Part shown: piece after piece, positions 1 through 64,000 of the stretch
How the letters are laid out: each line of letters opens with the position of its first letter
Position numbering within the stretch: position 1 is the stretch's first letter
The notes under the pieces: generated by a model
Database searches by the model: none
Told to the model about the DNA's origin: nothing
Seen by the model: the letters and a program-made list of their open reading frames with translations, nothing else
Origin: Thermodesulfobium acidiphilum
GTDB lineage: Bacteria > Thermodesulfobiota > Thermodesulfobiia > Thermodesulfobiales > Thermodesulfobiaceae
Direction of reading: 5' to 3'
Assembly (NCBI RefSeq): GCF_003057965.1
Contig: NZ_CP020921.1
Location: 436,501 to 500,500, forward strand
Length of the DNA stretch: 64,000 nt
Program-made: the position numbers and the translations under genes

Positions 1-33
1 AAGCTCTGCATGGGCATCAAAGAGTTGCAGCAA
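1..33 (-). CDS. Start of a leftward gene, truncated by the window edge (unidentified)
   Basis: Read on the minus strand, an open frame begins at TTG (33-31) and runs off the left edge, giving MLQLFDAHAEL. An AGAGGTGAT Shine-Dalgarno lies about 10 nt upstream, and a consensus minus-strand promoter (84-112) points into it. An in-frame ATT at 39-37 sits closer to the ribosome-binding site and could be the true start. Only 11 codons are visible, so no product can be named. Confidence 0.35.
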   Translation of the reverse strand, partial: MLQLFDAHAEL

Positions 34-65
34 ATTAATTATAATCACCTCTTTTTATACATATA

Positions 66-79
66 TTCGAAAATTCGAA
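66..79. promoter_or_regulatory. Operator-like TTCGAA dyad
   Basis: Two TTCGAA palindromes (66-71 and 74-79) are separated by two bases and form a nearly perfect 14-bp dyad. They lie just downstream of the minus-strand -10 element, about where transcription would start, which is a typical repressor site. The regulator is unknown; a role is inferred from position and symmetry only. Confidence 0.4.
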
Positions 80-83
80 AATA

Positions 84-112
84 AGTATATATAATTTTTT
101 CAATTCTGTCAA
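84..112 (-). promoter_or_regulatory. Sigma-70 type promoter for the leftward edge gene
   Basis: On the minus strand TTGACA (112-107) is followed after exactly 17 bp by TATACT (89-84). This is a near-perfect vegetative promoter, and its transcript would reach the leftward gene start after about 45 nt. Confidence 0.65.
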
Positions 113-223
113 TAAGGCAATTTTATTCGTTTTTGTTTTCTAAGTTATCTTTATAATTTATTAATTTTTTTCTATATTTTTTTCTGAAAAGGATAATATA
201 AATAGTTTATATGACAAAAACAT

Positions 224-252
224 TTGACATATTCATTTTAAATAACTATACT
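224..252 (+). promoter_or_regulatory. Consensus sigma-70 promoter, rightward
   Basis: TTGACA (224-229), a 17-bp spacer and TATACT (247-252). The nearest plus-strand ribosome-binding site is AGGAGG at 352-357. The next large gene starts at 546, so the transcript would run antisense through tRNA-Arg. It may serve the LysM/M23 gene, a short ORF or a small RNA. Confidence 0.6.
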
Positions 253-367
253 TTTGGAGTTGTTTAAAAGTTGATTTTAATTTAAATTTAATGAAATTAA
301 TTTATTTTTTTTAATGAGTTTTAAAAAGGGGTAAAGGGCAAGGATCTTTTCAGGAGGTACTAAGGTT

Positions 368-433
368 ATGATTTTATTTTTTAAGGTGATTAAAGGCTTT
401 AAGTGGCGTGCCCGACAGGATTCGAACCTGTGA
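368..433 (+). CDS. Possible 21-residue small ORF overlapping tRNA-Arg antisense
   Basis: ATG at 368 is preceded by AGGAGG (352-357) at a 10-nt spacing and lies downstream of the consensus promoter at 224-252. The frame encodes a hydrophobic-then-basic peptide ([17 protein letters not shown]...) ending at TGA 431-433. Its C-terminal third is simply the antisense of the tRNA, a common source of false ORFs. The initiation signals are the only reason to list it. Confidence 0.2.
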
Positions 434-480
434 CCTTTGGATTCGTAGTCCAACGCTCTATCCAACTGAGCTACGGGCAC
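404..480 (-). tRNA. tRNA-Arg (anticodon ACG)
   Basis: The minus strand folds as a cloverleaf: acceptor arms GTGCCCG (480-474) and CGGGCAC (414-408), anticodon loop CTACGAA with ACG, T-loop GGTTCGAATCC, and an encoded GCCA 3' end (407-404). ACG would be deaminated to ICG to read CGU/CGC/CGA; this implies a TadA enzyme, which is not in the window. Confidence 0.95.
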
Positions 481-490
481 AACGTATTTG

Positions 491-519
491 ATTATATCAT
501 AAATTTTTAATTGAGCTAA
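491..519 (-). promoter_or_regulatory. Probable promoter of tRNA-Arg
   Basis: On the minus strand a perfect TATAAT (496-491) lies 10 bp upstream of the mature tRNA 5' end. A weak TTAGCT sits 17 bp further upstream. The -35 match is poor, so the call rests mainly on the -10 and its position. Confidence 0.35.
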
Positions 520-545
520 AAATTAGGCTATGAGAGGTGATTTTA

Positions 546-1553
546 TTGGGTAATTTTTTTAAAAAATTTAAATTAGGTTCTATTAAAGAGTTTTTAACGA
601 AATACAAAAAAGAAATTTATTACTTTTTTCCCATTATTCCTCTGATTGTAGGGGGGCTAATAATTACAAGTAGCGTTAATTTAAAACCAAAAATTTCTAA
701 TTTTTCAAATCTTCCCGTTCAAAAAGTTTCAAAAGGAGACGTTAAAAAGGTTGAAAGCGAACCAAAGCTTCAGATTCAGGAGTATACTGTTCAGCCAGGA
801 GACACGCTTGAAAGTATAGCTCAAAAATTCAGCATTAATTATCAAACTATTAAATTGCTGAACGACATTAGAGATGAAGGGTACCTTAAAGTTGGTCAAA
901 AGTTAAAAATTCCTAACATGAACGGTGTAATTTATACTGTTCAGCCAGGAGATACGCTGGGTGAAATCTGTGATATATATGGGGTCAGTCAAGAAAGAAT
1001 TTTGAAATCCAACAATATACCAAACCCTCAAGAACTTCAAATAGGGCAGGATATATTCATACCAGGACTTGACGTTGTATCTGAGGTGGCAAACAAGTGG
1101 ACATCTAATAATAGCAACAATGGGTATGAACGTATTGCTCTTGCTTATAGAGGTAGAGGATTTCCTGGCGACTTTATATGGCCTGTAGATGGACCTATTA
1201 CTTCTGGTTTTGGTTGGAGAATACATCCAATTTTCGGCACTCCAGAGTTTCATACAGGAATAGATATAGGAGTTCCTTATGGTACCCCAGTTAGGGCTGC
1301 TGATAGAGGGGTAGTTACTTATGCCGGTTGGGAGCATGGTTATGGAGAAATTGTTACTATTAATCATGGGGATGGCATTAGTACTTCATATTCTCATAAT
1401 AGTTCGATAGTTGTTTCGGTAGGACAAAGAGTTAGCCAGGGTCAGGTGATAGCCTATGCAGGTAGTACTGGTTGGTCTACGGGGCCACACGTGCTCTTTG
1501 AGATAAAGGTTGATGGAAGGTACGTAAATCCTTTAAATTATTTGCCTAGATAA
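546..1553 (+). CDS. Membrane-anchored LysM-LysM-M23 peptidase-family protein
   Basis: A 335-residue envelope protein. After a basic N-terminus comes one transmembrane segment (about 25-45), two LysM peptidoglycan-binding repeats each starting YTVQPGDTL (about 80-125 and 130-175), and a C-terminal LytM/M23 domain (about 215-330). The first zinc motif is intact (H236-T-G-I-D240). The usual HxH motif reads GPHVLFE, so the second His, a zinc ligand in LytM, is Leu317. The protein may therefore be a non-catalytic amidase activator (EnvC/NlpD-like) rather than an endopeptidase. The TTG at 546 is preferred over GTG 537 because GAGGTGA (534-540) overlaps the latter and is spaced correctly for the former. 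Confidence 0.85.
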   Translation: MGNFFKKFKLGSIKEFLTKYKKEIYYFFPIIPLIVGGLIITSSVNLKPKISNFSNLPVQKVSKGDVKKVESEPKLQIQEYTVQPGDTLESIAQKFSINYQTIKLLNDIRDEGYLKVGQKLKIPNMNGVIYTVQPGDTLGEICDIYGVSQERILKSNNIPNPQELQIGQDIFIPGLDVVSEVANKWTSNNSNNGYERIALAYRGRGFPGDFIWPVDGPITSGFGWRIHPIFGTPEFHTGIDIGVPYGTPVRAADRGVVTYAGWEHGYGEIVTINHGDGISTSYSHNSSIVVSVGQRVSQGQVIAYAGSTGWSTGPHVLFEIKVDGRYVNPLNYLPR

Positions 1554-1629
1554 AACCTTTAATTGTATTATTTTATATGATCTGCAACAATGGTTTATAA
1601 TGGTTAAATCATTTTTGGAGGTATAAAGA

Positions 1630-2550
1630 TTGAGATATGATGTAATTATTTTGGGAGCAGGACCTGCTGGTTTATCTGCTGCTGTTTATTTAGCAAGAGC
1701 TAATGTTTCGTCTCTTGTAATAGGTTTGCCAGGCGGATCAAGGGCTTCGTGGGCCCATAACATTGAGAACTACCTTGGATTTCCTGAAGGAATTTCGGGT
1801 AAAGAATTTAAGGAGAGATCGGTAGCTCAAGCAAAAAAATTTGGCGCAGTAATTTTAGAAGAAGAAGTTATTGCAGCTAACTTTTCTGAAAATGGCGGTT
1901 ACTACGTTGAAACAAATAAAGAAAATCGCTTTGAGGCTAATTTTTTGATTCTAGCACTGGGATTGAATGTAAAACCTTCTGGCGTAAAAAATGAAGTAGA
2001 ATATGTTGGGAAGGGAGTCTCTTATTGCAGCACCTGTGATGGGTTTTTTTACAAAAATAGGCCTGTTGTGGTAATAGGTAATAAAGATCTGGCTGCAAGA
2101 GAAACTCTTGATCTGGTTGAATTTGCTTCGAAGATAAATTTGATTTCGCATGCAAAGAGTTTTGAAATCTCTGAAAACTTTCTGAATAAGTTAAAACAAA
2201 ATAATGTTGAATTAACGACAGGAAAGGTAATTGAAGTGCTTGGTGATGGAGAAAAGGTTACTGGAGTTTTGCTGGATAACGAGAGCAAGATATCTGCGGA
2301 CGGCGTTTTCTTTGCTTTGGGAGATATGGGGCCGCTTGATATAGCCAGATTTTTAGGGTTAGAAATTGACGAAAAAACAAAATCAATTGTAGTAGATAGG
2401 AAAATGAGAACTAATATTCCTGGAATATATGCTGCGGGAGATTGTACTGGAGAACCTTATCAGATTTCCACTGCTGTAGGAGAGGGTGCAATTGCTGCCC
2501 TTGAAATTATACATGAACTAAGAAACAGAAAGGACAGAAAAGATGATTAA
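1630..2550 (+). CDS. Thioredoxin-reductase-like FAD protein lacking NADPH-binding motifs
   Basis: A 306-residue member of the low-molecular-weight thioredoxin reductase family. FAD motifs are intact: GAGPAG at 9-14 and AAGDCTG around 268-274. The redox dithiol is CSTC at 133-136. The NADPH domain is altered. The usual GGGDSA loop reads GNKDLA (150-155), and the usual HRR phosphate-binding motif reads SHA (173-175). Known pyridine-nucleotide-independent relatives (FFTR, ferredoxin-linked) show such losses, so ferredoxin-driven thioredoxin reduction is a plausible inference in an organism that makes reduced ferredoxin with the POR encoded at 21.5-24.6 kb. TTG start with GGAG 11 nt upstream. Confidence 0.85.
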   Translation: MRYDVIILGAGPAGLSAAVYLARANVSSLVIGLPGGSRASWAHNIENYLGFPEGISGKEFKERSVAQAKKFGAVILEEEVIAANFSENGGYYVETNKENRFEANFLILALGLNVKPSGVKNEVEYVGKGVSYCSTCDGFFYKNRPVVVIGNKDLAARETLDLVEFASKINLISHAKSFEISENFLNKLKQNNVELTTGKVIEVLGDGEKVTGVLLDNESKISADGVFFALGDMGPLDIARFLGLEIDEKTKSIVVDRKMRTNIPGIYAAGDCTGEPYQISTAVGEGAIAALEIIHELRNRKDRKDD

Positions 2551-3889
2551 TATGATTAATATTAAAAGGTTTATTTTGCTTTTGGTATTGTGGGCATTTC
2601 TGGTTTCTAGTGCTTATGCAGCAGCCTTTACTCCTGATGGGAACCTGGTAGGAAATAATATACCAGTAAGAAGTGGCCCTGGTACAAGTTTTAAGATTAT
2701 CAAAATAATCAACCAGGTTACCCCCATACAATCGATTGAAAAGCAGGGAGATTGGTATAAAGTAAAGTTTCAGGATAATTCGGAAGGTTGGGTTATAGGT
2801 TATTTTGTTGCATTAACTAAGCAAGCGCCCGGTTCTATTATAACTTTTGATAAATTAAAGGATATCAAAGCTCTTGGTATTCAAAACGAAAACGACGTTT
2901 GGGCTGCTACAAGTTTTGGAATCTTTTTGATAGAATCTACTACGAAAGTCGTACCTTATAACGATGGATATCCTTTAGGATATGAGGTTGAAAAATTTTA
3001 TTTTGATAATAACAATGTTTATGCTCTCTTCAAAAAAGGTGATAATGATAGAAAAATTATGTATTTAAAAGGTAAAAAGTGGGTAGGTTTGGATACAAAA
3101 TTTGAGTACAATACTGTGTATTATCAAGGCGATTCTTATTTTTGGCTTGGTGGAAAAAATGGAATTGAACTCTGGGATCTTAAAGGCCCAAAGCTAGTTT
3201 CCTCCTTTCCGGAAAAGGAATATCACGCTTTTAGTTCTGTTCTCAGTATTTACAGAGATTCTAACGATCTTTGGGTCGGAACTGAAAAGGGATTGTATAT
3301 GTTAGATCTTAAGACAAATAAGATTACTACTTATTCTGAAAAGAATCATTTAATAATGGGTGCCTTTACTCTGATTCTTGGTGATAAGGATAGGATTTAT
3401 GCTGTGTCCAGAGAAACTAATATGCTGGGTTTAAACATTTCTTGTGCTTTGAATATTTATGATAAAAAAACTCATAAGTGGATAAATTATCTTCCTGCTG
3501 ATTATCCACCAGGGATAACTTCTTATCCATGGATAGAAAAGGGTATCATAACCGATGATGGAGCCTGGTTTAGTGTGTTTCAGGAACAATCCACTCTTAT
3601 AACAGGATATGGCGTAGTTCATTACATCAGCAAAGACAATAAGTTTAAAGATTATTACGTGCCAAAAATTTATTCAGACTCAATAATGGGATTTGTTTAC
3701 CAAAAAGGCAAGCTGTATATGATGAGTCCTAAAGGTGTATTGACCTATAACGAAGCTACGGGCGATTTTGGAAAGATTACAAAAGCAGATGGTTTGTTAG
3801 ACAACGATATCAAAGCTCTCGCAGTATATGGCAATACCCTTTGGATTGGTGGGCCTCAAGGCATAACTAGATATAATTTAGAAAAGTAA
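2543..3889 (+). CDS. Secreted SH3-like / beta-propeller protein
   Basis: A 448-residue exported protein overlapping the preceding gene by 8 nt, so probably co-transcribed. A signal peptide covers about residues 8-28 (ending SSAYAAAF). A bacterial SH3-like domain follows (about 32-90, with NIPVRSGPG and GWVIGYF), a fold that commonly binds cell-wall peptides. The remainder shows repeats of the form LWVGTEKGLYMLDL and LWIGGPQGITRYN, typical of two-component-regulator-type propeller blades. No kinase or catalytic motif is visible. A role sensing or binding in the cell envelope is inferred. A second ATG at 2552 is an alternative start. Confidence 0.75.
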   Translation: MINMINIKRFILLLVLWAFLVSSAYAAAFTPDGNLVGNNIPVRSGPGTSFKIIKIINQVTPIQSIEKQGDWYKVKFQDNSEGWVIGYFVALTKQAPGSIITFDKLKDIKALGIQNENDVWAATSFGIFLIESTTKVVPYNDGYPLGYEVEKFYFDNNNVYALFKKGDNDRKIMYLKGKKWVGLDTKFEYNTVYYQGDSYFWLGGKNGIELWDLKGPKLVSSFPEKEYHAFSSVLSIYRDSNDLWVGTEKGLYMLDLKTNKITTYSEKNHLIMGAFTLILGDKDRIYAVSRETNMLGLNISCALNIYDKKTHKWINYLPADYPPGITSYPWIEKGIITDDGAWFSVFQEQSTLITGYGVVHYISKDNKFKDYYVPKIYSDSIMGFVYQKGKLYMMSPKGVLTYNEATGDFGKITKADGLLDNDIKALAVYGNTLWIGGPQGITRYNLEK

Positions 3890-3950
3890 AAATTTGATTG
3901 TGAAAGTAGAATTAGAAATTTTGTTTAAAAAATTAAGATAGGAGTTTGCT

Positions 3951-4814
3951 TTGAAAATAAGATTGGATATGGCTAAGTTCGATGTATCTGGTTACGTGGA
4001 TAATATAAGCGTGCATCCTATAATAGTTGAAAAGCTAGAGTGTTTTTTCTCGAATCTAGTTAGTGAGAAAGAAATCCTTGACTATAATGTGTTGACTCTC
4101 TCAAATAGAGTTTTGGTAATTGTAGTATCAGAGGCCGAAAGATTCAAAGAAGCAAACGACATTGACAAGATTTTATATGGTGCACTAGGAAGCATAGAAA
4201 AGGCTGATTTTAATTTTACATTTGAAAATTCAAGTCTTAAACAATTTAAAAATTTTCTTTTTACTGAAAGAAGAAATGAAAGCATACTAATATTCTTTTC
4301 AACTAACGTTGAACTTGTAACATACAATATGGCAATTTTGAAGCTTTTATTTAATCCTTTTGCAAATTTTGATATTTTTAAAATTAATGTTTTTGAACTA
4401 TATACCATCAATTTGAAATTTAATGAGCGTTTGAAATCTTATACACAATTTAAAGATCTTTTTAAGTTACTAAAAGATATAAAGAAGTCAAGTTTAAAAT
4501 TTTTTGTTCAATCAATTGAAGGCCAAAATTCTGAGCCTGTGATGGTATCCCTGGAAGATAGTAGCGCTTCTATATGGAGGGTGTCTACCCCATATTTTTC
4601 TATAAACTTTATTCTAAACGCATTGGTAGAAAACATTTTGCCTGTAACCTTTTATGATTCATCTAACGCTTTAGCTTTTCCTAAATCACTGGCTGTAGGT
4701 TTTACCCTCCAAAATGGAAAACTTTTTGGACCCGTTGATCTCTTTGATGACTCGTTTTATGATTCTTTAAGAAGTAAATTTTATGAAAAAATTATTAATA
4801 GGAGGTTTTCATAA
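3951..4814 (+). CDS. Degenerate homologue of bifunctional FBP aldolase/phosphatase (type V FBPase fold)
   Basis: A 287-residue protein that aligns by eye over most of its length with archaeal/thermophile FBP aldolase/phosphatase (about 360-380 residues). The N-terminus (MKIRLDMAKFDV...VHP22-23), the LYG near residue 76, the block ILKLLFNPFANF (129-140) and the C-terminal AVGFTLQNGKLFGPVDLFDD (248-267) match family blocks LPLYKMFADPFN and ALGFQ..G.L.GP.D.FDD. The metal-binding GDD...H segment reads LSN...S, the DKTEPG block is lost, and the C-terminal EMEYTT tail is absent. Catalysis looks unlikely. The start is TTG with AGGAG 6-7 nt upstream. It overlaps the next gene (TAATG), so it is translated in an operon rather than being an inert remnant. 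Confidence 0.65.
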   Translation: MKIRLDMAKFDVSGYVDNISVHPIIVEKLECFFSNLVSEKEILDYNVLTLSNRVLVIVVSEAERFKEANDIDKILYGALGSIEKADFNFTFENSSLKQFKNFLFTERRNESILIFFSTNVELVTYNMAILKLLFNPFANFDIFKINVFELYTINLKFNERLKSYTQFKDLFKLLKDIKKSSLKFFVQSIEGQNSEPVMVSLEDSSASIWRVSTPYFSINFILNALVENILPVTFYDSSNALAFPKSLAVGFTLQNGKLFGPVDLFDDSFYDSLRSKFYEKIINRRFS

Positions 4815-5068
4815 TGCCTTTTTATGAATATAAGTGTTGTGATTGTAATAATGTGTTTACTCTATTAAGGAGTGTTGATAAAAAAGATGACGCAACAAAT
4901 TGTCCAAAGTGCGGTTCTCCAAACGTGAAGAGAGTAATTTCAAGACCTATGGTTTCAAGAGCGAAATCTCCCAGTAATAGCGATAGTTCGATTGATATTA
5001 GTTCAACTACTTCGAGTTCTTCTTGTGCAGGTTGTTCTGGAGGAGATTGCAGTTCTTGTGGCCTATAA
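4814..5068 (+). CDS. FmdB-family zinc-ribbon protein
   Basis: An 84-residue protein starting MPFYEYKC, the usual FmdB opening, with two CxxC pairs (CCDC and CPKC) forming a rubredoxin-like zinc ribbon. The tail is rich in Ser, Gly and Cys (CAGCSGGDCSSCG), adding extra potential metal-binding cysteines. The family is called a putative regulator, but its biochemical role is not settled. Its ATG overlaps the preceding stop codon (TAATG), indicating translational coupling. Confidence 0.85.
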   Translation: MPFYEYKCCDCNNVFTLLRSVDKKDDATNCPKCGSPNVKRVISRPMVSRAKSPSNSDSSIDISSTTSSSSCAGCSGGDCSSCGL

Positions 5069-5643
5069 ATAAAAATTTTGTTTTAATTTTAGCGCTTTTT
5101 TTTGTAACTTTTGCAGGTGTTTTTTATTTAAATAATCTTGAAGTTTCTAATAAGAGGTATTCTTTTGATCTAAAAAAGCAGCAACTAACGCCTAAAAGTA
5201 TTTTCAATTTTAATTTTGATGGTTTGAAAGTTGATAGTGGTGGAGGGGGGTTAGGGAAATTAACACTCAGCGATTTATTTTCTTTTAAAAATTCAAGCGT
5301 TATTTTAGACAATAATGTTCACATCAGCAATAAAGATTTTAATCTATATACAAAAGAAGTTGAATATAAACCCTTTGAAAAAACCGCTTATGCAAAGGGA
5401 GAGGTTCTTGTAGAGGGAAGAGACTTCTTCTTTTTTGGAAAGGACGCATATCTTGAAAAAACTTCTTCGGGAGTAGTTTTAAGTTTACAGAATATAGATG
5501 GTGTGATATTTAAAGGTCCGTTTACTGCCAACAAGATTTCGTATAACATAAATACAAAACAATTGTCGGTTGAGAACTCAGTAATTCACATCTGGAAAAT
5601 TCCTGTTATGTGGCTGCCTACCATATCTATTGAGATTAATTAA
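5056..5643 (+). CDS. OstA/LptA-LptC-like membrane-anchored protein
   Basis: A 195-residue protein with an N-terminal transmembrane anchor (about 6-24) and a beta-rich body. The segment with YTKEVEYKPFEKTAYAKGEV and later FTANKISYNINTKQLSVENS resembles OstA/LptA/LptC beta-taco repeats. The ending IPVMWLPTISIE resembles the linker after the OstA domain in LptD-type proteins. If correct, it implies lipopolysaccharide-like transport and an outer membrane. Start chosen: TTG 5056, 10 nt after GGAGGAG (5039-5045), overlapping the fmdB stop. The longer frame from 5023 lacks a ribosome-binding site. The stop overlaps the convergent pilin gene by 8 nt. Confidence 0.55.
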   Translation: MWPINKNFVLILALFFVTFAGVFYLNNLEVSNKRYSFDLKKQQLTPKSIFNFNFDGLKVDSGGGGLGKLTLSDLFSFKNSSVILDNNVHISNKDFNLYTKEVEYKPFEKTAYAKGEVLVEGRDFFFFGKDAYLEKTSSGVVLSLQNIDGVIFKGPFTANKISYNINTKQLSVENSVIHIWKIPVMWLPTISIEIN

Positions 5644-6115
5644 CGTTTTTATTAATCCATATTCTTCCTGTAGCAGTTCCTATTATAATATCTATTTCTT
5701 TGTTAATCTGTTTACATATCAACGATATTTTTCCGCCGCCCTCATTAGGAACTCCATGTATACTAAAACTACATCTGTTAGATGAACCACAATAGGCATT
5801 TTTAAAGGTTATTTTGTTTGCCAGATCGAATCTTGATGATTGTTTGCCATTGTTGGAAAAGATATAATATGCGTTTTGATTGATATCAAATAAAATTGAA
5901 TTATTAGTTTCTCCGTTGAAAGCTGAATTTCTTATAATTCTAAGATTTTCGGCAATTAAATCGGCCTGATTTTCTAATTGCCAATTTAAAATAATGTTTT
6001 CTAGGTATGCTGGTGCTATAGAAAATAGACAGATAGAAACAATTAATATAGAAAGGATAAGTTCAAGGAAGGTTATACCTGAGCTATTCTTTGTGTTTTT
6101 TGATTTGATTTTCAA
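5636..6115 (-). CDS. Type IV pilin-like / GspH-type pseudopilin
   Basis: A 159-residue protein with a classical class-III signal: a short basic leader, then Gly13 before ITFLE, so the mature N-terminus would carry the conserved Glu5. An about 20-residue hydrophobic helix follows. Two Cys around CGSSNRC could form a disulfide. The C-terminus (IIGTATGRIW) resembles GspH/FimT minor pseudopilins. It starts within the last 32 nt of pckA on the same strand. No other pilus or type II secretion genes are nearby, so its assembly machinery must be encoded elsewhere. Confidence 0.75.
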   Translation of the reverse strand: MKIKSKNTKNSSGITFLELILSILIVSICLFSIAPAYLENIILNWQLENQADLIAENLRIIRNSAFNGETNNSILFDINQNAYYIFSNNGKQSSRFDLANKITFKNAYCGSSNRCSFSIHGVPNEGGGKISLICKQINKEIDIIIGTATGRIWINKNVN

Positions 6116-7604
6116 TCTTTTTTGCTAATTCAATAGCTTTTTTTGTATACTCTTCTTTGTTCTCCCAGGAATTTATTGGATTTAGTATTTCTGGTGCGAT
6201 GCCCTCAAGATATTCTGGTATAGTAAGTCCAAAGTATTTGTCTTTTATAAATTTTGAGTTTTCAATTGTTCCTTCGATTATATGTTTTACTATAGTTCTT
6301 GTAGTTTTGATATCTATTCTTTTGCCAATGCCAAATGGCCCACCAATCCAGCCAGTATTTAAGAGGTATATTCTTACACTATGCTCCCTTATTTTCTTTT
6401 CAAGTAATGAGGCATACTCTATTGGTTTTCTTGGCATAAATGGAGCTCCAAAACAAAAAGAGAAGGTAGTCTGTGGTTCAATTATTCCTCTTTCTGTGCC
6501 TGCTAATTTGCTAGTATAACCGCATAAAAAGTAATCCCTGGCATCTTGAGGGCTTAGTTTTGCAACTGGTGGCATAACTCCGAAAGCATCTGCTGTGAGG
6601 AAAATAATGCATTTTGGATGTGGACCGTATAGTTTATCGTGGGCTATGCTAACTGCTTTCATGGGATATGCAGCTCTTGTATTTTCTGTGATAGATGAAT
6701 CTGTGTAATCTGGAGTTCTATCTTTAGTAAGGATTACATTTTCTAATAGACTACCAAATTTGATTGAATTATAGATTATGGGTTCGTTTTCACGAGATAG
6801 ATTAATACACTTAGCATAACAGCCACCTTCAAAATTAAAAATTCCGTTTTCGGACCAGCCGTGTTCATCGTCGCCAATTAACTTTCTTTCTGGGTCGTTA
6901 GATAGGGTAGTTTTTCCTGTACCAGAAAGTCCAAAAAAAAGTGCTACATCGTTGTTTTTTCCAATATTTGCACTGCAATGCATTGGAAGGACTTCCTTTT
7001 CTGGTAGAAAATAATTCATACAGGTAAATATTGCTTTTTTTATTTCTCCGCAATACATACTTCCAGATATTATTATTGTTTTTTCTTTCAGATTAAGAAT
7101 TATTGCTGCATCAGAGTTAGTTTTGTCAGTTTCTGGATCAACAGAAAAACCTGGTAAAACAAACATTGTAAAAGAATTTTTTGCTATTTTGTTTTTGCTA
7201 TTTATAAACAAAAATTTTGAAAAAAGAGCTGAAAAGGCATATTCGCAAAAAATGTGAACGTTAAATTGATAATCTGGATCCGCTCCTACAGAGCCGCTAA
7301 ATTCTAAAATATCTTTATTTTGCATATAAGCCGAAGCTTTTGATTTTATAATTTTGTAGTTCTCTTCTGGTAGAGGTAGGTTTATCTTTCCCCAATCAAC
7401 AGTATCTTTAGTTATATCGTCATAAACTATAAATCTATCGTTTGGGGATCTGCCTGTAAACTTGCCTGTTCTAACACAAAGAGAACCGTCGCTCGATAAT
7501 ACCCCCTCGCCATTTTTTATGGCTAGTTCTATTAGTTCTGGGACGCTAAGGTTTTTTTTAATACTTCTAACATTTTTTGGAATAAAGTTTGACATCGCTT
7601 TCAA
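6084..7604 (-). CDS. pckA: Phosphoenolpyruvate carboxykinase (ATP)
   Basis: A 506-residue cytosolic enzyme catalysing oxaloacetate + ATP = PEP + CO2 + ADP. The family signature is clear: the P-loop GLSGTGKTTLS near residue 225, the metal/nucleotide segment LIGDDEHGW with FNFEGGCYAK, and the downstream ENTRAAYP and GTERG blocks. Length is close to the usual 520-540. The TTG at 7604 is preferred because GGGGTGA lies 4 nt upstream; TTG 7619 would lie upstream of that Shine-Dalgarno. It is divergent from xseA across an 83-bp gap. In an anaerobe it may run in either direction; the sequence does not say which. Confidence 0.95.
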   Translation of the reverse strand: MKAMSNFIPKNVRSIKKNLSVPELIELAIKNGEGVLSSDGSLCVRTGKFTGRSPNDRFIVYDDITKDTVDWGKINLPLPEENYKIIKSKASAYMQNKDILEFSGSVGADPDYQFNVHIFCEYAFSALFSKFLFINSKNKIAKNSFTMFVLPGFSVDPETDKTNSDAAIILNLKEKTIIISGSMYCGEIKKAIFTCMNYFLPEKEVLPMHCSANIGKNNDVALFFGLSGTGKTTLSNDPERKLIGDDEHGWSENGIFNFEGGCYAKCINLSRENEPIIYNSIKFGSLLENVILTKDRTPDYTDSSITENTRAAYPMKAVSIAHDKLYGPHPKCIIFLTADAFGVMPPVAKLSPQDARDYFLCGYTSKLAGTERGIIEPQTTFSFCFGAPFMPRKPIEYASLLEKKIREHSVRIYLLNTGWIGGPFGIGKRIDIKTTRTIVKHIIEGTIENSKFIKDKYFGLTIPEYLEGIAPEILNPINSWENKEEYTKKAIELAKKIENQIKKHKE

Positions 7605-7687
7605 TTCGTCACCCCGCAATTATCTAAATGAACGATTTAATTTTAACACAATTGTTATAAAATTAATAAAAAAAGGTGAGGTTTTTA

Positions 7688-9067
7688 ATGAACAACAATA
7701 AGCCCCTTACTTTATATGAACTTAATCTTATGATACAAAAGGTTATTAAAGACAATTTTGAAAGCGATATACCTTTAATTGCTGAGGTATCAAGAATAAT
7801 TCATAATCCTAGTGGTTTTGTTAGTATTGAACTGATCGAAAAGAAAGATAATCAGATAATTGCCAAAAATCGTGCTTTTATTTGGAGCGATAAGAAATTT
7901 ATAATGGATGTTTTTGAAACGATAGTTGGCGAAAAGCTTTCAGAAGGGATGAAAATTCTTGCGAGGGTAAAGGTTACTTACCATCCATCTTATGGCTTGG
8001 CTTTGAACATTTTTAATATAGATCCATCTTATACTATTGGCGAAATGCAGTTGAAAAAGAACCAGATACTGGCAAAACTTGAGAACGAAGGTTTACTTGA
8101 ATTAAACAAATCTCTTGAACTTCCACTTGTTCCTCAAAATATTGCGCTTATTTCATCTGAAAGTGCAGCTGGGTATGAGGACTTTATTAGACATCTTATT
8201 TATAATGAAAAAGGATATAATTTTAATGTAAAACTATTTTCTTCTGTAATGCAGGGTAAAGACGTTGAAAATTCAATTATAAGCTCTTTGGACGCTATAG
8301 CTGAATACAGAAATTTTGAAGTGGTAGTTATTGTGAGGGGAGGGGGATCGGTAGGAGAGTTAGATTGTTTCAACAGTTATAATCTAGCAAAAAAGATCTC
8401 ACAATTTCCGATCCCGGTTCTTGTAGGAATTGGGCACGATAGAGATAAAACAGTTTTAGATTACGTTGCTTATGAAGGATTTAAAAATCCTACTGCTGTA
8501 GCACATTTTTTGATAAACAGAGTAGAAGCCTTTGAAAACCAACTTAAAGATAAGTTATATAAAATATTTAGTTTAAGTTCTGAAAAAATAGACAGAGAAA
8601 TAAAAACTGTAGAAAGAGTATCTATCAGGATCAAAGAAAAAATACTTGAAAATTTGAACACCTCAAAATCAAATATTAACTATATAGGTAATAGGATCTT
8701 TCCTGATTTTTTAAGAAGAATTGATTTGGAAAAAAGAAAGTCTGACAAAATTCTTTTCAATATCTTTTCAAGACTAAAAGAAAGAGTAGGGGACGAGTAT
8801 TCATTTTTGCAAGGAAAGGAATACGAATTAAAAAGTAAAGTCATATCAGTATTTCAAGAAAATAAAAATTTTGTTGCAAATCTTGAAAGAGAAATAAGAT
8901 TAAAGGACCCCAGAGAAATCTTGAAAAGAGGTTTTTCTATTACAACTTTACAAGGAAAGGTAATTAAAAATTATGAAGATGTTGCAGAAGGCTCAAGTAT
9001 TTTGACACATTTTTTTAACTTTGATCTTTTTAGCGTAGTAGAAAGGAAGGTAAAAACTAATGAATGA
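7688..9067 (+). CDS. xseA: Exodeoxyribonuclease VII large subunit
   Basis: A 459-residue catalytic subunit of exonuclease VII, which degrades single-stranded DNA to oligonucleotides. It has an N-terminal OB fold (about 1-100), then the XseA core with RGGGSVGELDCFNSYNLAKKI and PVLVGIGHDRDKTVLDYVA, the conserved catalytic-domain blocks. A long helical region in the C-terminal half should bind small subunits. ATG 7688 is chosen because AAAAGGTGAG (7672-7681) precedes it; the in-frame GTG at 7676 is part of that site. Overlaps xseB by 8 nt. Confidence 0.95.
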   Translation: MNNNKPLTLYELNLMIQKVIKDNFESDIPLIAEVSRIIHNPSGFVSIELIEKKDNQIIAKNRAFIWSDKKFIMDVFETIVGEKLSEGMKILARVKVTYHPSYGLALNIFNIDPSYTIGEMQLKKNQILAKLENEGLLELNKSLELPLVPQNIALISSESAAGYEDFIRHLIYNEKGYNFNVKLFSSVMQGKDVENSIISSLDAIAEYRNFEVVVIVRGGGSVGELDCFNSYNLAKKISQFPIPVLVGIGHDRDKTVLDYVAYEGFKNPTAVAHFLINRVEAFENQLKDKLYKIFSLSSEKIDREIKTVERVSIRIKEKILENLNTSKSNINYIGNRIFPDFLRRIDLEKRKSDKILFNIFSRLKERVGDEYSFLQGKEYELKSKVISVFQENKNFVANLEREIRLKDPREILKRGFSITTLQGKVIKNYEDVAEGSSILTHFFNFDLFSVVERKVKTNE

Positions 9068-9257
9068 AGAAATAAGTTACAAAGAAGCTTTAGATGAATT
9101 AAATTCTATTGTCCAAAAGATTGAATCCGACGAAATTGATATGGATGAGCTCTCTAATATTGTGAAAAGGGCATTGTTTTTAGTAAATCTTTGTAAAAGC
9201 AAGTTAAAGAAAACAGAAGATGAGCTACAAAGCATGTTCAATGAGCTAAACTCTTAA
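9060..9257 (+). CDS. xseB: Exodeoxyribonuclease VII small subunit
   Basis: A 65-residue, acidic, all-helical protein (SYKEALDELNSIVQKIES... with LVNLCKSKLK), matching the XseB family in length and pattern. Several copies decorate the XseA helices. Translationally coupled to xseA by an 8-nt overlap. Confidence 0.95.
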   Translation: MNEEISYKEALDELNSIVQKIESDEIDMDELSNIVKRALFLVNLCKSKLKKTEDELQSMFNELNS

Positions 9258-9367
9258 TGGTTATATAAAAAAAGTTTTTTAATATATAAATACTTATTAA
9301 ATTCAATCCTGTTTTTTTGTGATAGTATCAATGATGACCTGGATTTAATCTTTAAGAAAGGGGGTTG

Positions 9368-9396
9368 TTGAATTTAGATATAAATTTTGTTATACT
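9368..9396 (+). promoter_or_regulatory. Promoter of ppaC
   Basis: TTGAAT (9368-9373), a 17-bp spacer and TATACT (9391-9396). The 180-bp gap before it ends the xse operon, and the ppaC ribosome-binding site AGGGGG follows at 9421-9426. The rest of the gap (9258-9367) shows nothing recognisable. Confidence 0.55.
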
Positions 9397-9437
9397 ATCC
9401 ATAAGTCAAAATTATATATTAAGGGGGTATTTTCTTA

Positions 9438-10340
9438 ATGTCAGATGTTTATGTAGTTGGTCACAAGGCACCAGACACCGACAGCGTTTGCTCTGCTATT
9501 GTTTATGCTGAATTGAAAGGTTATAATAGCGCAAGAGCAGGCGAGCTAAACGATGAGACAAAGTTTGTTTTAAACAAGTTTGGATTTAAAGAACCCGAAT
9601 TACTTGAAAACGTTGAGGGGAAAAAGCTCGTACTGGTAGATCACAATGAAGCTTCACAAAGAGTTTGTGGCGAAGATTCATCGATGGTTATAGAAATAAT
9701 CGACCATCACAAGTTTAATTTTGTAAATAACACTCCAATTTACATTTTGAATGAACCCCTTGGTTCAACCTGTACAATTTTGGCCAAGCATTATATGGAC
9801 AAGATTAAGGATAAACCCAAATTGGCAGGTCTTTTGTTGAGTGCGCTTCTTTCTGACACCGTTATTTTTAAGTCTCCAACAACTACAGAAGAGGATAAAA
9901 AGATTGCTCAAGAGCTTGCAAAGATTGCAGGTATAGATGACATCAATGCTTTTGGTATAGAGATAAAGAAAGTACAAGGCAGCATTATTGGCAAGCCAAT
10001 TGATAGTGTAGTTAAGAAAGACTATAAAGACTTTGATTTTGGTGGCAAGAAGGTTGGTATTGGCCAAACTGAAATCCTTGATATTAATGAAGCTTATGAC
10101 AGAAAAAATGAGATAATCAAGTTTATAGAAGAATTAAAGAATTCTGGTGGATATGCAATGGTAGCCTTTGCCGCAACAGATATTATGAAAGAGGGATCAG
10201 AGTTATTCTTTGCTGGTGATCCTGGTATAATTGAAAAGGCCTTTGGGAAGAAACCAGAAGGAAATTCTTTGTGGCTTCCTGGAGTTATGTCGAGAAAGAA
10301 ACAAATTGCACCGCCTCTGGAGAAGGCTTTTAAATCGTAA
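9438..10340 (+). CDS. ppaC: Manganese-dependent inorganic pyrophosphatase (DHH family)
   Basis: A 300-residue family II pyrophosphatase, hydrolysing PPi to phosphate in the cytosol. Metal ligands are visible in the expected places: GHKAPDTDS (H9, D13, D15), VDHNE (D68) and the DHH signature IIDHHK (89-91). The C-terminal DHHA2 domain contains the substrate-binding RKKQIAPPL. No CBS insertion is present, so it should not be adenine-nucleotide regulated. Monocistronic: own promoter and a strong terminator. Confidence 0.95.
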   Translation: MSDVYVVGHKAPDTDSVCSAIVYAELKGYNSARAGELNDETKFVLNKFGFKEPELLENVEGKKLVLVDHNEASQRVCGEDSSMVIEIIDHHKFNFVNNTPIYILNEPLGSTCTILAKHYMDKIKDKPKLAGLLLSALLSDTVIFKSPTTTEEDKKIAQELAKIAGIDDINAFGIEIKKVQGSIIGKPIDSVVKKDYKDFDFGGKKVGIGQTEILDINEAYDRKNEIIKFIEELKNSGGYAMVAFAATDIMKEGSELFFAGDPGIIEKAFGKKPEGNSLWLPGVMSRKKQIAPPLEKAFKS

Positions 10341-10362
10341 TTTAAGGATTATAAAAATATTT

Positions 10363-10398
10363 CCCCCTCACCTTTTTGAGGGGGTTTTATTTTTTTTT
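10363..10398 (+). terminator. Rho-independent terminator of ppaC
   Basis: CCCCCTCA (10363-10370) pairs with TGAGGGGG (10377-10384) around a 6-nt loop and is followed by a long T-rich tract. Confidence 0.9.
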
Positions 10399-10408
10399 CT
10401 TATATTTT

Positions 10409-10417
10409 TGCTATAAT
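10409..10417 (+). promoter_or_regulatory. Extended -10 promoter of the parvulin gene
   Basis: TGC directly precedes TATAAT (10412-10417), the extended -10 form, between the ppaC terminator and the GAGGAGGTAA ribosome-binding site of the next gene. No clear -35 is seen because that position is the terminator T-tract. Confidence 0.4.
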
Positions 10418-10449
10418 TAATGCAAATTTTTGAGGAGGTAATAAATTAA

Positions 10450-11688
10450 TTGTTATCAATTAGAAAATTGTTTTCAATCAGAAAGAAGAAAGAAAGTAGC
10501 AATTTAGAACAAAAAAGCTTACAAAATGAGAAGAAGGACAAAAGGTTTAGGTTTGGGTTTGGTTTTCTAAAGAACATAAAATTTTGGTTGGGCGTGTTGG
10601 TTGTCGTTTTGGTTGTTTCAGGTGCATATACACTGTTTGAATTTCAACCTGTTGCAACTGTTAATGGTGAACCAATAAGAAGATATGAATATGAAAAGAC
10701 ATTAGGTGATGCTGTTAGTTATTATGAGCAATATGGAATAAATCTTTATGATCCTAAGGAAGCTTCTTTTTTCCTCGAGTTAAAAAAACAAGTATTAAAT
10801 CACATGATAGATAATAAGATAATTACTCAAGAAGCCAAAAAAGAAAATATAAAAATTACTCCTTCTGAAGTGGATGCAAGAATTGATGAAATAAAGAAAA
10901 GCTTTCCATCAGAAAAGGATTTTTTTGAAGCTTTAGCTAAACAAAAGATATCAATGGGCGAGTTAAGAAATATTATTGAACAGCAACTGACAGCTGAAGC
11001 TCTATTTAAGAAATTAACTTCTAATGTAACTATATCAGAAGCTGAGGTGAAAGCCTATTATGAAGAACACAAAAAGGAGTTTGTACAGCCAGAACAAATC
11101 CACTTGAGACATATTTTAGTCAAAACAGAGCAAGAAGCTAATTATATTTACGAACAGCTTAAGCAGGGAAAGGATTTTGCTACCCTTGCAAAAGAGTATT
11201 CAATTGATACGCCTACAAAGGATAAGGGGGGAGATCTTGGTTGGATCTCAAAAGCAAGTCTGGTTCCTGATCTAGCTAAGGCAGCAGATGAACTAAAGGA
11301 TAACGAATTTTCTAAACCAATAAAAAGTCCTTTTGGATATCATATAATTGAAAAACTTGGCACCAGACCATCAAAAGAACTCTCGTTTGATGAGGTTAAA
11401 AATACTTTAACTGCTCAACTTCTCAGAAATAAACAGGCTCAGAGTTTGGAGAAGTGGTTTAAGGAGAAGAAAGAGCAATCAAAGATTACTCCTGATCCAA
11501 TTGTTGCGCCTATGGATAATCCAGTTATAACAGCCTGGGAGAGGTTTAAGTTTTGGTTAGTTTCTTTGTTAAATAAAACAAGAGAGGGTAAACCAATCCA
11601 GGGGCCACAACCAACTACGAATCCTAATACGAATTCTCAGGGTGAGAGTCAAGGTTCGCAAAGTCAACAAAACTCTCAGAGCAAATAA
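10450..11688 (+). CDS. Membrane-anchored SurA/PrsA-like peptidyl-prolyl isomerase (foldase)
   Basis: A 412-residue extracytoplasmic chaperone. An N-terminal anchor helix (about 36-58) follows a basic cytoplasmic stretch. A SurA-N-like helical domain (about 70-205) comes next, then a parvulin rotamase domain (about 215-310) with HLRHILVKTE, GGDLGWIS and FGYHIIEKLG. The tail after about 370 is low-complexity Gln/Asn/Ser and probably disordered. It is likely to fold exported proteins at the membrane surface. TTG start, with GAGGAGGTAA at 10432-10441. Confidence 0.9.
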   Translation: MLSIRKLFSIRKKKESSNLEQKSLQNEKKDKRFRFGFGFLKNIKFWLGVLVVVLVVSGAYTLFEFQPVATVNGEPIRRYEYEKTLGDAVSYYEQYGINLYDPKEASFFLELKKQVLNHMIDNKIITQEAKKENIKITPSEVDARIDEIKKSFPSEKDFFEALAKQKISMGELRNIIEQQLTAEALFKKLTSNVTISEAEVKAYYEEHKKEFVQPEQIHLRHILVKTEQEANYIYEQLKQGKDFATLAKEYSIDTPTKDKGGDLGWISKASLVPDLAKAADELKDNEFSKPIKSPFGYHIIEKLGTRPSKELSFDEVKNTLTAQLLRNKQAQSLEKWFKEKKEQSKITPDPIVAPMDNPVITAWERFKFWLVSLLNKTREGKPIQGPQPTTNPNTNSQGESQGSQSQQNSQSK

Positions 11689-11698
11689 AAGTAAAAAT

Positions 11699-12502
11699 AT
11701 GGACGATTTCTTGTCTAAAGATCGTTATAATTTTTCTGATTTAGTCGAAATAGTAAAAATTCTTCGATCAGAGAAGGGATGTCCTTGGGACAAAAAACAA
11801 ACACACGAAAGTATAAAATCGAACTTAATTGAAGAAGCTTATGAAGTAATAGATGCAATTGATAAGAAGAATATCTCTTCTTTAAGAGAAGAGCTAGGAG
11901 ATTTGCTTTTACAGGTGGTTTTTCATTCACAGATGGAAGCTGAGAAGAAGGCTTTTGACATCTATGACGTTATAGACTCTTTGGTAAAAAAATTAATTTA
12001 CAGACATCCACACGTTTTTGGAGATGTCTGTGTGAAAGATTCTGATGAAGTATTAAAAAGATGGGAAAATTTAAAACTAAAGTCTAATAATAACGCATTT
12101 GAAGAAAGTATTTTTTCTGGCTTTACCACAGCTCTTCCAGCTCTCATACTAGCTTACAAGGCTCAAAGGAGAGCTAAAAATGTTGGTTTCGATTGGGATA
12201 ATTATGATGATATTGTGGAAAAGATCAAAGAAGAAATTGATGAATTTAAAAGTACTGTGAATTCCAATAATAGAGATAAAATGATAGATGAAATGGGAGA
12301 TATTCTTTTTAGCGTGGTAAATTTGGCTAGGTTTTTTAATATATATCCAGAAGACGCATTGAGGCTTTCTACTTTGAAGTTTATAAAAAGGTTTGTCTTG
12401 ATGGAAAGGATTATAAGAGATGATAATTTGAAGATTTCAGATCTTGATATTGAAAAGCTAGATTTTTATTGGGAAAAAGCAAAAGAATTTGAGACTGGAT
12501 AA
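11699..12502 (+). CDS. mazG: MazG nucleoside triphosphate pyrophosphohydrolase
   Basis: A 267-residue house-cleaning enzyme that hydrolyses (d)NTPs to NMP and PPi. Two MazG domains are visible. The N-terminal one has LRSEKGCPWDKKQTH and EEAYEVIDAI...LREELGDLLLQVVFHS (the EExxE...ExxD metal site). The C-terminal one has KEEIDEF...DEMGDILFSVVNLARF. ATG 11699 lies just after the foldase stop, without a strong ribosome-binding site; the longer frame from 11642 is unlikely. It heads a mazG-rqcP-divIC-S1 cluster in the order familiar from Bacillus. Confidence 0.93.
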   Translation: MDDFLSKDRYNFSDLVEIVKILRSEKGCPWDKKQTHESIKSNLIEEAYEVIDAIDKKNISSLREELGDLLLQVVFHSQMEAEKKAFDIYDVIDSLVKKLIYRHPHVFGDVCVKDSDEVLKRWENLKLKSNNNAFEESIFSGFTTALPALILAYKAQRRAKNVGFDWDNYDDIVEKIKEEIDEFKSTVNSNNRDKMIDEMGDILFSVVNLARFFNIYPEDALRLSTLKFIKRFVLMERIIRDDNLKISDLDIEKLDFYWEKAKEFETG

Positions 12503-12713
12503 GTGGCTTAAAATAACAGGTTTGATAAAGAGAAGAACAATAGCTAAAGAAATGTGTGAGTGTGGATTTGTTCTGGTTAATGGAAGGGTTGCGAAGCCAG
12601 ATTATAGCGTAAAGGTAGGAGATAGAATTGAAATCGTTTCCCCAAAGTTAATAACTGTAATTGTTGAAGATGAATTACCAAAAAGAGGTATCGGATACAA
12701 GATTTCGACCTAG
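12489..12713 (+). CDS. rqcP: S4-domain RNA-binding protein (RqcP/YabO-like)
   Basis: A 74-residue stand-alone S4 domain beginning MRLDKWLKITGLIKRRTIAKE with VNGRVAKPDYSVKVGD, the RqcP/HslR pattern. RqcP works with RqcH in ribosome-associated quality control, binding 50S-peptidyl-tRNA complexes. TTG start overlapping mazG by 14 nt. Position between mazG and divIC supports RqcP over other small S4 proteins. Confidence 0.85.
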   Translation: MRLDKWLKITGLIKRRTIAKEMCECGFVLVNGRVAKPDYSVKVGDRIEIVSPKLITVIVEDELPKRGIGYKIST

Positions 12714-13011
12714 ATCAAGGCCCAATAAATATGGGCCTATAAGGACTTTGTGGTTTTTTATATTAATAATTCTTTTGGTTATACTAACTTTGTGGGTTAT
12801 AGATGGATTAAATAAAGTTGCTATTTTAAACAAAGAAAAGGCATCTTTATTGGAGAAGAAGAAAAGACTAGAAAGTGAAATAAATGTTCTTAATAGAAGA
12901 AGTGAACTATTTAACGATCCGGTATGGTTGGATTTTTATTTGAGGAAGAACTATTCTTTTTTGCATAAAGACGAAAAACTTATAATTATAAAAAAAGATG
13001 GAGGTAGTTAA
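12670..13011 (+). CDS. divIC: FtsB/DivIC-family septum protein
   Basis: A protein of about 113 residues with a basic N-terminus, one transmembrane helix (about 25-48), then a short coiled coil (LNKEKASLLEKKKRLESEIN) and a C-terminal extracytoplasmic tail. This is the layout of FtsB/DivIC, which bridges FtsL and DivIB/FtsQ in the divisome. The start is uncertain: ATG 12670 (chosen) and TTG 12661/12664 all lie inside the rqcP frame, and no later start exists. Identity rests on topology and gene order. Confidence 0.75.
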   Translation: MNYQKEVSDTRFRPRSRPNKYGPIRTLWFFILIILLVILTLWVIDGLNKVAILNKEKASLLEKKKRLESEINVLNRRSELFNDPVWLDFYLRKNYSFLHKDEKLIIIKKDGGS

Positions 13012-13017
13012 GACTTT

Positions 13018-13359
13018 ATGGTTCATATCATGCCCGGGGAATTTTATGAGGGTGTAGTAATTGGAACGGCAAAATTTGGAGCTTTTGTTGAACTTCCCTC
13101 AGGTGAGATAGGTCTTGTACACATTTCAGAGGTATCAGATGATTATGTAAAAGACGTTGATACGGTAATAAAAAAGGGTGACAAAATAAGAGTAAAGGTA
13201 TTATCTATTAAAAACGATGGTAAAATTGAACTTTCGATCAAACAAGCTACAATAAGTTTTGAAGACAAGATGAATATCTTTAAAAAACAAAGTGAAGAAA
13301 GACTTCTTGATTTAAAAAGAAGTTTGGAGCCAAAACGTAAGGGAAAAAGGCAAAAATAG
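13018..13359 (+). CDS. S1-domain RNA-binding protein (YabR-like)
   Basis: A 113-residue protein with a single S1 domain (about 5-78: GVVIGTAKFGAFVELPSGEIGLVHISEVSDDYV...KGDKIRVKVLSI) and a basic, Lys/Arg-rich tail. It sits where Bacillus has yabR, downstream of divIC. S1 proteins of this type bind RNA or polysomes; the specific role is unknown. GGAGGTAG precedes the ATG by about 10 nt. Confidence 0.85.
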   Translation: MVHIMPGEFYEGVVIGTAKFGAFVELPSGEIGLVHISEVSDDYVKDVDTVIKKGDKIRVKVLSIKNDGKIELSIKQATISFEDKMNIFKKQSEERLLDLKRSLEPKRKGKRQK

Positions 13360-13368
13360 GAGGTTATT

Positions 13369-14571
13369 GTGAAGAAAAAGGTAGTATTAGCTTATTCTGG
13401 CGGATTAGACACATCTGTAGCCATAAAGTGGCTACAGGAAAAATATGACTCTGAAGTTATAACCCTTACTGTAGATATTGGACAGGGAGAGGAAATTGAA
13501 CCAATTGTTGAGAAGGCAAGAAATGTTGGTGCAATAAAAGCAATTGCTTTAGATTTAAGGCGTGAATTTTTAACTGATTATGCATTTAAGGCGCTTAAAG
13601 CTAACTGTACTTATGAATACAATTATCATCTTTCTGCAGCTCTTTCCAGGCCGCTAATTGCATCTTATCTTGTAAAGCTTGCTAAGGAAAACAATGCTTC
13701 GGCAGTATCCCATGGTTGTACCGCAAAAGGAAACGATCAGGTAAGGTTTGATCTGACAATAAAGACTCTTAAAGAAGATCTTGCAATATGGGCACCAATG
13801 AGAGAATGGGTTATGACAAGAGAAGAAGAGATTGATTATGCTCAAAAAAACAATATACCGGTCCCAGTTGGTAGAAAAAGCCCCTTTTCAATCGATTTGA
13901 ATTTGTGGGGCAGGAGTATAGAGGCAGGTCCAATAGAAGATATTGAAAAGGAGCCACCTGAGGAAGCATTTCAACTTGTCGTGTCGCCTGAAAAGGCACC
14001 TGACAAACCAGAATACGTTGAAATTGAGTTTGAAAATAATGTTCCAGTAGGACTTAACTCTAACAGGATGAATCCAGAAGATCTTGTGGAGAGACTGAAT
14101 AAAATTGCAGGTTCTCATGGGATTGGTCGTTCTGATATGGTTGAAAATAGATTGGTTGGCATAAAAACGAGAGAAGTTTATGAGGCTCCTGCTGCTACAG
14201 TTCTGGTAAAGGCACACAGAGATCTGGAATCTCTTGTTTTGCCAAGAGACCTGTTTCACTTTAAATCTTTAATAGACGAAAAGTATTCTTGTCTGATATA
14301 TGATGGCCTCTGGTTTTCACCCTTGAAGAAAGCTCTTGATTCCTTTATAGACTCTTTTAGCGAAAGGATTACAGGAAAGATAAAGATAAAGCTCTTTAAA
14401 GGAAGTTTGACTGTGGTTAGCAGAAGTTCTCCTTTTAGCATGTATCAACAAGATCTGGCAACTTACGGTCAAAATGACTCCTTTTTGCACAACAGCGCAG
14501 TGGGCTTTATAGATATATTTAGTTTGCCAAATAGGGTTTATCATAGGGTAGGACATGGGAAAAAGTTTTAG
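13369..14571 (+). CDS. argG: Argininosuccinate synthase
   Basis: A 400-residue cytosolic enzyme joining citrulline and aspartate with ATP in arginine synthesis. The PP-loop AYSGGLDTSV (8-17) is intact, as are VSHGCTAKGNDQVRF and the SPFSIDLNLWGRSIEAG block. Length is normal. GTG start 6 nt after AGGAGG. It overlaps argH by 17 nt, so the last two arginine steps form one transcription unit. It follows the S1 gene by 9 nt. Confidence 0.97.
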   Translation: MKKKVVLAYSGGLDTSVAIKWLQEKYDSEVITLTVDIGQGEEIEPIVEKARNVGAIKAIALDLRREFLTDYAFKALKANCTYEYNYHLSAALSRPLIASYLVKLAKENNASAVSHGCTAKGNDQVRFDLTIKTLKEDLAIWAPMREWVMTREEEIDYAQKNNIPVPVGRKSPFSIDLNLWGRSIEAGPIEDIEKEPPEEAFQLVVSPEKAPDKPEYVEIEFENNVPVGLNSNRMNPEDLVERLNKIAGSHGIGRSDMVENRLVGIKTREVYEAPAATVLVKAHRDLESLVLPRDLFHFKSLIDEKYSCLIYDGLWFSPLKKALDSFIDSFSERITGKIKIKLFKGSLTVVSRSSPFSMYQQDLATYGQNDSFLHNSAVGFIDIFSLPNRVYHRVGHGKKF

Positions 14572-16015
14572 GGCCTGGCAGGGGAGACTCCCTGATACCA
14601 AGAGAGAACTTATAGAGTTTAGCTCTTCTTTAGATCTTGATAGGAGATTTTTTTTACAGGATTCTTGTTTGAACTCTGTATATGCTGAAGAGCTTTCTTT
14701 GATAGGACTTATCTCTAAAGAAGATTTTGAAGTTATAAAATCTGGCATTAAAGAGCTTGTCAAAGCATACTTGAATAACAATGTTGAGTTTTCCAATCAG
14801 GATGAAGACATTCACATGGCCATAGAAAGGCTACTTTCTGAGAAAATTGGCGAGACTGCTTTTAAGATGCATGCAGGAAAAAGTAGAAATGATCAGGTTA
14901 TAACAGACTTTAAGATGTTTTTAAGAATTGAAATATTAAATATATTAACGAAATTAAACAATTTCTTTGATTCTTTCCTTGAAATTTCTCAAAGATATGA
15001 AGATGTAATAATGCCAGCTTATACACACACTCAACAGGCCCAGCCAATTATTTTTTCTCATTGGGTTTTTGCTCACCTCTATAGTTTATTTGAGTGTGTG
15101 AAGAAATTAATAGAAGTCTATGAATCTTGTAGAATGTTACCACTTGGTTCGGCTGCTATTGCTGGAAGTGCATTCAACCTCGACAGGTTCAGACTTGCAA
15201 AAAAACTTGGCTTTGAAGCGCCAACGTTTAACAGTATTGAGACAATTTCATCCAGGGATTTTGCTCTTGACTTCCTTTATGCTTTAGCAACGATCTCAAT
15301 TAAGCTTTCGTGCCTTGCACAAGATCTTATTACTTTTTCTACCTCGGAATATGGATTTATAAACTTACCTGATGAATTCTGTACGGGCTCATCTATAATG
15401 CCACAGAAAAAAAATCCTGATTTTCTTGAACTTATAAGGGGAAGGAGTTCAATAGTTATAGGAAATCTTATTTCGCTTTTAACGCTTATGAAGGGACTTT
15501 CAATAGGATACCATAGGGATCTTCAAGAAGATAAAACTGTCGTATTTAGTTCTCTTGATATAGTTTCTTCTATTCTTGTGCTTTTACCTGAGTTTATATC
15601 AAAAATAAATTTGAACGTTGAAAAAATAAAACAAAGCCTTAATCAGGGGTTGCTTGCTACAGATATTGCAGATTATCTTGCTAAAAATGGCGTTCCATTC
15701 AGAGAGGCACATTCTAGAGTGGGGTCTCTTGTTAGGTTAGCTGAGGAAAAAGGGGTTAAAATTTTTGAGCTAGATTTCGAAGACGTCAGGAAAATTTTAA
15801 AAGATATTGACTTTAACTCATACAGAAACTTTGATTTCGTATCTTCAGTAAATGCAAGAAATATTTATGGAGGAACATCAAAAAGTTCTGTAAAGTGCCA
15901 GAGAGATCAATTTATTGAAATAAAGAAAGATTTTGTCTCTTTTATTGAGATCCAGAAGAAAAAAGAATCTTATATTTACATTCAAGCAATTGATGCGAAC
16001 CCTTTTGATCTCTGA
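14555..16015 (+). CDS. argH: Argininosuccinate lyase
   Basis: A 486-residue enzyme that splits argininosuccinate into arginine and fumarate. Fumarase-superfamily motifs are visible: AGKSRNDQV, YTHTQQAQP, and the mobile catalytic-serine loop GSSIMPQKKNPD (from about residue 277). The N-terminal KSFRAWQGRL resembles the family's usual start. The ATG overlaps argG. The C-terminus is slightly longer than average and overlaps the next frame. Confidence 0.97.
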   Translation: MGKSFRAWQGRLPDTKRELIEFSSSLDLDRRFFLQDSCLNSVYAEELSLIGLISKEDFEVIKSGIKELVKAYLNNNVEFSNQDEDIHMAIERLLSEKIGETAFKMHAGKSRNDQVITDFKMFLRIEILNILTKLNNFFDSFLEISQRYEDVIMPAYTHTQQAQPIIFSHWVFAHLYSLFECVKKLIEVYESCRMLPLGSAAIAGSAFNLDRFRLAKKLGFEAPTFNSIETISSRDFALDFLYALATISIKLSCLAQDLITFSTSEYGFINLPDEFCTGSSIMPQKKNPDFLELIRGRSSIVIGNLISLLTLMKGLSIGYHRDLQEDKTVVFSSLDIVSSILVLLPEFISKINLNVEKIKQSLNQGLLATDIADYLAKNGVPFREAHSRVGSLVRLAEEKGVKIFELDFEDVRKILKDIDFNSYRNFDFVSSVNARNIYGGTSKSSVKCQRDQFIEIKKDFVSFIEIQKKKESYIYIQAIDANPFDL

Positions 16016-17120
16016 TTTAAGACCTGTTTACAAGAAGATTAATTTTGTTTCACATTTTGATACCATAGGCAGGCTTATATTATTCTTTAGGACTCACGGT
16101 TGTGAAATCTTTTTAACGCATACAGATGATGGTTATTGTGCAATTTCGAAAGATGATGTTATTGGGTTCGGATGGAATGATCTGGTAAGCGATCTTTTAA
16201 TGAACAAAAATTTATCACCTTTGATGTTTGTTTTTGAAAATGATTCTGTCGATAAATTTTTGCAACTTTCTTTAATATATAAAAAACCTGTTATTGTACT
16301 AGGTCCAGGCAATATCCCGGTAGGGATTTTATATTATCCAGATGTAATAGCCTTTTTAAATGGTTATCCTATGCCTACAAGAGTATCAGGGGTATCTACC
16401 CCATTTGGGATTTTTTTCACAAATTCTCTTGCAAGAGGTGGAGTAAACGATATAAAACTGTTTCTTACTGGAGGTCTCTTTTCTCTGTTTGCAATTATAC
16501 TGTTTATTACAGGCAGCTTTTTCTATGAAATATTAAAATATAATTTTGTAGATTTTGATCCCTACACACTTTCACTTTTTTCCATAATTTTACCTCTTGT
16601 AATTTTTTTGTTTTTAATAAAATTTAGTAAGCTATCAAAGTTACACGGTGCAGAACATAAAGTGGCACATGCTATTGAATCTGGAGATATTCTTTCTAAG
16701 AATTCAGTGAATTCTTATTCAAGAGTTCATAAAAGGTGTGGCACAAACTTGTTGATATTATTATTCCTTTTACAAATAATGGTTATTTATATTAATCCGA
16801 TTTTAGCTTGTGTTATTGCTCTTTTTACATGGAGGGCTTTGGGCAATAAGATACAGTTTTATATCACTACTTCAGAACCAGGCGAGAAAGAGATAAACAA
16901 TGCGCTTTTTGCCGGTAGAGATTTTATGAAAAATTACTTTAATACTATTATAAATAACGTTAAAATTAGTTCATTCAGAAAAGTATATAATTTAGGAATA
17001 TTCCAAATATTGAGTGGATACTTTTTTGTGATCTTTGTAATTAATTTTCTTGCATGGAGTTTATTGTGGCTTGGTATATTACCAAAAGATTATTATCAGC
17101 TATTGCGCTTGTTTTTATAA
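15993..17120 (+). CDS. CBS-like + DUF1385 (YqhQ-like) membrane protein
   Basis: About 375 residues. The C-terminal half carries the DUF1385/YqhQ signature LHGAEHKVAHAIESG...RVHKRCGT embedded in five or so hydrophobic segments. The N-terminal about 130 residues resemble a pair of CBS modules (DSVDKFLQLSLIYKKPVIVLGPGNIPVGILYYPDVIAF), a ligand-sensing fold. DUF1385 proteins are conserved membrane proteins of unknown activity with invariant His/Cys. ATG 15993 is chosen; it lies inside the argH end and lacks a clear ribosome-binding site, which suggests coupling. Confidence 0.7.
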   Translation: MRTLLISDLRPVYKKINFVSHFDTIGRLILFFRTHGCEIFLTHTDDGYCAISKDDVIGFGWNDLVSDLLMNKNLSPLMFVFENDSVDKFLQLSLIYKKPVIVLGPGNIPVGILYYPDVIAFLNGYPMPTRVSGVSTPFGIFFTNSLARGGVNDIKLFLTGGLFSLFAIILFITGSFFYEILKYNFVDFDPYTLSLFSIILPLVIFLFLIKFSKLSKLHGAEHKVAHAIESGDILSKNSVNSYSRVHKRCGTNLLILLFLLQIMVIYINPILACVIALFTWRALGNKIQFYITTSEPGEKEINNALFAGRDFMKNYFNTIINNVKISSFRKVYNLGIFQILSGYFFVIFVINFLAWSLLWLGILPKDYYQLLRLFL

Positions 17121-18022
17121 TTTCTGCCGTAAGCTTTTTTATTATCCATCTTGCTCCTGGCGATCCTAGCACCCTCTTGATAGATCCAAGAGTAAAACCA
17201 GAAGATCTTGCAAGAATAAGAAACAATTTAGGTTTGAACCAAAGTATTTATGTGCAATTTTTAATCTGGTTTAAAAACGTTTTATTTCTAAATTTTGGTA
17301 GGTCATTTGTAGATTCAAGGCCTGTTTTGGATTTAATATTGGAGCGTTTGCCTGCAACGCTTGAATTAATGGGTTCTGCTTATCTGATCGGTTTTTCGAT
17401 CGGTATTTTGTGGGGGATCTTATCGGCGTTGTTTAGGGATAAGTTCGATATTGTTTCAAGTATAATTTCCTTTATTGGGCTTTCTGTTCCATCGTTTTTT
17501 CTTGCACTTATTTTAATTAGAGTTTTTGCTGTAAGTTTGAAATGGTTTCCTGTGAATGGCTATGTTTCTGTAGGTATTCCTTATCCTAGTTTAGAATTCT
17601 TTTCGAATCACATAGCTCATCTTGCTCTTCCAGTTTTTACTATCTCATTAGGCATTATATTTTCTGTGATGAGGTATCAAAGGAATGCAGCAATAGAAGT
17701 GTTTCAAGAAGAATATATCCAGTTTGCAATAGCAAAAGGTTTGTCAAAAAAAAGGATAACCTTTCATGTCTTAATAGTGGCTATAATACCAATAATTACC
17801 TTGTTAGGATTGTCTCTTCCTGACATATTGGGCGGAGCTTTCATTATAGAGACAATTTTTGCCTGGCCTGGCATAGGAAGACTCGGGGTTAACGCTATAT
17901 TTTCTAGAGATTATCCTGTTATTATGGGTATAGTTGTTTTTTCTTCTGTTTTAGTAATTCTTTCTAATTTATTGGCTGACATTATAAATAAATTACTTGA
18001 TCCGAGAACCGCAGAAGATTAA
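17066..18022 (+). CDS. DppB/OppB-type ABC transporter permease
   Basis: A 318-residue inner-membrane protein with six predicted helices. The N-terminal signature is ITKRLLSAIALVFIISAVSFFIIHLAPGDP, with LGLNQSIYVQF and the EAA loop EYIQFAIAKGLSKKRITFHV, all typical of peptide/nickel permease subunits. GGAG (17056-17059) favours the GTG at 17066 over ATG 17054. No partner permease (DppC), substrate-binding protein or ATPase gene is adjacent, so the substrate is unknown and the partners must lie elsewhere. Confidence 0.88.
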   Translation: MAWYITKRLLSAIALVFIISAVSFFIIHLAPGDPSTLLIDPRVKPEDLARIRNNLGLNQSIYVQFLIWFKNVLFLNFGRSFVDSRPVLDLILERLPATLELMGSAYLIGFSIGILWGILSALFRDKFDIVSSIISFIGLSVPSFFLALILIRVFAVSLKWFPVNGYVSVGIPYPSLEFFSNHIAHLALPVFTISLGIIFSVMRYQRNAAIEVFQEEYIQFAIAKGLSKKRITFHVLIVAIIPIITLLGLSLPDILGGAFIIETIFAWPGIGRLGVNAIFSRDYPVIMGIVVFSSVLVILSNLLADIINKLLDPRTAED

Positions 18023-18125
18023 AATTTTTTTACTTTTATTAAGAAAAATATGGTAAAATCATTTACAATAAATAGATAGTTAAGGTTTTTTGATTAAACA
18101 ATAAGTTGAAGGAGGATTTACTAAA

Positions 18126-19058
18126 GTGCATAAAGTTAAGGGATTTTTGATCCTGTTGTTTATTCTTTCCTTTACTTTACTTTCTACTAGTTTAGCAAGT
18201 GCTTCTATATTTTCTAAAATTTTTGGCTCTAAAGATTCAAAATCTAATGAGACACAAATGCAAAACGTTACATCTGCCGACAATACCAATTCTGACTTTC
18301 AAAAGTGGAATAGTGAGGTAGACAGTCTTTTGAACTCTCTTTCTTCCAATAATCAAACTTCTACAGGCAATTCTCTTAAAACAAGTTCCACAAACGTTAA
18401 CTCCAACGCATCTGCCTCAACATCAACAAATTCTTTAAAAACTAATGTTTCAAGCCAAAAAGAAGAGATTAAACAGGATACAACGGTTAAAAGTGTTAAT
18501 GATCTAACTTCTACAAGGACTGGAAATAATAGTTCGAACTCTGTTGGGGTTCCTTTGAACTCTGCTGGTTGTATTAAAATTACTGACGCAGAATATCCAC
18601 CAGTAAATTTAATGAAAAATCAATTTATTGATAATGTGAAGTTGTTTAACGATGGCACGAAGGTTGTACTCCTTTTAGAAAGTACAGTTCCTTTTGAACA
18701 AGCTGATATTAAACAGTATGCATTCCCGGATCAAATTATTATAGATATTCCAAATATTTTTCTGGACAAATCTGTTAAAACGGGTCAATTTAGCCCTCAG
18801 GGTTTAAATTATGTAAATATGGTAAGAATCCAAAATTTTGATTCTGATATACTAAAATCTTCAAGAATTGTATTAACTTTCCCAGATACTCCAAAGTATA
18901 CAATTTTGAAAACAGACGATCCCAAAAAGCTAGAAATAGCTTTTGAAGTTCCATCACTTGAAACTACCTTAAAAAAGAATGAGAATACCAGTCAGGATAC
19001 AGGTGCTAATAGTGTAAATACCACAGCTAAAGCTCCAGTTGATAGTGGCAAAAAATGA
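18126..19058 (+). CDS. Exported AMIN-domain protein
   Basis: A 310-residue secreted protein: signal peptide (about 1-27, LASAS), a long Ser/Asn/Thr-rich linker (about 35-145), then an AMIN-type beta domain (about 165-275; NVKLFNDGTKVVLLLES...YAFPDQIIIDIPN). AMIN domains target N-acetylmuramoyl-L-alanine amidases and secretins to peptidoglycan. No amidase domain is attached, so a wall-binding or secretin-associated role is inferred. GTG start with AAGGAGGA upstream. Confidence 0.75.
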   Translation: MHKVKGFLILLFILSFTLLSTSLASASIFSKIFGSKDSKSNETQMQNVTSADNTNSDFQKWNSEVDSLLNSLSSNNQTSTGNSLKTSSTNVNSNASASTSTNSLKTNVSSQKEEIKQDTTVKSVNDLTSTRTGNNSSNSVGVPLNSAGCIKITDAEYPPVNLMKNQFIDNVKLFNDGTKVVLLLESTVPFEQADIKQYAFPDQIIIDIPNIFLDKSVKTGQFSPQGLNYVNMVRIQNFDSDILKSSRIVLTFPDTPKYTILKTDDPKKLEIAFEVPSLETTLKKNENTSQDTGANSVNTTAKAPVDSGKK

Positions 19059-19103
19059 CATATTATATAATATAATTACTTTATAACAGTTTGGAGAGGT
19101 GAA

Positions 19104-20120
19104 ATTAAAACGAGTGTAAATGTTGCTGTAATTGGTGCAGGAGATTGGGGCGTAAACTTAATTAGAAATTTCTTCGAATTAGGTTATCTCCGTAGTGTGT
19201 GTGATCTGGATTCAGAAAAGTTGATAAAGGTGGAGAGCCAGTACAAAAGCGTTAATTGTGTTACAAATCCAGATGAAATATTTTCTTCTAAGGATATAGA
19301 TGCCGTTGTGATATCTACGCCGTCGTCTTTTCATTATTCTTTAGCAAAAAAAGCTCTTAATAGTGGAAAGCATGTCTTTGTAGAGAAGCCAATGGCCCTG
19401 AATGTAAAGGAAGGCGAAGAGCTGGTTGAACTGGCCAGGTCGAAGGATTTGAGGTTATTGGTGGGTCATGTTCTTTTATATCATCCTGCTGTTCAAACTC
19501 TTCACCAGTTAGTTATGGAAGGTGAACTTGGAGATATTCACTATATTCATTCAAGCAGGTTGAATTTAGGAAAGGTTTCTTTTGATGAATCAGTTCTATG
19601 GAATTTGGCTCCGCATGATTTGTCAATATTTTTTTATCTGCTTGGACTTGAAGGAGATATTGTGGTATCTAGTACAGGGCATAGTTTTTTGAGCGAAGAT
19701 AGGGTAGATATTGCCCATGTAACGCTTGAATTTAAAGATATATTTGGAAATATCTTTGTTTCCTGGTTACATCCTCGTAAAATTCAGCAAACAGTAGTTA
19801 TAGGGACGAAGAAAATGGCTATATTTGATGATAGAGCTCCTCATAAGCTGATTCTTTACAATAAAGGAGCTAAGATTGTTAACGGAAAGCCATTTTTAAA
19901 TTCTGGTGGAGAAAAGATAGTTGACTTTGAACAAAGCGAACCGTTGAAAAATGAATGCAGATCTTTTATTGAGTCGATTATATATAAAAAGGATCCAATA
20001 ACTGAGGGTATGCAAGGTTTAAGAATCCTCGAAATTCTTGAGGCTGCAGAGGAATCTATACTAAAGAAGGGTGCTCCTGTTAAGTTGTCTTACAAATCTA
20101 AAAAGGGTGTCCTTATATAA
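19104..20120 (+). CDS. Gfo/Idh/MocA-family oxidoreductase with apparent ATT start codon
   Basis: The Rossmann N-terminus (VNVAVIGAGDWGVNLIRNFFELG) is in frame upstream of the first GTG (19197), yet the frame back to its stop at 19068-19070 has no ATG, GTG or TTG. ATT 19104 lies 7 nt after GGAG (19093-19096) and gives a normal-length start, MKTSVNVAVIG. The protein (338 residues) has EKPMALNVKEGEEL and a C-terminal GFO/IDH/MocA domain with NLAPHDLSIFFYLLG. It is probably an NAD(P)-dependent sugar or inositol-type dehydrogenase; the substrate is not evident. It overlaps or abuts the downstream gene. Confidence 0.85.
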   Translation: MKTSVNVAVIGAGDWGVNLIRNFFELGYLRSVCDLDSEKLIKVESQYKSVNCVTNPDEIFSSKDIDAVVISTPSSFHYSLAKKALNSGKHVFVEKPMALNVKEGEELVELARSKDLRLLVGHVLLYHPAVQTLHQLVMEGELGDIHYIHSSRLNLGKVSFDESVLWNLAPHDLSIFFYLLGLEGDIVVSSTGHSFLSEDRVDIAHVTLEFKDIFGNIFVSWLHPRKIQQTVVIGTKKMAIFDDRAPHKLILYNKGAKIVNGKPFLNSGGEKIVDFEQSEPLKNECRSFIESIIYKKDPITEGMQGLRILEILEAAEESILKKGAPVKLSYKSKKGVLI

Positions 20121-20121
20121 A

Positions 20122-21276
20122 GTGTTCTTTCATGCTTTTAGTTCTAGTGAAGCTATCTTAAAAAACATAAAAATTGTTGATTCTACTTTAAGGGATGGAG
20201 AACAAACAGCGGGGGTTATTTTTACTAAACAAGATAAAGTTAAAATTGCTAAAGAATTAAATGATTTAGGTATTTATCAAATTGAAGCTGGAATACCTGC
20301 CATGCTGGGGGAGGAGTTTGAAGCCATTTCGGCTATTGTTAAACTTGGTTTAAAATCAAAGATAATGTCCTGGAATAGGCCCGTTTTGTCCGATATTGAC
20401 ATGTCTTTGAAATCAGGAGTAGATTCGGTTGGAATTTCCTGTCCAATTTCTCCAATTCATCTACACTTTAAATTGGGATTAGAATTTGATGAAGCTCTTA
20501 AATTAACTGATAAAGCAATAAATTATGCAAAAAAACATGGCCTTTATGTCTCTACTCATATGGAAGATGCAGGAAGGGCGCCAAGGAATTTTTTGGTTAG
20601 ATTCGCTCTTATGGCAAAAGAATCTGGCTCTGATAGACTTAGAATTTGTGACACTTCAAGCGTAATGGATCCGTTTAAAGTTCATGAAACAGTAACCTAT
20701 TTGTCTGAGAGAGTGGGCATACCCTTAGAAGTTCACATGCATAACGATTTTGGTATGGCTACGGCAAACACCCTTGTTGGCATTGCCTCTGGCAGCGAGT
20801 TTGCAAGCGTTACTGTTTTAGGATTGGGGAAAATGGCAGGGAACGCTTCTTTGGAGGAGGTTATTGCTGCGCTAAAGTTTCTCTGGGGAGTAGACCTGGG
20901 GGTTGACCTCAAAGGAATGGCTTCTTTATCAAAGTATGTGAGCAAGAAATCAGGTATAGAAATACCTGATTTTAAACCTATAATTGGCAAGAAGCTCTTC
21001 AGTACTGAATCCGGAATCTCACTGGATGCAAGAAAGATGGGAGAAAAGATTTCGGCTTTTTCAGCTCAAGACCTTGGGATGGTAGAACAACTGGTAATTG
21101 GTAAGCATTCTGGTCCTAAAGCTATAAAAAACAAATTTGAAGAATTTGGTATCCAACTAAGTGACGAACAAATAAACGTTATATTGCCAAAAATTAAAGC
21201 AAAAGTTTTAGAATTATCAAGAACTCTTTTTGACAAAGAATTGATGTTGATCTATAAGGAAACTTTTAATAATTAA
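20122..21276 (+). CDS. Homocitrate synthase / NifV-LeuA family acyltransferase
   Basis: A 384-residue DRE-TIM metallolyase-like enzyme condensing acetyl-CoA with a 2-oxoacid. Signatures: IVDSTLRDGEQTAGV at the N-terminus, VHMHNDFGMATANTL (metal ligands) and GLGKMAGNASLEEV. The sequence resembles homocitrate synthase/NifV more than isopropylmalate synthase, and the LeuA regulatory domain is absent. No nitrogenase or AAA-pathway lysine genes are nearby, so the 2-oxoacid is uncertain. Start uncertain: GTG 20122 or GTG 20107. Confidence 0.85.
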   Translation: MFFHAFSSSEAILKNIKIVDSTLRDGEQTAGVIFTKQDKVKIAKELNDLGIYQIEAGIPAMLGEEFEAISAIVKLGLKSKIMSWNRPVLSDIDMSLKSGVDSVGISCPISPIHLHFKLGLEFDEALKLTDKAINYAKKHGLYVSTHMEDAGRAPRNFLVRFALMAKESGSDRLRICDTSSVMDPFKVHETVTYLSERVGIPLEVHMHNDFGMATANTLVGIASGSEFASVTVLGLGKMAGNASLEEVIAALKFLWGVDLGVDLKGMASLSKYVSKKSGIEIPDFKPIIGKKLFSTESGISLDARKMGEKISAFSAQDLGMVEQLVIGKHSGPKAIKNKFEEFGIQLSDEQINVILPKIKAKVLELSRTLFDKELMLIYKETFNN

Positions 21277-21334
21277 TAATTCTTCAATTTTTTATAAGTA
21301 CTTGAGTACTATATTAATTTAAATATTTGATTTA

Positions 21335-21363
21335 TTCAGACATTTCAAAACATTTGGTATACT
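21335..21363 (+). promoter_or_regulatory. Probable promoter of the por operon
   Basis: TTCAGA (21335-21340), a 17-bp spacer and TATACT (21358-21363) precede porC. The -10 is embedded in a dyad, GTATAC-T9-A7-TG-CATAC (21357-21385), which could be an operator or bent DNA. The remainder of the 190-bp gap is AT-rich without other clear signals. Confidence 0.4.
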
Positions 21364-21467
21364 TTTTTTTTAAAAAAATGCATACTATACATTTATAATG
21401 TTTATAGTTCATTCTTAAGTATTTAGCTTTTTTTAAGTTGCGTTCACATATAAAAGGAGGTCTGATA

Positions 21468-22043
21468 ATGAAAAGTTATTGGGAAATTCGTTGGCACGCA
21501 AGAGGAGGACAAGGGGCATGGACGGCCTCTCAATTTCTTGCATCAGCTGCACTGAGTGTTAATAAATACTTTCAATCCTTTCCTGAATTTGGAGCCGAAA
21601 GAGAAGGAGCTCCTATCGTAGCTTATACTAAAATATCTGATATGCCAATAAAAAATTATTCCCAAATAGAGGAACCTGATGCGGTAGTGGTTCTTGATCC
21701 TACTTTATTTTCCCAAGTAAACTTTTTAAACGGTCTTAAAAGTGATGGATACTTAGTAGTTAATTATCCTGATGAACCCAAACAGCTTAGAGAAGAATTA
21801 AAAATTGCGCCTGGGATAAAAGTTTTTACAGTTGATGCCACAAAAATAGCTTTGGAAACTTTAAAAAGGCCTATAACCAATACCACTATGGCAGGTGCAC
21901 TGGTTAAGGCGACTGGGATACTCAATTTCGAGGATGTCGTAAACGAAATGGTAAGAAGCTTTAGCGGTAAGTTCAAGCAGGAAATTATTGATGCAAACGT
22001 CAATGCCATTAGAAGAGCATATGAGGAGGTGAAACAGGGATGA
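21468..22043 (+). CDS. porC: Pyruvate/2-oxoacid:ferredoxin oxidoreductase, gamma subunit
   Basis: A 191-residue gamma subunit (WEIRWHARGGQGAWTASQFLASAAL, FPEFGAEREGAP), the domain contacting CoA in POR. The enzyme converts pyruvate + CoA + oxidised ferredoxin to acetyl-CoA + CO2 + reduced ferredoxin. The ATG at 21468 follows AAAGGAGGT (21453-21461); the longer frame from 21438 reads through that site. First of four genes in the gamma-delta-alpha-beta order known from Thermotoga and archaea. Confidence 0.93.
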   Translation: MKSYWEIRWHARGGQGAWTASQFLASAALSVNKYFQSFPEFGAEREGAPIVAYTKISDMPIKNYSQIEEPDAVVVLDPTLFSQVNFLNGLKSDGYLVVNYPDEPKQLREELKIAPGIKVFTVDATKIALETLKRPITNTTMAGALVKATGILNFEDVVNEMVRSFSGKFKQEIIDANVNAIRRAYEEVKQG

Positions 22044-22399
22044 ACAAAGATATAAAGAGAATTGAAATACCATGTGAAGAGAAATTAGTTTGGGAAGAAA
22101 TGCCTGTAGGAAATGTTCTGGTTGGAGGTGCTAATTCTAAGTGCTTGAAGACTGGTACCTGGAGGGTTCAGCACCCTACTGTGAATAAAGAGAAATGTAC
22201 TAATTGTATGACTTGTTGGCTTTTTTGTCCGGATATGTCAATTGTTGTTGAAAACAAAAATGGAAAATATGAAATGTTTGGATTTGATCCCGTGCACTGT
22301 AAAGGTTGTGGAGTTTGTAGTAAAGTTTGCCCGGTAAATGCTATTGAGATGGTGTTAGGATCTGATTTTGAAAATACTGAAAAGCCATTCTTGAGATAA
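22040..22399 (+). CDS. porD: Pyruvate:ferredoxin oxidoreductase, delta (ferredoxin-like) subunit
   Basis: A 119-residue subunit with two [4Fe-4S] motifs: CTNCMTCWLFCPD and CKGCGVCSKVCP. It passes electrons from the TPP site to external ferredoxin. Overlaps porC by 4 nt (ATGA). Confidence 0.95.
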   Translation: MNKDIKRIEIPCEEKLVWEEMPVGNVLVGGANSKCLKTGTWRVQHPTVNKEKCTNCMTCWLFCPDMSIVVENKNGKYEMFGFDPVHCKGCGVCSKVCPVNAIEMVLGSDFENTEKPFLR

Positions 22400-22410
22400 C
22401 GGAGGGTCAT

Positions 22411-23598
22411 ATGGCGAGAAAAAGTGTTGGTTTAACCGGAGATTATGCAGTAGCAGAAGCAATGAGACAAATTGATCCAGATGTGGTTGCAGTTTATCCT
22501 ATTACGCCTCAGACTTTGATAGTTGAAAAGTTTGGAGAATTTGTGGCTGATGGTATTGTGCATACTGAATTTGTACCTGTAGAATCAGAACATTCGGCGC
22601 TTTCAGCATGTTGTGGCGCATCAGCTGCAGGAGCCAGAACAATGACCTGTACTTCTTCACAGGGGCTTGCGCTTATGCATGAAATTTTATATATAGCAGC
22701 AGGGAATAGACATCCAATTGTAATGATAAACGTTAATAGAGCGCTTTCTGCTCCTATCAACATTCACGGCGATCACAGCGATACTATGGGTTCAAGAGAC
22801 GCTGGTTGGATTCATCTTTATTGTTTCAATGGCCAGGAGGCATACGATTCAACGATTATTGCTACAAGAATTGCTGAAAATTCAAATGTTTATTTGCCAG
22901 TTATTGTAGGTCTTGATGCTTTTAATATTTCTCATAATACCGAAAGGATAGAGCTTCTGGACGATCAAGAGGTAAAAGACTTTGTTGGAGAGTTTAATCC
23001 ACCTTACTCGCTTTTGGACGTGAAGTATCCAGTGAGTGTGGGTGCTTACTTTTTGCCAGACTACTATATGGAGGCCAGAAGAAAACTCCAAGAGGTTATC
23101 CAGAATTCAAAAAAGATAATTGTAGAAATTCATGAAGAATATAACAAAAAATTTGGAAGAAATGTTCCTGCTATTATGGAAACCTATAGGATGGAAGATG
23201 CTGAGTATGCTATTTTGGCTATGTCATCAATAACTGGCGTTGCAATGCTTGCAGCTGATGAACTTAGATCTAAAGGGATTAAAGCAGGAGTAATAAGGCT
23301 CAGATTATTTAGACCATTCCCTGCTGAAGAATTATATGAAGCAATTTTTAATCTGAAAGGATTGGCTGTTGTTGAGAGAGCGGATGCTTATGGAGCGGCT
23401 TGCGCTCCAATTTTTTCTGAGTTGTCAGGTGCTTGTGCAAATAAAAAGAAGATGCCCCTGATGGCTAACTATATAATTGGTTTGGGTGGAAGAGATGTAA
23501 AAATTAGGGATATGAAAGGTGTTTTTGAAGATATAATGTCTAAAGTTGATAAGGGAGAGGTAAAAGATTTGAGACAGTATATAGGCGTGAAAGGATAA
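22411..23598 (+). CDS. porA: Pyruvate:ferredoxin oxidoreductase, alpha subunit
   Basis: A 395-residue alpha subunit. The N-terminal pyrimidine-binding domain has GDYAVAEAMRQIDPDVVAVYPITPQT and VESEHSA (the catalytic Glu region), followed by TCTSSQGLALMHE. A transketolase C-terminal-like domain follows at about 250-360. ATG preceded by GGAGGGTC. The sequence favours pyruvate or a related 2-oxoacid, but specificity is not proven. Confidence 0.95.
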   Translation: MARKSVGLTGDYAVAEAMRQIDPDVVAVYPITPQTLIVEKFGEFVADGIVHTEFVPVESEHSALSACCGASAAGARTMTCTSSQGLALMHEILYIAAGNRHPIVMINVNRALSAPINIHGDHSDTMGSRDAGWIHLYCFNGQEAYDSTIIATRIAENSNVYLPVIVGLDAFNISHNTERIELLDDQEVKDFVGEFNPPYSLLDVKYPVSVGAYFLPDYYMEARRKLQEVIQNSKKIIVEIHEEYNKKFGRNVPAIMETYRMEDAEYAILAMSSITGVAMLAADELRSKGIKAGVIRLRLFRPFPAEELYEAIFNLKGLAVVERADAYGAACAPIFSELSGACANKKKMPLMANYIIGLGGRDVKIRDMKGVFEDIMSKVDKGEVKDLRQYIGVKG

Positions 23599-23614
23599 AG
23601 GAGGGATAAATTAT

Positions 23615-24598
23615 ATGGCTTTTAAATTAACTGAGTTACCAAAAAAAGAATTGCCTATAACTTCAGGACATAGAGTTTGTGCTGGCTGTCCTGAACCCAT
23701 GATAATAAAGCAAGCTATATTAGCGTCAAATGAACCAGTAGTGGTTGGTGAGGCTACAGGTTGTTTTGAGGTTTCATCCTGTATTTTTCCGTATACGTCC
23801 TGGAACGTAAACTGGTATCATAATGCTTTTGAAAACGCTGCTGCTATTACTTCTGGTATGGAAGCAGCTTATAAAGCGCTTTCTAAAGTAGGCAAGGTTA
23901 CTGAACCTATCAACTTTATAGCCTTTGGTGGTGACGGTGGAACATATGATATTGGTCTTCAAGCTCTTTCCGGTGCTATGGAAAGAGGACACAGAATGCT
24001 TTATATTTGTATGGATAATCAGGCATACATGAATACAGGAATCCAAAGATCAGGTGCTACTCCGCTTGGAGCATGGACGACAACCTGTCATGTAGGAAAG
24101 GCAAGACCTGGTAACGTACGTGCAAACTTGAGAAAGGACATAGTAGCTATAATGGCTGCTCATGATATTGCATATGCTGCTCAGGCCTCTTTGTCGCACT
24201 GGAATGATTTTATGAGAAAAGTACAAAAAGCTCTTTCTTATGATGGGCCAAGTTTTATCACAGTGCTTGCACCTTGCCCAAGAGGGTGGAGATTTCCTGC
24301 TTCAGAAACTGTAAACATTGCAAAGCTTGCAGTAGAAACAGGCTTTTGGCCACTTTATGAAGTAGACAATGGTCAGTGGAATGTTACCTTTAAGCCAAGA
24401 GAGCTAAAACCGCTTGAGGATTTCTTAAAGACTCAGGGAAGATATGCCCATTTGTTTAAATCAGAAGAAGGAAAACAAGTCATTGAACGCATTAAAGAGC
24501 TTATACAATATAAGCTTAATTACATTAATCACATGGCAGAAGCTACAAAAGGTTGCGAAATGAATATTTTTGGACGCTGTGCATTCCCAGAAGTGTAA
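23615..24598 (+). CDS. porB: Pyruvate:ferredoxin oxidoreductase, beta subunit
   Basis: A 327-residue TPP-binding subunit. It shows the cluster-ligand motif HRVCAGCPEP, the TPP/Mg signature GGDGGTYDIGLQAL...YICMDNQAYMNTG, and late Cys residues (LAPCPRG, KGCEMN). Good AAAGGAGGG site upstream. The por operon ends with the terminator at 24633. Confidence 0.95.
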   Translation: MAFKLTELPKKELPITSGHRVCAGCPEPMIIKQAILASNEPVVVGEATGCFEVSSCIFPYTSWNVNWYHNAFENAAAITSGMEAAYKALSKVGKVTEPINFIAFGGDGGTYDIGLQALSGAMERGHRMLYICMDNQAYMNTGIQRSGATPLGAWTTTCHVGKARPGNVRANLRKDIVAIMAAHDIAYAAQASLSHWNDFMRKVQKALSYDGPSFITVLAPCPRGWRFPASETVNIAKLAVETGFWPLYEVDNGQWNVTFKPRELKPLEDFLKTQGRYAHLFKSEEGKQVIERIKELIQYKLNYINHMAEATKGCEMNIFGRCAFPEV

Positions 24599-24632
24599 TT
24601 CATTTTAATTTACCAAACATTTTAAAGTTAAT

Positions 24633-24663
24633 GGGGACTGAGAGAATCAGTCCCCTTTTTTTA
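24633..24663 (+). terminator. Rho-independent terminator of the por operon
   Basis: GGGGACTGA (24633-24641) pairs with TCAGTCCCC (24647-24655) around a 5-nt loop, followed by seven T. Confidence 0.92.
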
Positions 24664-24803
24664 TATATTTATTTTTTAAAAGTTCAAATATAAAACTTTT
24701 ATAAGTTAATTTAAAGGTTTTTCATTTGTATTTTTCTTATAATTTGTTTAAAATATATTGTAGCAATTAAACAGAAATATATTTATTTAAATGAATAAAT
24801 TTT

Positions 24804-24885
24804 CCCGGGGAGCTCGAAAGGGCTGAGATAGGCTTGAGGCCTGACCCGCTGAACCTGAATCGGGTAATACCGACGAAGGGAGAGA
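24804..24885 (+). promoter_or_regulatory. TPP riboswitch (THI element)
   Basis: The conserved THI core is present in order: GGGGAGCTC at the 5' side, GGGCTGAGATAGGC, then ACCCGCTGAACCTGAATCGGGTAATACCGACGAAGGGAG spread over 24844-24882 with the diagnostic CTGAGA and GAACCTGA. It lies upstream of thiE-thiC-thiL and directly before a terminator, so TPP binding should cause premature termination. A TATAAT at 24738-24743 could be its -10 element. The AT-rich stretch 24664-24737 shows nothing else. Confidence 0.95.
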
Positions 24886-24892
24886 AATTGAT

Positions 24893-24920
24893 AACTCCCA
24901 AGGTCGGGAGTTTTTTATTT
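24893..24920 (+). terminator. Riboswitch-controlled terminator
   Basis: AACTCCC (24893-24899) pairs with GGGAGTT (24906-24912), then a T-rich run. The GGGAG at the 3' edge of the riboswitch (about 24878-24882) could pair with the same CTCCC and act as an antiterminator when TPP is absent. Confidence 0.85.
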
Positions 24921-24949
24921 TTTCATATTTGGAGAGGTAAAAGAAAAAA

Positions 24950-25957
24950 ATGCTTTCTAAGACTTATATTAATAGAGTTATAGATGCCAATCGAAATAGA
25001 TGTATTGAAGGCTTAAGAGTTGTTGAAGATTATTTAAGGTTTATAAAAAATGACTTAACTAATTCCTCTACGATTAGGAATATTAGACACGAAATATCAA
25101 GAATTTTAGATTTTGATATGATTGGCGAAAGAGATGTCAAATCTGATATAGGAAAAAATAACTTTCATAGCCCATACACAGAAATGGATCAAGTCTTAAG
25201 AGCTAACCTATCAAGAATTAAAGAAAGTTTGAGAGTTTTAGAAGAATTTACAAGATATATCGATACTTCCATTAGCGATCAAATAATGAATATAAGATTT
25301 GGGTTTTATGAAATAGAAAAGAGGTTATTATCTAATAAAGACCTTGAAAAAATTTATATATTAGCAGACATAGATCTGGCAAAAAATGAATCAGATCTTT
25401 TTGAAGGTCTCAAAATACTTTCAGATAATAATGTGAGATTAGTTCAACTAAGAGCAAAAAAATTTTCTACCAAAAAGTTCTATGAACTAGGAGAGAAGAT
25501 AATTGAATTTTTTCCACATTTTAAATTGATAATTAATGATAAAGTTGAAGTAGCGCTTGCTTTAGAGTCTTACGGCGTTCACGTTGGAGAGGATGAATTA
25601 CCGTTTAATGTTACAAGAAAGTTGATGGGGAATAAAGTAGTAGGGGCTACAGTTCACAATGTCGAAGATCTTAGACTTTCTCAAGTAGCTAAAGTAGATT
25701 ATATTGGTGTCGGCGCTATTTATCCCTCTACTACTAAACCGGATTGTCAATTAAACGGTGTTGAGTTCTTAAAAAAGATAAGGGCTTTAACTACAACCTT
25801 TATATATGCTATTGGTGGTATAAACTCAAAAAATGCTAGGAAAGTTTTTGATGCTGGTGCTGATGGGATTTGTGTAGGAAGCGGTTTTTGGTATGCTAAG
25901 GATAGAGTTGAAGAGATAAAAAGGTTGATTCATATTTCGAATGAGGAGGAAAATTAG
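24950..25957 (+). CDS. thiE: Two-domain thiamine-phosphate synthase (ThiE with extra N-terminal domain)
   Basis: 335 residues, against about 210 for a plain ThiE. The C-terminal TIM barrel (about 130-330) has VQLRAKKFSTKKF, IINDKVEVALAL, GVHVGEDELP, IGVGAIYPSTTKPD and AIGGINSKNARKVFDAGADGICV, and makes thiamine phosphate from HMP-PP and THZ-P. The N-terminal about 125 residues (DANRNRCIEGLRVVEDYLRF, ANLSRIKESLRVLEEFTRY) match the helical domain found in cyanobacterial-type ThiE proteins, whose function is unknown. GGAGAGG precedes ATG. Under TPP riboswitch control. Confidence 0.9.
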   Translation: MLSKTYINRVIDANRNRCIEGLRVVEDYLRFIKNDLTNSSTIRNIRHEISRILDFDMIGERDVKSDIGKNNFHSPYTEMDQVLRANLSRIKESLRVLEEFTRYIDTSISDQIMNIRFGFYEIEKRLLSNKDLEKIYILADIDLAKNESDLFEGLKILSDNNVRLVQLRAKKFSTKKFYELGEKIIEFFPHFKLIINDKVEVALALESYGVHVGEDELPFNVTRKLMGNKVVGATVHNVEDLRLSQVAKVDYIGVGAIYPSTTKPDCQLNGVEFLKKIRALTTTFIYAIGGINSKNARKVFDAGADGICVGSGFWYAKDRVEEIKRLIHISNEEEN

Positions 25958-27256
25958 ATGACTCAGAGGGAGTCTGCTATAAAGGGTATTGTTACTGATG
26001 CTATGAAATTCGTTTCAGAATATGAAGGATTAAGTGTTGAGTATATTTTAGAACAGCTTGTTTCAGGAACAGTTTGTATTCCTGCAAACATAAACCACAG
26101 ACCAATATCCTACAGAGGAATTGGAAAAGGCCTAAAAACAAAAATAAATGCTAATATAGGAACTTCAAGTGATTTTCCAGATTTAGATGAAGAACTTGCA
26201 AAGTTAGAAGTTGCTATTAAAAGTGGTGCAGATGCGGTAATGGACCTTTCTACAGGAGGAGATCTAATAAAAATTAGAGAAAAACTTTTAGCAAAGTGCA
26301 ATGTGCCATTTGGTACTGTGCCTATATATGAGGTAGCTGTTAATGCGCTTGAGAAGTATGGTGCAATCGTAAAGATGAAAGTTGATGACATTTTTGAAGT
26401 TATAGAAAAACAGGGCAAACAAGGAGTTGATTTTATAACAGTTCATGTTGGTGTTACCAGGTCTTCTATTGAGAGATTGAGAAAACAAAAAAGAATAGCA
26501 GATATTGTAAGTAGAGGTGGATCGTTTTTGACTGCCTGGATTTTGCACAATGATAGAGAAAATCCCCTTTATGAAAATTATGATAGATTATTAGAGATTG
26601 CCAAAAAATATGATATGACCCTTTCTTTGGGAGATGGAATGAGACCTGGGGCGCTGGCTGACGCAACTGACAGATGCCAGATTGAAGAATTGATAACTTT
26701 GGGAGAATTAACAAAAACAGCTCTTGATAATGGGGTTCAGGTAATGGTAGAAGGGCCTGGTCATGTTCCGATTGATCAGATAGAAACAAATATTAAGATC
26801 CAGAAGTCGCTTTGTCAGGGAGCTCCATTTTATGTGTTGGGTCCCTTAGTAACTGACGTTGCTCCGGGATACGATCACATAACATCTGCAATTGGTGGGG
26901 CAATTGCAGGCATGTATGGAGCTGACTTTTTGTGTTACGTAACACCTGCAGAACACCTTGGTTTGCCGACTTTGGAAGATGTAAAGGAAGGAGTAATTGC
27001 AGCGAAGATAGCTGCACATGCAGCCGATATTGCAAAAGGGATCAAAGGCTCCCTTGATTGGGATATAAAAATGGCTAAGGCAAGAAAAGCTCTTGACTGG
27101 AAAAAGCAGATTGAACTTTCTATAGATCCAGAAAAGTCTTCTAAAATTTATAACAGTAGAAAGTCATCTGAAGAACAGGGTTGTAGTATGTGTGGCAAGT
27201 ATTGTGCTATGAAAATTGTTTCTGAGTATTTAGATACAGAAATTAAAAAATGTTAA
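25958..27256 (+). CDS. thiC: Phosphomethylpyrimidine synthase
   Basis: A 432-residue radical-SAM enzyme converting AIR to HMP-P. This is the short form lacking the long N-terminal extension of the E. coli type. Core blocks include FITVHVGVT, LGDGMRPG, VEGPGHVPIDQIE and PLVTDVAPGYDHITSAIGGA. The C-terminal cluster motif is CSMCGKYC (CX2CX3C), one residue shorter than the textbook CX2CX4C. ATG directly follows the thiE stop with GAGGAGG upstream. Confidence 0.95.
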   Translation: MTQRESAIKGIVTDAMKFVSEYEGLSVEYILEQLVSGTVCIPANINHRPISYRGIGKGLKTKINANIGTSSDFPDLDEELAKLEVAIKSGADAVMDLSTGGDLIKIREKLLAKCNVPFGTVPIYEVAVNALEKYGAIVKMKVDDIFEVIEKQGKQGVDFITVHVGVTRSSIERLRKQKRIADIVSRGGSFLTAWILHNDRENPLYENYDRLLEIAKKYDMTLSLGDGMRPGALADATDRCQIEELITLGELTKTALDNGVQVMVEGPGHVPIDQIETNIKIQKSLCQGAPFYVLGPLVTDVAPGYDHITSAIGGAIAGMYGADFLCYVTPAEHLGLPTLEDVKEGVIAAKIAAHAADIAKGIKGSLDWDIKMAKARKALDWKKQIELSIDPEKSSKIYNSRKSSEEQGCSMCGKYCAMKIVSEYLDTEIKKC

Positions 27257-28233
27257 AAATAAAAGATATTGGAGAATTTGGTTTTATAGATAGTATAAAA
27301 CCAGAAGAAACAGTAGAAGATCTTAAAGTTGGAATTGGAGATGATGCTGCAATAATTTCTCCTTATGGGGAGTTCGATATAGTTGTCACTACAGATATGT
27401 TAGTAGAAGGCACTCACTTTTTGGCAGATACAGATCCTTTTGCTATTGGATACAGATCTATGTGTGCAAATTTATCTGATATTGCGGCAATGGGAGCTAT
27501 ACCGAAATTTTATTTTGTATCCCTTGGTATAAACCCCGAAAGAGATTTTAATTATGCGAGGGATATATATAAAGGCTTTAATTCTCTTGCTGAGCAATTT
27601 AACACTCATCTGGCTGGAGGAGACACAGTTAAATCTGATAAAACAATTATTTCTATTACTTTGATCGGTTATGTTGAGAAATCTATAACCATTGAAAGAA
27701 AGGGGAAGATAGAAGCTAAAGACCTTGTTATTTCTGTAGGGCCCCTGGGTTATTCTGGAGCAGGATTGGAAGTAATCAAAAATAAATTTGACGGCTTTGA
27801 TGAACTGGTAAAGGTTTTTCTGTATCCTTATCCTCAGATTATTGCAGGGCGTATTTTAGGACAGTCGAAATTGGTACGCGTAATGATGGATAATTCTGAC
27901 GGGTTAGCTAGTTGTATTGAAAATTTAGTTGTAAAGAACGGTTTTGGAGCCATTCTTTTTGAGGAAGGGCTTTTTGACGAAAGATTAAAGGCTATTGCAG
28001 AATTTACAAATAGAAACTATCTTGATTTTGTATTTAATGGGGGAGAGGATTTTGGGCTTGTGGCAGTAATAAAAAAAGACGGCTTTTTGGATTTATCTTA
28101 CTTTTTGGAAAAGTCACTTTTTAATAATAGTGTAAAGGTAATAGGAGAAATAACTCAAAACAAAGAGATAATCCTAAAAAGATTGGACAATAGTTTGCTT
28201 GAAATAAACAAATCTGGTTATGTTCAGTTTTAA
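27250..28233 (+). CDS. thiL: Thiamine-monophosphate kinase
   Basis: A 327-residue AIR-synthase-superfamily kinase phosphorylating TMP to TPP. N-terminal IGEFGFIDSI, GIGDDAAIIS, TDMLVEGTHFL, NLSDIAAMGAIPKF and HLAGGDTVKSD are characteristic. It overlaps thiC by 7 nt. Together thiE, thiC and thiL cover pyrimidine synthesis, coupling and the final phosphorylation; thiazole-branch genes are not in this window. Confidence 0.95.
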   Translation: MLKIKDIGEFGFIDSIKPEETVEDLKVGIGDDAAIISPYGEFDIVVTTDMLVEGTHFLADTDPFAIGYRSMCANLSDIAAMGAIPKFYFVSLGINPERDFNYARDIYKGFNSLAEQFNTHLAGGDTVKSDKTIISITLIGYVEKSITIERKGKIEAKDLVISVGPLGYSGAGLEVIKNKFDGFDELVKVFLYPYPQIIAGRILGQSKLVRVMMDNSDGLASCIENLVVKNGFGAILFEEGLFDERLKAIAEFTNRNYLDFVFNGGEDFGLVAVIKKDGFLDLSYFLEKSLFNNSVKVIGEITQNKEIILKRLDNSLLEINKSGYVQF

Positions 28234-28295
28234 GTATCCATATTAGGGAATATAAAAGTTTTAGATAAAATTATCTTTTGTAAGTGATTAAGTAT

Positions 28296-28324
28296 TTGAC
28301 AGATATTTTATTTATTGGTATGAT
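28296..28324 (+). promoter_or_regulatory. Consensus promoter of the str ribosomal operon
   Basis: TTGACA (28296-28301), 17-bp spacer, TATGAT (28319-28324). No other promoter of this quality was seen in the following ~18 kb of ribosomal genes, so it may feed a very long transcript. Confidence 0.7.
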
Positions 28325-28356
28325 AACACTTTGTCAATAATTTAAAATATTTTATT

Positions 28357-28380
28357 AGGAGGTGAACCTCTAAAAGAGGG
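28357..28380 (+). promoter_or_regulatory. rpsL leader with strong Shine-Dalgarno far from the start and alternative hairpins
   Basis: AGGAGGTGA (28357-28365) is 23 nt from the rpsL ATG, too far for direct use. CCTCT (28367-28371) can pair with AGAGG (28375-28379), which would shorten the gap. Alternatively GAGGT (28359-28363) can pair with ACCTC (28366-28370), hiding the Shine-Dalgarno. A second weaker GAGGG (28376-28380) is 8 nt from ATG. Possible translational control. Confidence 0.4.
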
Positions 28381-28388
28381 ATTATAGT

Positions 28389-28763
28389 ATGCCCACAATT
28401 AATCAATTAGTTCGGTATGAACGAGAAAAGCTAATTAAAAAATCAAAATCACCAGCTTTGCAATCTTGTCCTCAAAGAAGAGGAGTTTGTACAAGGGTTT
28501 ATACTACTACGCCAAAAAAGCCTAACTCTGCTCTAAGAAAGGTTGCTCGTGTAAAGCTTACTAACGGTTACGAGGTGACGGCTTATATACCTGGCATAGG
28601 ACATAATTTACAAGAGCACTCCGTTGTTTTGGTGAGGGGCGGTCGTGTAAAAGATCTCCCGGGCGTTCGTTACCATATTGTAAGAGGAGCTTTAGATGCA
28701 GCCGGTGTTCAAAATAGAGCTCAGGGCCGTTCAAAATATGGCTCTAAAAAACCTAAGAAATAA
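28389..28763 (+). CDS. rpsL: 30S ribosomal protein S12
   Basis: 124 residues, normal length. [15 protein letters not shown] start, the decoding-centre segment [20 protein letters not shown] and the [13 protein letters not shown] motif are all present. Lys43 in the PKKPNSA loop is the residue usually altered in streptomycin resistance; it is wild-type here. First gene of the str operon. Confidence 0.98.
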
Positions 28764-28783
28764 GCTAAAAGGAGATAAAAGTT

Positions 28784-29254
28784 ATGCCTAGACGTGGAGG
28801 AGTAAAAGTTAGGCAAGTAATGCCCGATCCTGTTACCGGTAGCACGGTTGTGACTAAGATTATTAACAAAATAATGTGGGACGGAAAAAAGAGTAAAGCA
28901 GAAAGTATAATGTATGGAGCACTTGATATAGTAGAAAAAACTATTGGAGAACCTGGAGTCCAGGTTTTGGAAAAAGCAATACAAAATATTACTCCAATCT
29001 TAGAAGTAAGACCAAGGCGTGTTGGTGGTGCTGTATATCAAATACCTATTGAAGTAGAACCGAGAAGAGGTTTGGCTCTTGCAATTAGATGGATTGTAGA
29101 TGCTGCTAGAGCAAGAACAGGTAAATCTATGAAAGAAAATCTAGCTCAAGAGATTATAGACGGATATAGAGGAACAGGAACAGGCATTAAAAAGAGAGAA
29201 GATATGCATAAGATGGCAGAAGCTAACAGAGCTTTTGCTCATTATAGATGGTGA
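28784..29254 (+). CDS. rpsG: 30S ribosomal protein S7
   Basis: 156 residues, the primary assembly protein of the 30S head. [34 protein letters not shown] and the C-terminal [15 protein letters not shown] are family hallmarks. AAAGGAG precedes ATG; 20 nt after rpsL. Confidence 0.98.
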
Positions 29255-29283
29255 TAAATTAACAAATTAAGGATGGAGTGTTT

Positions 29284-31362
29284 ATGAAACGAGGTTTTTC
29301 AATTGAACAATTAAGAAACATTGGTATTGCTGCACATATAGATGCGGGTAAAACAACTACCACGGAGAGGATTCTGTTTTATTCTGGCAGAATTCATAAG
29401 GTTGGGGAAGTTCACGAAGGCACTGCAACTATGGACTGGATGCCACAGGAAAGAGAAAGGGGAATAACGATAACTTCGGCAGTAACTACTGTGGAATGGA
29501 AGGGTTGTAGAATTAATATTATTGACACTCCAGGCCACGTGGACTTTACTATCGAAGTAGAACGTTCATTGAGGGTACTAGATGGAGTCGTAGTTGTACT
29601 ATCTGCTGTTGAGGGTGTTCAGCCTCAATCTGAAACTGTTTGGAGACAGGCTACCAGATATGAAGTGCCAAGAATTGTATTTGTAAACAAAATGGATAGA
29701 GTAGGAGCAGACTTTTTCAGGGTTGTAGCTGATATGAGAGAAAAGCTCAGGGCTCCTGTAGTTCCTATTCAAGTTCCGATGGGAGCAGAGGATGACTTCT
29801 TAGGAGTAATAGATATAGTTGAAAGAAAGGCATATATGTGGATAGGGGATAAAAGTGGTAAAGATTATGAAGTTTCTGATGTGCCTGAGGAATACAAGAA
29901 GATAGTAGAAGATTGTAGGGAAAAGCTTGTTGAACACGTTGTAGAAAACGACGAAGCTCTTTTAGATAAATATATGAATGGTGAAGAGATTTCTCTTGAA
30001 GAAATTAAGTCTGGTATCAGAAAATCTACAATTGAAAATAAACTTATACCAGTTTTATGTGGAACTGCATTTAAGAATAAAGGTATTCAACAACTTATGG
30101 ATGCTGTAGTTGACTACTTGCCATCTCCGAGTGACATACCCCCTGTTAAAGGTATTAACCCAAAAACTGGAGAAACCGAAATAAGACTCCCATCAGAGGA
30201 TGAGCCAATAGCAGCTCTCGCGTTCAAGATTGTGTCGGATCCATATGTTGGTAGGTTAACATATATAAGGGTATATTCTGGAGAAATAAAAGCTGGTTCT
30301 TACATTTACAACGTTAATAAAAGGTCTAAAGAAAGAGTTGCAAGACTTCTTCAGATGCACGCAAATCATCGAGAGGAAATACCTGCAGTTTATGCTGGAG
30401 ACCTTTGTGCTGTGGTAGGCCTCAGAGATACCGTTACCGGAGATACGCTTGCACAAGAAGATAAACCAATAATTTTAGAATCAATTCATATACCGGAACC
30501 TGTTATATCTGTAGCTATAGAGCCTAAAACCAAAGCAGATCAAGAAAAACTTTCTATAGCTCTCCAAAAATTATCTGAAGAAGACCCGACTTTTAGAGTA
30601 AGCATTGATCACGAGACTGGTCAGACTATTATTCAGGGCATGGGAGAATTGCACCTTGAAATAATTATTGATAGGCTCTTGAGAGAATTTAAAGTAGAAG
30701 CAAAGATTGGGAAACCGCAAGTCTCTTATAGGGAAACTATCAGGCAGCCTGTAAAAGCTGAAGGAAAGTTTATACGTCAGTCTGGCGGTAGAGGTCAGTA
30801 CGGACATGTGTGGATAGAACTAACTCCAACCGAACAGGGTTCTGAGTTTGTATGTGAGAACAAAATTGTTGGTGGAGCGATTCCAAAGGAATATATTCCT
30901 GCGGTAGAAGCGGGAATAAGAGAGGCCATGCAATCTGGAGTCCTGGCAGGATATCCTGTTGTAGATTTCAAGGTCACAATTTTTGATGGTTCATATCACG
31001 ATGTAGATTCTTCCGAAATGGCGTTCAAGATTGCTGGTTCGATGGCATTTAAAGAAGCCATGTCAAAAGCAAAACCAGTTTTGCTTGAACCTATTATGAG
31101 CATCGAAATTGTAGTTCCAGATGACTATCTTGGTGAAGTTCTTGGAGATATTAATTCTCGTAGAGGCAGAATTGACGGTATGACTACAAGAAACGGGGTG
31201 CATATTATTAACGCACTTGTGCCTCTTTCAGAAATGTTTGGCTATGCGACTGATTTGAGATCTAAAACCCAGGGCAGAGGAACATATACGATGGAATTCG
31301 ACCACTACGAAGAAGTTCCCAAGAATGTAGCTGAAGCAATTATTGCATCAAAAAAAGGATAG
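29284..31362 (+). CDS. fusA: Elongation factor G
   Basis: 692-residue translocation GTPase. G1 [16 protein letters not shown]2/G3 DTPGHVDFT and G4 NKMD are intact, followed by domains II-V with the conserved [10 protein letters not shown] and the C-terminal SMAFKEAM...LLEPIM. ATG 29284 is chosen because GGATGGAG lies 6 nt upstream; an in-frame GTG at 29278 is within that site. Confidence 0.97.
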
Positions 31363-31441
31363 TTTTTAGGTTTTTAAATGTTTGAAGTTTCAAATTACTT
31401 AAATAAAAAATTAATAAAAAAAGTTTTTGGAGGGTAAAGAA

Positions 31442-32659
31442 ATGGCAAAAGCGAAATTTGACCGAACAAAGACACACCTTAATGTTGGTACCATTGGTCA
31501 TATTGATCATGGAAAAACTACTTTGACTGCAGCTCTTACAATGACTCTTGCTGCTGCAGGCAAGGCTCAGGCAAAGAGATATGAGGATATTGACTCTGCT
31601 CCTGAGGAGAAAGCAAGAGGTATTACGATTAACATTGCTCACGTTGAGTATGAAACAGAAAAGAGACACTATGCACACGTAGACTGTCCAGGACACGTAG
31701 ACTATATCAAAAACATGATTACTGGTGCAGCCCAGATGGACGGAGCAGTTCTTGTAGTAGCGGCGAACGATGGACCAATGCCTCAAACAAGAGAACACAT
31801 CCTTCTTGCAAGACAGGTAGGAGTGCCCTCTATCATAGTCTTTATGAACAAGATTGATATGGTAGATGACCCTGAACTCCTTGATCTGGTAGAGATGGAA
31901 ACAAGAGATCTTCTTTCTTCTTATGAATTTCCTGGAGACGAAATACCCATAATAAGAGGTTCTGCTCTAAAGGCTATTGAAGCCCTTCAAGCAAACAGCT
32001 CTATTCAAAGAGGACAAAACGAATGGGTAGACAAGATATGGGAGCTTGCAGATGCCCTAGACTCTTATATCCCAGATCCACAAAGAGACATAGATAAGCC
32101 ATTCATCATGGCAATTGAAGACGTCTTTACAATCACAGGTAGAGGAACAGTAGTAACAGGCCGTATTGAAAGAGGTCGCATAAAGCCAGGAGACGAAGTA
32201 GAAATAGTAGGATTTTCCATGCAGCCAAAGAAAACAGTCTGCACATCTGTAGAGATGTTTAGAAAGATATTAGACGAAGGCATAGCAGGAGATAACGTAG
32301 GATGTCTTCTAAGAGGTATTGACAAGGACGAAGTAGAAAGAGGACAGGTCCTTGCAAAGCCAGGTTCAATCAAGCCCTATACAAAGTTTAACGCAGAGGT
32401 CTATGTCCTTAAAAAGGAAGAAGGTGGACGTCACACCCCATTCTTCAACGGATATCGTCCACAGTTCTACTTCAGAACTACAGACGTAACAGGAACAATA
32501 AAGCTTCCAGAAGGCGTAGAAATGGTAATGCCTGGAGATAACATAAACATGTTGGTAGAGCTTATATCTCCAGTAGCAATTGAAGAAGGACTTCGCTTTG
32601 CAATACGTGAAGGCGGCAGAACTGTAGGTGCTGGCGTTGTCACTAAGACACTCGAATAG
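31442..32659 (+). CDS. tuf: Elongation factor Tu
   Basis: 405-residue GTPase carrying aminoacyl-tRNA to the ribosome. [25 protein letters not shown] and MNKIDMVDD mark the G domain; domains II and III are complete. ATG 31442 follows GGAGGG. Codon choice changes along the gene: the first about 130 codons mix T-ending and A-ending codons like neighbouring genes, and later codons prefer GTA, ACA, GGA, CCA and C-ending two-fold codons. That suggests strong translational selection or recombination with another tuf copy. Confidence 0.97.
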
Positions 32660-32671
32660 TTGGTGATGATA

Positions 32672-32977
32672 ATGCGTCAAAAAATTAGAGTAAAGATAAA
32701 GTCATACGATCACAGAACTTTGGACCAATCAGTAAAAAGAATTGTTGATACTGTCCAGAGAACAGGAGCTGTAGTACATGGTCCAATTCCGCTTCCAACA
32801 AGGCGTGAACTGTTTTGTGTGATTAGATCTCCTCATATAGACAAGGATTCACAAGAACACTTCGAAATTTTAACTCACAAGAGACTAATTGATATAGTTG
32901 ATCCTACACCTAGGACTATGGACGCGTTAAGAGACTTAGATCTACCCGCAGGAGTTGATATAGAGGTTAAGGTGTAA
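32672..32977 (+). CDS. rpsJ: 30S ribosomal protein S10
   Basis: 101 residues with [53 protein letters not shown] and [10 protein letters not shown], the full S10 (NusE) pattern. It starts 12 nt after tuf, joining the str and S10 operons. ATG 32672 is favoured over upstream in-frame TTG/GTG/ATG codons because it matches the usual S10 N-terminus. Confidence 0.96.
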
Positions 32978-32996
32978 GAGAGGAGGAAAACTTGCA

Positions 32997-33623
32997 ATGG
33001 GTAAAATGTTTATGGGTTTAGTTGGAAAAAAACTGGGCATGACAAGTTATATTACACCATCAGGCGTAATACCCGTGACAGTTGTACAGGCTATAAAAGG
33101 AACTGTTGCTGATAAGAGGACGGTTGAAAAAGATGGATACGAGGCTGTTAGAGTGGCTTTTCAAGAGTGTTCTGAGAGAAAACTAAATAGACCTGAGCTT
33201 GGACTTTTTAAAAAAGCTTCTATAAAGCCTCATAAGAAAATCGTAGAATTCCAAAATAACAGTTTGAACGTAGGCGATACCATAGATATATCTATGTTTT
33301 CAGTTGGTGACAACATTAATGTTACAGGAATTACGAGAGGTTTTGGTACCAGTGGCACTATCAAAAGATGGAAGTTCCAAAGAGGGCCGATGAGCCACGG
33401 TTCAAAGAACATCAGGAAAATCGGTTCAACAGGAGTAGGGACAGGAATGAGCAAGATAATAAAAGGAAAGAAAATGCCAGGTCATATGGGCAACGTTAAA
33501 AGAACTGTTAAGAATATATCAGTAGTTGATCTTATGCCCGAAGACTATCTTGTAATCCTTAAAGGTTCTATTCCTGGACACAAAAACTCCTTTGTTATTT
33601 TGTACAAAGGAGGAAACGCATGA
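32997..33623 (+). CDS. rplC: 50S ribosomal protein L3
   Basis: 208 residues. GLVGKKLGMTSYI, KFQRGPMSHGSKNIRKIGSTG and GKKMPGHMGN include the loop near the peptidyl-transferase centre. AGAGGAGGAAAA precedes the ATG. Overlaps rplD by 4 nt. Confidence 0.97.
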   Translation: MGKMFMGLVGKKLGMTSYITPSGVIPVTVVQAIKGTVADKRTVEKDGYEAVRVAFQECSERKLNRPELGLFKKASIKPHKKIVEFQNNSLNVGDTIDISMFSVGDNINVTGITRGFGTSGTIKRWKFQRGPMSHGSKNIRKIGSTGVGTGMSKIIKGKKMPGHMGNVKRTVKNISVVDLMPEDYLVILKGSIPGHKNSFVILYKGGNA

Positions 33624-34231
33624 TTTCTGTATATGATTTAGAGGGAAATAAAGTTAGAGAAATTGAATCCGATTTGATTGATGTTAAAGATAATTCGCAC
33701 GTTGTCTATATGCAGGTTGTAAGAGAGCTAGCAGGAATGAGATCGGGTAGCGCATGTACCAAAACACGTGGAGAAGTAAGAGGCGGAGGGAAAAAACCAT
33801 ATGCCCAAAAGCATACTGGTAGGGCCAGACATGGTTCAATTCGTTCTCCGATATGGAGAAAAGGAGGAATTACATTTGGCCCAAAACCCAGAAAATATAG
33901 TTTTTCTCTGCCTAAAAAAGTTATAAAGCTTTCAAGAAATATTGCGCTTAAAAATCTTATTGCTCAGGATAGATTTATAGTAGTTGAAAATCTTTCAAAT
34001 ATTGAACCAAAAACAAAGTTTGCTACTAATTTTGTAAAAAAACTTCCTGGAGAAAATTGTAAAAGTTTAGTAGTTGTAGATGACTATTTCGAAAACGTTT
34101 TGCGCGCTTTTGCAAACCTCCCAAATTTTAGAATAGTTGACGTGAATAATTTAAAGGTAGCCGACATTCTTTGGTCTCAAAGAGTAATTTTGACTCCCGA
34201 GGCTTTAGAGTGTCTAGAGACCTGGAGGTGA
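33620..34231 (+). CDS. rplD: 50S ribosomal protein L4
   Basis: 203 residues. The long basic loop (TRGEVRGGGKKPYAQKHTGRARHGS) that lines the exit tunnel is present. In E. coli L4 represses its own operon; no equivalent leader is evident here. ATGA overlap with rplC. Confidence 0.97.
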   Translation: MISVYDLEGNKVREIESDLIDVKDNSHVVYMQVVRELAGMRSGSACTKTRGEVRGGGKKPYAQKHTGRARHGSIRSPIWRKGGITFGPKPRKYSFSLPKKVIKLSRNIALKNLIAQDRFIVVENLSNIEPKTKFATNFVKKLPGENCKSLVVVDDYFENVLRAFANLPNFRIVDVNNLKVADILWSQRVILTPEALECLETWR

Positions 34232-34237
34232 TAAGAG

Positions 34238-34531
34238 ATGTTTGACCCATATCGCTATGTAATTAAACCTGTTGTTACTGAAAAGAGCACGGATTTGGCT
34301 GGGAAATATAATCAATATACTTTTATTGTTAGTAAAGATGCTAATAAAACTTCTATTAAGATGTCTATAGAAGAAATTTTCAAAGTTAAGGTAAAGGATC
34401 TTAAAATAATTAACGTCAAAGGTAAACCTAAAAGAATGGGAAGGAATGTCGGTTTAACCTCTTCTTTTAAGAAAGCCATAATAACTTTGATGCCAGGAAA
34501 TAAGATTGAGATCTTTGAAGGCGTTCAATAG
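34238..34531 (+). CDS. rplW: 50S ribosomal protein L23
   Basis: 97 residues with [36 protein letters not shown] and [10 protein letters not shown]. Located at the exit-tunnel rim where SRP and trigger factor bind. GGAGGTGATAAG overlaps the end of rplD. Confidence 0.96.
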
Positions 34532-34545
34532 GGAGGTTAAAAAAT

Positions 34546-35376
34546 ATGTCTGTTAAGAGTTATAAGCCATATACAGCAAGTAGAAGGTTCATGACTGTTT
34601 CTTCTTTTGATGAAATATCAAAGGATAAGCCGGAGAAATCGCTTATAAAGGGTTTAACCAAAACTGGAGGAAGAAATAATTTTGGAAGAATTACTTCAAG
34701 ATTTCGCGGTGGTGGTCACAAGCGTTTATATAGGCAAATTGACTTTAAAAGGGATAAAGATGGAATAGAGGCAAAAGTAGTTTCTATAGAGTATGATCCA
34801 AATAGAAGTGCAAGAATTGCTCTTTTGAGTTATAAAGATGGTGAAAAGAGATATATTATCTCGCCTGAGGGACTAAAAGTTGGACAGACTGTGCTTTCTG
34901 GTCCTGAAGCAGATATAACGGTAGGTTCTTGTCTGCCTCTGAAATATATACCCCTTGGTACTATTGTTCATAATGTGGAACTTTATCCCGGGAAGGGAGC
35001 TCAACTTGTGCGTTCTGCAGGAGCAGGAGCTCAAATAATGTCTAAAGAGGGTAATCTGGTTAGCTTGAGGATGCCTTCAGGCGAAGTAAGATTTGTTAAT
35101 AGCAATTGTAAAGCTACTATTGGACAGGTTGGTAATCTGGATCACGAAAACGTTTCTATTGGTAAAGCAGGAAGAAAAAGATGGTTAGGAAGAAGGCCCC
35201 ATAATAGAGGATCGTCAATGAATCCAGTAGATCACCCACATGGTGGTGGAGAAGGCAAGGCTCCTATTGGGCATCCAGGCCCACTAACTCCATGGGGAAA
35301 GCCAACTTTGGGCCATAAGACAAGAAAAAGACATAAACCATCAGATAAATATATCCTTCGCAGGAGAAATAAATAA
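34546..35376 (+). CDS. rplB: 50S ribosomal protein L2
   Basis: 276 residues, complete. [20 protein letters not shown] and the C-terminal [13 protein letters not shown] with the functionally important His near the peptidyl-transferase centre are present. GGGAGG upstream of ATG. Confidence 0.97.
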
Positions 35377-35401
35377 TGTTTTATATAAGGAGAGGATAGT
35401 C

Positions 35402-35680
35402 ATGGGACGTTCAAGTAAAAAGGGTCCTTATGTCCACCCAAAGCTTTTAAAGAAAGTGGATGAAATGAACAAAACAGGAGAAAAAAAGGTTATAAAAGTA
35501 TGGTCTAGATCTTCTGTTATTATTCCAGAAATGGTTGGCCACACTTTTGCAGTTCATAATGGAAAGAAACACGTTCCAATTTATCTGACTGAGGCTATGG
35601 TTGGCCACCGTTTGGGAGAATTTGTCCCAACGAGAACTTTTAAAGGCCATCCTGGTCATAGTGTAGCAGAGCGTTCTTGA
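35402..35680 (+). CDS. rpsS: 30S ribosomal protein S19
   Basis: 92 residues: [23 protein letters not shown]-like [29 protein letters not shown] and [24 protein letters not shown] upstream. Confidence 0.97.
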
Positions 35681-35702
35681 TATTTAGGTATAGGAGGAAA
35701 TT

Positions 35703-36062
35703 ATGGAAGTTCGAGCTGTATCAAAATATGTTCGAATATCACCGAAGAAGGTACAGGAAATTATTCATTTGCTTCCTGGCAAGCAGGTTGACGTTGCTTT
35801 GAATAGTTTGAGCGTTATGCCACATAAGGCTGCACGTATTCTTTATAAGGTTACGAAATCTGCTATAGCAAATGCAGAGAATAATTTCAATCTGGATAGA
35901 AAGGATTTAATTGTTTCTAAAGCTTTTGCCGATAAAGGGCCAAGCATGAAACGATTTACTCCAAGGGCATATGGACGTGCTTTTCCAATATTGAAAAGGA
36001 CTTCTCATATAACTATAGTAGTTGCTACTGCTGAATCTAAACAAAAAGGAGGCAAACAATAA
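35703..36062 (+). CDS. rplV: 50S ribosomal protein L22
   Basis: 119 residues with VRISPKKVQEIIHLLPGK, KSAIANAENNFNLD and the tunnel loop RFTPRAYGRAFPILKRTSHI. Ends immediately before the rpsC GTG. Confidence 0.97.
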   Translation: MEVRAVSKYVRISPKKVQEIIHLLPGKQVDVALNSLSVMPHKAARILYKVTKSAIANAENNFNLDRKDLIVSKAFADKGPSMKRFTPRAYGRAFPILKRTSHITIVVATAESKQKGGKQ

Positions 36063-36800
36063 GTGGGTCAAAAAGTACATCCAAATGGATTAAGAGTTGG
36101 AATAACAAAGGATCATATTACACATTGGTTTGCCCCGAAATCAAGTTTTAGTTCTGATCTTGTGCAAGATTTTAAAATAAGACAATTTATAAAAAAAGAA
36201 CTTAGCTCTGCTTTTGTTTCTAAAGTGTTGATCGATAGAAGAGGTTCTAAGGGTCAAGAAAGGATAAAAGTAATAGTAAGAACGGCAAGACCAGGTATGG
36301 TAATTGGTCGTGGAGGACAGGGCAGGGAAGTATTAAGGAAAAAACTTGTTGACGAATTTAATTCTAATATAGAAGTTGACGTGGAAGATATTCCAGTACC
36401 AGATCTTGATGCACAGCTAATTGCTGAAAATGTAGCTTCACAAATAGAAAAACGTGTAACTTTTCGAAGGGCAATGAAACAGGCTATTTTTAGAGCAAGG
36501 CGTTCTGGTGCCAAAGGAATAAAAATAATGGTAGGCGGTAGATTAGGCGGAGCTGAAGTGGCAAGAAGTGAATGGCTTAGAGAAGGAAGAGTGCCCCTTC
36601 AGACGCTAAGGGCTGATATAGATTATGGTTTTGCCGAGGCGCATACCATATATGGCATAATCGGAGTTAAGGTTTGGCTTTATGTTAACGATTTTGCTGA
36701 ATATGCAAAATTTGCCTCGCCTATAATACCTGTTCCTGCAAGTGTAAAGCATGAGAATTTGCCCTTAGAGGAAGGAGAAATTAGCCATGATGATGCCTAA
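36063..36800 (+). CDS. rpsC: 30S ribosomal protein S3
   Basis: 245 residues: MGQKVHPNGLRVGI start, KH domain with ARPGMVIGRGGQGREVLRKKL, and C-terminal GRLGGAEVARSEWLREGRVPLQTLRADIDYG. GTG start directly after the rplV stop; AGGAGG upstream lies within rplV. A short acidic tail (LPLEEGEISHDDA) ends it. Confidence 0.97.
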   Translation: MGQKVHPNGLRVGITKDHITHWFAPKSSFSSDLVQDFKIRQFIKKELSSAFVSKVLIDRRGSKGQERIKVIVRTARPGMVIGRGGQGREVLRKKLVDEFNSNIEVDVEDIPVPDLDAQLIAENVASQIEKRVTFRRAMKQAIFRARRSGAKGIKIMVGGRLGGAEVARSEWLREGRVPLQTLRADIDYGFAEAHTIYGIIGVKVWLYVNDFAEYAKFASPIIPVPASVKHENLPLEEGEISHDDA

Positions 36801-37215
36801 AAGGACAAAATGGAGAAAGCCTCATCTTTTCCACCCTAGAAGAATGGCTAAAAGAGGGACGACACTATTGCACGGTGATTATGGTTTGGTTGCTTTAGAA
36901 GGTGGATTTATTACTGCAAACCAGATTGAGGCGACTCGTAGGGTTTTAGCTAGAAGTTTTAAAAAGGTAGGTAAGGTTTGGATTAGAATATTTCCTCAGT
37001 TGGCGGTTACCTCTAAGCCAGAAGAAGTCAGGATGGGCGGAGGAAAGGGATCTCCTGAAACCTGGGTAGCTGTAGTGGACCCTGGAAAAGTTATGTTTGA
37101 AGTAGGTGGAGGAGTTGAGCCATCTGTTGCAAAAGAAGCCCTTAAACAAGCACAATACAAGTTATCTATAAGGACTAAGATTATTGAGGCAGATAAAGGT
37201 GGTGACAACTCATGA
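36787..37215 (+). CDS. rplP: 50S ribosomal protein L16
   Basis: 142 residues: MPKRTKWRKPHLFHPRRMAKRG, QIEATRRVLARSFKK and GGGKGSPETWVAVVDPGKVMFEVGG. Three consecutive ATG codons (36787-36795) lie 9-15 nt after GGAG; the first has the best spacing. Overlaps rpsC by 14 nt. Confidence 0.96.
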   Translation: MMMPKRTKWRKPHLFHPRRMAKRGTTLLHGDYGLVALEGGFITANQIEATRRVLARSFKKVGKVWIRIFPQLAVTSKPEEVRMGGGKGSPETWVAVVDPGKVMFEVGGGVEPSVAKEALKQAQYKLSIRTKIIEADKGGDNS

Positions 37216-37427
37216 GCTATAAAGAATCTGAAGAAATTAAAGAACTCTCTGCTATGGATATTGAGACTTTGGAGAAAAAACTTTTAGAAGCCAGACGTGA
37301 GTTGTTTAACTTTAGATTTCAACAGGCAACCAGACAATTGACCAGCACTTCTAAGATTAAGGATATAAAAATAAGAATTGCAAGGATTTTAACCCTCTTG
37401 GCCGAAAAGAAAAGAGGTGTCAGATAA
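37212..37427 (+). CDS. rpmC: 50S ribosomal protein L29
   Basis: 71 residues, two long helices: [32 protein letters not shown] and [16 protein letters not shown]. Starts by ATGA overlap with rplP and ends in TAATG overlap with rpsQ. Confidence 0.96.
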
Positions 37428-37702
37428 TGAAGAAACGCTTAAAAGGTGAAGTAATTTCGGATAAAATGGACAAAACTGTAATTGTAAGAGTAATTGAAAA
37501 TGAGAAGCACCCACTTTATAAGAAAACAATTAAGGTATTTGCTAAATTTAAAGCACACGATGAGCTTAATGCTTGTAAAGTTGGAGATACAGTCGTAATA
37601 GAGGAATGTAGGCCAATCAGTAAAGAAAAGAATTGGCGTGTCGTAGAAATTGTTTCGAGCAAGGAGGAAAGTGACGATGCTTTGCGTTCAATCGAGACTT
37701 AA
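37427..37702 (+). CDS. rpsQ: 30S ribosomal protein S17
   Basis: 91 residues with [35 protein letters not shown] and [23 protein letters not shown]. The tail of about 10 residues beyond the OB fold overlaps the start of rplN by 26 nt. Confidence 0.96.
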
Positions 37703-38045
37703 TGTAGCTGATAATACAGGTGCCAAGAAGGTTATGATTATAAGAATTATGGGAAAGAGTTTAGGGAAATATGCTGGAGTAGGTGATGTAGTAGTTGCTG
37801 TAGTAAAAGTGGCTCAACCTCATGGTATGGTTAAAAAGTCGGATATTGTTAAGGCTGTTATTGTAAGGACTCATAAAGAAATCAAAAGGCCTGATGGTTC
37901 CATAATAAGATTTGACGACAATGCCGCTGTAATAATAGATAATCAAGGAAATCCCCGAGGCACTAGAGTATTCGGTCCTGTAGCAAGAGAGCTAAGAGAC
38001 AAAAACTTTATGAAAATTATATCTTTGGCTCCGGAGGTTTTATGA
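37677..38045 (+). CDS. rplN: 50S ribosomal protein L14
   Basis: 122 residues: [35 protein letters not shown] and [33 protein letters not shown] 37677 follows AAGGAGG and matches the usual L14 N-terminus; the longer frame from 37650 is rejected. Confidence 0.97.
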
Positions 38046-38380
38046 AAAACAAATTAGTTGAAAAGAGTAAATTAAACGTAATAAAGGACGATAACGTTTT
38101 AATAATATCTGGCAAAGATAAAGGTAAGCAGGGTAAGATTATCAAATCTATACCAGATAAAAAGATGGTAATTGTAGAAGGAGCAAATATTGTAACGAGG
38201 CATACAAAACCCAGTGCAAAGGGACGTGGCGGAATTCAAAAGATTCCAGCTCCTCTTTCTGTTTCTAAGGTTATGTTGATTTGCCCTAAGTGCAAGAAAC
38301 CAACAAGGGTCAAACATAAGATTGATTCTGAGGGCAAGAAGCATCGTTACTGTTCGCATTGTAATGAAGTGTTTGATTAG
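38042..38380 (+). CDS. rplX: 50S ribosomal protein L24 (zinc-ribbon form)
   Basis: 112 residues: KOW domain ([22 protein letters not shown]) followed by a C-terminal CPKC...CSHC pair that could bind zinc. Many bacterial L24 proteins keep such cysteines. ATGA overlap with rplN. Confidence 0.96.
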
Positions 38381-38389
38381 GAGGTCTTT

Positions 38390-38935
38390 ATGAAAGCAAG
38401 GTTAAAAGAATTATACGATTCTAAAGTAATACCTTATTTAAAGGATAAATTTTCATATAAAAATGTTATGGAAGTGCCAAAGCCTGTGAAGGTAGTTATT
38501 AATATCGGTTTAGGTGAAGCTGTTCAAAACGCTAAAGCGGTAGATGCTGCTACAGAAGACCTTAGAGTGATTAGTGGTCAAAAACCTATAATCAGAAGGG
38601 CAAAGAAGTCTATTGCTGCCTTCAAAATTAGGCAGGGAATGCCTATTGGACTAAAGGTAACTTTGCGCGGGCAAAGGATGTACTACTTTCTTGACAAGCT
38701 ATTTAACGTTGCACTTCCAAGGATAAGAGACTTTAAAGGGTTTTCTGACGATCACTTTGATGGCAGAGGAAACATAACAATAGGTTTAAGCGAACAGCTT
38801 GTTTTTCCTGAAATAGAATATGATAAGATTGATAAGGTTAGAGGAATGAACGTTACTATTGTAACAACAGCAAAAACTGATAAAGAAGCCAAAGAATTGC
38901 TGGGTGCTCTTGGCTTTCCATTCAGAAAAAATTGA
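38390..38935 (+). CDS. rplE: 50S ribosomal protein L5
   Basis: 181 residues; binds 5S r[67 protein letters not shown] and the C-terminal [20 protein letters not shown] are typical. Confidence 0.97.
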
Positions 38936-38988
38936 TTCAAAAGACCTTTTTGGATTTAAAAGTTTACCTTAAAGAAGGAGTGAAATAG

Positions 38989-39174
38989 TTGGCACGAAAA
39001 GGTTTGTTAGAAACATGGAAAAAACCACCAAAATTTTCTTCGCGACAAAAGAATCGTTGCCTTTTATGTGGAAGACCACATGCATATTATCGTAAATTTG
39101 GTTTGTGCAGAATTTGTTTGAGAAAGTTGGCTTATGAAGGTGTAATACCTGGTCTTAGGAAAGCGAGCTGGTAA
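38989..39174 (+). CDS. rpsN: 30S ribosomal protein S14, zinc-binding type Z
   Basis: 61 residues, the short C+ form with CLLCG and CRIC zinc pairs. TTG start 9 nt after GAAGGAG. It is the only S14 in the window. Confidence 0.97.
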
Positions 39175-39185
39175 GGGAGGTTTAT

Positions 39186-39578
39186 ATGCATACTGATCCG
39201 ATATCTGATATGTTAATAAGGCTAAAAAATGCTAATAATGCTAAACAGGACGTTTTTACACTTCCTGCTTCTAAAGAGAAAGAATCAATATTACAAATCC
39301 TGAAGCAGGAAAACTTTATTGAAGATTTTGAAAGAATTAAATCTAATCCACAAGATATTTTAAGAGTAAAACTTAAATATATCAACGGAAAAAGAGTTAT
39401 TAGAGATGTTAAAAAGGTTAGCAAGCCTGGGCTCAGAATTTATGTAGGGAAAAACGACATTCCAAGAGTTTTGGGCGGTTTTGGTATAGCAATTCTCTCA
39501 ACTCCTAAGGGCATAATGAGCGATCATATGGCTAGAAAAGAGGGAATTGGAGGAGAATTGCTGTGTATGGTCTGGTAA
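39186..39578 (+). CDS. rpsH: 30S ribosomal protein S8
   Basis: 130 residues: DPISDMLIRLKNANNA, KVSKPGLRIYVGKNDIPRVLGGFGIAILSTPKGIMSDHMARKEGIGGELLCMVW. Strong GGGAGG site. In E. coli S8 autoregulates the spc operon; no such site was identified here. Confidence 0.97.
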   Translation: MHTDPISDMLIRLKNANNAKQDVFTLPASKEKESILQILKQENFIEDFERIKSNPQDILRVKLKYINGKRVIRDVKKVSKPGLRIYVGKNDIPRVLGGFGIAILSTPKGIMSDHMARKEGIGGELLCMVW

Positions 39579-39645
39579 TAAAGTAAATTAATTTATGGGC
39601 TTAAAAACCATAGCTTTATTTATCTATAAAGGTAGGTGATTGATT

Positions 39646-40188
39646 TTGTCTCGAATAGGGAAAAAACCTATAACGATCCCAAAAGGAGTAAATGTTGATT
39701 TAGACGTAAATCTGATAAAGATAAAAGGACCATTAGGAGAACTAACCCAGGTTTTGCCACCAGAAATAGATGTAAAGATTTCTGATAACAAGATAGAAGT
39801 TCAAAGGAAAAGCGACTCTAAAAGAGCGAGGGCTTTTCATGGGTTGTTTAGAACTCTAATTGCAAATATGGTTACAGGCGTTTCTGAGGGATTCAAAAAA
39901 GGACTTGAATTAGTAGGAACTGGTTATAGAGCACAGTTACAAGGCAACAAACTTGTAATGCAGTTGAGACATTCTCATCCTGTGGAATTTGTTCCGCCTC
40001 AAGAGATTAAATTCGAGCTGGAAGGGAACAATAAGATCTGGGTGAAGGGCATTAGTAAAGAGCTTGTAGGTCAAATTGCTGCAAATGTACGTAAATCACT
40101 TCCTCCTGATTCTTATAAAGGCAAGGGTATTCGTTATATAGGTGAAATCTTGCATCTCAAACCTGGAAAAGCTGGAACAAAGAAGTAG
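39646..40188 (+). CDS. rplF: 50S ribosomal protein L6
   Basis: 180 residues: SRIGKKPITIPKGV, GLFRTLIANMVTGVSEGFKKGLELVGTGYRAQ and the C-terminal GKGIRYIGEILHLKPGK. TTG 39646 is preferred over TTG 39640, because the AGGTGAT site abuts the latter and L6 usually begins MSRIGKKP. Confidence 0.96.
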   Translation: MSRIGKKPITIPKGVNVDLDVNLIKIKGPLGELTQVLPPEIDVKISDNKIEVQRKSDSKRARAFHGLFRTLIANMVTGVSEGFKKGLELVGTGYRAQLQGNKLVMQLRHSHPVEFVPPQEIKFELEGNNKIWVKGISKELVGQIAANVRKSLPPDSYKGKGIRYIGEILHLKPGKAGTKK

Positions 40189-40200
40189 AGGAGGCTTATT

Positions 40201-40566
40201 GTGATAAAAGAGAAAACAAGATTAGAAGGTAGAAAAATAAGACAAAAGAGAACTAGAAAGAAGGTTTTTGGCACCAAGGAGAGACCTAGACTCTGTATCT
40301 TTAGGAGTTTGAATCACATTTATGCACAGATTATTGATGATACAGAAGGCAAAACTCTTGCATATGCATCTTCATTAGACCCTGAGATCAGAAATTCTTT
40401 ATCTGGTAATAAGAAAGATAAATCAAAAGCTGTTGGTTTTCTTATTGCTAAAAGAGCTCTTGAAAAGGGAATAGATAAAGTAGTTTTTGATAGAGCAGGG
40501 TATAAATACCATGGTCGCGTGGCAATCCTGGCAGAAGCTGCAAGAGAAGCTGGATTAAAGTTCTAA
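40201..40566 (+). CDS. rplR: 50S ribosomal protein L18
   Basis: 121 residues: basic N-terminus, [20 protein letters not shown] and [31 protein letters not shown] start after GAGGAGG. Confidence 0.97.
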
Positions 40567-40579
40567 TGAGGAGGAAAAT

Positions 40580-41083
40580 ATGTTAAATAAATCTCAACAC
40601 TCTTTGGAAGACGTTACTCTTCAAGAGCGTGTTATTGAAGTAAGAAGAGTAGCCAGAGTAGTTGCAGGCGGTAAAAGGTTAAGATTTAGAGTAATTGTAA
40701 TAGTAGGCAATGGCGAAGGTAAAGTTGGAGTTGGAATTGGAAAAGCTCAAGAAGTGCCTTCGGCTGTTAGAAAAGCTGTCGAAAAAGCGAAGAAAAATCT
40801 TATAGACGTTCCTATGAGAGGTGATACTATACCTGTTTTTGTTCAGTCTAAATTTGGATCTTCCAATGTAATATTAAGACCTGCTGTTCCTGGAACTGGA
40901 ATTATTGCTGGCACAACTGTTCGTGCAATACTTGAATTGGCCGGATATAAAGACGTGCTCACAAAAGTAATCGGATCTACTAATGCTCTTAATACTGTTT
41001 TGGCTACAATAAAAGGCTTGCAGGAAATTAATAATTCTATTCTCCTTTCAAAGATGAGGAAGGGAGTGGTTAGTAATGATTAG
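40580..41083 (+). CDS. rpsE: 30S ribosomal protein S5
   Basis: 167 residues: dsRNA-binding-like LQERVIEVRRVARVVAGGKRLRFRVIVIVGNGEGKVGVG and PAVPGTGIIAGTTVRAILELAGYKDVLTKVIGSTN. It overlaps rplO by 8 nt, leaving no room for rpmD (L30), which usually lies here. Confidence 0.97.
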   Translation: MLNKSQHSLEDVTLQERVIEVRRVARVVAGGKRLRFRVIVIVGNGEGKVGVGIGKAQEVPSAVRKAVEKAKKNLIDVPMRGDTIPVFVQSKFGSSNVILRPAVPGTGIIAGTTVRAILELAGYKDVLTKVIGSTNALNTVLATIKGLQEINNSILLSKMRKGVVSND

Positions 41084-41525
41084 TCTTTCAAACCTTAAAC
41101 CCAGTTATGGTGCTATAAAGGAACCAAAAAGATTAGGAAGAGGTAGGAGCTCTGGACATGGTAGGACATGTGGGAGAGGACAGGCTGGTCAGAATTCTCG
41201 TTCTGGTGGCGGAGTGAGACCTGGCTTTGAAGGCGGCCAAGTGCCTCTTTATAGAAGACTCCCGAAGTGGAAAGGGTTTAAGAATACCCTTTTTAAGAAG
41301 ACTTATGAAGTTATAAATATTTCAAGGCTTGCTGAATTAGAGCCTGATACGGTTGTAACTCCAGAATTTTTAGAAGATAAAGGTTGGGCAAAAAAAGGTG
41401 CTTTGATAAAAATTTTAGGTGATGGTGAAATTTCTATTCCATTGAAGGTTAAGGCTCATAAATTTAGCTCTTCTGCTAAAGAAAAAATTGAAAAGTGTGG
41501 CGGAAGTATAGAGGTGTTATCGTGA
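41076..41525 (+). CDS. rplO: 50S ribosomal protein L15
   Basis: 149 residues: LKPSYGAIKEPKRLGRGRSSGHGRTCGRGQAGQNSRSGGGVRPGFEGGQ region and PLYRRLPKWKGF. Translational coupling to rpsE and to secY (4-nt overlap). Confidence 0.97.
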   Translation: MISLSNLKPSYGAIKEPKRLGRGRSSGHGRTCGRGQAGQNSRSGGGVRPGFEGGQVPLYRRLPKWKGFKNTLFKKTYEVINISRLAELEPDTVVTPEFLEDKGWAKKGALIKILGDGEISIPLKVKAHKFSSSAKEKIEKCGGSIEVLS

Positions 41526-42796
41526 TAGACAATTTAATGGGAGCAATGAACTTTGGGGATTTGCGAAACAAGGTAATTTTTACAATACTTATGATTGTTT
41601 TGTTTAGATTTGGTACCCATATTCCTGTTCCCGGAGTTAATCACGAAATGATTTCGAGAATTATAGAACAAACAGGTATATTGGGATTTCTTGATCTATT
41701 TGCTGGTGGTGCGCTTGCAAAGTTTTCAATTTTTGCTATGGGTATAACTCCTTATATTAACGCGTCAATTATCATTCAATTGTTGACGCCAATTGTGCCG
41801 AAAATGCAAGCTATGCAAAAAGAAAGTGAATCTGGCAGAAAAGCCTTAGCTCAATATACAAGATATTTGACTGTCGTGCTTGCTGCTCTCCAAGGCATAG
41901 CTATGAGTTTTGTTCTTTCTTCTGCAATTCCTGTATTTACATTTTTCAACATTGTAACGACTGTAATAGTTTTAACGGCTGGTTCAGTCTTTCTAATGTG
42001 GATGGGCGAATTGATAACAGAGAAAGGAATAGGAAATGGAGCGTCGCTTTTAATTTTTATAGGCATTATTTCTAGATTGCCTTTGTATTTTGGTCAGACA
42101 TTTTCTCTCCTTATGATAGGAGATATAAATATATTGCAAGTTATAGCGTTATTTGCAATTTTTTGTTTGGCTATTATTGCAATTGTCTGGATTCAGTTGG
42201 CAGAAAGAAAGGTTCCAATACACTATGCGAAAAAAGTTGTTGGTAGAAAAGTTTATGGAGGGCAAACGTCTTATTTGCCTTTGAGAATTAATACTGCTGG
42301 TGTTTTGCCAATTATATTTGCAGTATCAATTTTGATGTTACCCAACACAATTTTTGGATTCTTAAGAGGTGTCCCATCTGTACAAAACCTTGCTATATAT
42401 CTTTCTACTCTTTTTTCTCCCGAATCAGTTTTGTATAATATTATTGAATTTTTCCTGATTATATTTTTTGCTTTTTTCTATACTGCAATTATTTACAATC
42501 CAGTTGAACTAGCAAATAATTTAAAGAAATATGGCGGTTTTATTCCAGGAATTAGACCAGGAAAGCCGACTTCTGAATACTTTGATAGAGTTTTGACAAG
42601 AATTACAACGTTGGGAGGCTTGTTCTTGGGGTTTATTGCTTTAATTCCTACTTTAGCAGAACTTTTGACAAAGGTTACAACATTTAGAGGTTTGGGAGCG
42701 ACTGCTCTTCTTATTGTGGTAGGTGTGGCGCTTGACACAATAAGACAAATCCAGGCGCAGTTGATGGCAAAACAATATGAACATCTTATTAAATAA
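41522..42796 (+). CDS. secY: Preprotein translocase subunit SecY
   Basis: 424 residues, ten transmembrane helices. FRFGTHIPVPG, FDLFAGGALAKFSIFAMGITPYINASIIIQLL-type plug region, and the cytoplasmic QLAERKVPIHYAKKVVGRKVYGGQTSYLPLRIN loop are diagnostic. GTG 41522, 5 nt after AGAGGTG and overlapping the rplO stop, is chosen. The next gene is map, with no adk between. Confidence 0.96.
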   Translation: MIDNLMGAMNFGDLRNKVIFTILMIVLFRFGTHIPVPGVNHEMISRIIEQTGILGFLDLFAGGALAKFSIFAMGITPYINASIIIQLLTPIVPKMQAMQKESESGRKALAQYTRYLTVVLAALQGIAMSFVLSSAIPVFTFFNIVTTVIVLTAGSVFLMWMGELITEKGIGNGASLLIFIGIISRLPLYFGQTFSLLMIGDINILQVIALFAIFCLAIIAIVWIQLAERKVPIHYAKKVVGRKVYGGQTSYLPLRINTAGVLPIIFAVSILMLPNTIFGFLRGVPSVQNLAIYLSTLFSPESVLYNIIEFFLIIFFAFFYTAIIYNPVELANNLKKYGGFIPGIRPGKPTSEYFDRVLTRITTLGGLFLGFIALIPTLAELLTKVTTFRGLGATALLIVVGVALDTIRQIQAQLMAKQYEHLIK

Positions 42797-43589
42797 AAAT
42801 AAAAAGATTATAATTAAATCAAATGAAGAGATAATGGCCTTGAGGAAGGCAGGTCGTGTAGTAGGAAAGCTTTTGTACGAAATAGCTGATATAATAAAGC
42901 CCGGCATTTCAACATATGAACTAGAGAAATTTGCAGAAATGTTTTTCGAAAAAGAAAAGGCAATCCCCGCTTTTAAAAATTATAAGCCCAGTTTTTCTGC
43001 GAAGCCTTTTCCTGCTATACTTTGCACTTCAATTAACGATGAAGTCGTACACGGTATCCCTTCCAAAAAAAGAATACTCAAAGAAGGAGATATCTTAAAA
43101 ATTGATGTGGGTTCTATAGTGAATGGTTGGTGCGGAGATAGTGCCAGAACTTATCCTGTAGGAAATATTTCTTCTGATGCCAGGCTTCTTTTGGAAGTGA
43201 CAGAGAAATCTTTATATGCAGGAATTGACCAGGCTGTTGTTGGAGGTCATGTTTCTGATATTGGCGCTGCTGTTCAAAGATTTGTTGAAGCTTTTGGATT
43301 CTCTCCTGTTAGAGAGCTTTCAGGTCATGGGATTGGTAGGAGCGTTCACGAAGAGCCCTGTATTCCAAACTTTGGCGACTATGGTCAAGGTCCAAAGTTG
43401 TTAGAGGGTATGACTATTTGTATTGAGCCAATGATTAATGCAGGGAGTTATGAGGTGGATTTAGCAAAGGACGGTTGGACAGTAACTACTAAAGATAAAT
43501 CCCTTTCAGCTCATTTTGAGCATATGGTTGCTATAACAAAAGATGGACCTGTAATCCTCTCTGCATGGGGAGGTGATGAAACTGGCTAA
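42777..43589 (+). CDS. map: Methionine aminopeptidase type I
   Basis: 270-residue metallopeptidase removing N-terminal Met. Metal ligands lie in [17 protein letters not shown], the [13 protein letters not shown] His, EPMINAG Glu and the final FEHMVAI Glu. A 20-nt overlap with secY replaces the usual adk gene. Confidence 0.96.
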
Positions 43590-43800
43590 AGAAGAGGCTA
43601 TTGAAGTCGAAGGAGTGATACTGGAAGCGTTGCCAAACGCAATGTTTAGAGTGGAACTTGAGACTGGCCATGTAATTTTGGCTTATGTTTCTGGTAAAAT
43701 GAGGATGAACTTTATCAAAATAGTACCTGGCGATCGCGTTAAAGTAGAATTATCTCCTTACGATCTTACGAGAGGTCGTATTATTTATAGAATGAAATAG
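43576..43800 (+). CDS. infA: Translation initiation factor IF-1
   Basis: About 72-74 residues, OB fold: [66 protein letters not shown]. The start is ambiguous. ATG 43576 and GTG 43573 overlap the Shine-Dalgarno GGGGAGG (43567-43573). CTG 43582 is 8 nt from it and would give [11 protein letters not shown], the normal IF-1 N-terminus. Confidence 0.95.
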
Positions 43801-43825
43801 AAATTTGCTATTAGGAGGACAATAT

Positions 43826-43939
43826 ATGAAGGTTCGTGCGTCAGTAAAAAGAATATGTGAAAAATGTAAGATTATCAAGCGAAAAGGGATAGTAAGGGTA
43901 ATTTGTGAAAACCCTCGCCATAAACAGCGACAAGGATAA
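43826..43939 (+). CDS. rpmJ: 50S ribosomal protein L36
   Basis: 37 residues ([21 protein letters not shown]... ending PRHKQRQG). Zinc ligands C11, C14, C27 and H32 are present (C+ form). AGGAGG is 9 nt before ATG. Position between infA and rpsM is standard. Confidence 0.97.
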
Positions 43940-43951
43940 GGAGGTTAGTTA

Positions 43952-44323
43952 ATGGCTAGAATTGCTGGAGTAGACCTGGCTGAGAACAAGAAAGTCTGGG
44001 TTGCACTGACCTATATTTATGGTATAGGAAAGCCCCTTGCTTTTAAAATTCTTAATGCTACCGGAGTAGATCCCGAAAAGAGAATAAAAGAGTTATCCGA
44101 AGAGGAAATTATAAAGTTAAGAGATGAGGTAGAAAAAAACTATAAGGTTGAAGGCGATCTAAGAAGGGAAGTTGCTCAGAATATACGCAGACTGATTGAC
44201 CTTGGTACATATAGAGGTTTAAGGCACAGAAGAGGACTTCCAGTTAGAGGGCAAAGAACAAGGACAAATGCAAGAACGAGAAAAGGTCCTAAGCGCTTGA
44301 TTGGCGCTAAAAAGAAAAAGTAA
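43952..44323 (+). CDS. rpsM: 30S ribosomal protein S13
   Basis: 123 residues: [75 protein letters not shown] upstream. Confidence 0.97.
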
Positions 44324-44356
44324 AAATTTTTTAATTAACTTTAAGGAGGTATTGAG

Positions 44357-44761
44357 TTGGCAAGAAAGGGTAAAGCTCAAACACAAACCCGAGTGAAGAA
44401 AAAAGAGAAGAAAAATGTATTGTACGGGATAGCTCATATTCATTCAACTTTCAATAATACTATTATAGCGATTTCAGATAAGCAAGGTGCCTTGATTTCG
44501 TGGGGCAGTGGAGGTACGGCAGGATTTAAGGGAACTAAAAAGGGTACGCCTTATGCCGCCCAGCTTGCTGCAGAAGTAGTTGCGAAAAAAGCAATGGATC
44601 ATGGAATGAAACAGGTGGACGTATACGTTAAAGGTCCCGGGCCAGGCAGAGAGACTGCAATTCGTTCTTTGCTGGCTGCAGGCCTTTCAATTGAGATGAT
44701 TAAGGATGTTACGCCTATTCCTCATAATGGGTGTCGTCCGCCTAAACGCAGAAGGGTATAG
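44357..44761 (+). CDS. rpsK: 30S ribosomal protein S11
   Basis: 134 residues: [49 protein letters not shown] and the C-terminal [21 protein letters not shown] start 6 nt after AAGGAGGT. Confidence 0.97.
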
Positions 44762-44775
44762 GAGGTAAAACACTA

Positions 44776-45402
44776 ATGAGCAGATATACTGGCGCTGTGT
44801 GTAGACTTTGTAGAAGAGAGGGCATGAAACTTTTTCTAAAAGGAGATAGGTGCTTGTCTGAAAAGTGCTCTTTCGATAAGCGTCCAACTCCACCAGGAAT
44901 GCATATTAATACGAGAATAAAGACTTCAGAGTACGGATTGCGTTTGAGGGAAAAACAGAGAATGAAGCGTTTTTATGGCTTGATTGGCGAAAGACAGTTT
45001 AGAAGATATGTTGAGCTTGCTGAAAAAATGGGTGGTGTTACTGGAGATAACCTTTATTTTTTACTAGAAAGAAGACTCGATAACGTTTTATACAGGTCTG
45101 GTTTCGCTTCAAGTCGTCAAGAGGCAAGACAGATGATCTCTCATGGGCACTTCAACGTTAACTCTCGTAAAGTTAGTATACCATCTTATAGAGTTAAACC
45201 AGGAGATGTTATTTCTGTAAGGGAAAATAGTAGAGAACTTTTTAGCTCAGAATATGTTGAAGTTATAAAAGAGAGAACTCCTGCTCCTTGGATTTATGTT
45301 GATTATGACAAATTAGAAATCAAGTTTGATAGACTTCCTCAGCGTGAAGAACTTGATGTGCCTATCAGAGAAAATCTAATTATCGAGTTCTATTCTCGAT
45401 AG
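44776..45402 (+). CDS. rpsD: 30S ribosomal protein S4 (zinc form)
   Basis: 208 residues with N-terminal Cys set C9, C12, C26 and C31, plus the S4 domain RRLDNVLYRSGFASSRQEARQMISHGHFNVN. Primary 16S-binding assembly protein. AGGAGGTAAA site. Confidence 0.97.
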   Translation: MSRYTGAVCRLCRREGMKLFLKGDRCLSEKCSFDKRPTPPGMHINTRIKTSEYGLRLREKQRMKRFYGLIGERQFRRYVELAEKMGGVTGDNLYFLLERRLDNVLYRSGFASSRQEARQMISHGHFNVNSRKVSIPSYRVKPGDVISVRENSRELFSSEYVEVIKERTPAPWIYVDYDKLEIKFDRLPQREELDVPIRENLIIEFYSR

Positions 45403-45417
45403 AAGAGGAGGAGTCCT

Positions 45418-46443
45418 TTGTTTGGGTCAAAGGAAAGTTATAAACTAGAAATTAAAGAACAACTGGAAATTGAAAATGGTGGTAAATATAGCAAATTTGT
45501 TCTAGAACCATTGCCACCAGGTTATGGTGTTACAATTGGTAATGCCTTAAGAAGAATTCTTCTTACGTCAATTCCCGGAAGTGCTGTTATTGCTGTAAGG
45601 GTTGATGACGCACCTCATGAATATATGACTTTACCGGGCATGGTAGAAGATATTTTAGAATTTCATTTGAATTTAAAAAAGTTAGTCGTTGCCATTTTGG
45701 CTGATATTTCTGAAGAGGAAACGAGAAAACTGATTCTTGATGTTAAGGGGCCAAAAATAGTAAAGGCTTCAGATATCCAACCAAATGCTGAAGTACAGAT
45801 TATCAATAAAGACCTTTATTTGGCTACTTTGGAAGAAAATGGTGAATTAAGAGCAGAAATAACTGTAAAAAAGGGAAAAGGGTATATGTCTATTGAAAAG
45901 ATGAAGGAGAATACCCGTTGGCTATCGCCGGGTAGCATTCCTTTAGATGCTAATTTTTTACCAATTACGAGGGTAAATTATTCTGTTGAATCAACTCGTG
46001 TTGGTCAAGAAACTGATTGGGACAAACTTATATTTGAAATTTGGACTAACGGTGCTATTGAACCAGTTAATGCTCTGAGAATTGCAGCAGAAGATCTGAT
46101 ATCTTATTTTAGAATTTTTGCTGAGTATGGTACTTTTTTGGATACGCAGATGCCAGTTTCTGATTACAAAGAGATAAAAAAGGATTCTTACTTAAAGTCG
46201 CAGACAAAAATGGATTTAGAACAGTCAATAGAAGAAATTGGCCTTCAAACCAGAATTGCCAACGTTCTTAAAAGATCTGGTATATCGACTTTAGGGGACT
46301 TGATTTCAAAGACTAGAGAGGACATCTTAAACGTCCCAAGTTTTGGTAAAAAGTCGTTGGACGAACTTGAAGAAATTTTGCATGCCAAAGGTTATCGTCT
46401 TAAATCTAGCGATGAAAATGGAGGTGAAGATTTTGGGGCATAG
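45418..46443 (+). CDS. rpoA: RNA polymerase alpha subunit
   Basis: 341 residues. The N-terminal dimerisation domain has FVLEPLPPGYGVTIGNALRRILLTSIPG. The C-terminal domain (about 270-330) has LKRSGISTLGDLISKTREDILNVPSFGKKSLDELEE with helix-hairpin-helix motifs that contact UP elements and activators. TTG start after GAGGAGGAG. Overlaps rplQ by 11 nt. Confidence 0.97.
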   Translation: MFGSKESYKLEIKEQLEIENGGKYSKFVLEPLPPGYGVTIGNALRRILLTSIPGSAVIAVRVDDAPHEYMTLPGMVEDILEFHLNLKKLVVAILADISEEETRKLILDVKGPKIVKASDIQPNAEVQIINKDLYLATLEENGELRAEITVKKGKGYMSIEKMKENTRWLSPGSIPLDANFLPITRVNYSVESTRVGQETDWDKLIFEIWTNGAIEPVNALRIAAEDLISYFRIFAEYGTFLDTQMPVSDYKEIKKDSYLKSQTKMDLEQSIEEIGLQTRIANVLKRSGISTLGDLISKTREDILNVPSFGKKSLDELEEILHAKGYRLKSSDENGGEDFGA

Positions 46444-46786
46444 AATAGCACACAGAAAACTTAATATGCCAATTTCTAACAGAAAGGCATTGTTAAGGGG
46501 TTTGGCTTGTAGTCTTTTTATTAATAAAAGGATTACTACCACCTTAGCTCGCGCTAAAGAGGCCCAGAGGATTATTGAACGCATTATAACTATTTCAAAA
46601 AAAGACAATACAGCTAATAGAAGGTTAGCTTTTTCTTATTTACAATCCAAAGATGCTATAAAAGCTTTGTATAGTGAAGAACTTGATCCTGTAAGAGAAA
46701 GAAATGGCGGCTATACTAGAATTGTCAAAATTGGTCCCAGGAAAGGTGACGGGGCTGAAATGGCAGTTCTAGAAATTGTTTTCTAA
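46433..46786 (+). CDS. rplQ: 50S ribosomal protein L17
   Basis: 117 residues: HRIAHRKLNMPISNRKALLRGLACSLFINKRITTTLARAKEAQRI. TTG 46433 follows GGAGGTGA at a 5-nt spacing and matches the usual L17 start; the longer frame from 46343 belongs to the rpoA region. Confidence 0.95.
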   Translation: MGHRIAHRKLNMPISNRKALLRGLACSLFINKRITTTLARAKEAQRIIERIITISKKDNTANRRLAFSYLQSKDAIKALYSEELDPVRERNGGYTRIVKIGPRKGDGAEMAVLEIVF

Positions 46787-46857
46787 GAAATTGGAAATCT
46801 TGGAAATCGGAATATTAATGGGTCGGGGCTTATGTGCCTCGATCTTTCTCTTTTAAA

Positions 46858-47685
46858 ATGGATATTGCAGCTATAATTTCTTATGATGGCACTAACTTTC
46901 ATGGATTCCAATTGCAAAATCAGTCTAGAACTGTTCAATTAGTAATTGAAAAAGGACTTGAAAAGATATTTAAAGAAAGAATTTGTGTCGTACCTGCTGG
47001 TAGAACAGATGCTGGAGTACATGCTATAGGCCAAGTTATCTCCTTTAGGTTAGAGAAGTGCCCATTTAGTATTGAAAAATTGCAAAATATTTTAAATTAT
47101 CATTTGCCAGATGATATTAGGATTAGTGAAATGAAGATAATGTCAGGGGATTTTAACAGCAGATTTTCAGCAAAGTCAAGAGTTTATGTTTATGCTGTAA
47201 GTGCAAAAAAAGATATGTGCGCTCATTTAAACAGGTATTTTTGGAATTTAGATATCTCTCTTGAACAACTGAAGGTGCCATTGAATTTAATCCCTGAAAG
47301 GTTTTGTTTTAGGTCCTTTTCTAGAGTTTCTCGAGACAGAAAGTTGAATTTTGGTACTGTAACTTTCTCTAAGTGTATTTTTTCTGATGATTTTTTGTAT
47401 TTTATTATTGAGGCTCCATCCTTCTTGTGGCATACTGTGAGGTTTTTGTTTGGTGAAGCTGTGGCTGTAGCAATAGGCAAAAGAACTTTAGAAGATTATA
47501 AAGAAGCCTTAGAAGGAAAAAAGAGATTGGTACTTTATAAAGCTCCTCCGAAAGGATTACATCTTTGGGGAGTGAGCTACTTTGAACAAGCACTTGGAGC
47601 TCTTTGTGAAAAAAATATAATTAAAGATGGATTATGTGGTTTTTTTAAGCCCCCATCTTTCATTGACATTGTAAAATGTCCGTAA
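46858..47685 (+). CDS. truA: tRNA pseudouridine(38-40) synthase TruA
   Basis: About 275 residues. Catalytic Asp51 lies in AGRTDAGVHAIGQV; FLWHTVRFLFGEAVAVAIGK is the C-terminal signature. ATG 46858 gives MDIAAIISYDGTNFHGF, the standard start; GTG 46834 is an alternative. Neither has a clear ribosome-binding site. The gene's 3' end contains the rplM promoter. Confidence 0.93.
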   Translation: MDIAAIISYDGTNFHGFQLQNQSRTVQLVIEKGLEKIFKERICVVPAGRTDAGVHAIGQVISFRLEKCPFSIEKLQNILNYHLPDDIRISEMKIMSGDFNSRFSAKSRVYVYAVSAKKDMCAHLNRYFWNLDISLEQLKVPLNLIPERFCFRSFSRVSRDRKLNFGTVTFSKCIFSDDFLYFIIEAPSFLWHTVRFLFGEAVAVAIGKRTLEDYKEALEGKKRLVLYKAPPKGLHLWGVSYFEQALGALCEKNIIKDGLCGFFKPPSFIDIVKCP

Positions 47686-47691
47686 TATAAT
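47663..47691 (+). promoter_or_regulatory. Perfect consensus promoter of rplM-rpsI
   Basis: TTGACA (47663-47668), exactly 17 bp, TATAAT (47686-47691). It overlaps the last codons of truA, so rplM-rpsI can be expressed independently of the upstream ribosomal block. Confidence 0.8.
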
Positions 47692-47723
47692 GAGTTTTCT
47701 AAAATGTATTTAGGAGGAAGGAT

Positions 47724-48158
47724 ATGAAGACTGAGTTCCCAAATATATCTAATTCGGATAAAAAATGGTGGCTTATTGACGCAAATGGACAAACTTTAGG
47801 TCGTTTGGCTAGCAAAGTTGCAACAATCTTGAGAGGTAAACACAAACCCAGTTACTGTCCAAATTTTGATAATGGAGATTATGTAATTTTAATAAATGCG
47901 AGCAAGATTGTTGTTACCGGAAACAAGGAGAATGATAAAACTTACTATAGACATTCACAGTATCTCGGAAACTTAAAATCAGTTAACTTTAAGAAAATGA
48001 GAGTTCAAAAACCAGAGTTTATTTTGTTTCATGCAGTAAAAGGGATGTTACCAAAGGGATCGCTTGGGAGAACTATGCTTGGCAAACTTAAGATTTATAA
48101 AGATGAAAATTATAAAGAAAAGGCTCAAAAACCAGTTCTTTTGAAGCTTGAAAACTAG
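47724..48158 (+). CDS. rplM: 50S ribosomal protein L13
   Basis: 144 residues: WWLIDANGQTLGRLASKVATILRGKHKPSY, KTYYRHSQYLGNLKS and VKGMLPKGSLGRTMLGKLKIY. AGGAGGAAGG site 6 nt before ATG. Confidence 0.97.
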   Translation: MKTEFPNISNSDKKWWLIDANGQTLGRLASKVATILRGKHKPSYCPNFDNGDYVILINASKIVVTGNKENDKTYYRHSQYLGNLKSVNFKKMRVQKPEFILFHAVKGMLPKGSLGRTMLGKLKIYKDENYKEKAQKPVLLKLEN

Positions 48159-48234
48159 ATAAATTTTCTAATAAATATAATGATATGCTTTTAATACAAT
48201 TTTATTTTTATTTAACAATTTAAGGAGGAAGTTG

Positions 48235-48639
48235 ATGAATCTTAAAGAACAGGCTTTTGTTTGGGGGTTGGGAAGAAGGAAGACTTCTGTTGCGAGAGTA
48301 AGGGTATATCCTGCAGATAATGGCAAGATAATAGTTAATGGCAAAGACTACTTAGAATATTTCCCAAGAAAAACTTTACAAATAATTGTAGAAGAACCAC
48401 TAATAACAGCAGGAATTTTTGGAAAAGTAGAAGTAAGGGCAAAGATAGTTGGAGGAGGGATTTCTTCTCAGGCAGGGGCTCTTTCTCACGGTATTTCAAG
48501 GGCACTTTTCTCTCTTAATCCTGAATTAAAGATGTTGTTGAAATCTAAGGGACTATTAACAAGGGATTCAAGAATGAAAGAAAGAAGAAAATATGGTTTA
48601 CAGAAGGCAAGAAAAGCACCTCAATACTCTAAGAGATAA
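48235..48639 (+). CDS. rpsI: 30S ribosomal protein S9
   Basis: 134 residues: GLGRRKTSVARVRVYPADNGKIIVNGKDY, GGGISSQAGALSHGISRAL and the C-terminal RKYGLQKARKAPQYSKR reaching the P-site tRNA. ATG 48235 preferred over TTG 48232 given AAGGAGGAA spacing. Confidence 0.96.
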   Translation: MNLKEQAFVWGLGRRKTSVARVRVYPADNGKIIVNGKDYLEYFPRKTLQIIVEEPLITAGIFGKVEVRAKIVGGGISSQAGALSHGISRALFSLNPELKMLLKSKGLLTRDSRMKERRKYGLQKARKAPQYSKR

Positions 48640-48652
48640 TCGGGAGGAATAG

Positions 48653-49822
48653 ATGGACCGTTTCTTAAATGACAATCATATGTTAATGATTCCTGGACCA
48701 ATTACTGTTCCACCTCGAATTTTAAGAGTAAACTCAAGGCCAATGATAAATCACAGAGGGCCGGTCTTTCAGAAAATTCACGAATATTGCGTTGATGGTT
48801 TGAAAAAGATCTTTAAAACTAATGAAGGCGAAGTTTATATCTTTGCTTCAGTTGGAACTGGAGCTATGGAAGCGTGCGTTTCGAACTTTTTTAACAAAGA
48901 TGATAGGGTTTTAGTTTTGGTCAACGGTAACTTCGGTCAACGTTTTGTCCAGATTGCAAGCGCATACGGCTTAAATGTAGATGCTTTGGAATTCGTTTGG
49001 GGTCAATATGCAGACCCAGAAAAGGTAAAGGATTATTTATCAAAATATCCAAAGGGTACATATAAGGGAGTTTTGGTTCAGCATAACGAAACTTCTACAG
49101 CTATACTAAACGATCTTGAAAAACTTTCACCGATCATAAAGGAACATGGAGCTCTGTTTGTGGTTGATTCAATTAGTGGCATGGTTGCAGCGCCTTTTGA
49201 GATGGATAAGTGGAAGGTGGATGTAGTAGCTGCAGCTTCTCAAAAGGCTTTTGGTTGTCCTCCTGGAATTAGTATTCTTGGAGTATCTAAAGAGGCTCTT
49301 AATAGAGCAAATAATTCTAACTTGCCAAGATTTTATTTTGATGTCAGAAAATATCATGAATCATATAAAAAGGGGCAACCTCCCTTTACAGCACCTATTT
49401 CGCTTTACTTTTCACTTGAAGAATCTATAAAGATGATTTTTGAAGAAGGTCTCGAAAACTTCCAGAAGAGACATATTGTTTTAAGGGATTCTGTAAGAAG
49501 TGCTGTAAAGGCTCTTGGTTTGAAACTGGTGTCGGATGACAGCTGTGCAAGTCCTGTGGTTACGGGCGTTTTTGCTCCTGAAGGAATCAATCCTCAAGAT
49601 ATTATAAATACAATGAGAAAAGATTTTGGAATAGTTCTTGCAGGCGGTCAATCGCAGTTTAAAGGTAAAATATTTAGGATTGGCCATTTAGGTTTTATAG
49701 GAGCTACAGAAATATTTTCAACCTTTGCAGCTCTTGAACTAACTCTTGATAAACTGGGATATAAGTTTGAAAAAGGTGTATCAGTTAAGGCAGCACAGAA
49801 AGTTTTTGAGGAGAGAATGTAA
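48653..49822 (+). CDS. Class V aminotransferase (alanine-glyoxylate/serine-pyruvate type; probable phosphoserine aminotransferase)
   Basis: 389-residue PLP enzyme. MIPGPITVPPRIL, ASVGTGAMEACVSN, VDSISGMVAAPFEMDKW and the PLP lysine K198 in AAASQKAFGCPPG are visible. The subfamily covers alanine-glyoxylate and serine-glyoxylate/pyruvate transaminases and the archaeal-type phosphoserine transaminases. Because its stop directly abuts serA, conversion of 3-phosphohydroxypyruvate to phosphoserine is the best inference. GGGAGG site upstream. Confidence 0.85.
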   Translation: MDRFLNDNHMLMIPGPITVPPRILRVNSRPMINHRGPVFQKIHEYCVDGLKKIFKTNEGEVYIFASVGTGAMEACVSNFFNKDDRVLVLVNGNFGQRFVQIASAYGLNVDALEFVWGQYADPEKVKDYLSKYPKGTYKGVLVQHNETSTAILNDLEKLSPIIKEHGALFVVDSISGMVAAPFEMDKWKVDVVAAASQKAFGCPPGISILGVSKEALNRANNSNLPRFYFDVRKYHESYKKGQPPFTAPISLYFSLEESIKMIFEEGLENFQKRHIVLRDSVRSAVKALGLKLVSDDSCASPVVTGVFAPEGINPQDIINTMRKDFGIVLAGGQSQFKGKIFRIGHLGFIGATEIFSTFAALELTLDKLGYKFEKGVSVKAAQKVFEERM

Positions 49823-51409
49823 ATGAATGAAAAGATATTGGTAGCTGACGAGGTTTCTCAACTTGGTATAAGAAGGTTGGAGTCTGCAGGTTTTCAGGTA
49901 GACATTAAAACTGGACTTTCGGAAGATGAACTTGCCGACACTATAGTAGACTATAATGCTATTATTATAAGATCTTCAACGAGAATTACTGAAAAGATTC
50001 TTTCTAAAGCCAGAAATCTTAAAATAATTGGCAGGGCTGGCGTTGGAGTTGATAATATAAACGTGGAGGCTGCCACGAAATATGGGATAGTTGTAATTAA
50101 CTCTCCTGAAGGAAACATTATTTCGGCTGCCGAACATACTTTTGGTTTGATAATTTCCCTCCTCAGAAATATTCCTCAGGCAGATAGGTCTGTTAGGAAT
50201 CTCGAATGGAAGAGGAACAAGTTTACAGGTCATGAACTTTATAGGAAAACAATAGGAATTATTGGTCTAGGAAAGGTTGGAAGTAATGTTGTAAAGTATG
50301 CAAAGGCATTCGGAATGAAAGTAATTGGATATGATCCTTATATAACTCTTGATAGGGCAAAGGAAATGGGCATTATACTTATGTCCCTTGATGAGGTTTT
50401 TAAAGAAGCTGATATTGTAACTCTTCATGTCCCAAAAACAAAAGACACATATCATCTAGTTAATAAAGAAAGAATTAACCTGATGAAAAAGGGATCTTAT
50501 ATTATTAATGCTGCTAGGGGTGGAGTTGTTGATGAAGATGCTGTTGCAGATGCTCTTAAGTCAGGTCATTTAGCTGGAGCTGCTTCTGATGTTTTTGAGA
50601 CCGAGCCTATTTTGGCTGATAATCCATATATTTCTATAGAAAATACTGTTTTGACTCCACATATTGGAGCTGCTACCAAAGAAGCTCAGATAAATGTTAT
50701 ACTTGATGTAGTGGATCAGATTATTGCTTTTTTCGATGGCAGGATTCCTCATGGTGCGGTTAATTTGCCTGCTTTTAGAGGAGTGTCTGATGATTTATTG
50801 CCATGGATTGATTTAGCTGAAAGACTGGGAAAATTTATTAAAGATCTGGTTTCTGATAGAGTAAATAAGATTGAGATTGTATATTATGGAGATATTGCTA
50901 AGAAAAATGTCAATTCAGTATCAATTAGCGTACTTAAAGGGTACTTGATAAAAATAAAGGGTAATCATGTTAGTTTTGTTAACGCACTGTCGCTTGCAAA
51001 TGAACTTGGTATCAAGTATACAGAGATAAAAGAGTCAGAGGATGTTGACTTTAAGAGTTTGATAACAGTTAGAGTTTTAACTGATTCTGGCGTTAGATCA
51101 GTTTCTGGAACAATACTATCTGATCAAAAACCAAGAATAATAGAAATAGATTCCTATCGAGTTGATGCCTTCCCAGAGGGCTATCTTTTGGTTTCCAGAC
51201 ATAGAGATAAGCCTGGTATAATAGGGCGATTTGGGACAATTTTAGGAAGGAACAACATTAATATTGCAGGAATGCAACTTGGAAGAAATTTGACCAGTGG
51301 CCTGGCTGTAATGATTTTAAGCGTTGATTCTGAGGTTAATGATGATGTGCTTAGTGAATTAATAAGCGGAGGGGATATTGAAGAGCTTAGGTCAATTTTC
51401 CTTTCATGA
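49823..51409 (+). CDS. serA: D-3-phosphoglycerate dehydrogenase
   Basis: 528-residue NAD-dependent enzyme, first step of serine synthesis. The catalytic/Rossmann half has GRAGVGVDNINVEAAT, GIIGLGKVGSNVVKYAKAFGM and AARGGVVDEDAV, with the catalytic His in LTPHIGAATKEAQ. The C-terminal half carries the intervening (ASB-type) domain and an ACT domain (RDKPGIIGRFGTILGRNNINIAGMQLGR), so serine feedback inhibition is likely. Starts immediately after the aminotransferase stop. Confidence 0.95.
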   Translation: MNEKILVADEVSQLGIRRLESAGFQVDIKTGLSEDELADTIVDYNAIIIRSSTRITEKILSKARNLKIIGRAGVGVDNINVEAATKYGIVVINSPEGNIISAAEHTFGLIISLLRNIPQADRSVRNLEWKRNKFTGHELYRKTIGIIGLGKVGSNVVKYAKAFGMKVIGYDPYITLDRAKEMGIILMSLDEVFKEADIVTLHVPKTKDTYHLVNKERINLMKKGSYIINAARGGVVDEDAVADALKSGHLAGAASDVFETEPILADNPYISIENTVLTPHIGAATKEAQINVILDVVDQIIAFFDGRIPHGAVNLPAFRGVSDDLLPWIDLAERLGKFIKDLVSDRVNKIEIVYYGDIAKKNVNSVSISVLKGYLIKIKGNHVSFVNALSLANELGIKYTEIKESEDVDFKSLITVRVLTDSGVRSVSGTILSDQKPRIIEIDSYRVDAFPEGYLLVSRHRDKPGIIGRFGTILGRNNINIAGMQLGRNLTSGLAVMILSVDSEVNDDVLSELISGGDIEELRSIFLS

Positions 51410-52035
51410 GAATATATTTAATTAGACATGGCGAAACTAAATGGAATAAGGAAAGCAGGTATCAGGGGGTAAAAGACATACCTCTTTCTGAAATTGGTTT
51501 AGAGCAAGTAAAAAAGCTTGGAATGTATTTTTCTAATTTGCCCTTAGATATAATAGTTTCCTCTCCGTTAAGCAGGACAAAAGAAACAGCAAATTCTATT
51601 GTCAAATTTTATCCAAAAAAATTGCAAGTTTTTTATGATGATAGATTTTTAGAGATATCACATGGCTTATGGGAAGGAAAAGTTGTAGCTGAAGTAAAGG
51701 AAGAATTTAAGGAGATTTATAATTTTTGGAAGGTAAAGCCTTACGAGGCAAAAATGCCTGAAGGTGAAGGCTTGCATGATGTGTCTTTGAGAGCTACTAG
51801 CGCTTTTAAGGAATGGGTAAATAAATATAGAGAAAAGGATATTGCTTTTGTTACACATGATGTAGTGATAAGGGTCATTTTGATGGACATATTTTCTCTT
51901 CCTTATGACTTCTTTTGGAAATTCAAGCTTGCAAATGCTGGCATAAACGTTCTTGAATATGATGAAGAATTTAAACTACTGTCGATAAATCTAATCTGCC
52001 ATCTAAATGAATTTAGTGCAGAGGGCGTGATTTAA
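51406..52035 (+). CDS. Histidine phosphatase family protein (probable metal-independent phosphoserine phosphatase)
   Basis: 209 residues of the phosphoglycerate-mutase-like superfamily. The phosphohistidine site RHGETKWN (H8) and the second His in FVTHDVVIR are present. The family includes mutases, CobC and the PspA-type phosphoserine phosphatase described in Hydrogenobacter. ATGA overlap with serA, downstream of an aminotransferase, favours the phosphoserine phosphatase role. It should be cytosolic and cofactor-independent. Confidence 0.8.
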   Translation: MRIYLIRHGETKWNKESRYQGVKDIPLSEIGLEQVKKLGMYFSNLPLDIIVSSPLSRTKETANSIVKFYPKKLQVFYDDRFLEISHGLWEGKVVAEVKEEFKEIYNFWKVKPYEAKMPEGEGLHDVSLRATSAFKEWVNKYREKDIAFVTHDVVIRVILMDIFSLPYDFFWKFKLANAGINVLEYDEEFKLLSINLICHLNEFSAEGVI

Positions 52036-52719
52036 TTAAGATTTCATAGAACTTCACTACTCTTGGGTGAAGATTGTGTTAGGAAGATAAAAAAATCAAG
52101 AATTGCAATCTGTGGTCTTGGAGGGGTTGGGGGATTTGCCTTGGAATCTCTTGCAAGATTGGGAATCGGAGGTTTCTTTCTAGTTGATGATGATAGGTTT
52201 GAAATAACCAATCTAAATAGGCAAATTTTGTCGAATTTTGACAACATTGGCAAACTGAAAGTTGAAGAAGCAATAAAGAGGTTGAAGTTAATAAGTGACT
52301 GTGATGTTGTTGTTTCAGAAAGTAGAGTTCAAGATGCTATTTATGAGATTGAAAAATTCGAACCAGATGTAATTATTGATGCTATAGACGATCTGGAAGC
52401 AAAGGTATTACTGATCAAACGTTTTTATAAAAAAATTAATATTATAGTTAGTGCAGGAGCTGGAAATAGAGTAGATCCTACAATGGTAACCTATGCAGAT
52501 CTTTCAAAGACATCTAATTGTTCTATTGCTAGAATTCTTAGGAAAAAACTTAAAAGTTTTGGAATTGTTTCGGGAATTAACGTTGTCTTCTCTAAAGAGA
52601 TTCCAAAAAAAGAGCTTAATAATTCGAATATTATTTCGAGCGCAGTTTTTGTGCCTATGGCTTTTGGCACTTTAATTTCTTATTTAACTTATAAATTTAT
52701 TTGTAATAATATGGATTAA
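52036..52719 (+). CDS. tcdA: TcdA/CsdL-like E1 (ThiF-family) enzyme, start codon unclear
   Basis: ThiF/MoeB superfamily protein with GLGGVGGFALESLARLGIG, LVDDDRFEITNLNRQ and SAGAGNRVDP. It resembles the tRNA cyclic-t6A-forming TcdA (YgdL/YrvM). The first canonical start is TTG 52063. The nine codons before it read LRFHRTSLL, the conserved family N-terminus, and begin at 52036, directly after the in-frame TAA ending the previous gene. None of them is ATG, GTG or TTG. Coordinates include this segment; initiation may be at TTA 52036 or, with a truncated N-terminus, at 52063. Confidence 0.8.
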   Translation, partial: LRFHRTSLLLGEDCVRKIKKSRIAICGLGGVGGFALESLARLGIGGFFLVDDDRFEITNLNRQILSNFDNIGKLKVEEAIKRLKLISDCDVVVSESRVQDAIYEIEKFEPDVIIDAIDDLEAKVLLIKRFYKKINIIVSAGAGNRVDPTMVTYADLSKTSNCSIARILRKKLKSFGIVSGINVVFSKEIPKKELNNSNIISSAVFVPMAFGTLISYLTYKFICNNMD

Positions 52720-52740
52720 ACTATTTTTTTTATAATGTGA

Positions 52741-52760
52741 TATAATCACTTTTTGTGATT
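52741..52760 (+). promoter_or_regulatory. speD leader: TATAAT and alternative GTGAT/ATCAC hairpins
   Basis: Two TATAAT elements (52731-52736, 52741-52746) lie upstream of speD. GTGAT (52737-52741) - ATCAC (52745-52749) - GTGAT (52755-52759) are three alternating complementary blocks, so two mutually exclusive small hairpins or an operator dyad are possible. No convincing -35 box was found. Confidence 0.3.
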
Positions 52761-52780
52761 CGTTTTAGGAGGTAAAAGCT

Positions 52781-53185
52781 TTGGAAGCAATAGGAATGCA
52801 TTACATTGTTGAGGCTTCTGGATGTGACCCTGCTATTATAGGGGATCCAGTAAGAGCAAGAGAAATTTTTTTGGCAGCTGCTAAGGTTGCGAACATGGAC
52901 GTAAAAGCTGTTCACTTTTATAAGTTCTTTCCGTCCGGGACTAGTGGTGTTGTAGTAGTTTCTGAATCGCACATTTCAGTACACACATGGCCTGAAAATG
53001 GTTATGCTGCACTGGATGTGTATACATGCGGTGAGAAAGCACAACCCGAAAAAGCGGTTGAGTTTATTTTGCAGGCATTTCGAGTTAGACATGCACATAT
53101 TACAGAAGTTCAACGAGGCGTAAAGGATGAGGATACCTATACGCATACCACAATGACGTGGGAGGAAGATTATTCGGAAGATTAA
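52781..53185 (+). CDS. speD: S-adenosylmethionine decarboxylase proenzyme
   Basis: 134 residues, the small bacterial class like that of Thermotoga. It self-cleaves before Ser63 (VSES63HISVHTWPE) to form the pyruvoyl cofactor; His68 and Cys83 (DVYTC83G), needed for processing and catalysis, are in place. It supplies decarboxylated SAM for spermidine-type polyamines. No speE is adjacent. TTG start 7 nt after AGGAGGT; own leader and terminator. Confidence 0.95.
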   Translation: MEAIGMHYIVEASGCDPAIIGDPVRAREIFLAAAKVANMDVKAVHFYKFFPSGTSGVVVVSESHISVHTWPENGYAALDVYTCGEKAQPEKAVEFILQAFRVRHAHITEVQRGVKDEDTYTHTTMTWEEDYSED

Positions 53186-53216
53186 TTTAATTAATTTAAT
53201 ATTTGGTAGTTGCTTG

Positions 53217-53245
53217 CAAAGAGTAAAACTCTTTGATTTTTTGAT
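53217..53245 (+). terminator. Rho-independent terminator of speD
   Basis: CAAAGAGT (53217-53224) pairs with ACTCTTTG (53228-53235) around AAA, followed by ATTTTTT. It lies between speD and the convergent minus-strand gene; only the plus strand has a T-tract. Confidence 0.85.
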
Positions 53246-54799
53246 TTATATATTTTTTTCAAAAACATCAAGGAAAAGATATTCTTTTGCTAATTCCTCA
53301 CAAAGAATATCTAAATCCTTTACGTTGCCTATTTTTTCATATGTAATACCTTTAGATATATTCCATGGCTTATATTCTGATAGTTGCCTTTTGTAAATTG
53401 CTAAATCGGCATCGCTTGATGTATTCCTCTTTAGAGCTCTTTTATTTAATCTCTCTTTAATTACTTCAAAATCGGCATCTCTTTCAATTAAGATCATATC
53501 GACTCCTAAATTCTCCTGTAAATTTAAGATCATCTTTCGATATACGTCTGAATTAAAGGTAGCATCAATAATCACAGAATTATTTGACCTGATTTCTGCA
53601 TTAGTTAGATCAAATATTTTGTTATAGACTTTCTCGGTAAATTCTGGTGAATATATTCCTTGATTATAATTAGCTTTTGCGCTTTCGTGTTTTGGAATTC
53701 CTGCTAGTTCTTTTCTTATTTCATCCGAAGAAAGCCTTTTAATATTTATTCTGGCACTCAATCTTTTAGCGAGCGCACTTTTCCCTGTACCAGAGAGGCC
53801 GCAGATAACAAATATTGTTGGCAGCGCGCTATCAAAATATTTTGCAGAAAGTCTGAAATATCTTCTAATTGTTCTTTCAAGTTCTTTGTTTTTCTGCTCG
53901 TTTAAAAAAGAGAACGATAAAACCTTTCCTCTTACGTAAGCAAGATAGGATTTAAAAAAGTTTAGATAGGGTGCTATATTTTTGTTACTTAGTTCTTGAT
54001 AAGAATTTATATATGCCAATGAGAGATCGTTTTTGTTGTTAAAGTCTAGATCCATTGAGAGAAATGAAATTTCAGAAGCCACGTCCTGAATTCTAAATCT
54101 TTCATTAAACTCAATACAATCAAATATATATATGTCATCTGGCATGATAGAAATATTTTTCGAGTGTAAATCTCCGTGTCCGTCGACAAATAAATCGTTT
54201 TCCATTCTTTTTAAAAAATCAGATTTGTGAGAATCAAAGAAATAAAGCGAATTATCTTTTATTAAATTGTAATTGTGTTTTGAAATTAACCAGTTTACAA
54301 TATTTTCGGTTTGTCTAAAGTTTTCTTCCAGATTATATCTAATGGATTCTACAAATTGAGGATCTTTAACCTTATTGGCTATTGAATGAAAATATGTAAC
54401 TTTTTCGGCGATTCTTTTGATATCTTCCATAGATACTCTATCTTTCATTAGTAAATTTGACATTAGAGAATCTTGAGGTAATTCTACCATCTTAATACAG
54501 TATTCAACTATGTTTTCAGGTGAATTTAGAATATAAAAGTTATTTATTAGACTAATGGGTAAAACCCCTAAATACAAATTTGGGCTTATTCTTGAATTTA
54601 ATATGATTTCTTGTTCACAAAAAATTTTTCTATTTTCAAGAGTAGAAAAATCTAAAAAACCAAAATTAACTGGTTTTTTTATTTTATAAACATACTTTCC
54701 GGTCAAAAAAACGCAGGATATATGAGTTTCAATAAGTTTTACATCTGCTTCGTGTGGATAAAAAGAAGGTTTTAGCATCGCTTTGATTAAATTTTCCAT
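53246..54799 (-). CDS. Two-domain kinase protein: aminoglycoside-phosphotransferase-like + P-loop (AAA/gluconate-kinase-like)
   Basis: 517 residues. The N-terminal about 320 residues form an APH-like fold with the catalytic loop DGHGDLHSKNI and a downstream IFDCIEFNERFR. The C-terminal about 170 residues hold a P-loop kinase (Walker A GLSGTGKSALAKRL) with a later DATFNSD segment. This fusion is widespread in bacteria as an uncharacterised COG0645/COG2187-type protein; its substrate is unknown, and there is no evidence for antibiotic resistance. Single gene on the minus strand, ATG preceded by GGAGG. Confidence 0.85.
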   Translation of the reverse strand: MENLIKAMLKPSFYPHEADVKLIETHISCVFLTGKYVYKIKKPVNFGFLDFSTLENRKIFCEQEIILNSRISPNLYLGVLPISLINNFYILNSPENIVEYCIKMVELPQDSLMSNLLMKDRVSMEDIKRIAEKVTYFHSIANKVKDPQFVESIRYNLEENFRQTENIVNWLISKHNYNLIKDNSLYFFDSHKSDFLKRMENDLFVDGHGDLHSKNISIMPDDIYIFDCIEFNERFRIQDVASEISFLSMDLDFNNKNDLSLAYINSYQELSNKNIAPYLNFFKSYLAYVRGKVLSFSFLNEQKNKELERTIRRYFRLSAKYFDSALPTIFVICGLSGTGKSALAKRLSARINIKRLSSDEIRKELAGIPKHESAKANYNQGIYSPEFTEKVYNKIFDLTNAEIRSNNSVIIDATFNSDVYRKMILNLQENLGVDMILIERDADFEVIKERLNKRALKRNTSSDADLAIYKRQLSEYKPWNISKGITYEKIGNVKDLDILCEELAKEYLFLDVFEKNI

Positions 54800-54967
54800 A
54801 CTTCCTCCAAAGGATATTATTTTATAGTTTATAATATTTTTAAAAGTTTAAATCATAACTTTAATTTAATACTTAATATTATAGGTTATATGCTTTGAAA
54901 TAAAAAAATTTTTAAATTGTAAAAGATACAATAGATAATTGGGTCTTACTAAAAGAGGAGGTTTTTT

Positions 54968-55765
54968 ATGTCGTTTAAAGAAGATTTAAAGGAAATAGCT
55001 GCATTTAGATTTAAGGATGAGAAATTGATGCCCATACGTAATGTAAGTTATTATGACTTAAGCAAGTTTTTAGGTATTGATGATCAAATTGAAACTCTGT
55101 TAAAAAATACTTTCAAATTCGTAAAAAGATTGCCTGCTAGTGATGTTTTGCTTTGGGGAGAGAGAGGAACTGGCAAATCAAGTTTAGTTAAAGCTATGCT
55201 TGGCAGATTTTTTTCTGAAGGATTGAGAATTATCCAAATTTATAAATCACAAATAAGTGATTTGTCAAATCTTTATGGTTTGTTAAGAGATGAGGACTAT
55301 AGATTTATACTTTTTTTTGATGATCTGTCATTTTCAATAGGTGAGGACTCCTGGATGGTTTTAAAAGCGTTACTAGATGGCGATATTGAAGAGAGACCTT
55401 CTAACATACTGGTTTATGCTACGTCAAATAGAAGACATTTGACAAAAGAAGAAGATACAGATGAAAAATTTGCAAACGACTCCTATAGAGAGACTATTTC
55501 TCTGGTAGAAAGGTTTGGCATTAGGCTTTCTTTCTCTCCCTTTAGTAAGGAGCAGTATCTAAAAATTGTTAGAAATTATGCAAATCTTAGAGGTTTAGAA
55601 ATTGAGGAGGATATTTTGAACCAAAAAGCTCTTGAATGGATTCAAATGGGTGGGAGTTTTACGGGACGATCTGCTTTTCAATTCGTAGAGTATTTATATG
55701 GCGAGGAAATGTTGAAAAAATTAAACTTTGAGTATATAATTAGTAATAAATATATAAATAGTTAG
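54968..55765 (+). CDS. DUF815-family AAA+ ATPase
   Basis: 265 residues: Walker A LLWGERGTGKSSLV (about 60-72), Walker B RFILFFDDLSF, and sensor region VYATSNRRHL. DUF815 proteins are stand-alone AAA+ ATPases of unknown role. Ribosome-binding site AGAGGAGG. It probably forms an operon with the following FmdB gene (10 nt apart). The 168-bp divergent gap 54800-54967 is AT-rich with no confident promoter. Confidence 0.85.
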   Translation: MSFKEDLKEIAAFRFKDEKLMPIRNVSYYDLSKFLGIDDQIETLLKNTFKFVKRLPASDVLLWGERGTGKSSLVKAMLGRFFSEGLRIIQIYKSQISDLSNLYGLLRDEDYRFILFFDDLSFSIGEDSWMVLKALLDGDIEERPSNILVYATSNRRHLTKEEDTDEKFANDSYRETISLVERFGIRLSFSPFSKEQYLKIVRNYANLRGLEIEEDILNQKALEWIQMGGSFTGRSAFQFVEYLYGEEMLKKLNFEYIISNKYINS

Positions 55766-55775
55766 GGGTGTTTAA

Positions 55776-55976
55776 ATGCCAATATTTGAGTATTTTTGTA
55801 AGGATTGTGGTGCGGACTTCGACATATATTTACCATCATCTGCTGATGGTAAAAAAGTAGTATGTCCAAACTGCAATTCAGAGAACGTTAGAAAGGTTTA
55901 TAGGGTTAATCACTGGGCTAATACAAGTAGTTCTGATGATGGATCTGACTCAGGTGGCTGTTTTAGTGGTGGCTGA
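55776..55976 (+). CDS. FmdB-family zinc-ribbon protein (second copy)
   Basis: 66 residues: MPIFEYFCKDCGADFD, then CPNC, matching the FmdB zinc ribbon. The tail is short and Ser/Asp/Gly-rich, ending GGCFSGG. It differs clearly from the copy at 4814, so the two are old paralogues. Confidence 0.85.
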   Translation: MPIFEYFCKDCGADFDIYLPSSADGKKVVCPNCNSENVRKVYRVNHWANTSSSDDGSDSGGCFSGG

Positions 55977-55989
55977 GGATTTTAATTAG

Positions 55990-56004
55990 GGCTCAGTTTG
56001 AGCC
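55990..56004 (+). other. Accessory hairpin before terminator
   Basis: GGCTCA (55990-55995) pairs with TGAGCC (55999-56004) around GTT, immediately upstream of the stronger terminator hairpin. No T-tract follows it. Confidence 0.5.
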
Positions 56005-56010
56005 TTCGAA

Positions 56011-56040
56011 AGCCTGCATTAGTGCAGGCTTTTTTTATTT
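56011..56040 (+). terminator. Rho-independent terminator after the DUF815/fmdB operon
   Basis: AGCCTGCA (56011-56018) pairs with TGCAGGCT (56023-56030) around TTAG, followed by TTTTTTATTTT. Confidence 0.93.
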
Positions 56041-56087
56041 TAAAAAAGTAATATAATAACTAAAATTATATATTAGGGGGTGATCAA

Positions 56088-57137
56088 ATGGATGTTTTTT
56101 CTCCATTTAGTATTAAAAATTTGAATTTTAAAAACCGTTTTATAAGATCTGCTACACACGATTGGTTAGGTAATGAAGACGGTTCAATATCAGAAAGACA
56201 ATTGAATATGTTCAGAGAACTTGCAAGGGGAGAAGTTGGACTAATTGTCTCTGGCCATTCTTGTGTCGAGTTCCCACGTGGAAGAGCTGGGTTAAAGCAA
56301 AATAGGATAGATGACGATAGATTTATTGAAGGATATAAAAAATTGGCTGACGTAATACACGAAAACAACTCACTTTTTGCAATTCAAATTTCTCATGCAG
56401 GCCTCCAGACGAATAAAGATTTTACGAATAATTTAGAACCAATTGATCACAATACTATAACTAAAGAAGATATTAATATTTTGGTTGAGATTTTTACAAA
56501 AGCAGCTGTAAGGGTAAGGCTTTCTGGAGCTGACGCAGTTTGTGTTCATCTGGCTCATGGATATTTTTTGTGTAGGACGCTCTTTTCCGATTCAAACAAA
56601 AGAGAGGATGAATTTGGCAAAAGTATAGCAAATAGGTCAAAAATTGCTCTTAAGGTGATTGACTCTATTAGAAATGCTGTTGGTAAGGATTATCCAATTT
56701 TTGTAAAATTAAATTCCACAGGCGGGACTAAAGAAGGTAATATAGAAACAGAAGAACTTGTTGGCGTGTCAGTGCTTCTTGAGGAGCACGGCGTAGACTT
56801 AATTGAAATAAGTGGTGGTGTCGTTGGTTCAAAGGATAATCCAATTGATAGGTTAAATATTTTAAAAATTGAAGATGAAGGGTATTTTTTGAAAAGAGCA
56901 AAAATTGTTAGAAAAAATATTAATACTCCACTAAGCGTGGTAGGAGGTATCAGATCCCTCTCTTTGATGAATGAAATTATTGGAAAGGGTTTTTCTGATT
57001 TTATTTCTCTTAGTAGACCATTTATCAGAGAACCTGATCTGGTTATAAGACTTAAAAATGGCCAGGAAAAAGTTTCGTGTATATCTTGTAGCAAGTGCAG
57101 GAATTTTGAGGGTATAAGATGTGTTTTTAACAAATAA
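56088..57137 (+). CDS. Old-yellow-enzyme-type NADH:flavin oxidoreductase
   Basis: 349-residue FMN TIM barrel. N-terminal MDVFSPFSIKNLNFKNRFIRSAT, AIQISHAGLQ, VHLAHGYFLCRTLFSDSNKREDEFG and C-terminal LSRPFIREPDLV are family blocks. It is the single-domain form without the C-terminal dehydrogenase half of 2,4-dienoyl-CoA reductase. A terminal CISCSKC...C cluster (CX2CX2CX7C) may bind metal. The usual substrates are activated alkenes; the physiological one is unknown. GGGGGTGA precedes ATG, and TATAAT at 56052-56057 is a possible -10. Confidence 0.88.
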   Translation: MDVFSPFSIKNLNFKNRFIRSATHDWLGNEDGSISERQLNMFRELARGEVGLIVSGHSCVEFPRGRAGLKQNRIDDDRFIEGYKKLADVIHENNSLFAIQISHAGLQTNKDFTNNLEPIDHNTITKEDINILVEIFTKAAVRVRLSGADAVCVHLAHGYFLCRTLFSDSNKREDEFGKSIANRSKIALKVIDSIRNAVGKDYPIFVKLNSTGGTKEGNIETEELVGVSVLLEEHGVDLIEISGGVVGSKDNPIDRLNILKIEDEGYFLKRAKIVRKNINTPLSVVGGIRSLSLMNEIIGKGFSDFISLSRPFIREPDLVIRLKNGQEKVSCISCSKCRNFEGIRCVFNK

Positions 57138-57140
57138 AAT

Positions 57141-57169
57141 TTGACAGTTTTTTATTAATGTTATAAAAT
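57141..57169 (+). promoter_or_regulatory. Promoter of rpmG-trnW-secE-nusG
   Basis: TTGACA (57141-57146), 17-bp spacer, TAAAAT (57164-57169). Starts a block of rpmG, tRNA-Trp, secE, nusG and rplK-rplL. Confidence 0.6.
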
Positions 57170-57203
57170 TAACCGTCTATGAAATATATATGGAGGTTTT
57201 GAT

Positions 57204-57377
57204 ATGGCTAAGGCCGGAGCAAAGGAAAAAAGAATAAGGGTAACTTTAGCATGTCAGGAGTGTAAGGAAAGAAATTATCATACTCAGAAAAATAGAATCA
57301 ACGATCCAGATCGTTTGCAATTAAAGAAATATTGTCCAAGATGTAATAAAGTAACTGTTCACAAAGAAACAAAATAG
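57204..57377 (+). CDS. rpmG: 50S ribosomal protein L33
   Basis: 57 residues: [23 protein letters not shown] and [17 protein letters not shown]. Two CxxC pairs, the zinc-binding C+ form. GGAGGT is 10 nt before ATG. The rpmG-secE-nusG context is standard. Confidence 0.97.
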
Positions 57378-57397
57378 TATTATAATGCTTTTGTTTT

Positions 57398-57472
57398 AGG
57401 CCAGTAGCTCAATGGCAGAGCACCGGTCTCCAAAACCGGGGGCTGCAGGTTCAAGTCCTGCCTGGCCTGCCA
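57398..57472 (+). tRNA. tRNA-Trp (anticodon CCA)
   Basis: Cloverleaf with acceptor AGGCCAG (57398-57404) / CTGGCCT (57462-57468), anticodon loop CTCCAAA with CCA, T-loop GGTTCAAGTCC and an encoded GCCA end. TATAAT at 57381-57386 may be an internal -10. tRNA-Trp between rpmG and secE is common in Firmicutes-like genomes. Confidence 0.96.
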
Positions 57473-57547
57473 TTTTTGCGTGACCACATCGCTAGTTGTG
57501 GGAGCATAAAGCTTGTTTAATTTCTTAATACCTCGTGGAGGTGTACT

Positions 57548-57775
57548 TTGTTATCTTTTAGTAATATAAAGGAAAAGATTGTTTCATTTTACTCTGAAGT
57601 TAAAGTTGAAGCCAGGAAAGTAAGTTGGCCTGATAGAAAAACAGTAATTTCTGCTACTGGAGTTGTTCTGGCGTTTAGTCTAATTGTTGCTGCTTTTGTA
57701 GGGGCAATTGATGCTATTTTTACTGCTATTTTTAACTTCTTGATTTCAACATTTGGTCATTGGACTTCCTTATGA
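57548..57775 (+). CDS. secE: Preprotein translocase subunit SecE
   Basis: 75 residues, single-helix form: FYSEVKVEARKVSWPDRKTVISATGVVLAFSLIVAAFVGAIDAIF shows the amphipathic helix, the conserved WP motif and one membrane helix. TTG start shortly after GTGGAGGTG. The 75-nt leader after the tRNA contains a CCACA/TGTGG hairpin of unknown meaning. Confidence 0.94.
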   Translation: MLSFSNIKEKIVSFYSEVKVEARKVSWPDRKTVISATGVVLAFSLIVAAFVGAIDAIFTAIFNFLISTFGHWTSL

Positions 57776-58311
57776 CAAAAGCTAATCCTAATTTAAAATG
57801 GTACGTTATTACAACTCTTTCTAATTATGAAAAAAGAGTTGAAGAGGCAATATTGGTTAGAGCACAAAGGGAAGGTCTTGAAGACAAAATAACAAGAGTT
57901 TTAATACCTGTAGAGAAAGAAGTTAAAATGATAGGCCATCAGAAGAAAGAAAGCTCAAAAAAAGTTTTTCCTGGCTATGTTTTGGTGGAGATGGATCTTG
58001 ATGATGCTACATGGAATCTTGTTAGAACTACTCCAGGAGTAACTGGTTTTATCAGTAGCAAAAAAAAGCCTTTGCCGCTAAGCCCAGAAGAAGTTGAAAA
58101 GATTATGATGTATGTAAAGTCAGATAAACCTGTGATAAGAGTAGAATTTGAAAAGGGTCAGGTAGTGAGAGTTACTGCTGGGCCATTTGCTGAACAAACG
58201 GGAGTAATTGATGAGATATTTCCTGAGAAAGGAACGGTAAGACTTGTTATAAATCTTTTTGGTCGAGATACTCCTGCTGAGATAGCTTTGACTCAAATAG
58301 AAAAGGTTTAA
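57772..58311 (+). CDS. nusG: Transcription termination/antitermination factor NusG
   Basis: 179 residues: N-terminal NGN domain (KWYVITTLSNYEKRVEEAI, FPGYVLVEMDLDDATWNLVRTTPGVTGFIS) and C-terminal KOW domain (KGQVVRVTAGPFAEQTGVIDEI). ATGA overlap with secE supports ATG 57772 over the upstream TTG. Confidence 0.96.
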   Translation: MTKANPNLKWYVITTLSNYEKRVEEAILVRAQREGLEDKITRVLIPVEKEVKMIGHQKKESSKKVFPGYVLVEMDLDDATWNLVRTTPGVTGFISSKKKPLPLSPEEVEKIMMYVKSDKPVIRVEFEKGQVVRVTAGPFAEQTGVIDEIFPEKGTVRLVINLFGRDTPAEIALTQIEKV

Positions 58312-58340
58312 TTTTGATTAATTGATGGAGGTTATAATAA

Positions 58341-58787
58341 ATGGCTGCTCCTAAGAAGAAAAAGAAAAAGATTGTTGGAATTGTAAAGTTGGCGTTGCCT
58401 GCAGGTAAGGCTAATCCAGCACCACCGGTAGGTCCCGCATTGGGTCAATACGGCGTCAATATAATGGAGTTTTGTAAAGCTTATAATGCTCAAACTTCAT
58501 CTCAAGAAGGGACTATAATTCCTGTAGAAATTACAGTATATGAGGACAGAAGTTTTGATTTTGTTCTCAAGACTCCCCCCGCCTCGGTCCTGATTAGAGA
58601 AGCGCTAAAATTAGAAAAAGGTAGTAGTGAACCCAATAAAAAGAAAGTCGGAAAAATAACAAGATCTAAACTTGAAGAAATAGCCCAAAAAAAGTTAAAA
58701 GATATGAACGCAAACAGTGTTGAAGGTGCAGTTAGGATGTTAGAGGGTACTGCGCGCAGCATGGGCGTAGAAGTAATTGAAGGCTAG
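58341..58787 (+). CDS. rplK: 50S ribosomal protein L11
   Basis: 148 residues: [39 protein letters not shown] and the C-terminal RNA-binding [46 protein letters not shown] site. Confidence 0.97.
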
Positions 58788-58797
58788 GAGGGTAAGG

Positions 58798-59517
58798 ATG
58801 CATAAAAGAAGTAAGAGATATATTCAGGCACTAAGTCTTTTTGATAGAAATCAGAAGTATGATCCAGCTCAAGCTGTTGAAATTGTACAAAATTCTCCTA
58901 GGGCAAAATTTGATGAGACTGTTGAGGTTTCTGTGAGAACTGGTCTGGATGTAAAGCATGCAGACCAACAAATTAGAACAACGGTATCTTTGCCAGCTGG
59001 AACAGGAAAAAAGGTTAGAGTTCTGGTTGTTGCAAAAGGGGAGAAAGCTAACGAAGCTAAAGAAGCTGGAGCTGATTATGTTGGAGCTGAAGATGTTTTA
59101 CAAAAAATTCAACAGGAAAGTTGGTTTGATTTTGATGTAATTATTGCAACTCCAGATATGATGGGCGCGCTTGGTAAATTAGGTAGAATTCTTGGCCCAA
59201 AGGGTTTGATGCCAAATCCAAAAACTGGTACAGTAACTTTTGATATAGCAAGAGCTGTAAAGGAATTCAAAGCTGGCAAGGTAGAGCTAAGAACCGATAA
59301 AAGTGGCATTTTGCACGTTCCAATAGGTAAAGTTTCTTTTTCAAAAGAAGACCTGGTTGCAAATTTTGCTGCCGTAATGGATACAATTTTGAGATCAAAG
59401 CCGTCTGCTGCAAAGGGAACTTATTTGAAGAGTATTACTATTTCTTCAACAATGGGTCCTGGAATAAAGATAGACCCAACTAAGGCAGCTGAGTCTGTAA
59501 AGAAAGTAAACCTTTAA
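58798..59517 (+). CDS. rplA: 50S ribosomal protein L1
   Basis: 239 residues: [44 protein letters not shown] and [21 protein letters not shown] 58798 follows GGAGGG; the frame extending to 58777 is not used. Confidence 0.97.
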
Positions 59518-59543
59518 TAAATAACAAGTTTAAACTGAATATT

Positions 59544-59625
59544 GGCCAAAGAAGCAGGTGAGATAATCATAAATCCTGCGGAGGCAAAGGAAGATAATAC
59601 CCAGGTATTGCCTTTGCCTGGGTAT
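59544..59625 (+). promoter_or_regulatory. Ribosomal protein L10 leader (autoregulatory RNA)
   Basis: The stretch has GCAGGTG (59554-59560) able to pair with the downstream CCTGC followed by GGAGGC, the core of the L10(L12)4-binding leader, then a second hairpin ATACCCAGG (59597-59605) / CCTGGGTAT (59617-59625). It sits directly ahead of rplJ-rplL as in other bacteria. No U-tract follows, so control is more likely translational or by binding than by simple termination. Confidence 0.75.
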
Positions 59626-59677
59626 ATTCATAATTTTAAGGATAAATTTTTATCTTCATTGAAGGGAGGTGAAATAT

Positions 59678-60211
59678 ATGGTAAGTCAAATAAGAAAAAA
59701 TAAAGAAAATACTGTAAGTAAAATTTTAGAAGATCTTAAAAATTCCTCTGCTGTTTTTTTACTGGATTTAAAAGGGATGAATGTAAAAGAGAGCGTTGAA
59801 TTGAGGGATAGAATAAGAGAAACTTCTTCAAAACTCAGGATAGTAAAGAATACCTTGCTTGGTATAGCACTTGATCAGATTAATAAAAAGTCTTTAGTAG
59901 AAGATTTATTGTTTGGGCCAACCGCAGTTCTTTTTGTCCAGGGCGATATTAGCGCTGCCGCAAAAGTCTTGAAGGCTTCTCTTAAAGAATTTGAAAAGGG
60001 AACGATTAAAGGTGGATTTATAGAGAATAAAACGCTTAGCGCTATAGAAATTGAAGCTCTTGCTGATATTCCACCAAAAGAAGTGCTTTTATCAAAGGTG
60101 TTATATCTTTTACAGAGTCCTTTGTCAAGGTTTGCAGGAGTACTTGGTGCTGTTCCAAGAGACTTTATATATGCTATGCAGGCCCTTAAGGATAAAAAGG
60201 AGGCTTCTTGA
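59678..60211 (+). CDS. rplJ: 50S ribosomal protein L10
   Basis: 177 residues: SSAVFLLDLKGMNVKESVELRDRIRETSSKLRIVKNTLLGIAL and a C-terminal helix that binds L7/L12 dimers. ATG 59678 follows GGGAGGTGA; GTG 59669 is within that site. Confidence 0.96.
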   Translation: MVSQIRKNKENTVSKILEDLKNSSAVFLLDLKGMNVKESVELRDRIRETSSKLRIVKNTLLGIALDQINKKSLVEDLLFGPTAVLFVQGDISAAAKVLKASLKEFEKGTIKGGFIENKTLSAIEIEALADIPPKEVLLSKVLYLLQSPLSRFAGVLGAVPRDFIYAMQALKDKKEAS

Positions 60212-60281
60212 TTTTTAAAAAAATATAAATTAATTTTGTAAAGACAGTTTTTAAAAAATTTTAAACATTTAGGAGGATAAA

Positions 60282-60668
60282 ATGGCTTTGAGTAAAGAAG
60301 AAATATTAGAAGCTATATCTCAAATGACTGTTCTTGAACTTTCAGAACTTATTAAGGCTTTTGAAGAAAAGTTTGGTGTTACAGCCGCGGCACCCGTTGC
60401 AGTTGCAGCCGCTGGTGCTGGGGTTGCTGCAGCACCTCAGGAAGAGGTTGAAGAACAAACAGAATTCGACGTAATTCTAACTGATGTGGGTGCAAAAAAG
60501 ATTGATGTTTTGAAGGTTGTGCGTGAGATTACTTCACTTGGTTTGAAGGAGGCAAAGGATTTAGTTGACAACGTTCCAAAACCAATTAAAGAGAAGGTGA
60601 AAAAGGAAGAGGCAGCTGAAATCAAAGCAAAGATTGAAGCTGCTGGCGGTAAGGTCGAAGTAAAGTAA
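60282..60668 (+). CDS. rplL: 50S ribosomal protein L7/L12
   Basis: 128 residues: N-terminal dimer domain ([31 protein letters not shown]), Ala-rich hinge, and C-terminal domain with [34 protein letters not shown]-type factor-binding surface. AGGAGG upstream. Followed by a strong terminator rather than rpoB. Confidence 0.97.
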
Positions 60669-60692
60669 TAAATATTATTTAAATAATATTCT

Positions 60693-60722
60693 GGTCGGAC
60701 TTAAGTCCGACCTTTTTTTTTA
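60693..60722 (+). terminator. Rho-independent terminator of the L10-L12 operon
   Basis: GGTCGGAC (60693-60700) pairs with GTCCGACC (60705-60712) around a TTAA loop (a perfect 20-bp palindrome in DNA), followed by more than eight T. Confidence 0.95.
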
Positions 60723-60773
60723 TTATAAAAAAATGTTAAACTAATATGAAACTTTAAAGTTGAGGTGTAGTTA

Positions 60774-61754
60774 ATGGAATATAGGAAGTTAGGGACTTCT
60801 AATATTATGATTTCTACAATAGGATTAGGTACCTGGGCTATAGGTGGTTGGTCCTGGGGTGGTACTGATGTAGAAAGGTCAATTGAAACAATCAAGGCTT
60901 TTATAGATAATGGAGGCAATTTTATTGATACTGCTCCTGCTTATGGTTTAGGACTGTCTGAAGAGATTGTTGGAGAGGCAATAAAGGGTAAGAGAGACAA
61001 AGTTGTTTTAGCTACAAAGTGTGGTTTAGTTTGGGATACAGAAAAAGGCACGTTTTTTTTTCAGGAGAACGATAAGCCTGTTTATAGATATCTAGGTAAA
61101 GAATCCATAGAAAACGAATTAAACCAAAGCCTTAGAAGATTAAATACTGATTATATAGATCTTTACCAGATCCACTGGCTTGATAGAATTACTCCTGCTG
61201 AAGAGGTAATGGGGACTCTTTTAAAGGCTAAAGAAGAGGGGAAGATTAGAGAAATTGGAATATGTAATGCTGGAACTTTAGAAATTGAAGAGTTTATGAA
61301 GTATGCAAAAATTCAATCTGATCAAGAGAAATTTAGTATGCTGGATATGGAAGCAAGGTTTGAAAATATACCCTATTGTGTAAAGAATAATATTTCTTTT
61401 ATAGCCTACTCTCCTCTTGAAAAGGGTTTATTGAGCGGTAAAGTAACTCTTGATAGGGTATTTCCCAAAGACGACAACAGATCTTTCGAATCAAGATTTA
61501 GCCCTCAAATTAGGGGAAAAATTTTGAATATTTTGGCTGAGTTCAATAGGCTAAAAGAGAAGTATAATATTACAACAGCACAACTTATTCTGGCCTGGAC
61601 TAGAATGATGCCAGGAGTTTCATGTTTGCTTGTAGGAGCAAGAAGGGCAGAACAGGTTATAGAAAATCTTAAATCGTCTGATATTTTTCTTGAGCAGAGC
61701 GATTGGAACTATATTTTTGATTATGTTGAAAGAAAGGCTGAGAGCATATTTTGA
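60774..61754 (+). CDS. Aldo/keto reductase
   Basis: 326-residue TIM-barrel NAD(P)H oxidoreductase. Catalytic tetrad positions are visible: Asp and Tyr in NFIDTAPAYG, Lys in VVLATKCG and His in YQIHWLD. The cofactor region LVGARRAEQVIENL lies near the C-terminus. The closest pattern is the Tas/YghZ-like general AKR group; the substrate is unknown. Weak GAGGTG site before ATG. Confidence 0.92.
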   Translation: MEYRKLGTSNIMISTIGLGTWAIGGWSWGGTDVERSIETIKAFIDNGGNFIDTAPAYGLGLSEEIVGEAIKGKRDKVVLATKCGLVWDTEKGTFFFQENDKPVYRYLGKESIENELNQSLRRLNTDYIDLYQIHWLDRITPAEEVMGTLLKAKEEGKIREIGICNAGTLEIEEFMKYAKIQSDQEKFSMLDMEARFENIPYCVKNNISFIAYSPLEKGLLSGKVTLDRVFPKDDNRSFESRFSPQIRGKILNILAEFNRLKEKYNITTAQLILAWTRMMPGVSCLLVGARRAEQVIENLKSSDIFLEQSDWNYIFDYVERKAESIF

Positions 61755-61800
61755 TGTTCATAATTTTAAAATATCTATTTTATATTGAGGACAAATAATT

Positions 61801-62373
61801 TTGGAAAAGATTGATATTATTAAGAAAAATTTAAAAAAAGTCGTTGAAGAAAAAATTCAAAAAATGCCAATTTATTCCTGGATTGATAGTTTTTATGATA
61901 TATTTATTTCATGGGAAGAATTTTTCGAAATTTTAAAAAAATACGATGACAAAGCATTGTTTAGTATAAGTGAATTTAGCGGTGAAGAGCTTAAGAATAT
62001 AGAAGAAGAGGTTGTAAAAATATCAATAGAGGGTTTAAAATGTAGAATTAGGAAAGAGATTGAGAAGGAACTTCAATCGGTTGAAAGGTTCTGGATTATA
62101 GTAGATAAAGAAGGTCTTAAATTGCCAAGATTTATTGTTTATGATGATGGTGAGAAAAAGAAGAAGGACTTTAATGTTTTTGATTGTTTGAGGGCATATG
62201 GCTTAAAACCTGATGGGAACGAAGTTTGGGAAGATGTTGCAAAATCAATTTTGTACTCAAGAGAAAATAGGGAAGAATGGGATCTGGATCTTTATGCTAC
62301 TTATCTTGAAGCTGAAGATCAGGGGTTAAACGAAGTTCAAAGTTGTTCTACAAAATATATGGATATAGTTTAA
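61801..62373 (+). CDS. Hypothetical protein, charged and helical
   Basis: 190 residues, not recognised. Highly charged (Lys/Glu) with no signal peptide or membrane segment and probably mostly alpha-helical: MEKIDIIKKNLKKVVEEKIQK at the start, two Trp-containing helices, and two Cys (positions about 80 and 135) that do not form a motif. TTG start 12-13 nt after GAGG. No clear functional link to the neighbouring reductase or chemoreceptor. Confidence 0.65.
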   Translation: MEKIDIIKKNLKKVVEEKIQKMPIYSWIDSFYDIFISWEEFFEILKKYDDKALFSISEFSGEELKNIEEEVVKISIEGLKCRIRKEIEKELQSVERFWIIVDKEGLKLPRFIVYDDGEKKKKDFNVFDCLRAYGLKPDGNEVWEDVAKSILYSRENREEWDLDLYATYLEAEDQGLNEVQSCSTKYMDIV

Positions 62374-62418
62374 GTTTTTTGTATATAATTTTTATATAAC
62401 TTAAACTTAGGGGGTAAT

Positions 62419-64000
62419 ATGAAGATTTTTCGTACTTTCTTAAATGCTGCCCTTCGTAAAAAAATGGGCATAATGGTTCTTTTGAGCTTTTTTGTCTTCG
62501 GATTGTTATTGTCTGGTGGTGGATTAATTCAAATTTATAACTTTAGTAATGAAATTCTGTCAAATGATATAGCAAACGCGTCTAAAGGTCTTAATTTATT
62601 TCTTGATTCAAAGATTACGGACTCAAAGAGAATTGCTTTGATCCTTTCTACTGAACGCGACCTTGTTAATGATATAAAAAATAAAGATTTTGCTTCTCTA
62701 TCTTCATTTATTGAAAAAATTTCTCAGCTTTACCCTGGATCATATGTGACAGTTACTGATTCTGATGGCAGAGTTATAGCGAGAAGTAATGCGCCTGCTG
62801 AAAGAGGTGATAATTTATCTGATTTACCAGAAATTGCAAGCGCTTTAAGTGGTAAAGTTGAATCTGGCATTGCGAAGGGACATACTACTGGACTATCAGT
62901 AAGAAGTGGAGCACCAATTAGAGACGAAAAAGGAAAAATTATTGGAGCCATTTCAACAGGTTTTAAAATTGCTGGAATTAAAGATATTCCAGTTCAAATT
63001 AAAGATACTCTTGGAGTAGAAGTAGCTTTTTTTGATGGGGAGAAAATGGTTTCCACGTCTATTAAAAATGAGGAGCTTCCATACTTTGATAAATTTTTTA
63101 AATCTTCTATTTATGATCCAGTACTAAAGGATGGCAAAACAGTTGATTATGGTAATCCTAGAAATATTTCAGAAATGTATAACTTTATAAAAGAAATACT
63201 ATTTGGCAAGCCTTATTTTGCATATTATTATCCTCTTGAAGATGTAAATGGAAAAATTCTTGGAATGTATTTTATTGCAAAAGATACTTCTTTTTATAAT
63301 AACATGTTAAAAAGATTTACTATAATGCAGTTTGCTTTGAACATTTTAGCTATTGTTATCGGTATAATTTTGTTATTGTTATCTATGGAATTTTTCTTTA
63401 TGAGGCCAATAGGACTGTTGGTAAAAGATATTAAAAGGGTAGCTTCTGGTGATCTTAGCCAACCTCTTAATCCTGTTTACAACGATGAGTTAGGAGTTGT
63501 TGTAAGGGCTGTAGAGTCTATAAGATCAAACTTTATTAACGTTATTGGAAAAATTAATTATGCTATTAAAGATCTAGCAAATGCTTCTAACAATCTTTTG
63601 TCGGTGTCGTCTTCTCTTACAACGTCTTCAAGCGATGTATCTAAATTATCTGAAATAAATGCTAAAGGAGCAGAGAATTTATCTACTATTGCATCCAAAT
63701 TAAATGAAGATAAGGACATTTTGCTAAAGAGTATCCAGGGTATATCTAAAGGTGTCGAAGATCAAGCAATTGCTGCTTCTAGCATTGCTCAAAACATCAA
63801 TAGAATAGCAAGGAGCATTGAAGATTTTACGAATAAGCTTGAGGACGTAAGTAGCAACTTGTTGGCAGTAGATACGAAATTTAAAGAAATGGAAAAGAGT
63901 ATTTTAGAAAAAAGAAGTGTCGTTGGAGCAGCAATAGATATGGCTAGTAACATAAATACAATTTCTGATGGAATAAAAGAGATCTCTGAGAAAATGAGAA
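62419..64000 (+). CDS. Methyl-accepting chemotaxis protein (Cache-HAMP), 3' end outside window
   Basis: At least 527 residues, open to the window edge. TM1 spans about 16-40. An extracellular Cache-type sensor covers about 45-295 (YVTVTDSDGRVIARSN, GAPIRDEKGKIIGAISTGF, and a second Cache-like half ending GKILGMYFIAKD). TM2 spans about 302-330, then HAMP (about 325-380; RPIGLLVKDIKRVASGDLSQPL, YNDELGVVVRAVESI) and the beginning of the helical signalling domain. GGGGGTAAT precedes ATG. It implies a chemotaxis system elsewhere; the ligand is unknown. Confidence 0.92.
   Translation, partial: MKIFRTFLNAALRKKMGIMVLLSFFVFGLLLSGGGLIQIYNFSNEILSNDIANASKGLNLFLDSKITDSKRIALILSTERDLVNDIKNKDFASLSSFIEKISQLYPGSYVTVTDSDGRVIARSNAPAERGDNLSDLPEIASALSGKVESGIAKGHTTGLSVRSGAPIRDEKGKIIGAISTGFKIAGIKDIPVQIKDTLGVEVAFFDGEKMVSTSIKNEELPYFDKFFKSSIYDPVLKDGKTVDYGNPRNISEMYNFIKEILFGKPYFAYYYPLEDVNGKILGMYFIAKDTSFYNNMLKRFTIMQFALNILAIVIGIILLLLSMEFFFMRPIGLLVKDIKRVASGDLSQPLNPVYNDELGVVVRAVESIRSNFINVIGKINYAIKDLANASNNLLSVSSSLTTSSSDVSKLSEINAKGAENLSTIASKLNEDKDILLKSIQGISKGVEDQAIAASSIAQNINRIARSIEDFTNKLEDVSSNLLAVDTKFKEMEKSILEKRSVVGAAIDMASNINTISDGIKEISEKMR

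Follow-up and report, generated by a model that had tools for sequence, protein, structure and literature searches.

A Gfo/Idh/MocA-family oxidoreductase gene in the window (the whole stretch of 64,000 nucleotides of Thermodesulfobium acidiphilum analyzed here) is most probably translated from an AUU codon, as a weak and IF3-dependent start, a reading to which we assign a probability of roughly 85% from sequence comparison. Both the anatomy of this start site and its conservation were observed directly: no in-frame canonical start (ATG, GTG, or TTG) lies upstream of the NAD-binding motif, and the near-cognate ATT codon was kept together with its Shine–Dalgarno (SD) sequence in all four genomes of the genus. 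From these features, we infer that the strong conserved SD, GAGGUGA, would position the 30S subunit, that the initiator tRNA-fMet would pair imperfectly with AUU, and that the protein would begin (f)M-K-T-S-V-N-V-A-V-I-G-A-G-D-W-G, i.e., (M)KTSVNVAVIGAGDWGVN... IF3 rejects starts of this type; a low yield dependent on the IF3 level would therefore be expected. It is our guess that the AUU codon caps the oxidoreductase level, and the retention of so poor a start by all four genomes hints at selection favouring a low or controlled output.

Reading frame, protein family, and start site

The window derives from a single-contig genome of 1,774,794 bases (labelled G000). By the ORF reading of the window, the oxidoreductase frame runs from the TAA at 19068–19070 to the TAA at 20118–20120, and after the first of these stops it reads TAT AAT TAC TTT ATA ACA GTT TGG AGA GGT GAA ATT AAA ACG... 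An initial sequence-only reading of this DNA had claimed that the conserved GAGDWG motif stands upstream of the first canonical start, GTG 19197, and that no ATG, GTG, or TTG occurs between the stop at 19068 and this GTG. Both claims were borne out by the frame reading, the former also by the Pfam alignment, in which position 1 of the GFO_IDH_MocA profile falls on residue 16 of the stop-to-stop frame, that is, on residue 5 counted from the ATT. The first canonical codon is located downstream of the NAD-binding motif, and a start there would entail the loss of the first 31 residues, GAGDWG among them.

Judged by its domains, the protein is an ordinary member of the Gfo/Idh/MocA family, with an N-terminal Rossmann NAD(P)-binding domain (PF01408, E 3.2e-26, residues 16–133 of the stop-to-stop frame) and a C-terminal substrate domain (PF22725 and PF02894, over cut-off). 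The best NCBIfam match, archaeal UDP-N-acetylglucosamine 3-dehydrogenase (NF040723), reached 157.1 bits against a curated cut-off of 450, and the substrate is therefore left unnamed. Several solved structures align near the ATT position, namely 7bvj (query 7 at residue 6), 3c1a (query 4 at residue 10), 6o15 (query 5 at residue 2), and 3ezy (query 4 at residue 2); the remaining structure matches have longer N-termini or alignments beginning further in.

The sequence-only reading had also placed a GGAG 7 nt before the ATT. This GGAG is indeed found at 19093–19096 at that distance, but it is not conserved, the site being TTTGGAGAGG in G000 and G001 and TTTAGAGAGG in G003 and G002; the conserved SD is GAGGTGA (table 1). 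Its spacing, measured from the final G in the GGAGG register to the ATT, lies at the short end of the usual range in G000: in 380 kb of this genome, among 185 pairs of an SD match of at least 6 nt with a canonical codon located within the first 40 codons, some of these canonical codons being perhaps no real starts, the spacing was 4–11 nt in 159 and exactly 4 in 16. The promoter-like pattern ahead of the gene belongs to a class counted four times in 18000–20300, compared with 8.8 expected by chance. Predicted folding of the start region was weak, an Rfam scan of 18900–19400 gave no match up to E 1, and the 23-mer GAGAGGTGAAATTAAAACGAGTG had no exact counterpart in viral contigs.

Table 1. Coordinates of the features discussed, in window positions unless a genome contig is named
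Feature	Location	Strand	Remarks
Gfo/Idh/MocA-family oxidoreductase gene	19104..20120	+	338 codons from ATT plus TAA
Proposed AUU start codon	19104..19106	+	Same in 4/4 genus genomes
Conserved Shine–Dalgarno GAGGTGA	19096..19102	+	7-nt anti-SD match, spacing 4
Identical block, 57 nt	19094..19150	+	Four genomes; SD, ATT, codons 2–15
First in-frame canonical start codon GTG	19197..19199	+	Within Rossmann fold; use unlikely
Out-of-frame mini-ORF GTG AAA TTA AAA CGA GTG TAA	19099..19119	+	Joins gene only via −1 shift at AAAA
Promoter-like TTGATA-16-TATTAT	19039..19066	+	Begins at end of preceding ORF; weak evidence
RNase J, apparent ATT start	G000:C1:540501-542198, L196-L199	-	PF22505, TIGR00649 over cut-off
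Presumed NrnA-like DHH/DHHA1 gene, apparent CTG start	G000:C1:546937-547902, L201-L204	+	DHH, DHHA1 domains
LpxL-like acyltransferase, apparent CTG start	G000:C1:520258-521046, L209-L212	-	PF03279
murA	G000:C1:536625-537944, L259 near 18970	+	G000, G001, G003 compared

Conservation of the start region

Among the 41 genomes searched (G000 included), the genus set comprises G000 (the window genome), G001, G002, and G003. The oxidoreductases of the other three share 98%, 91%, and 91% protein identity with that of G000, the last match being in two pieces on two contigs, and the G002 DNA at this locus is also present in the MAG record JAJXTU010000078.1. A common start region, GAGAGGTGAA-ATT-AAA-ACG, was observed in all four, and the comparison of relatives agreed with the sequence-only reading in that no orthologue within the genus carries an ATG at this place. 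When the four genomes were searched for the start pattern AGAGGTGAAATTAAAACG with up to three mismatches, the four exact matches all fell on the oxidoreductase, and the inexact matches numbered 17, versus 16 for a reversed control. Where G000 and G001 bear a TGG 12 nt upstream of the ATT, the other two genomes, G003 and G002, have an in-frame TAG; the base that makes this TAG also abolishes the GGAG. Since the TAG closes the frame, only AGA, GGT, GAA, ATT, and later codons are possible starts in these two genomes.

The start lies in a block that is identical base for base (table 1). Between G000 and G003, nucleotide identity is about 80% over the rest of the coding sequence and 65% in the preceding gene. 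All 13 comparable codons among codons 2–15 are identical in this pair, against 145 of 287 in codons 17–338 (Fisher p 0.0002), and the identical codons beginning at the ATT form an unbroken series of 15, the longest in the gene, compared with a later maximum of 8. Ranking 113 genes with a G003 alignment (from 249 queried) by the excess identity of the start region (−14 to +47) over the gene body placed the oxidoreductase first (0.968 vs. 0.767) and the RNase J gene described below seventh; by start-region identity alone, with a target set that also held a stretch of G002, the oxidoreductase was second of 113. Flanking bases are unusually conserved at these two ATT genes, but at two CTG genes only the codon is preserved and the bases around it differ. 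The absence of strong start-region conservation at the CTG genes, which ranked 42nd (LpxL-like) and 111th (NrnA-like) of 113 by excess identity, is a point against the AUU reading, as are the reach of the conservation to codon 15, beyond what a start codon alone would explain, and the very weak performance of AUU as a start codon in E. coli. The genus has one deep split, so the four-genome conservation corresponds to one or two independent comparisons.

Start codons as such were also followed across the 113 positions compared between G000 and G003, of which 93 are unchanged canonical starts and eight are canonical interchanges (ATG/GTG 3, GTG/ATG 2, ATG/TTG 2, TTG/GTG 1). Eight more face an alignment gap or a codon that is not a start, perhaps through wrong start choices of the script, and the two ATT and two CTG starts are unchanged; four genes are too few to separate weak-start conservation from chance by this measure alone. 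One base past the oxidoreductase stop, the window holds an HMGL-family gene (homocitrate/isopropylmalate synthase-like, 20122–21276). It was tried as a start-less candidate and dropped, having GTG in G000 and G001 and ATG in G003 and G002 at one and the same place; the ATT of the oxidoreductase exhibits no such drift. The arrangement of the two genes suggests that they may be translationally coupled, and because only one base separates them, weak AUU initiation may lower translation of the HMGL-family gene as well.

Beyond the genus, homolog starts were examined at 95 of 110 loci, with the weaker matches L016–L030 left out. A canonical start is missing at five of the 95, namely at the loci of the four genus genomes and at L031, whose DNA is that of G002; the remaining 90 homologs all have one (ATG, GTG, or TTG) at −7 to +8 codons relative to the ATT. 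As the homolog starts cluster there, the position is the normal family start; what is unusual is the codon. The suggestion that ATT 19104 would give a normal N-terminus is thereby supported, the codon being kept in four genomes at the place where homologs start.

Alternative readings of the start

The main rival to the AUU start, disfavoured on the sequence features and improbable in our estimate, would have initiation at the out-of-frame GTG 19099 followed by a −1 shift on AAAA (TTA AAA to AAA ACG), yielding M-K-L-K-T-S-V-N-V... The mini-ORF that it would employ lies inside the 57-nt identical block, although these bases are conserved under the AUU reading too. A tRNA-Lys could re-pair following the slip, CGA comes next in the zero frame with a stop soon after, and the N-terminus MKLKTSVNV... 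looks natural as well; furthermore, the murA gene of the genus is likewise devoid of in-frame canonical starts ahead of its conserved core and carries an ATG one frame off before a T5 run. However, GTG 19099 overlaps the only conserved SD and is without an SD of its own at a workable spacing: the four-nucleotide GGAG would stand at spacing 1, found in 2 of the 185 pairs, and is missing in G003 and G002. The slip site, moreover, consists of just four A residues, without a classic slippery heptamer. A true start at GTG 19197 or a later canonical codon, giving a shortened protein, appears very improbable. This GTG is the first canonical start and would be the choice of gene callers limited to ATG, GTG, and TTG, but its use would remove the GxGxxG motif, the canonical codons among the 30 codons that begin with it have SD matches of 3 nt at best, and the gene's longest stretch of identical codons stands upstream of it.

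One base change could make a canonical start, and the sequence-only reading had named a sequencing error as the finding that would undo it; the four assemblies of four genomes are, however, identical here base for base, which renders a start lost through sequencing or assembly error almost negligible. A different kind of proposal, compatible with the AUU start, is that an added RNA or DNA function (an operator, an mRNA structure, or an antisense RNA) maintains the 57-nt block, and we consider it possible but rather doubtful. The identity up to codon 15, with every compared synonymous site included, speaks for such a function; the weak predicted folding and the lack of an Rfam match speak against it, as do eight longer identical runs (59–99 nt) elsewhere in the 113 kb of G000–G003 alignment, at least four of which overlap tRNA genes. 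The 57-nt identity is unusual but not unique.

Weak starts elsewhere in the genus and in known systems

The occurrence of weak starts was surveyed in 380 kb of G000 compared with 425 kb of G001, covering 384 coding ORFs. In 26 of them, the first canonical start lies at least 20 codons in, and 17 of the 26 have aligning upstream frames. The DNA was inspected for eight of these 17, resulting in four clear cases, two ambiguous ones (murA and an ORF at the position of ftsQ), an ordinary ATG (a939), and an ORF that we take to be FtsI-like (G000 589272–591020), whose start is overlapped by an upstream ORF. Besides the oxidoreductase, the genes for RNase J, for a DHH/DHHA1 protein presumed to be NrnA-like, and for an LpxL-like acyltransferase appear, from their aligned start regions, to begin at ATT, CTG, and CTG, respectively. 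The RNase J gene, which has no canonical start ahead of the metallo-beta-lactamase core, exhibits AGGAGG-6 nt-ATT in all four genomes, in which the spacer varies and the ATT is kept. The NrnA-like gene has an in-frame TGA, two codons, and then CTG ahead of the DHH motif in all four, its G002 match consisting of two pieces with separate open frames, and the acyltransferase gene has AGGGAGAATAAY-CTG in 4/4. As three more genes in 380 kb share the feature, the 'very rare' of the sequence-only reading is perhaps too strong for this genus.

The ambiguous ORFs admit more than one interpretation. In murA, G000, G001, and G003 have no in-frame canonical start before the conserved core, and a conserved T5 run follows the ATG that lies one frame off, so that the sequence would fit an ATT start as well as a −1 shift. 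The ORF presumed from gene order to be ftsQ, which has no Pfam or NCBIfam match, was set aside as a CTG candidate: a GTG lies close to the CTG in G003, and its upstream part, read by eye, seems to overlap the preceding gene. An ORF that is presumably CysRS-like is ambiguous, with a TTG close by. In a control genus (G039 vs. G041), 22 of 346 coding ORFs have a late first canonical start, nine of them with aligned upstream frames, and inspection of five of the nine gave one possible case; there, at G039:C1:456901-457416, an ATA stands by eye opposite the ATG of the relative, a possible AUA start. The counts, four clear cases in 384 ORFs of G000 versus one possible case in 346 of a control pair that is more diverged (31% vs. 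12% of nucleotides), are too small to show a difference, and we claim no enrichment.

A search for an odd initiation apparatus in the initiator tRNA and IF3 revealed nothing unusual: the anticodon stem of an initiator-like tRNA (L145:19174-19250) is of the usual GGG/CCC type, and the IF3 of the genus aligns with solved IF3s over most of its length. The infC loci (L131–L134, outside the 380-kb stretch) read GGAGGTG AAY GTT ATA AGY in 4/4 genomes, with an in-frame GTG inside the SD, and infC of the genus probably starts at this normally spaced ATA. Tentatively, and with the odds well against it, one may envisage a weak-start set tuned by IF3 that would comprise the oxidoreductase and RNase J (AUU), the NrnA-like and LpxL-like genes (CUG), infC (AUA), and perhaps murA and the ftsQ-position gene. 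If true, this set would rise or fall together with the IF3-to-ribosome ratio, so that RNA turnover and the synthesis of the envelope would be linked to translational capacity. The RNase J, NrnA-like, and LpxL-like genes in any case provide a testable list for whether the IF3 level controls more than infC. Starts of this kind are prone to mis-annotation, as gene callers generally take only ATG, GTG, and TTG, and a mis-called oxidoreductase start would drop the NAD-binding motif.

Among the matches listed in literature searches on AUU and other non-canonical starts and on Thermodesulfobium, no title or abstract opening dealt with the start codons of this genus, and the sole paper with both the genus name and 'start codon' concerns a selenoprotein predictor. 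E. coli pcnB reportedly has, like the oxidoreductase, an AUU start outside infC, which is said to limit translation, going by the title of a 2002 study by Binns and Masters; the gene and the organism are different, and an experiment stands there in place of the reasoning from sequence applied to the oxidoreductase. Near-cognate AUN starts are otherwise known from infC itself, with ATT in E. coli and ATC in Streptomyces (PMC5472188) and AUA in S. aureus (PMC13009471). The likely AUA start of infC in this genus fits that series. However, infC is under autoregulation by IF3, and the oxidoreductase is a metabolic enzyme without a known role in initiation.

In Streptomyces sigR, the cited study describes a GTC start in 32 of 34 species and GTT in two, a strong conserved SD AGGAGGTG, and repression by IF3 demonstrated with overexpression and fidelity mutants (PMC5472188). 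The keeping of a rare start codon across a genus behind a strong conserved SD is shared with the oxidoreductase, although sigR encodes a regulatory sigma factor and employs another codon. The same study attributes to infC and sigR a strong SD placement, a near-cognate P-site codon, and discrimination by IF3 (PMC5472188), and by analogy the oxidoreductase would be initiated by a mechanism of this type. S. aureus cvfC1 (AUU) and ccpN (AUA) also have conserved starts with extended SD motifs, and their reporters gave about 10% of the AUG output in one medium, rising for ccpN to up to 30% in rich medium (PMC13009471). Their starts were mapped through ribosome profiling in other genes of a distant lineage, whereas that of the oxidoreductase is read from sequence. 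Conserved weak starts are thus already known from infC, pcnB, sigR, and cvfC1/ccpN, and the oxidoreductase would add one more.
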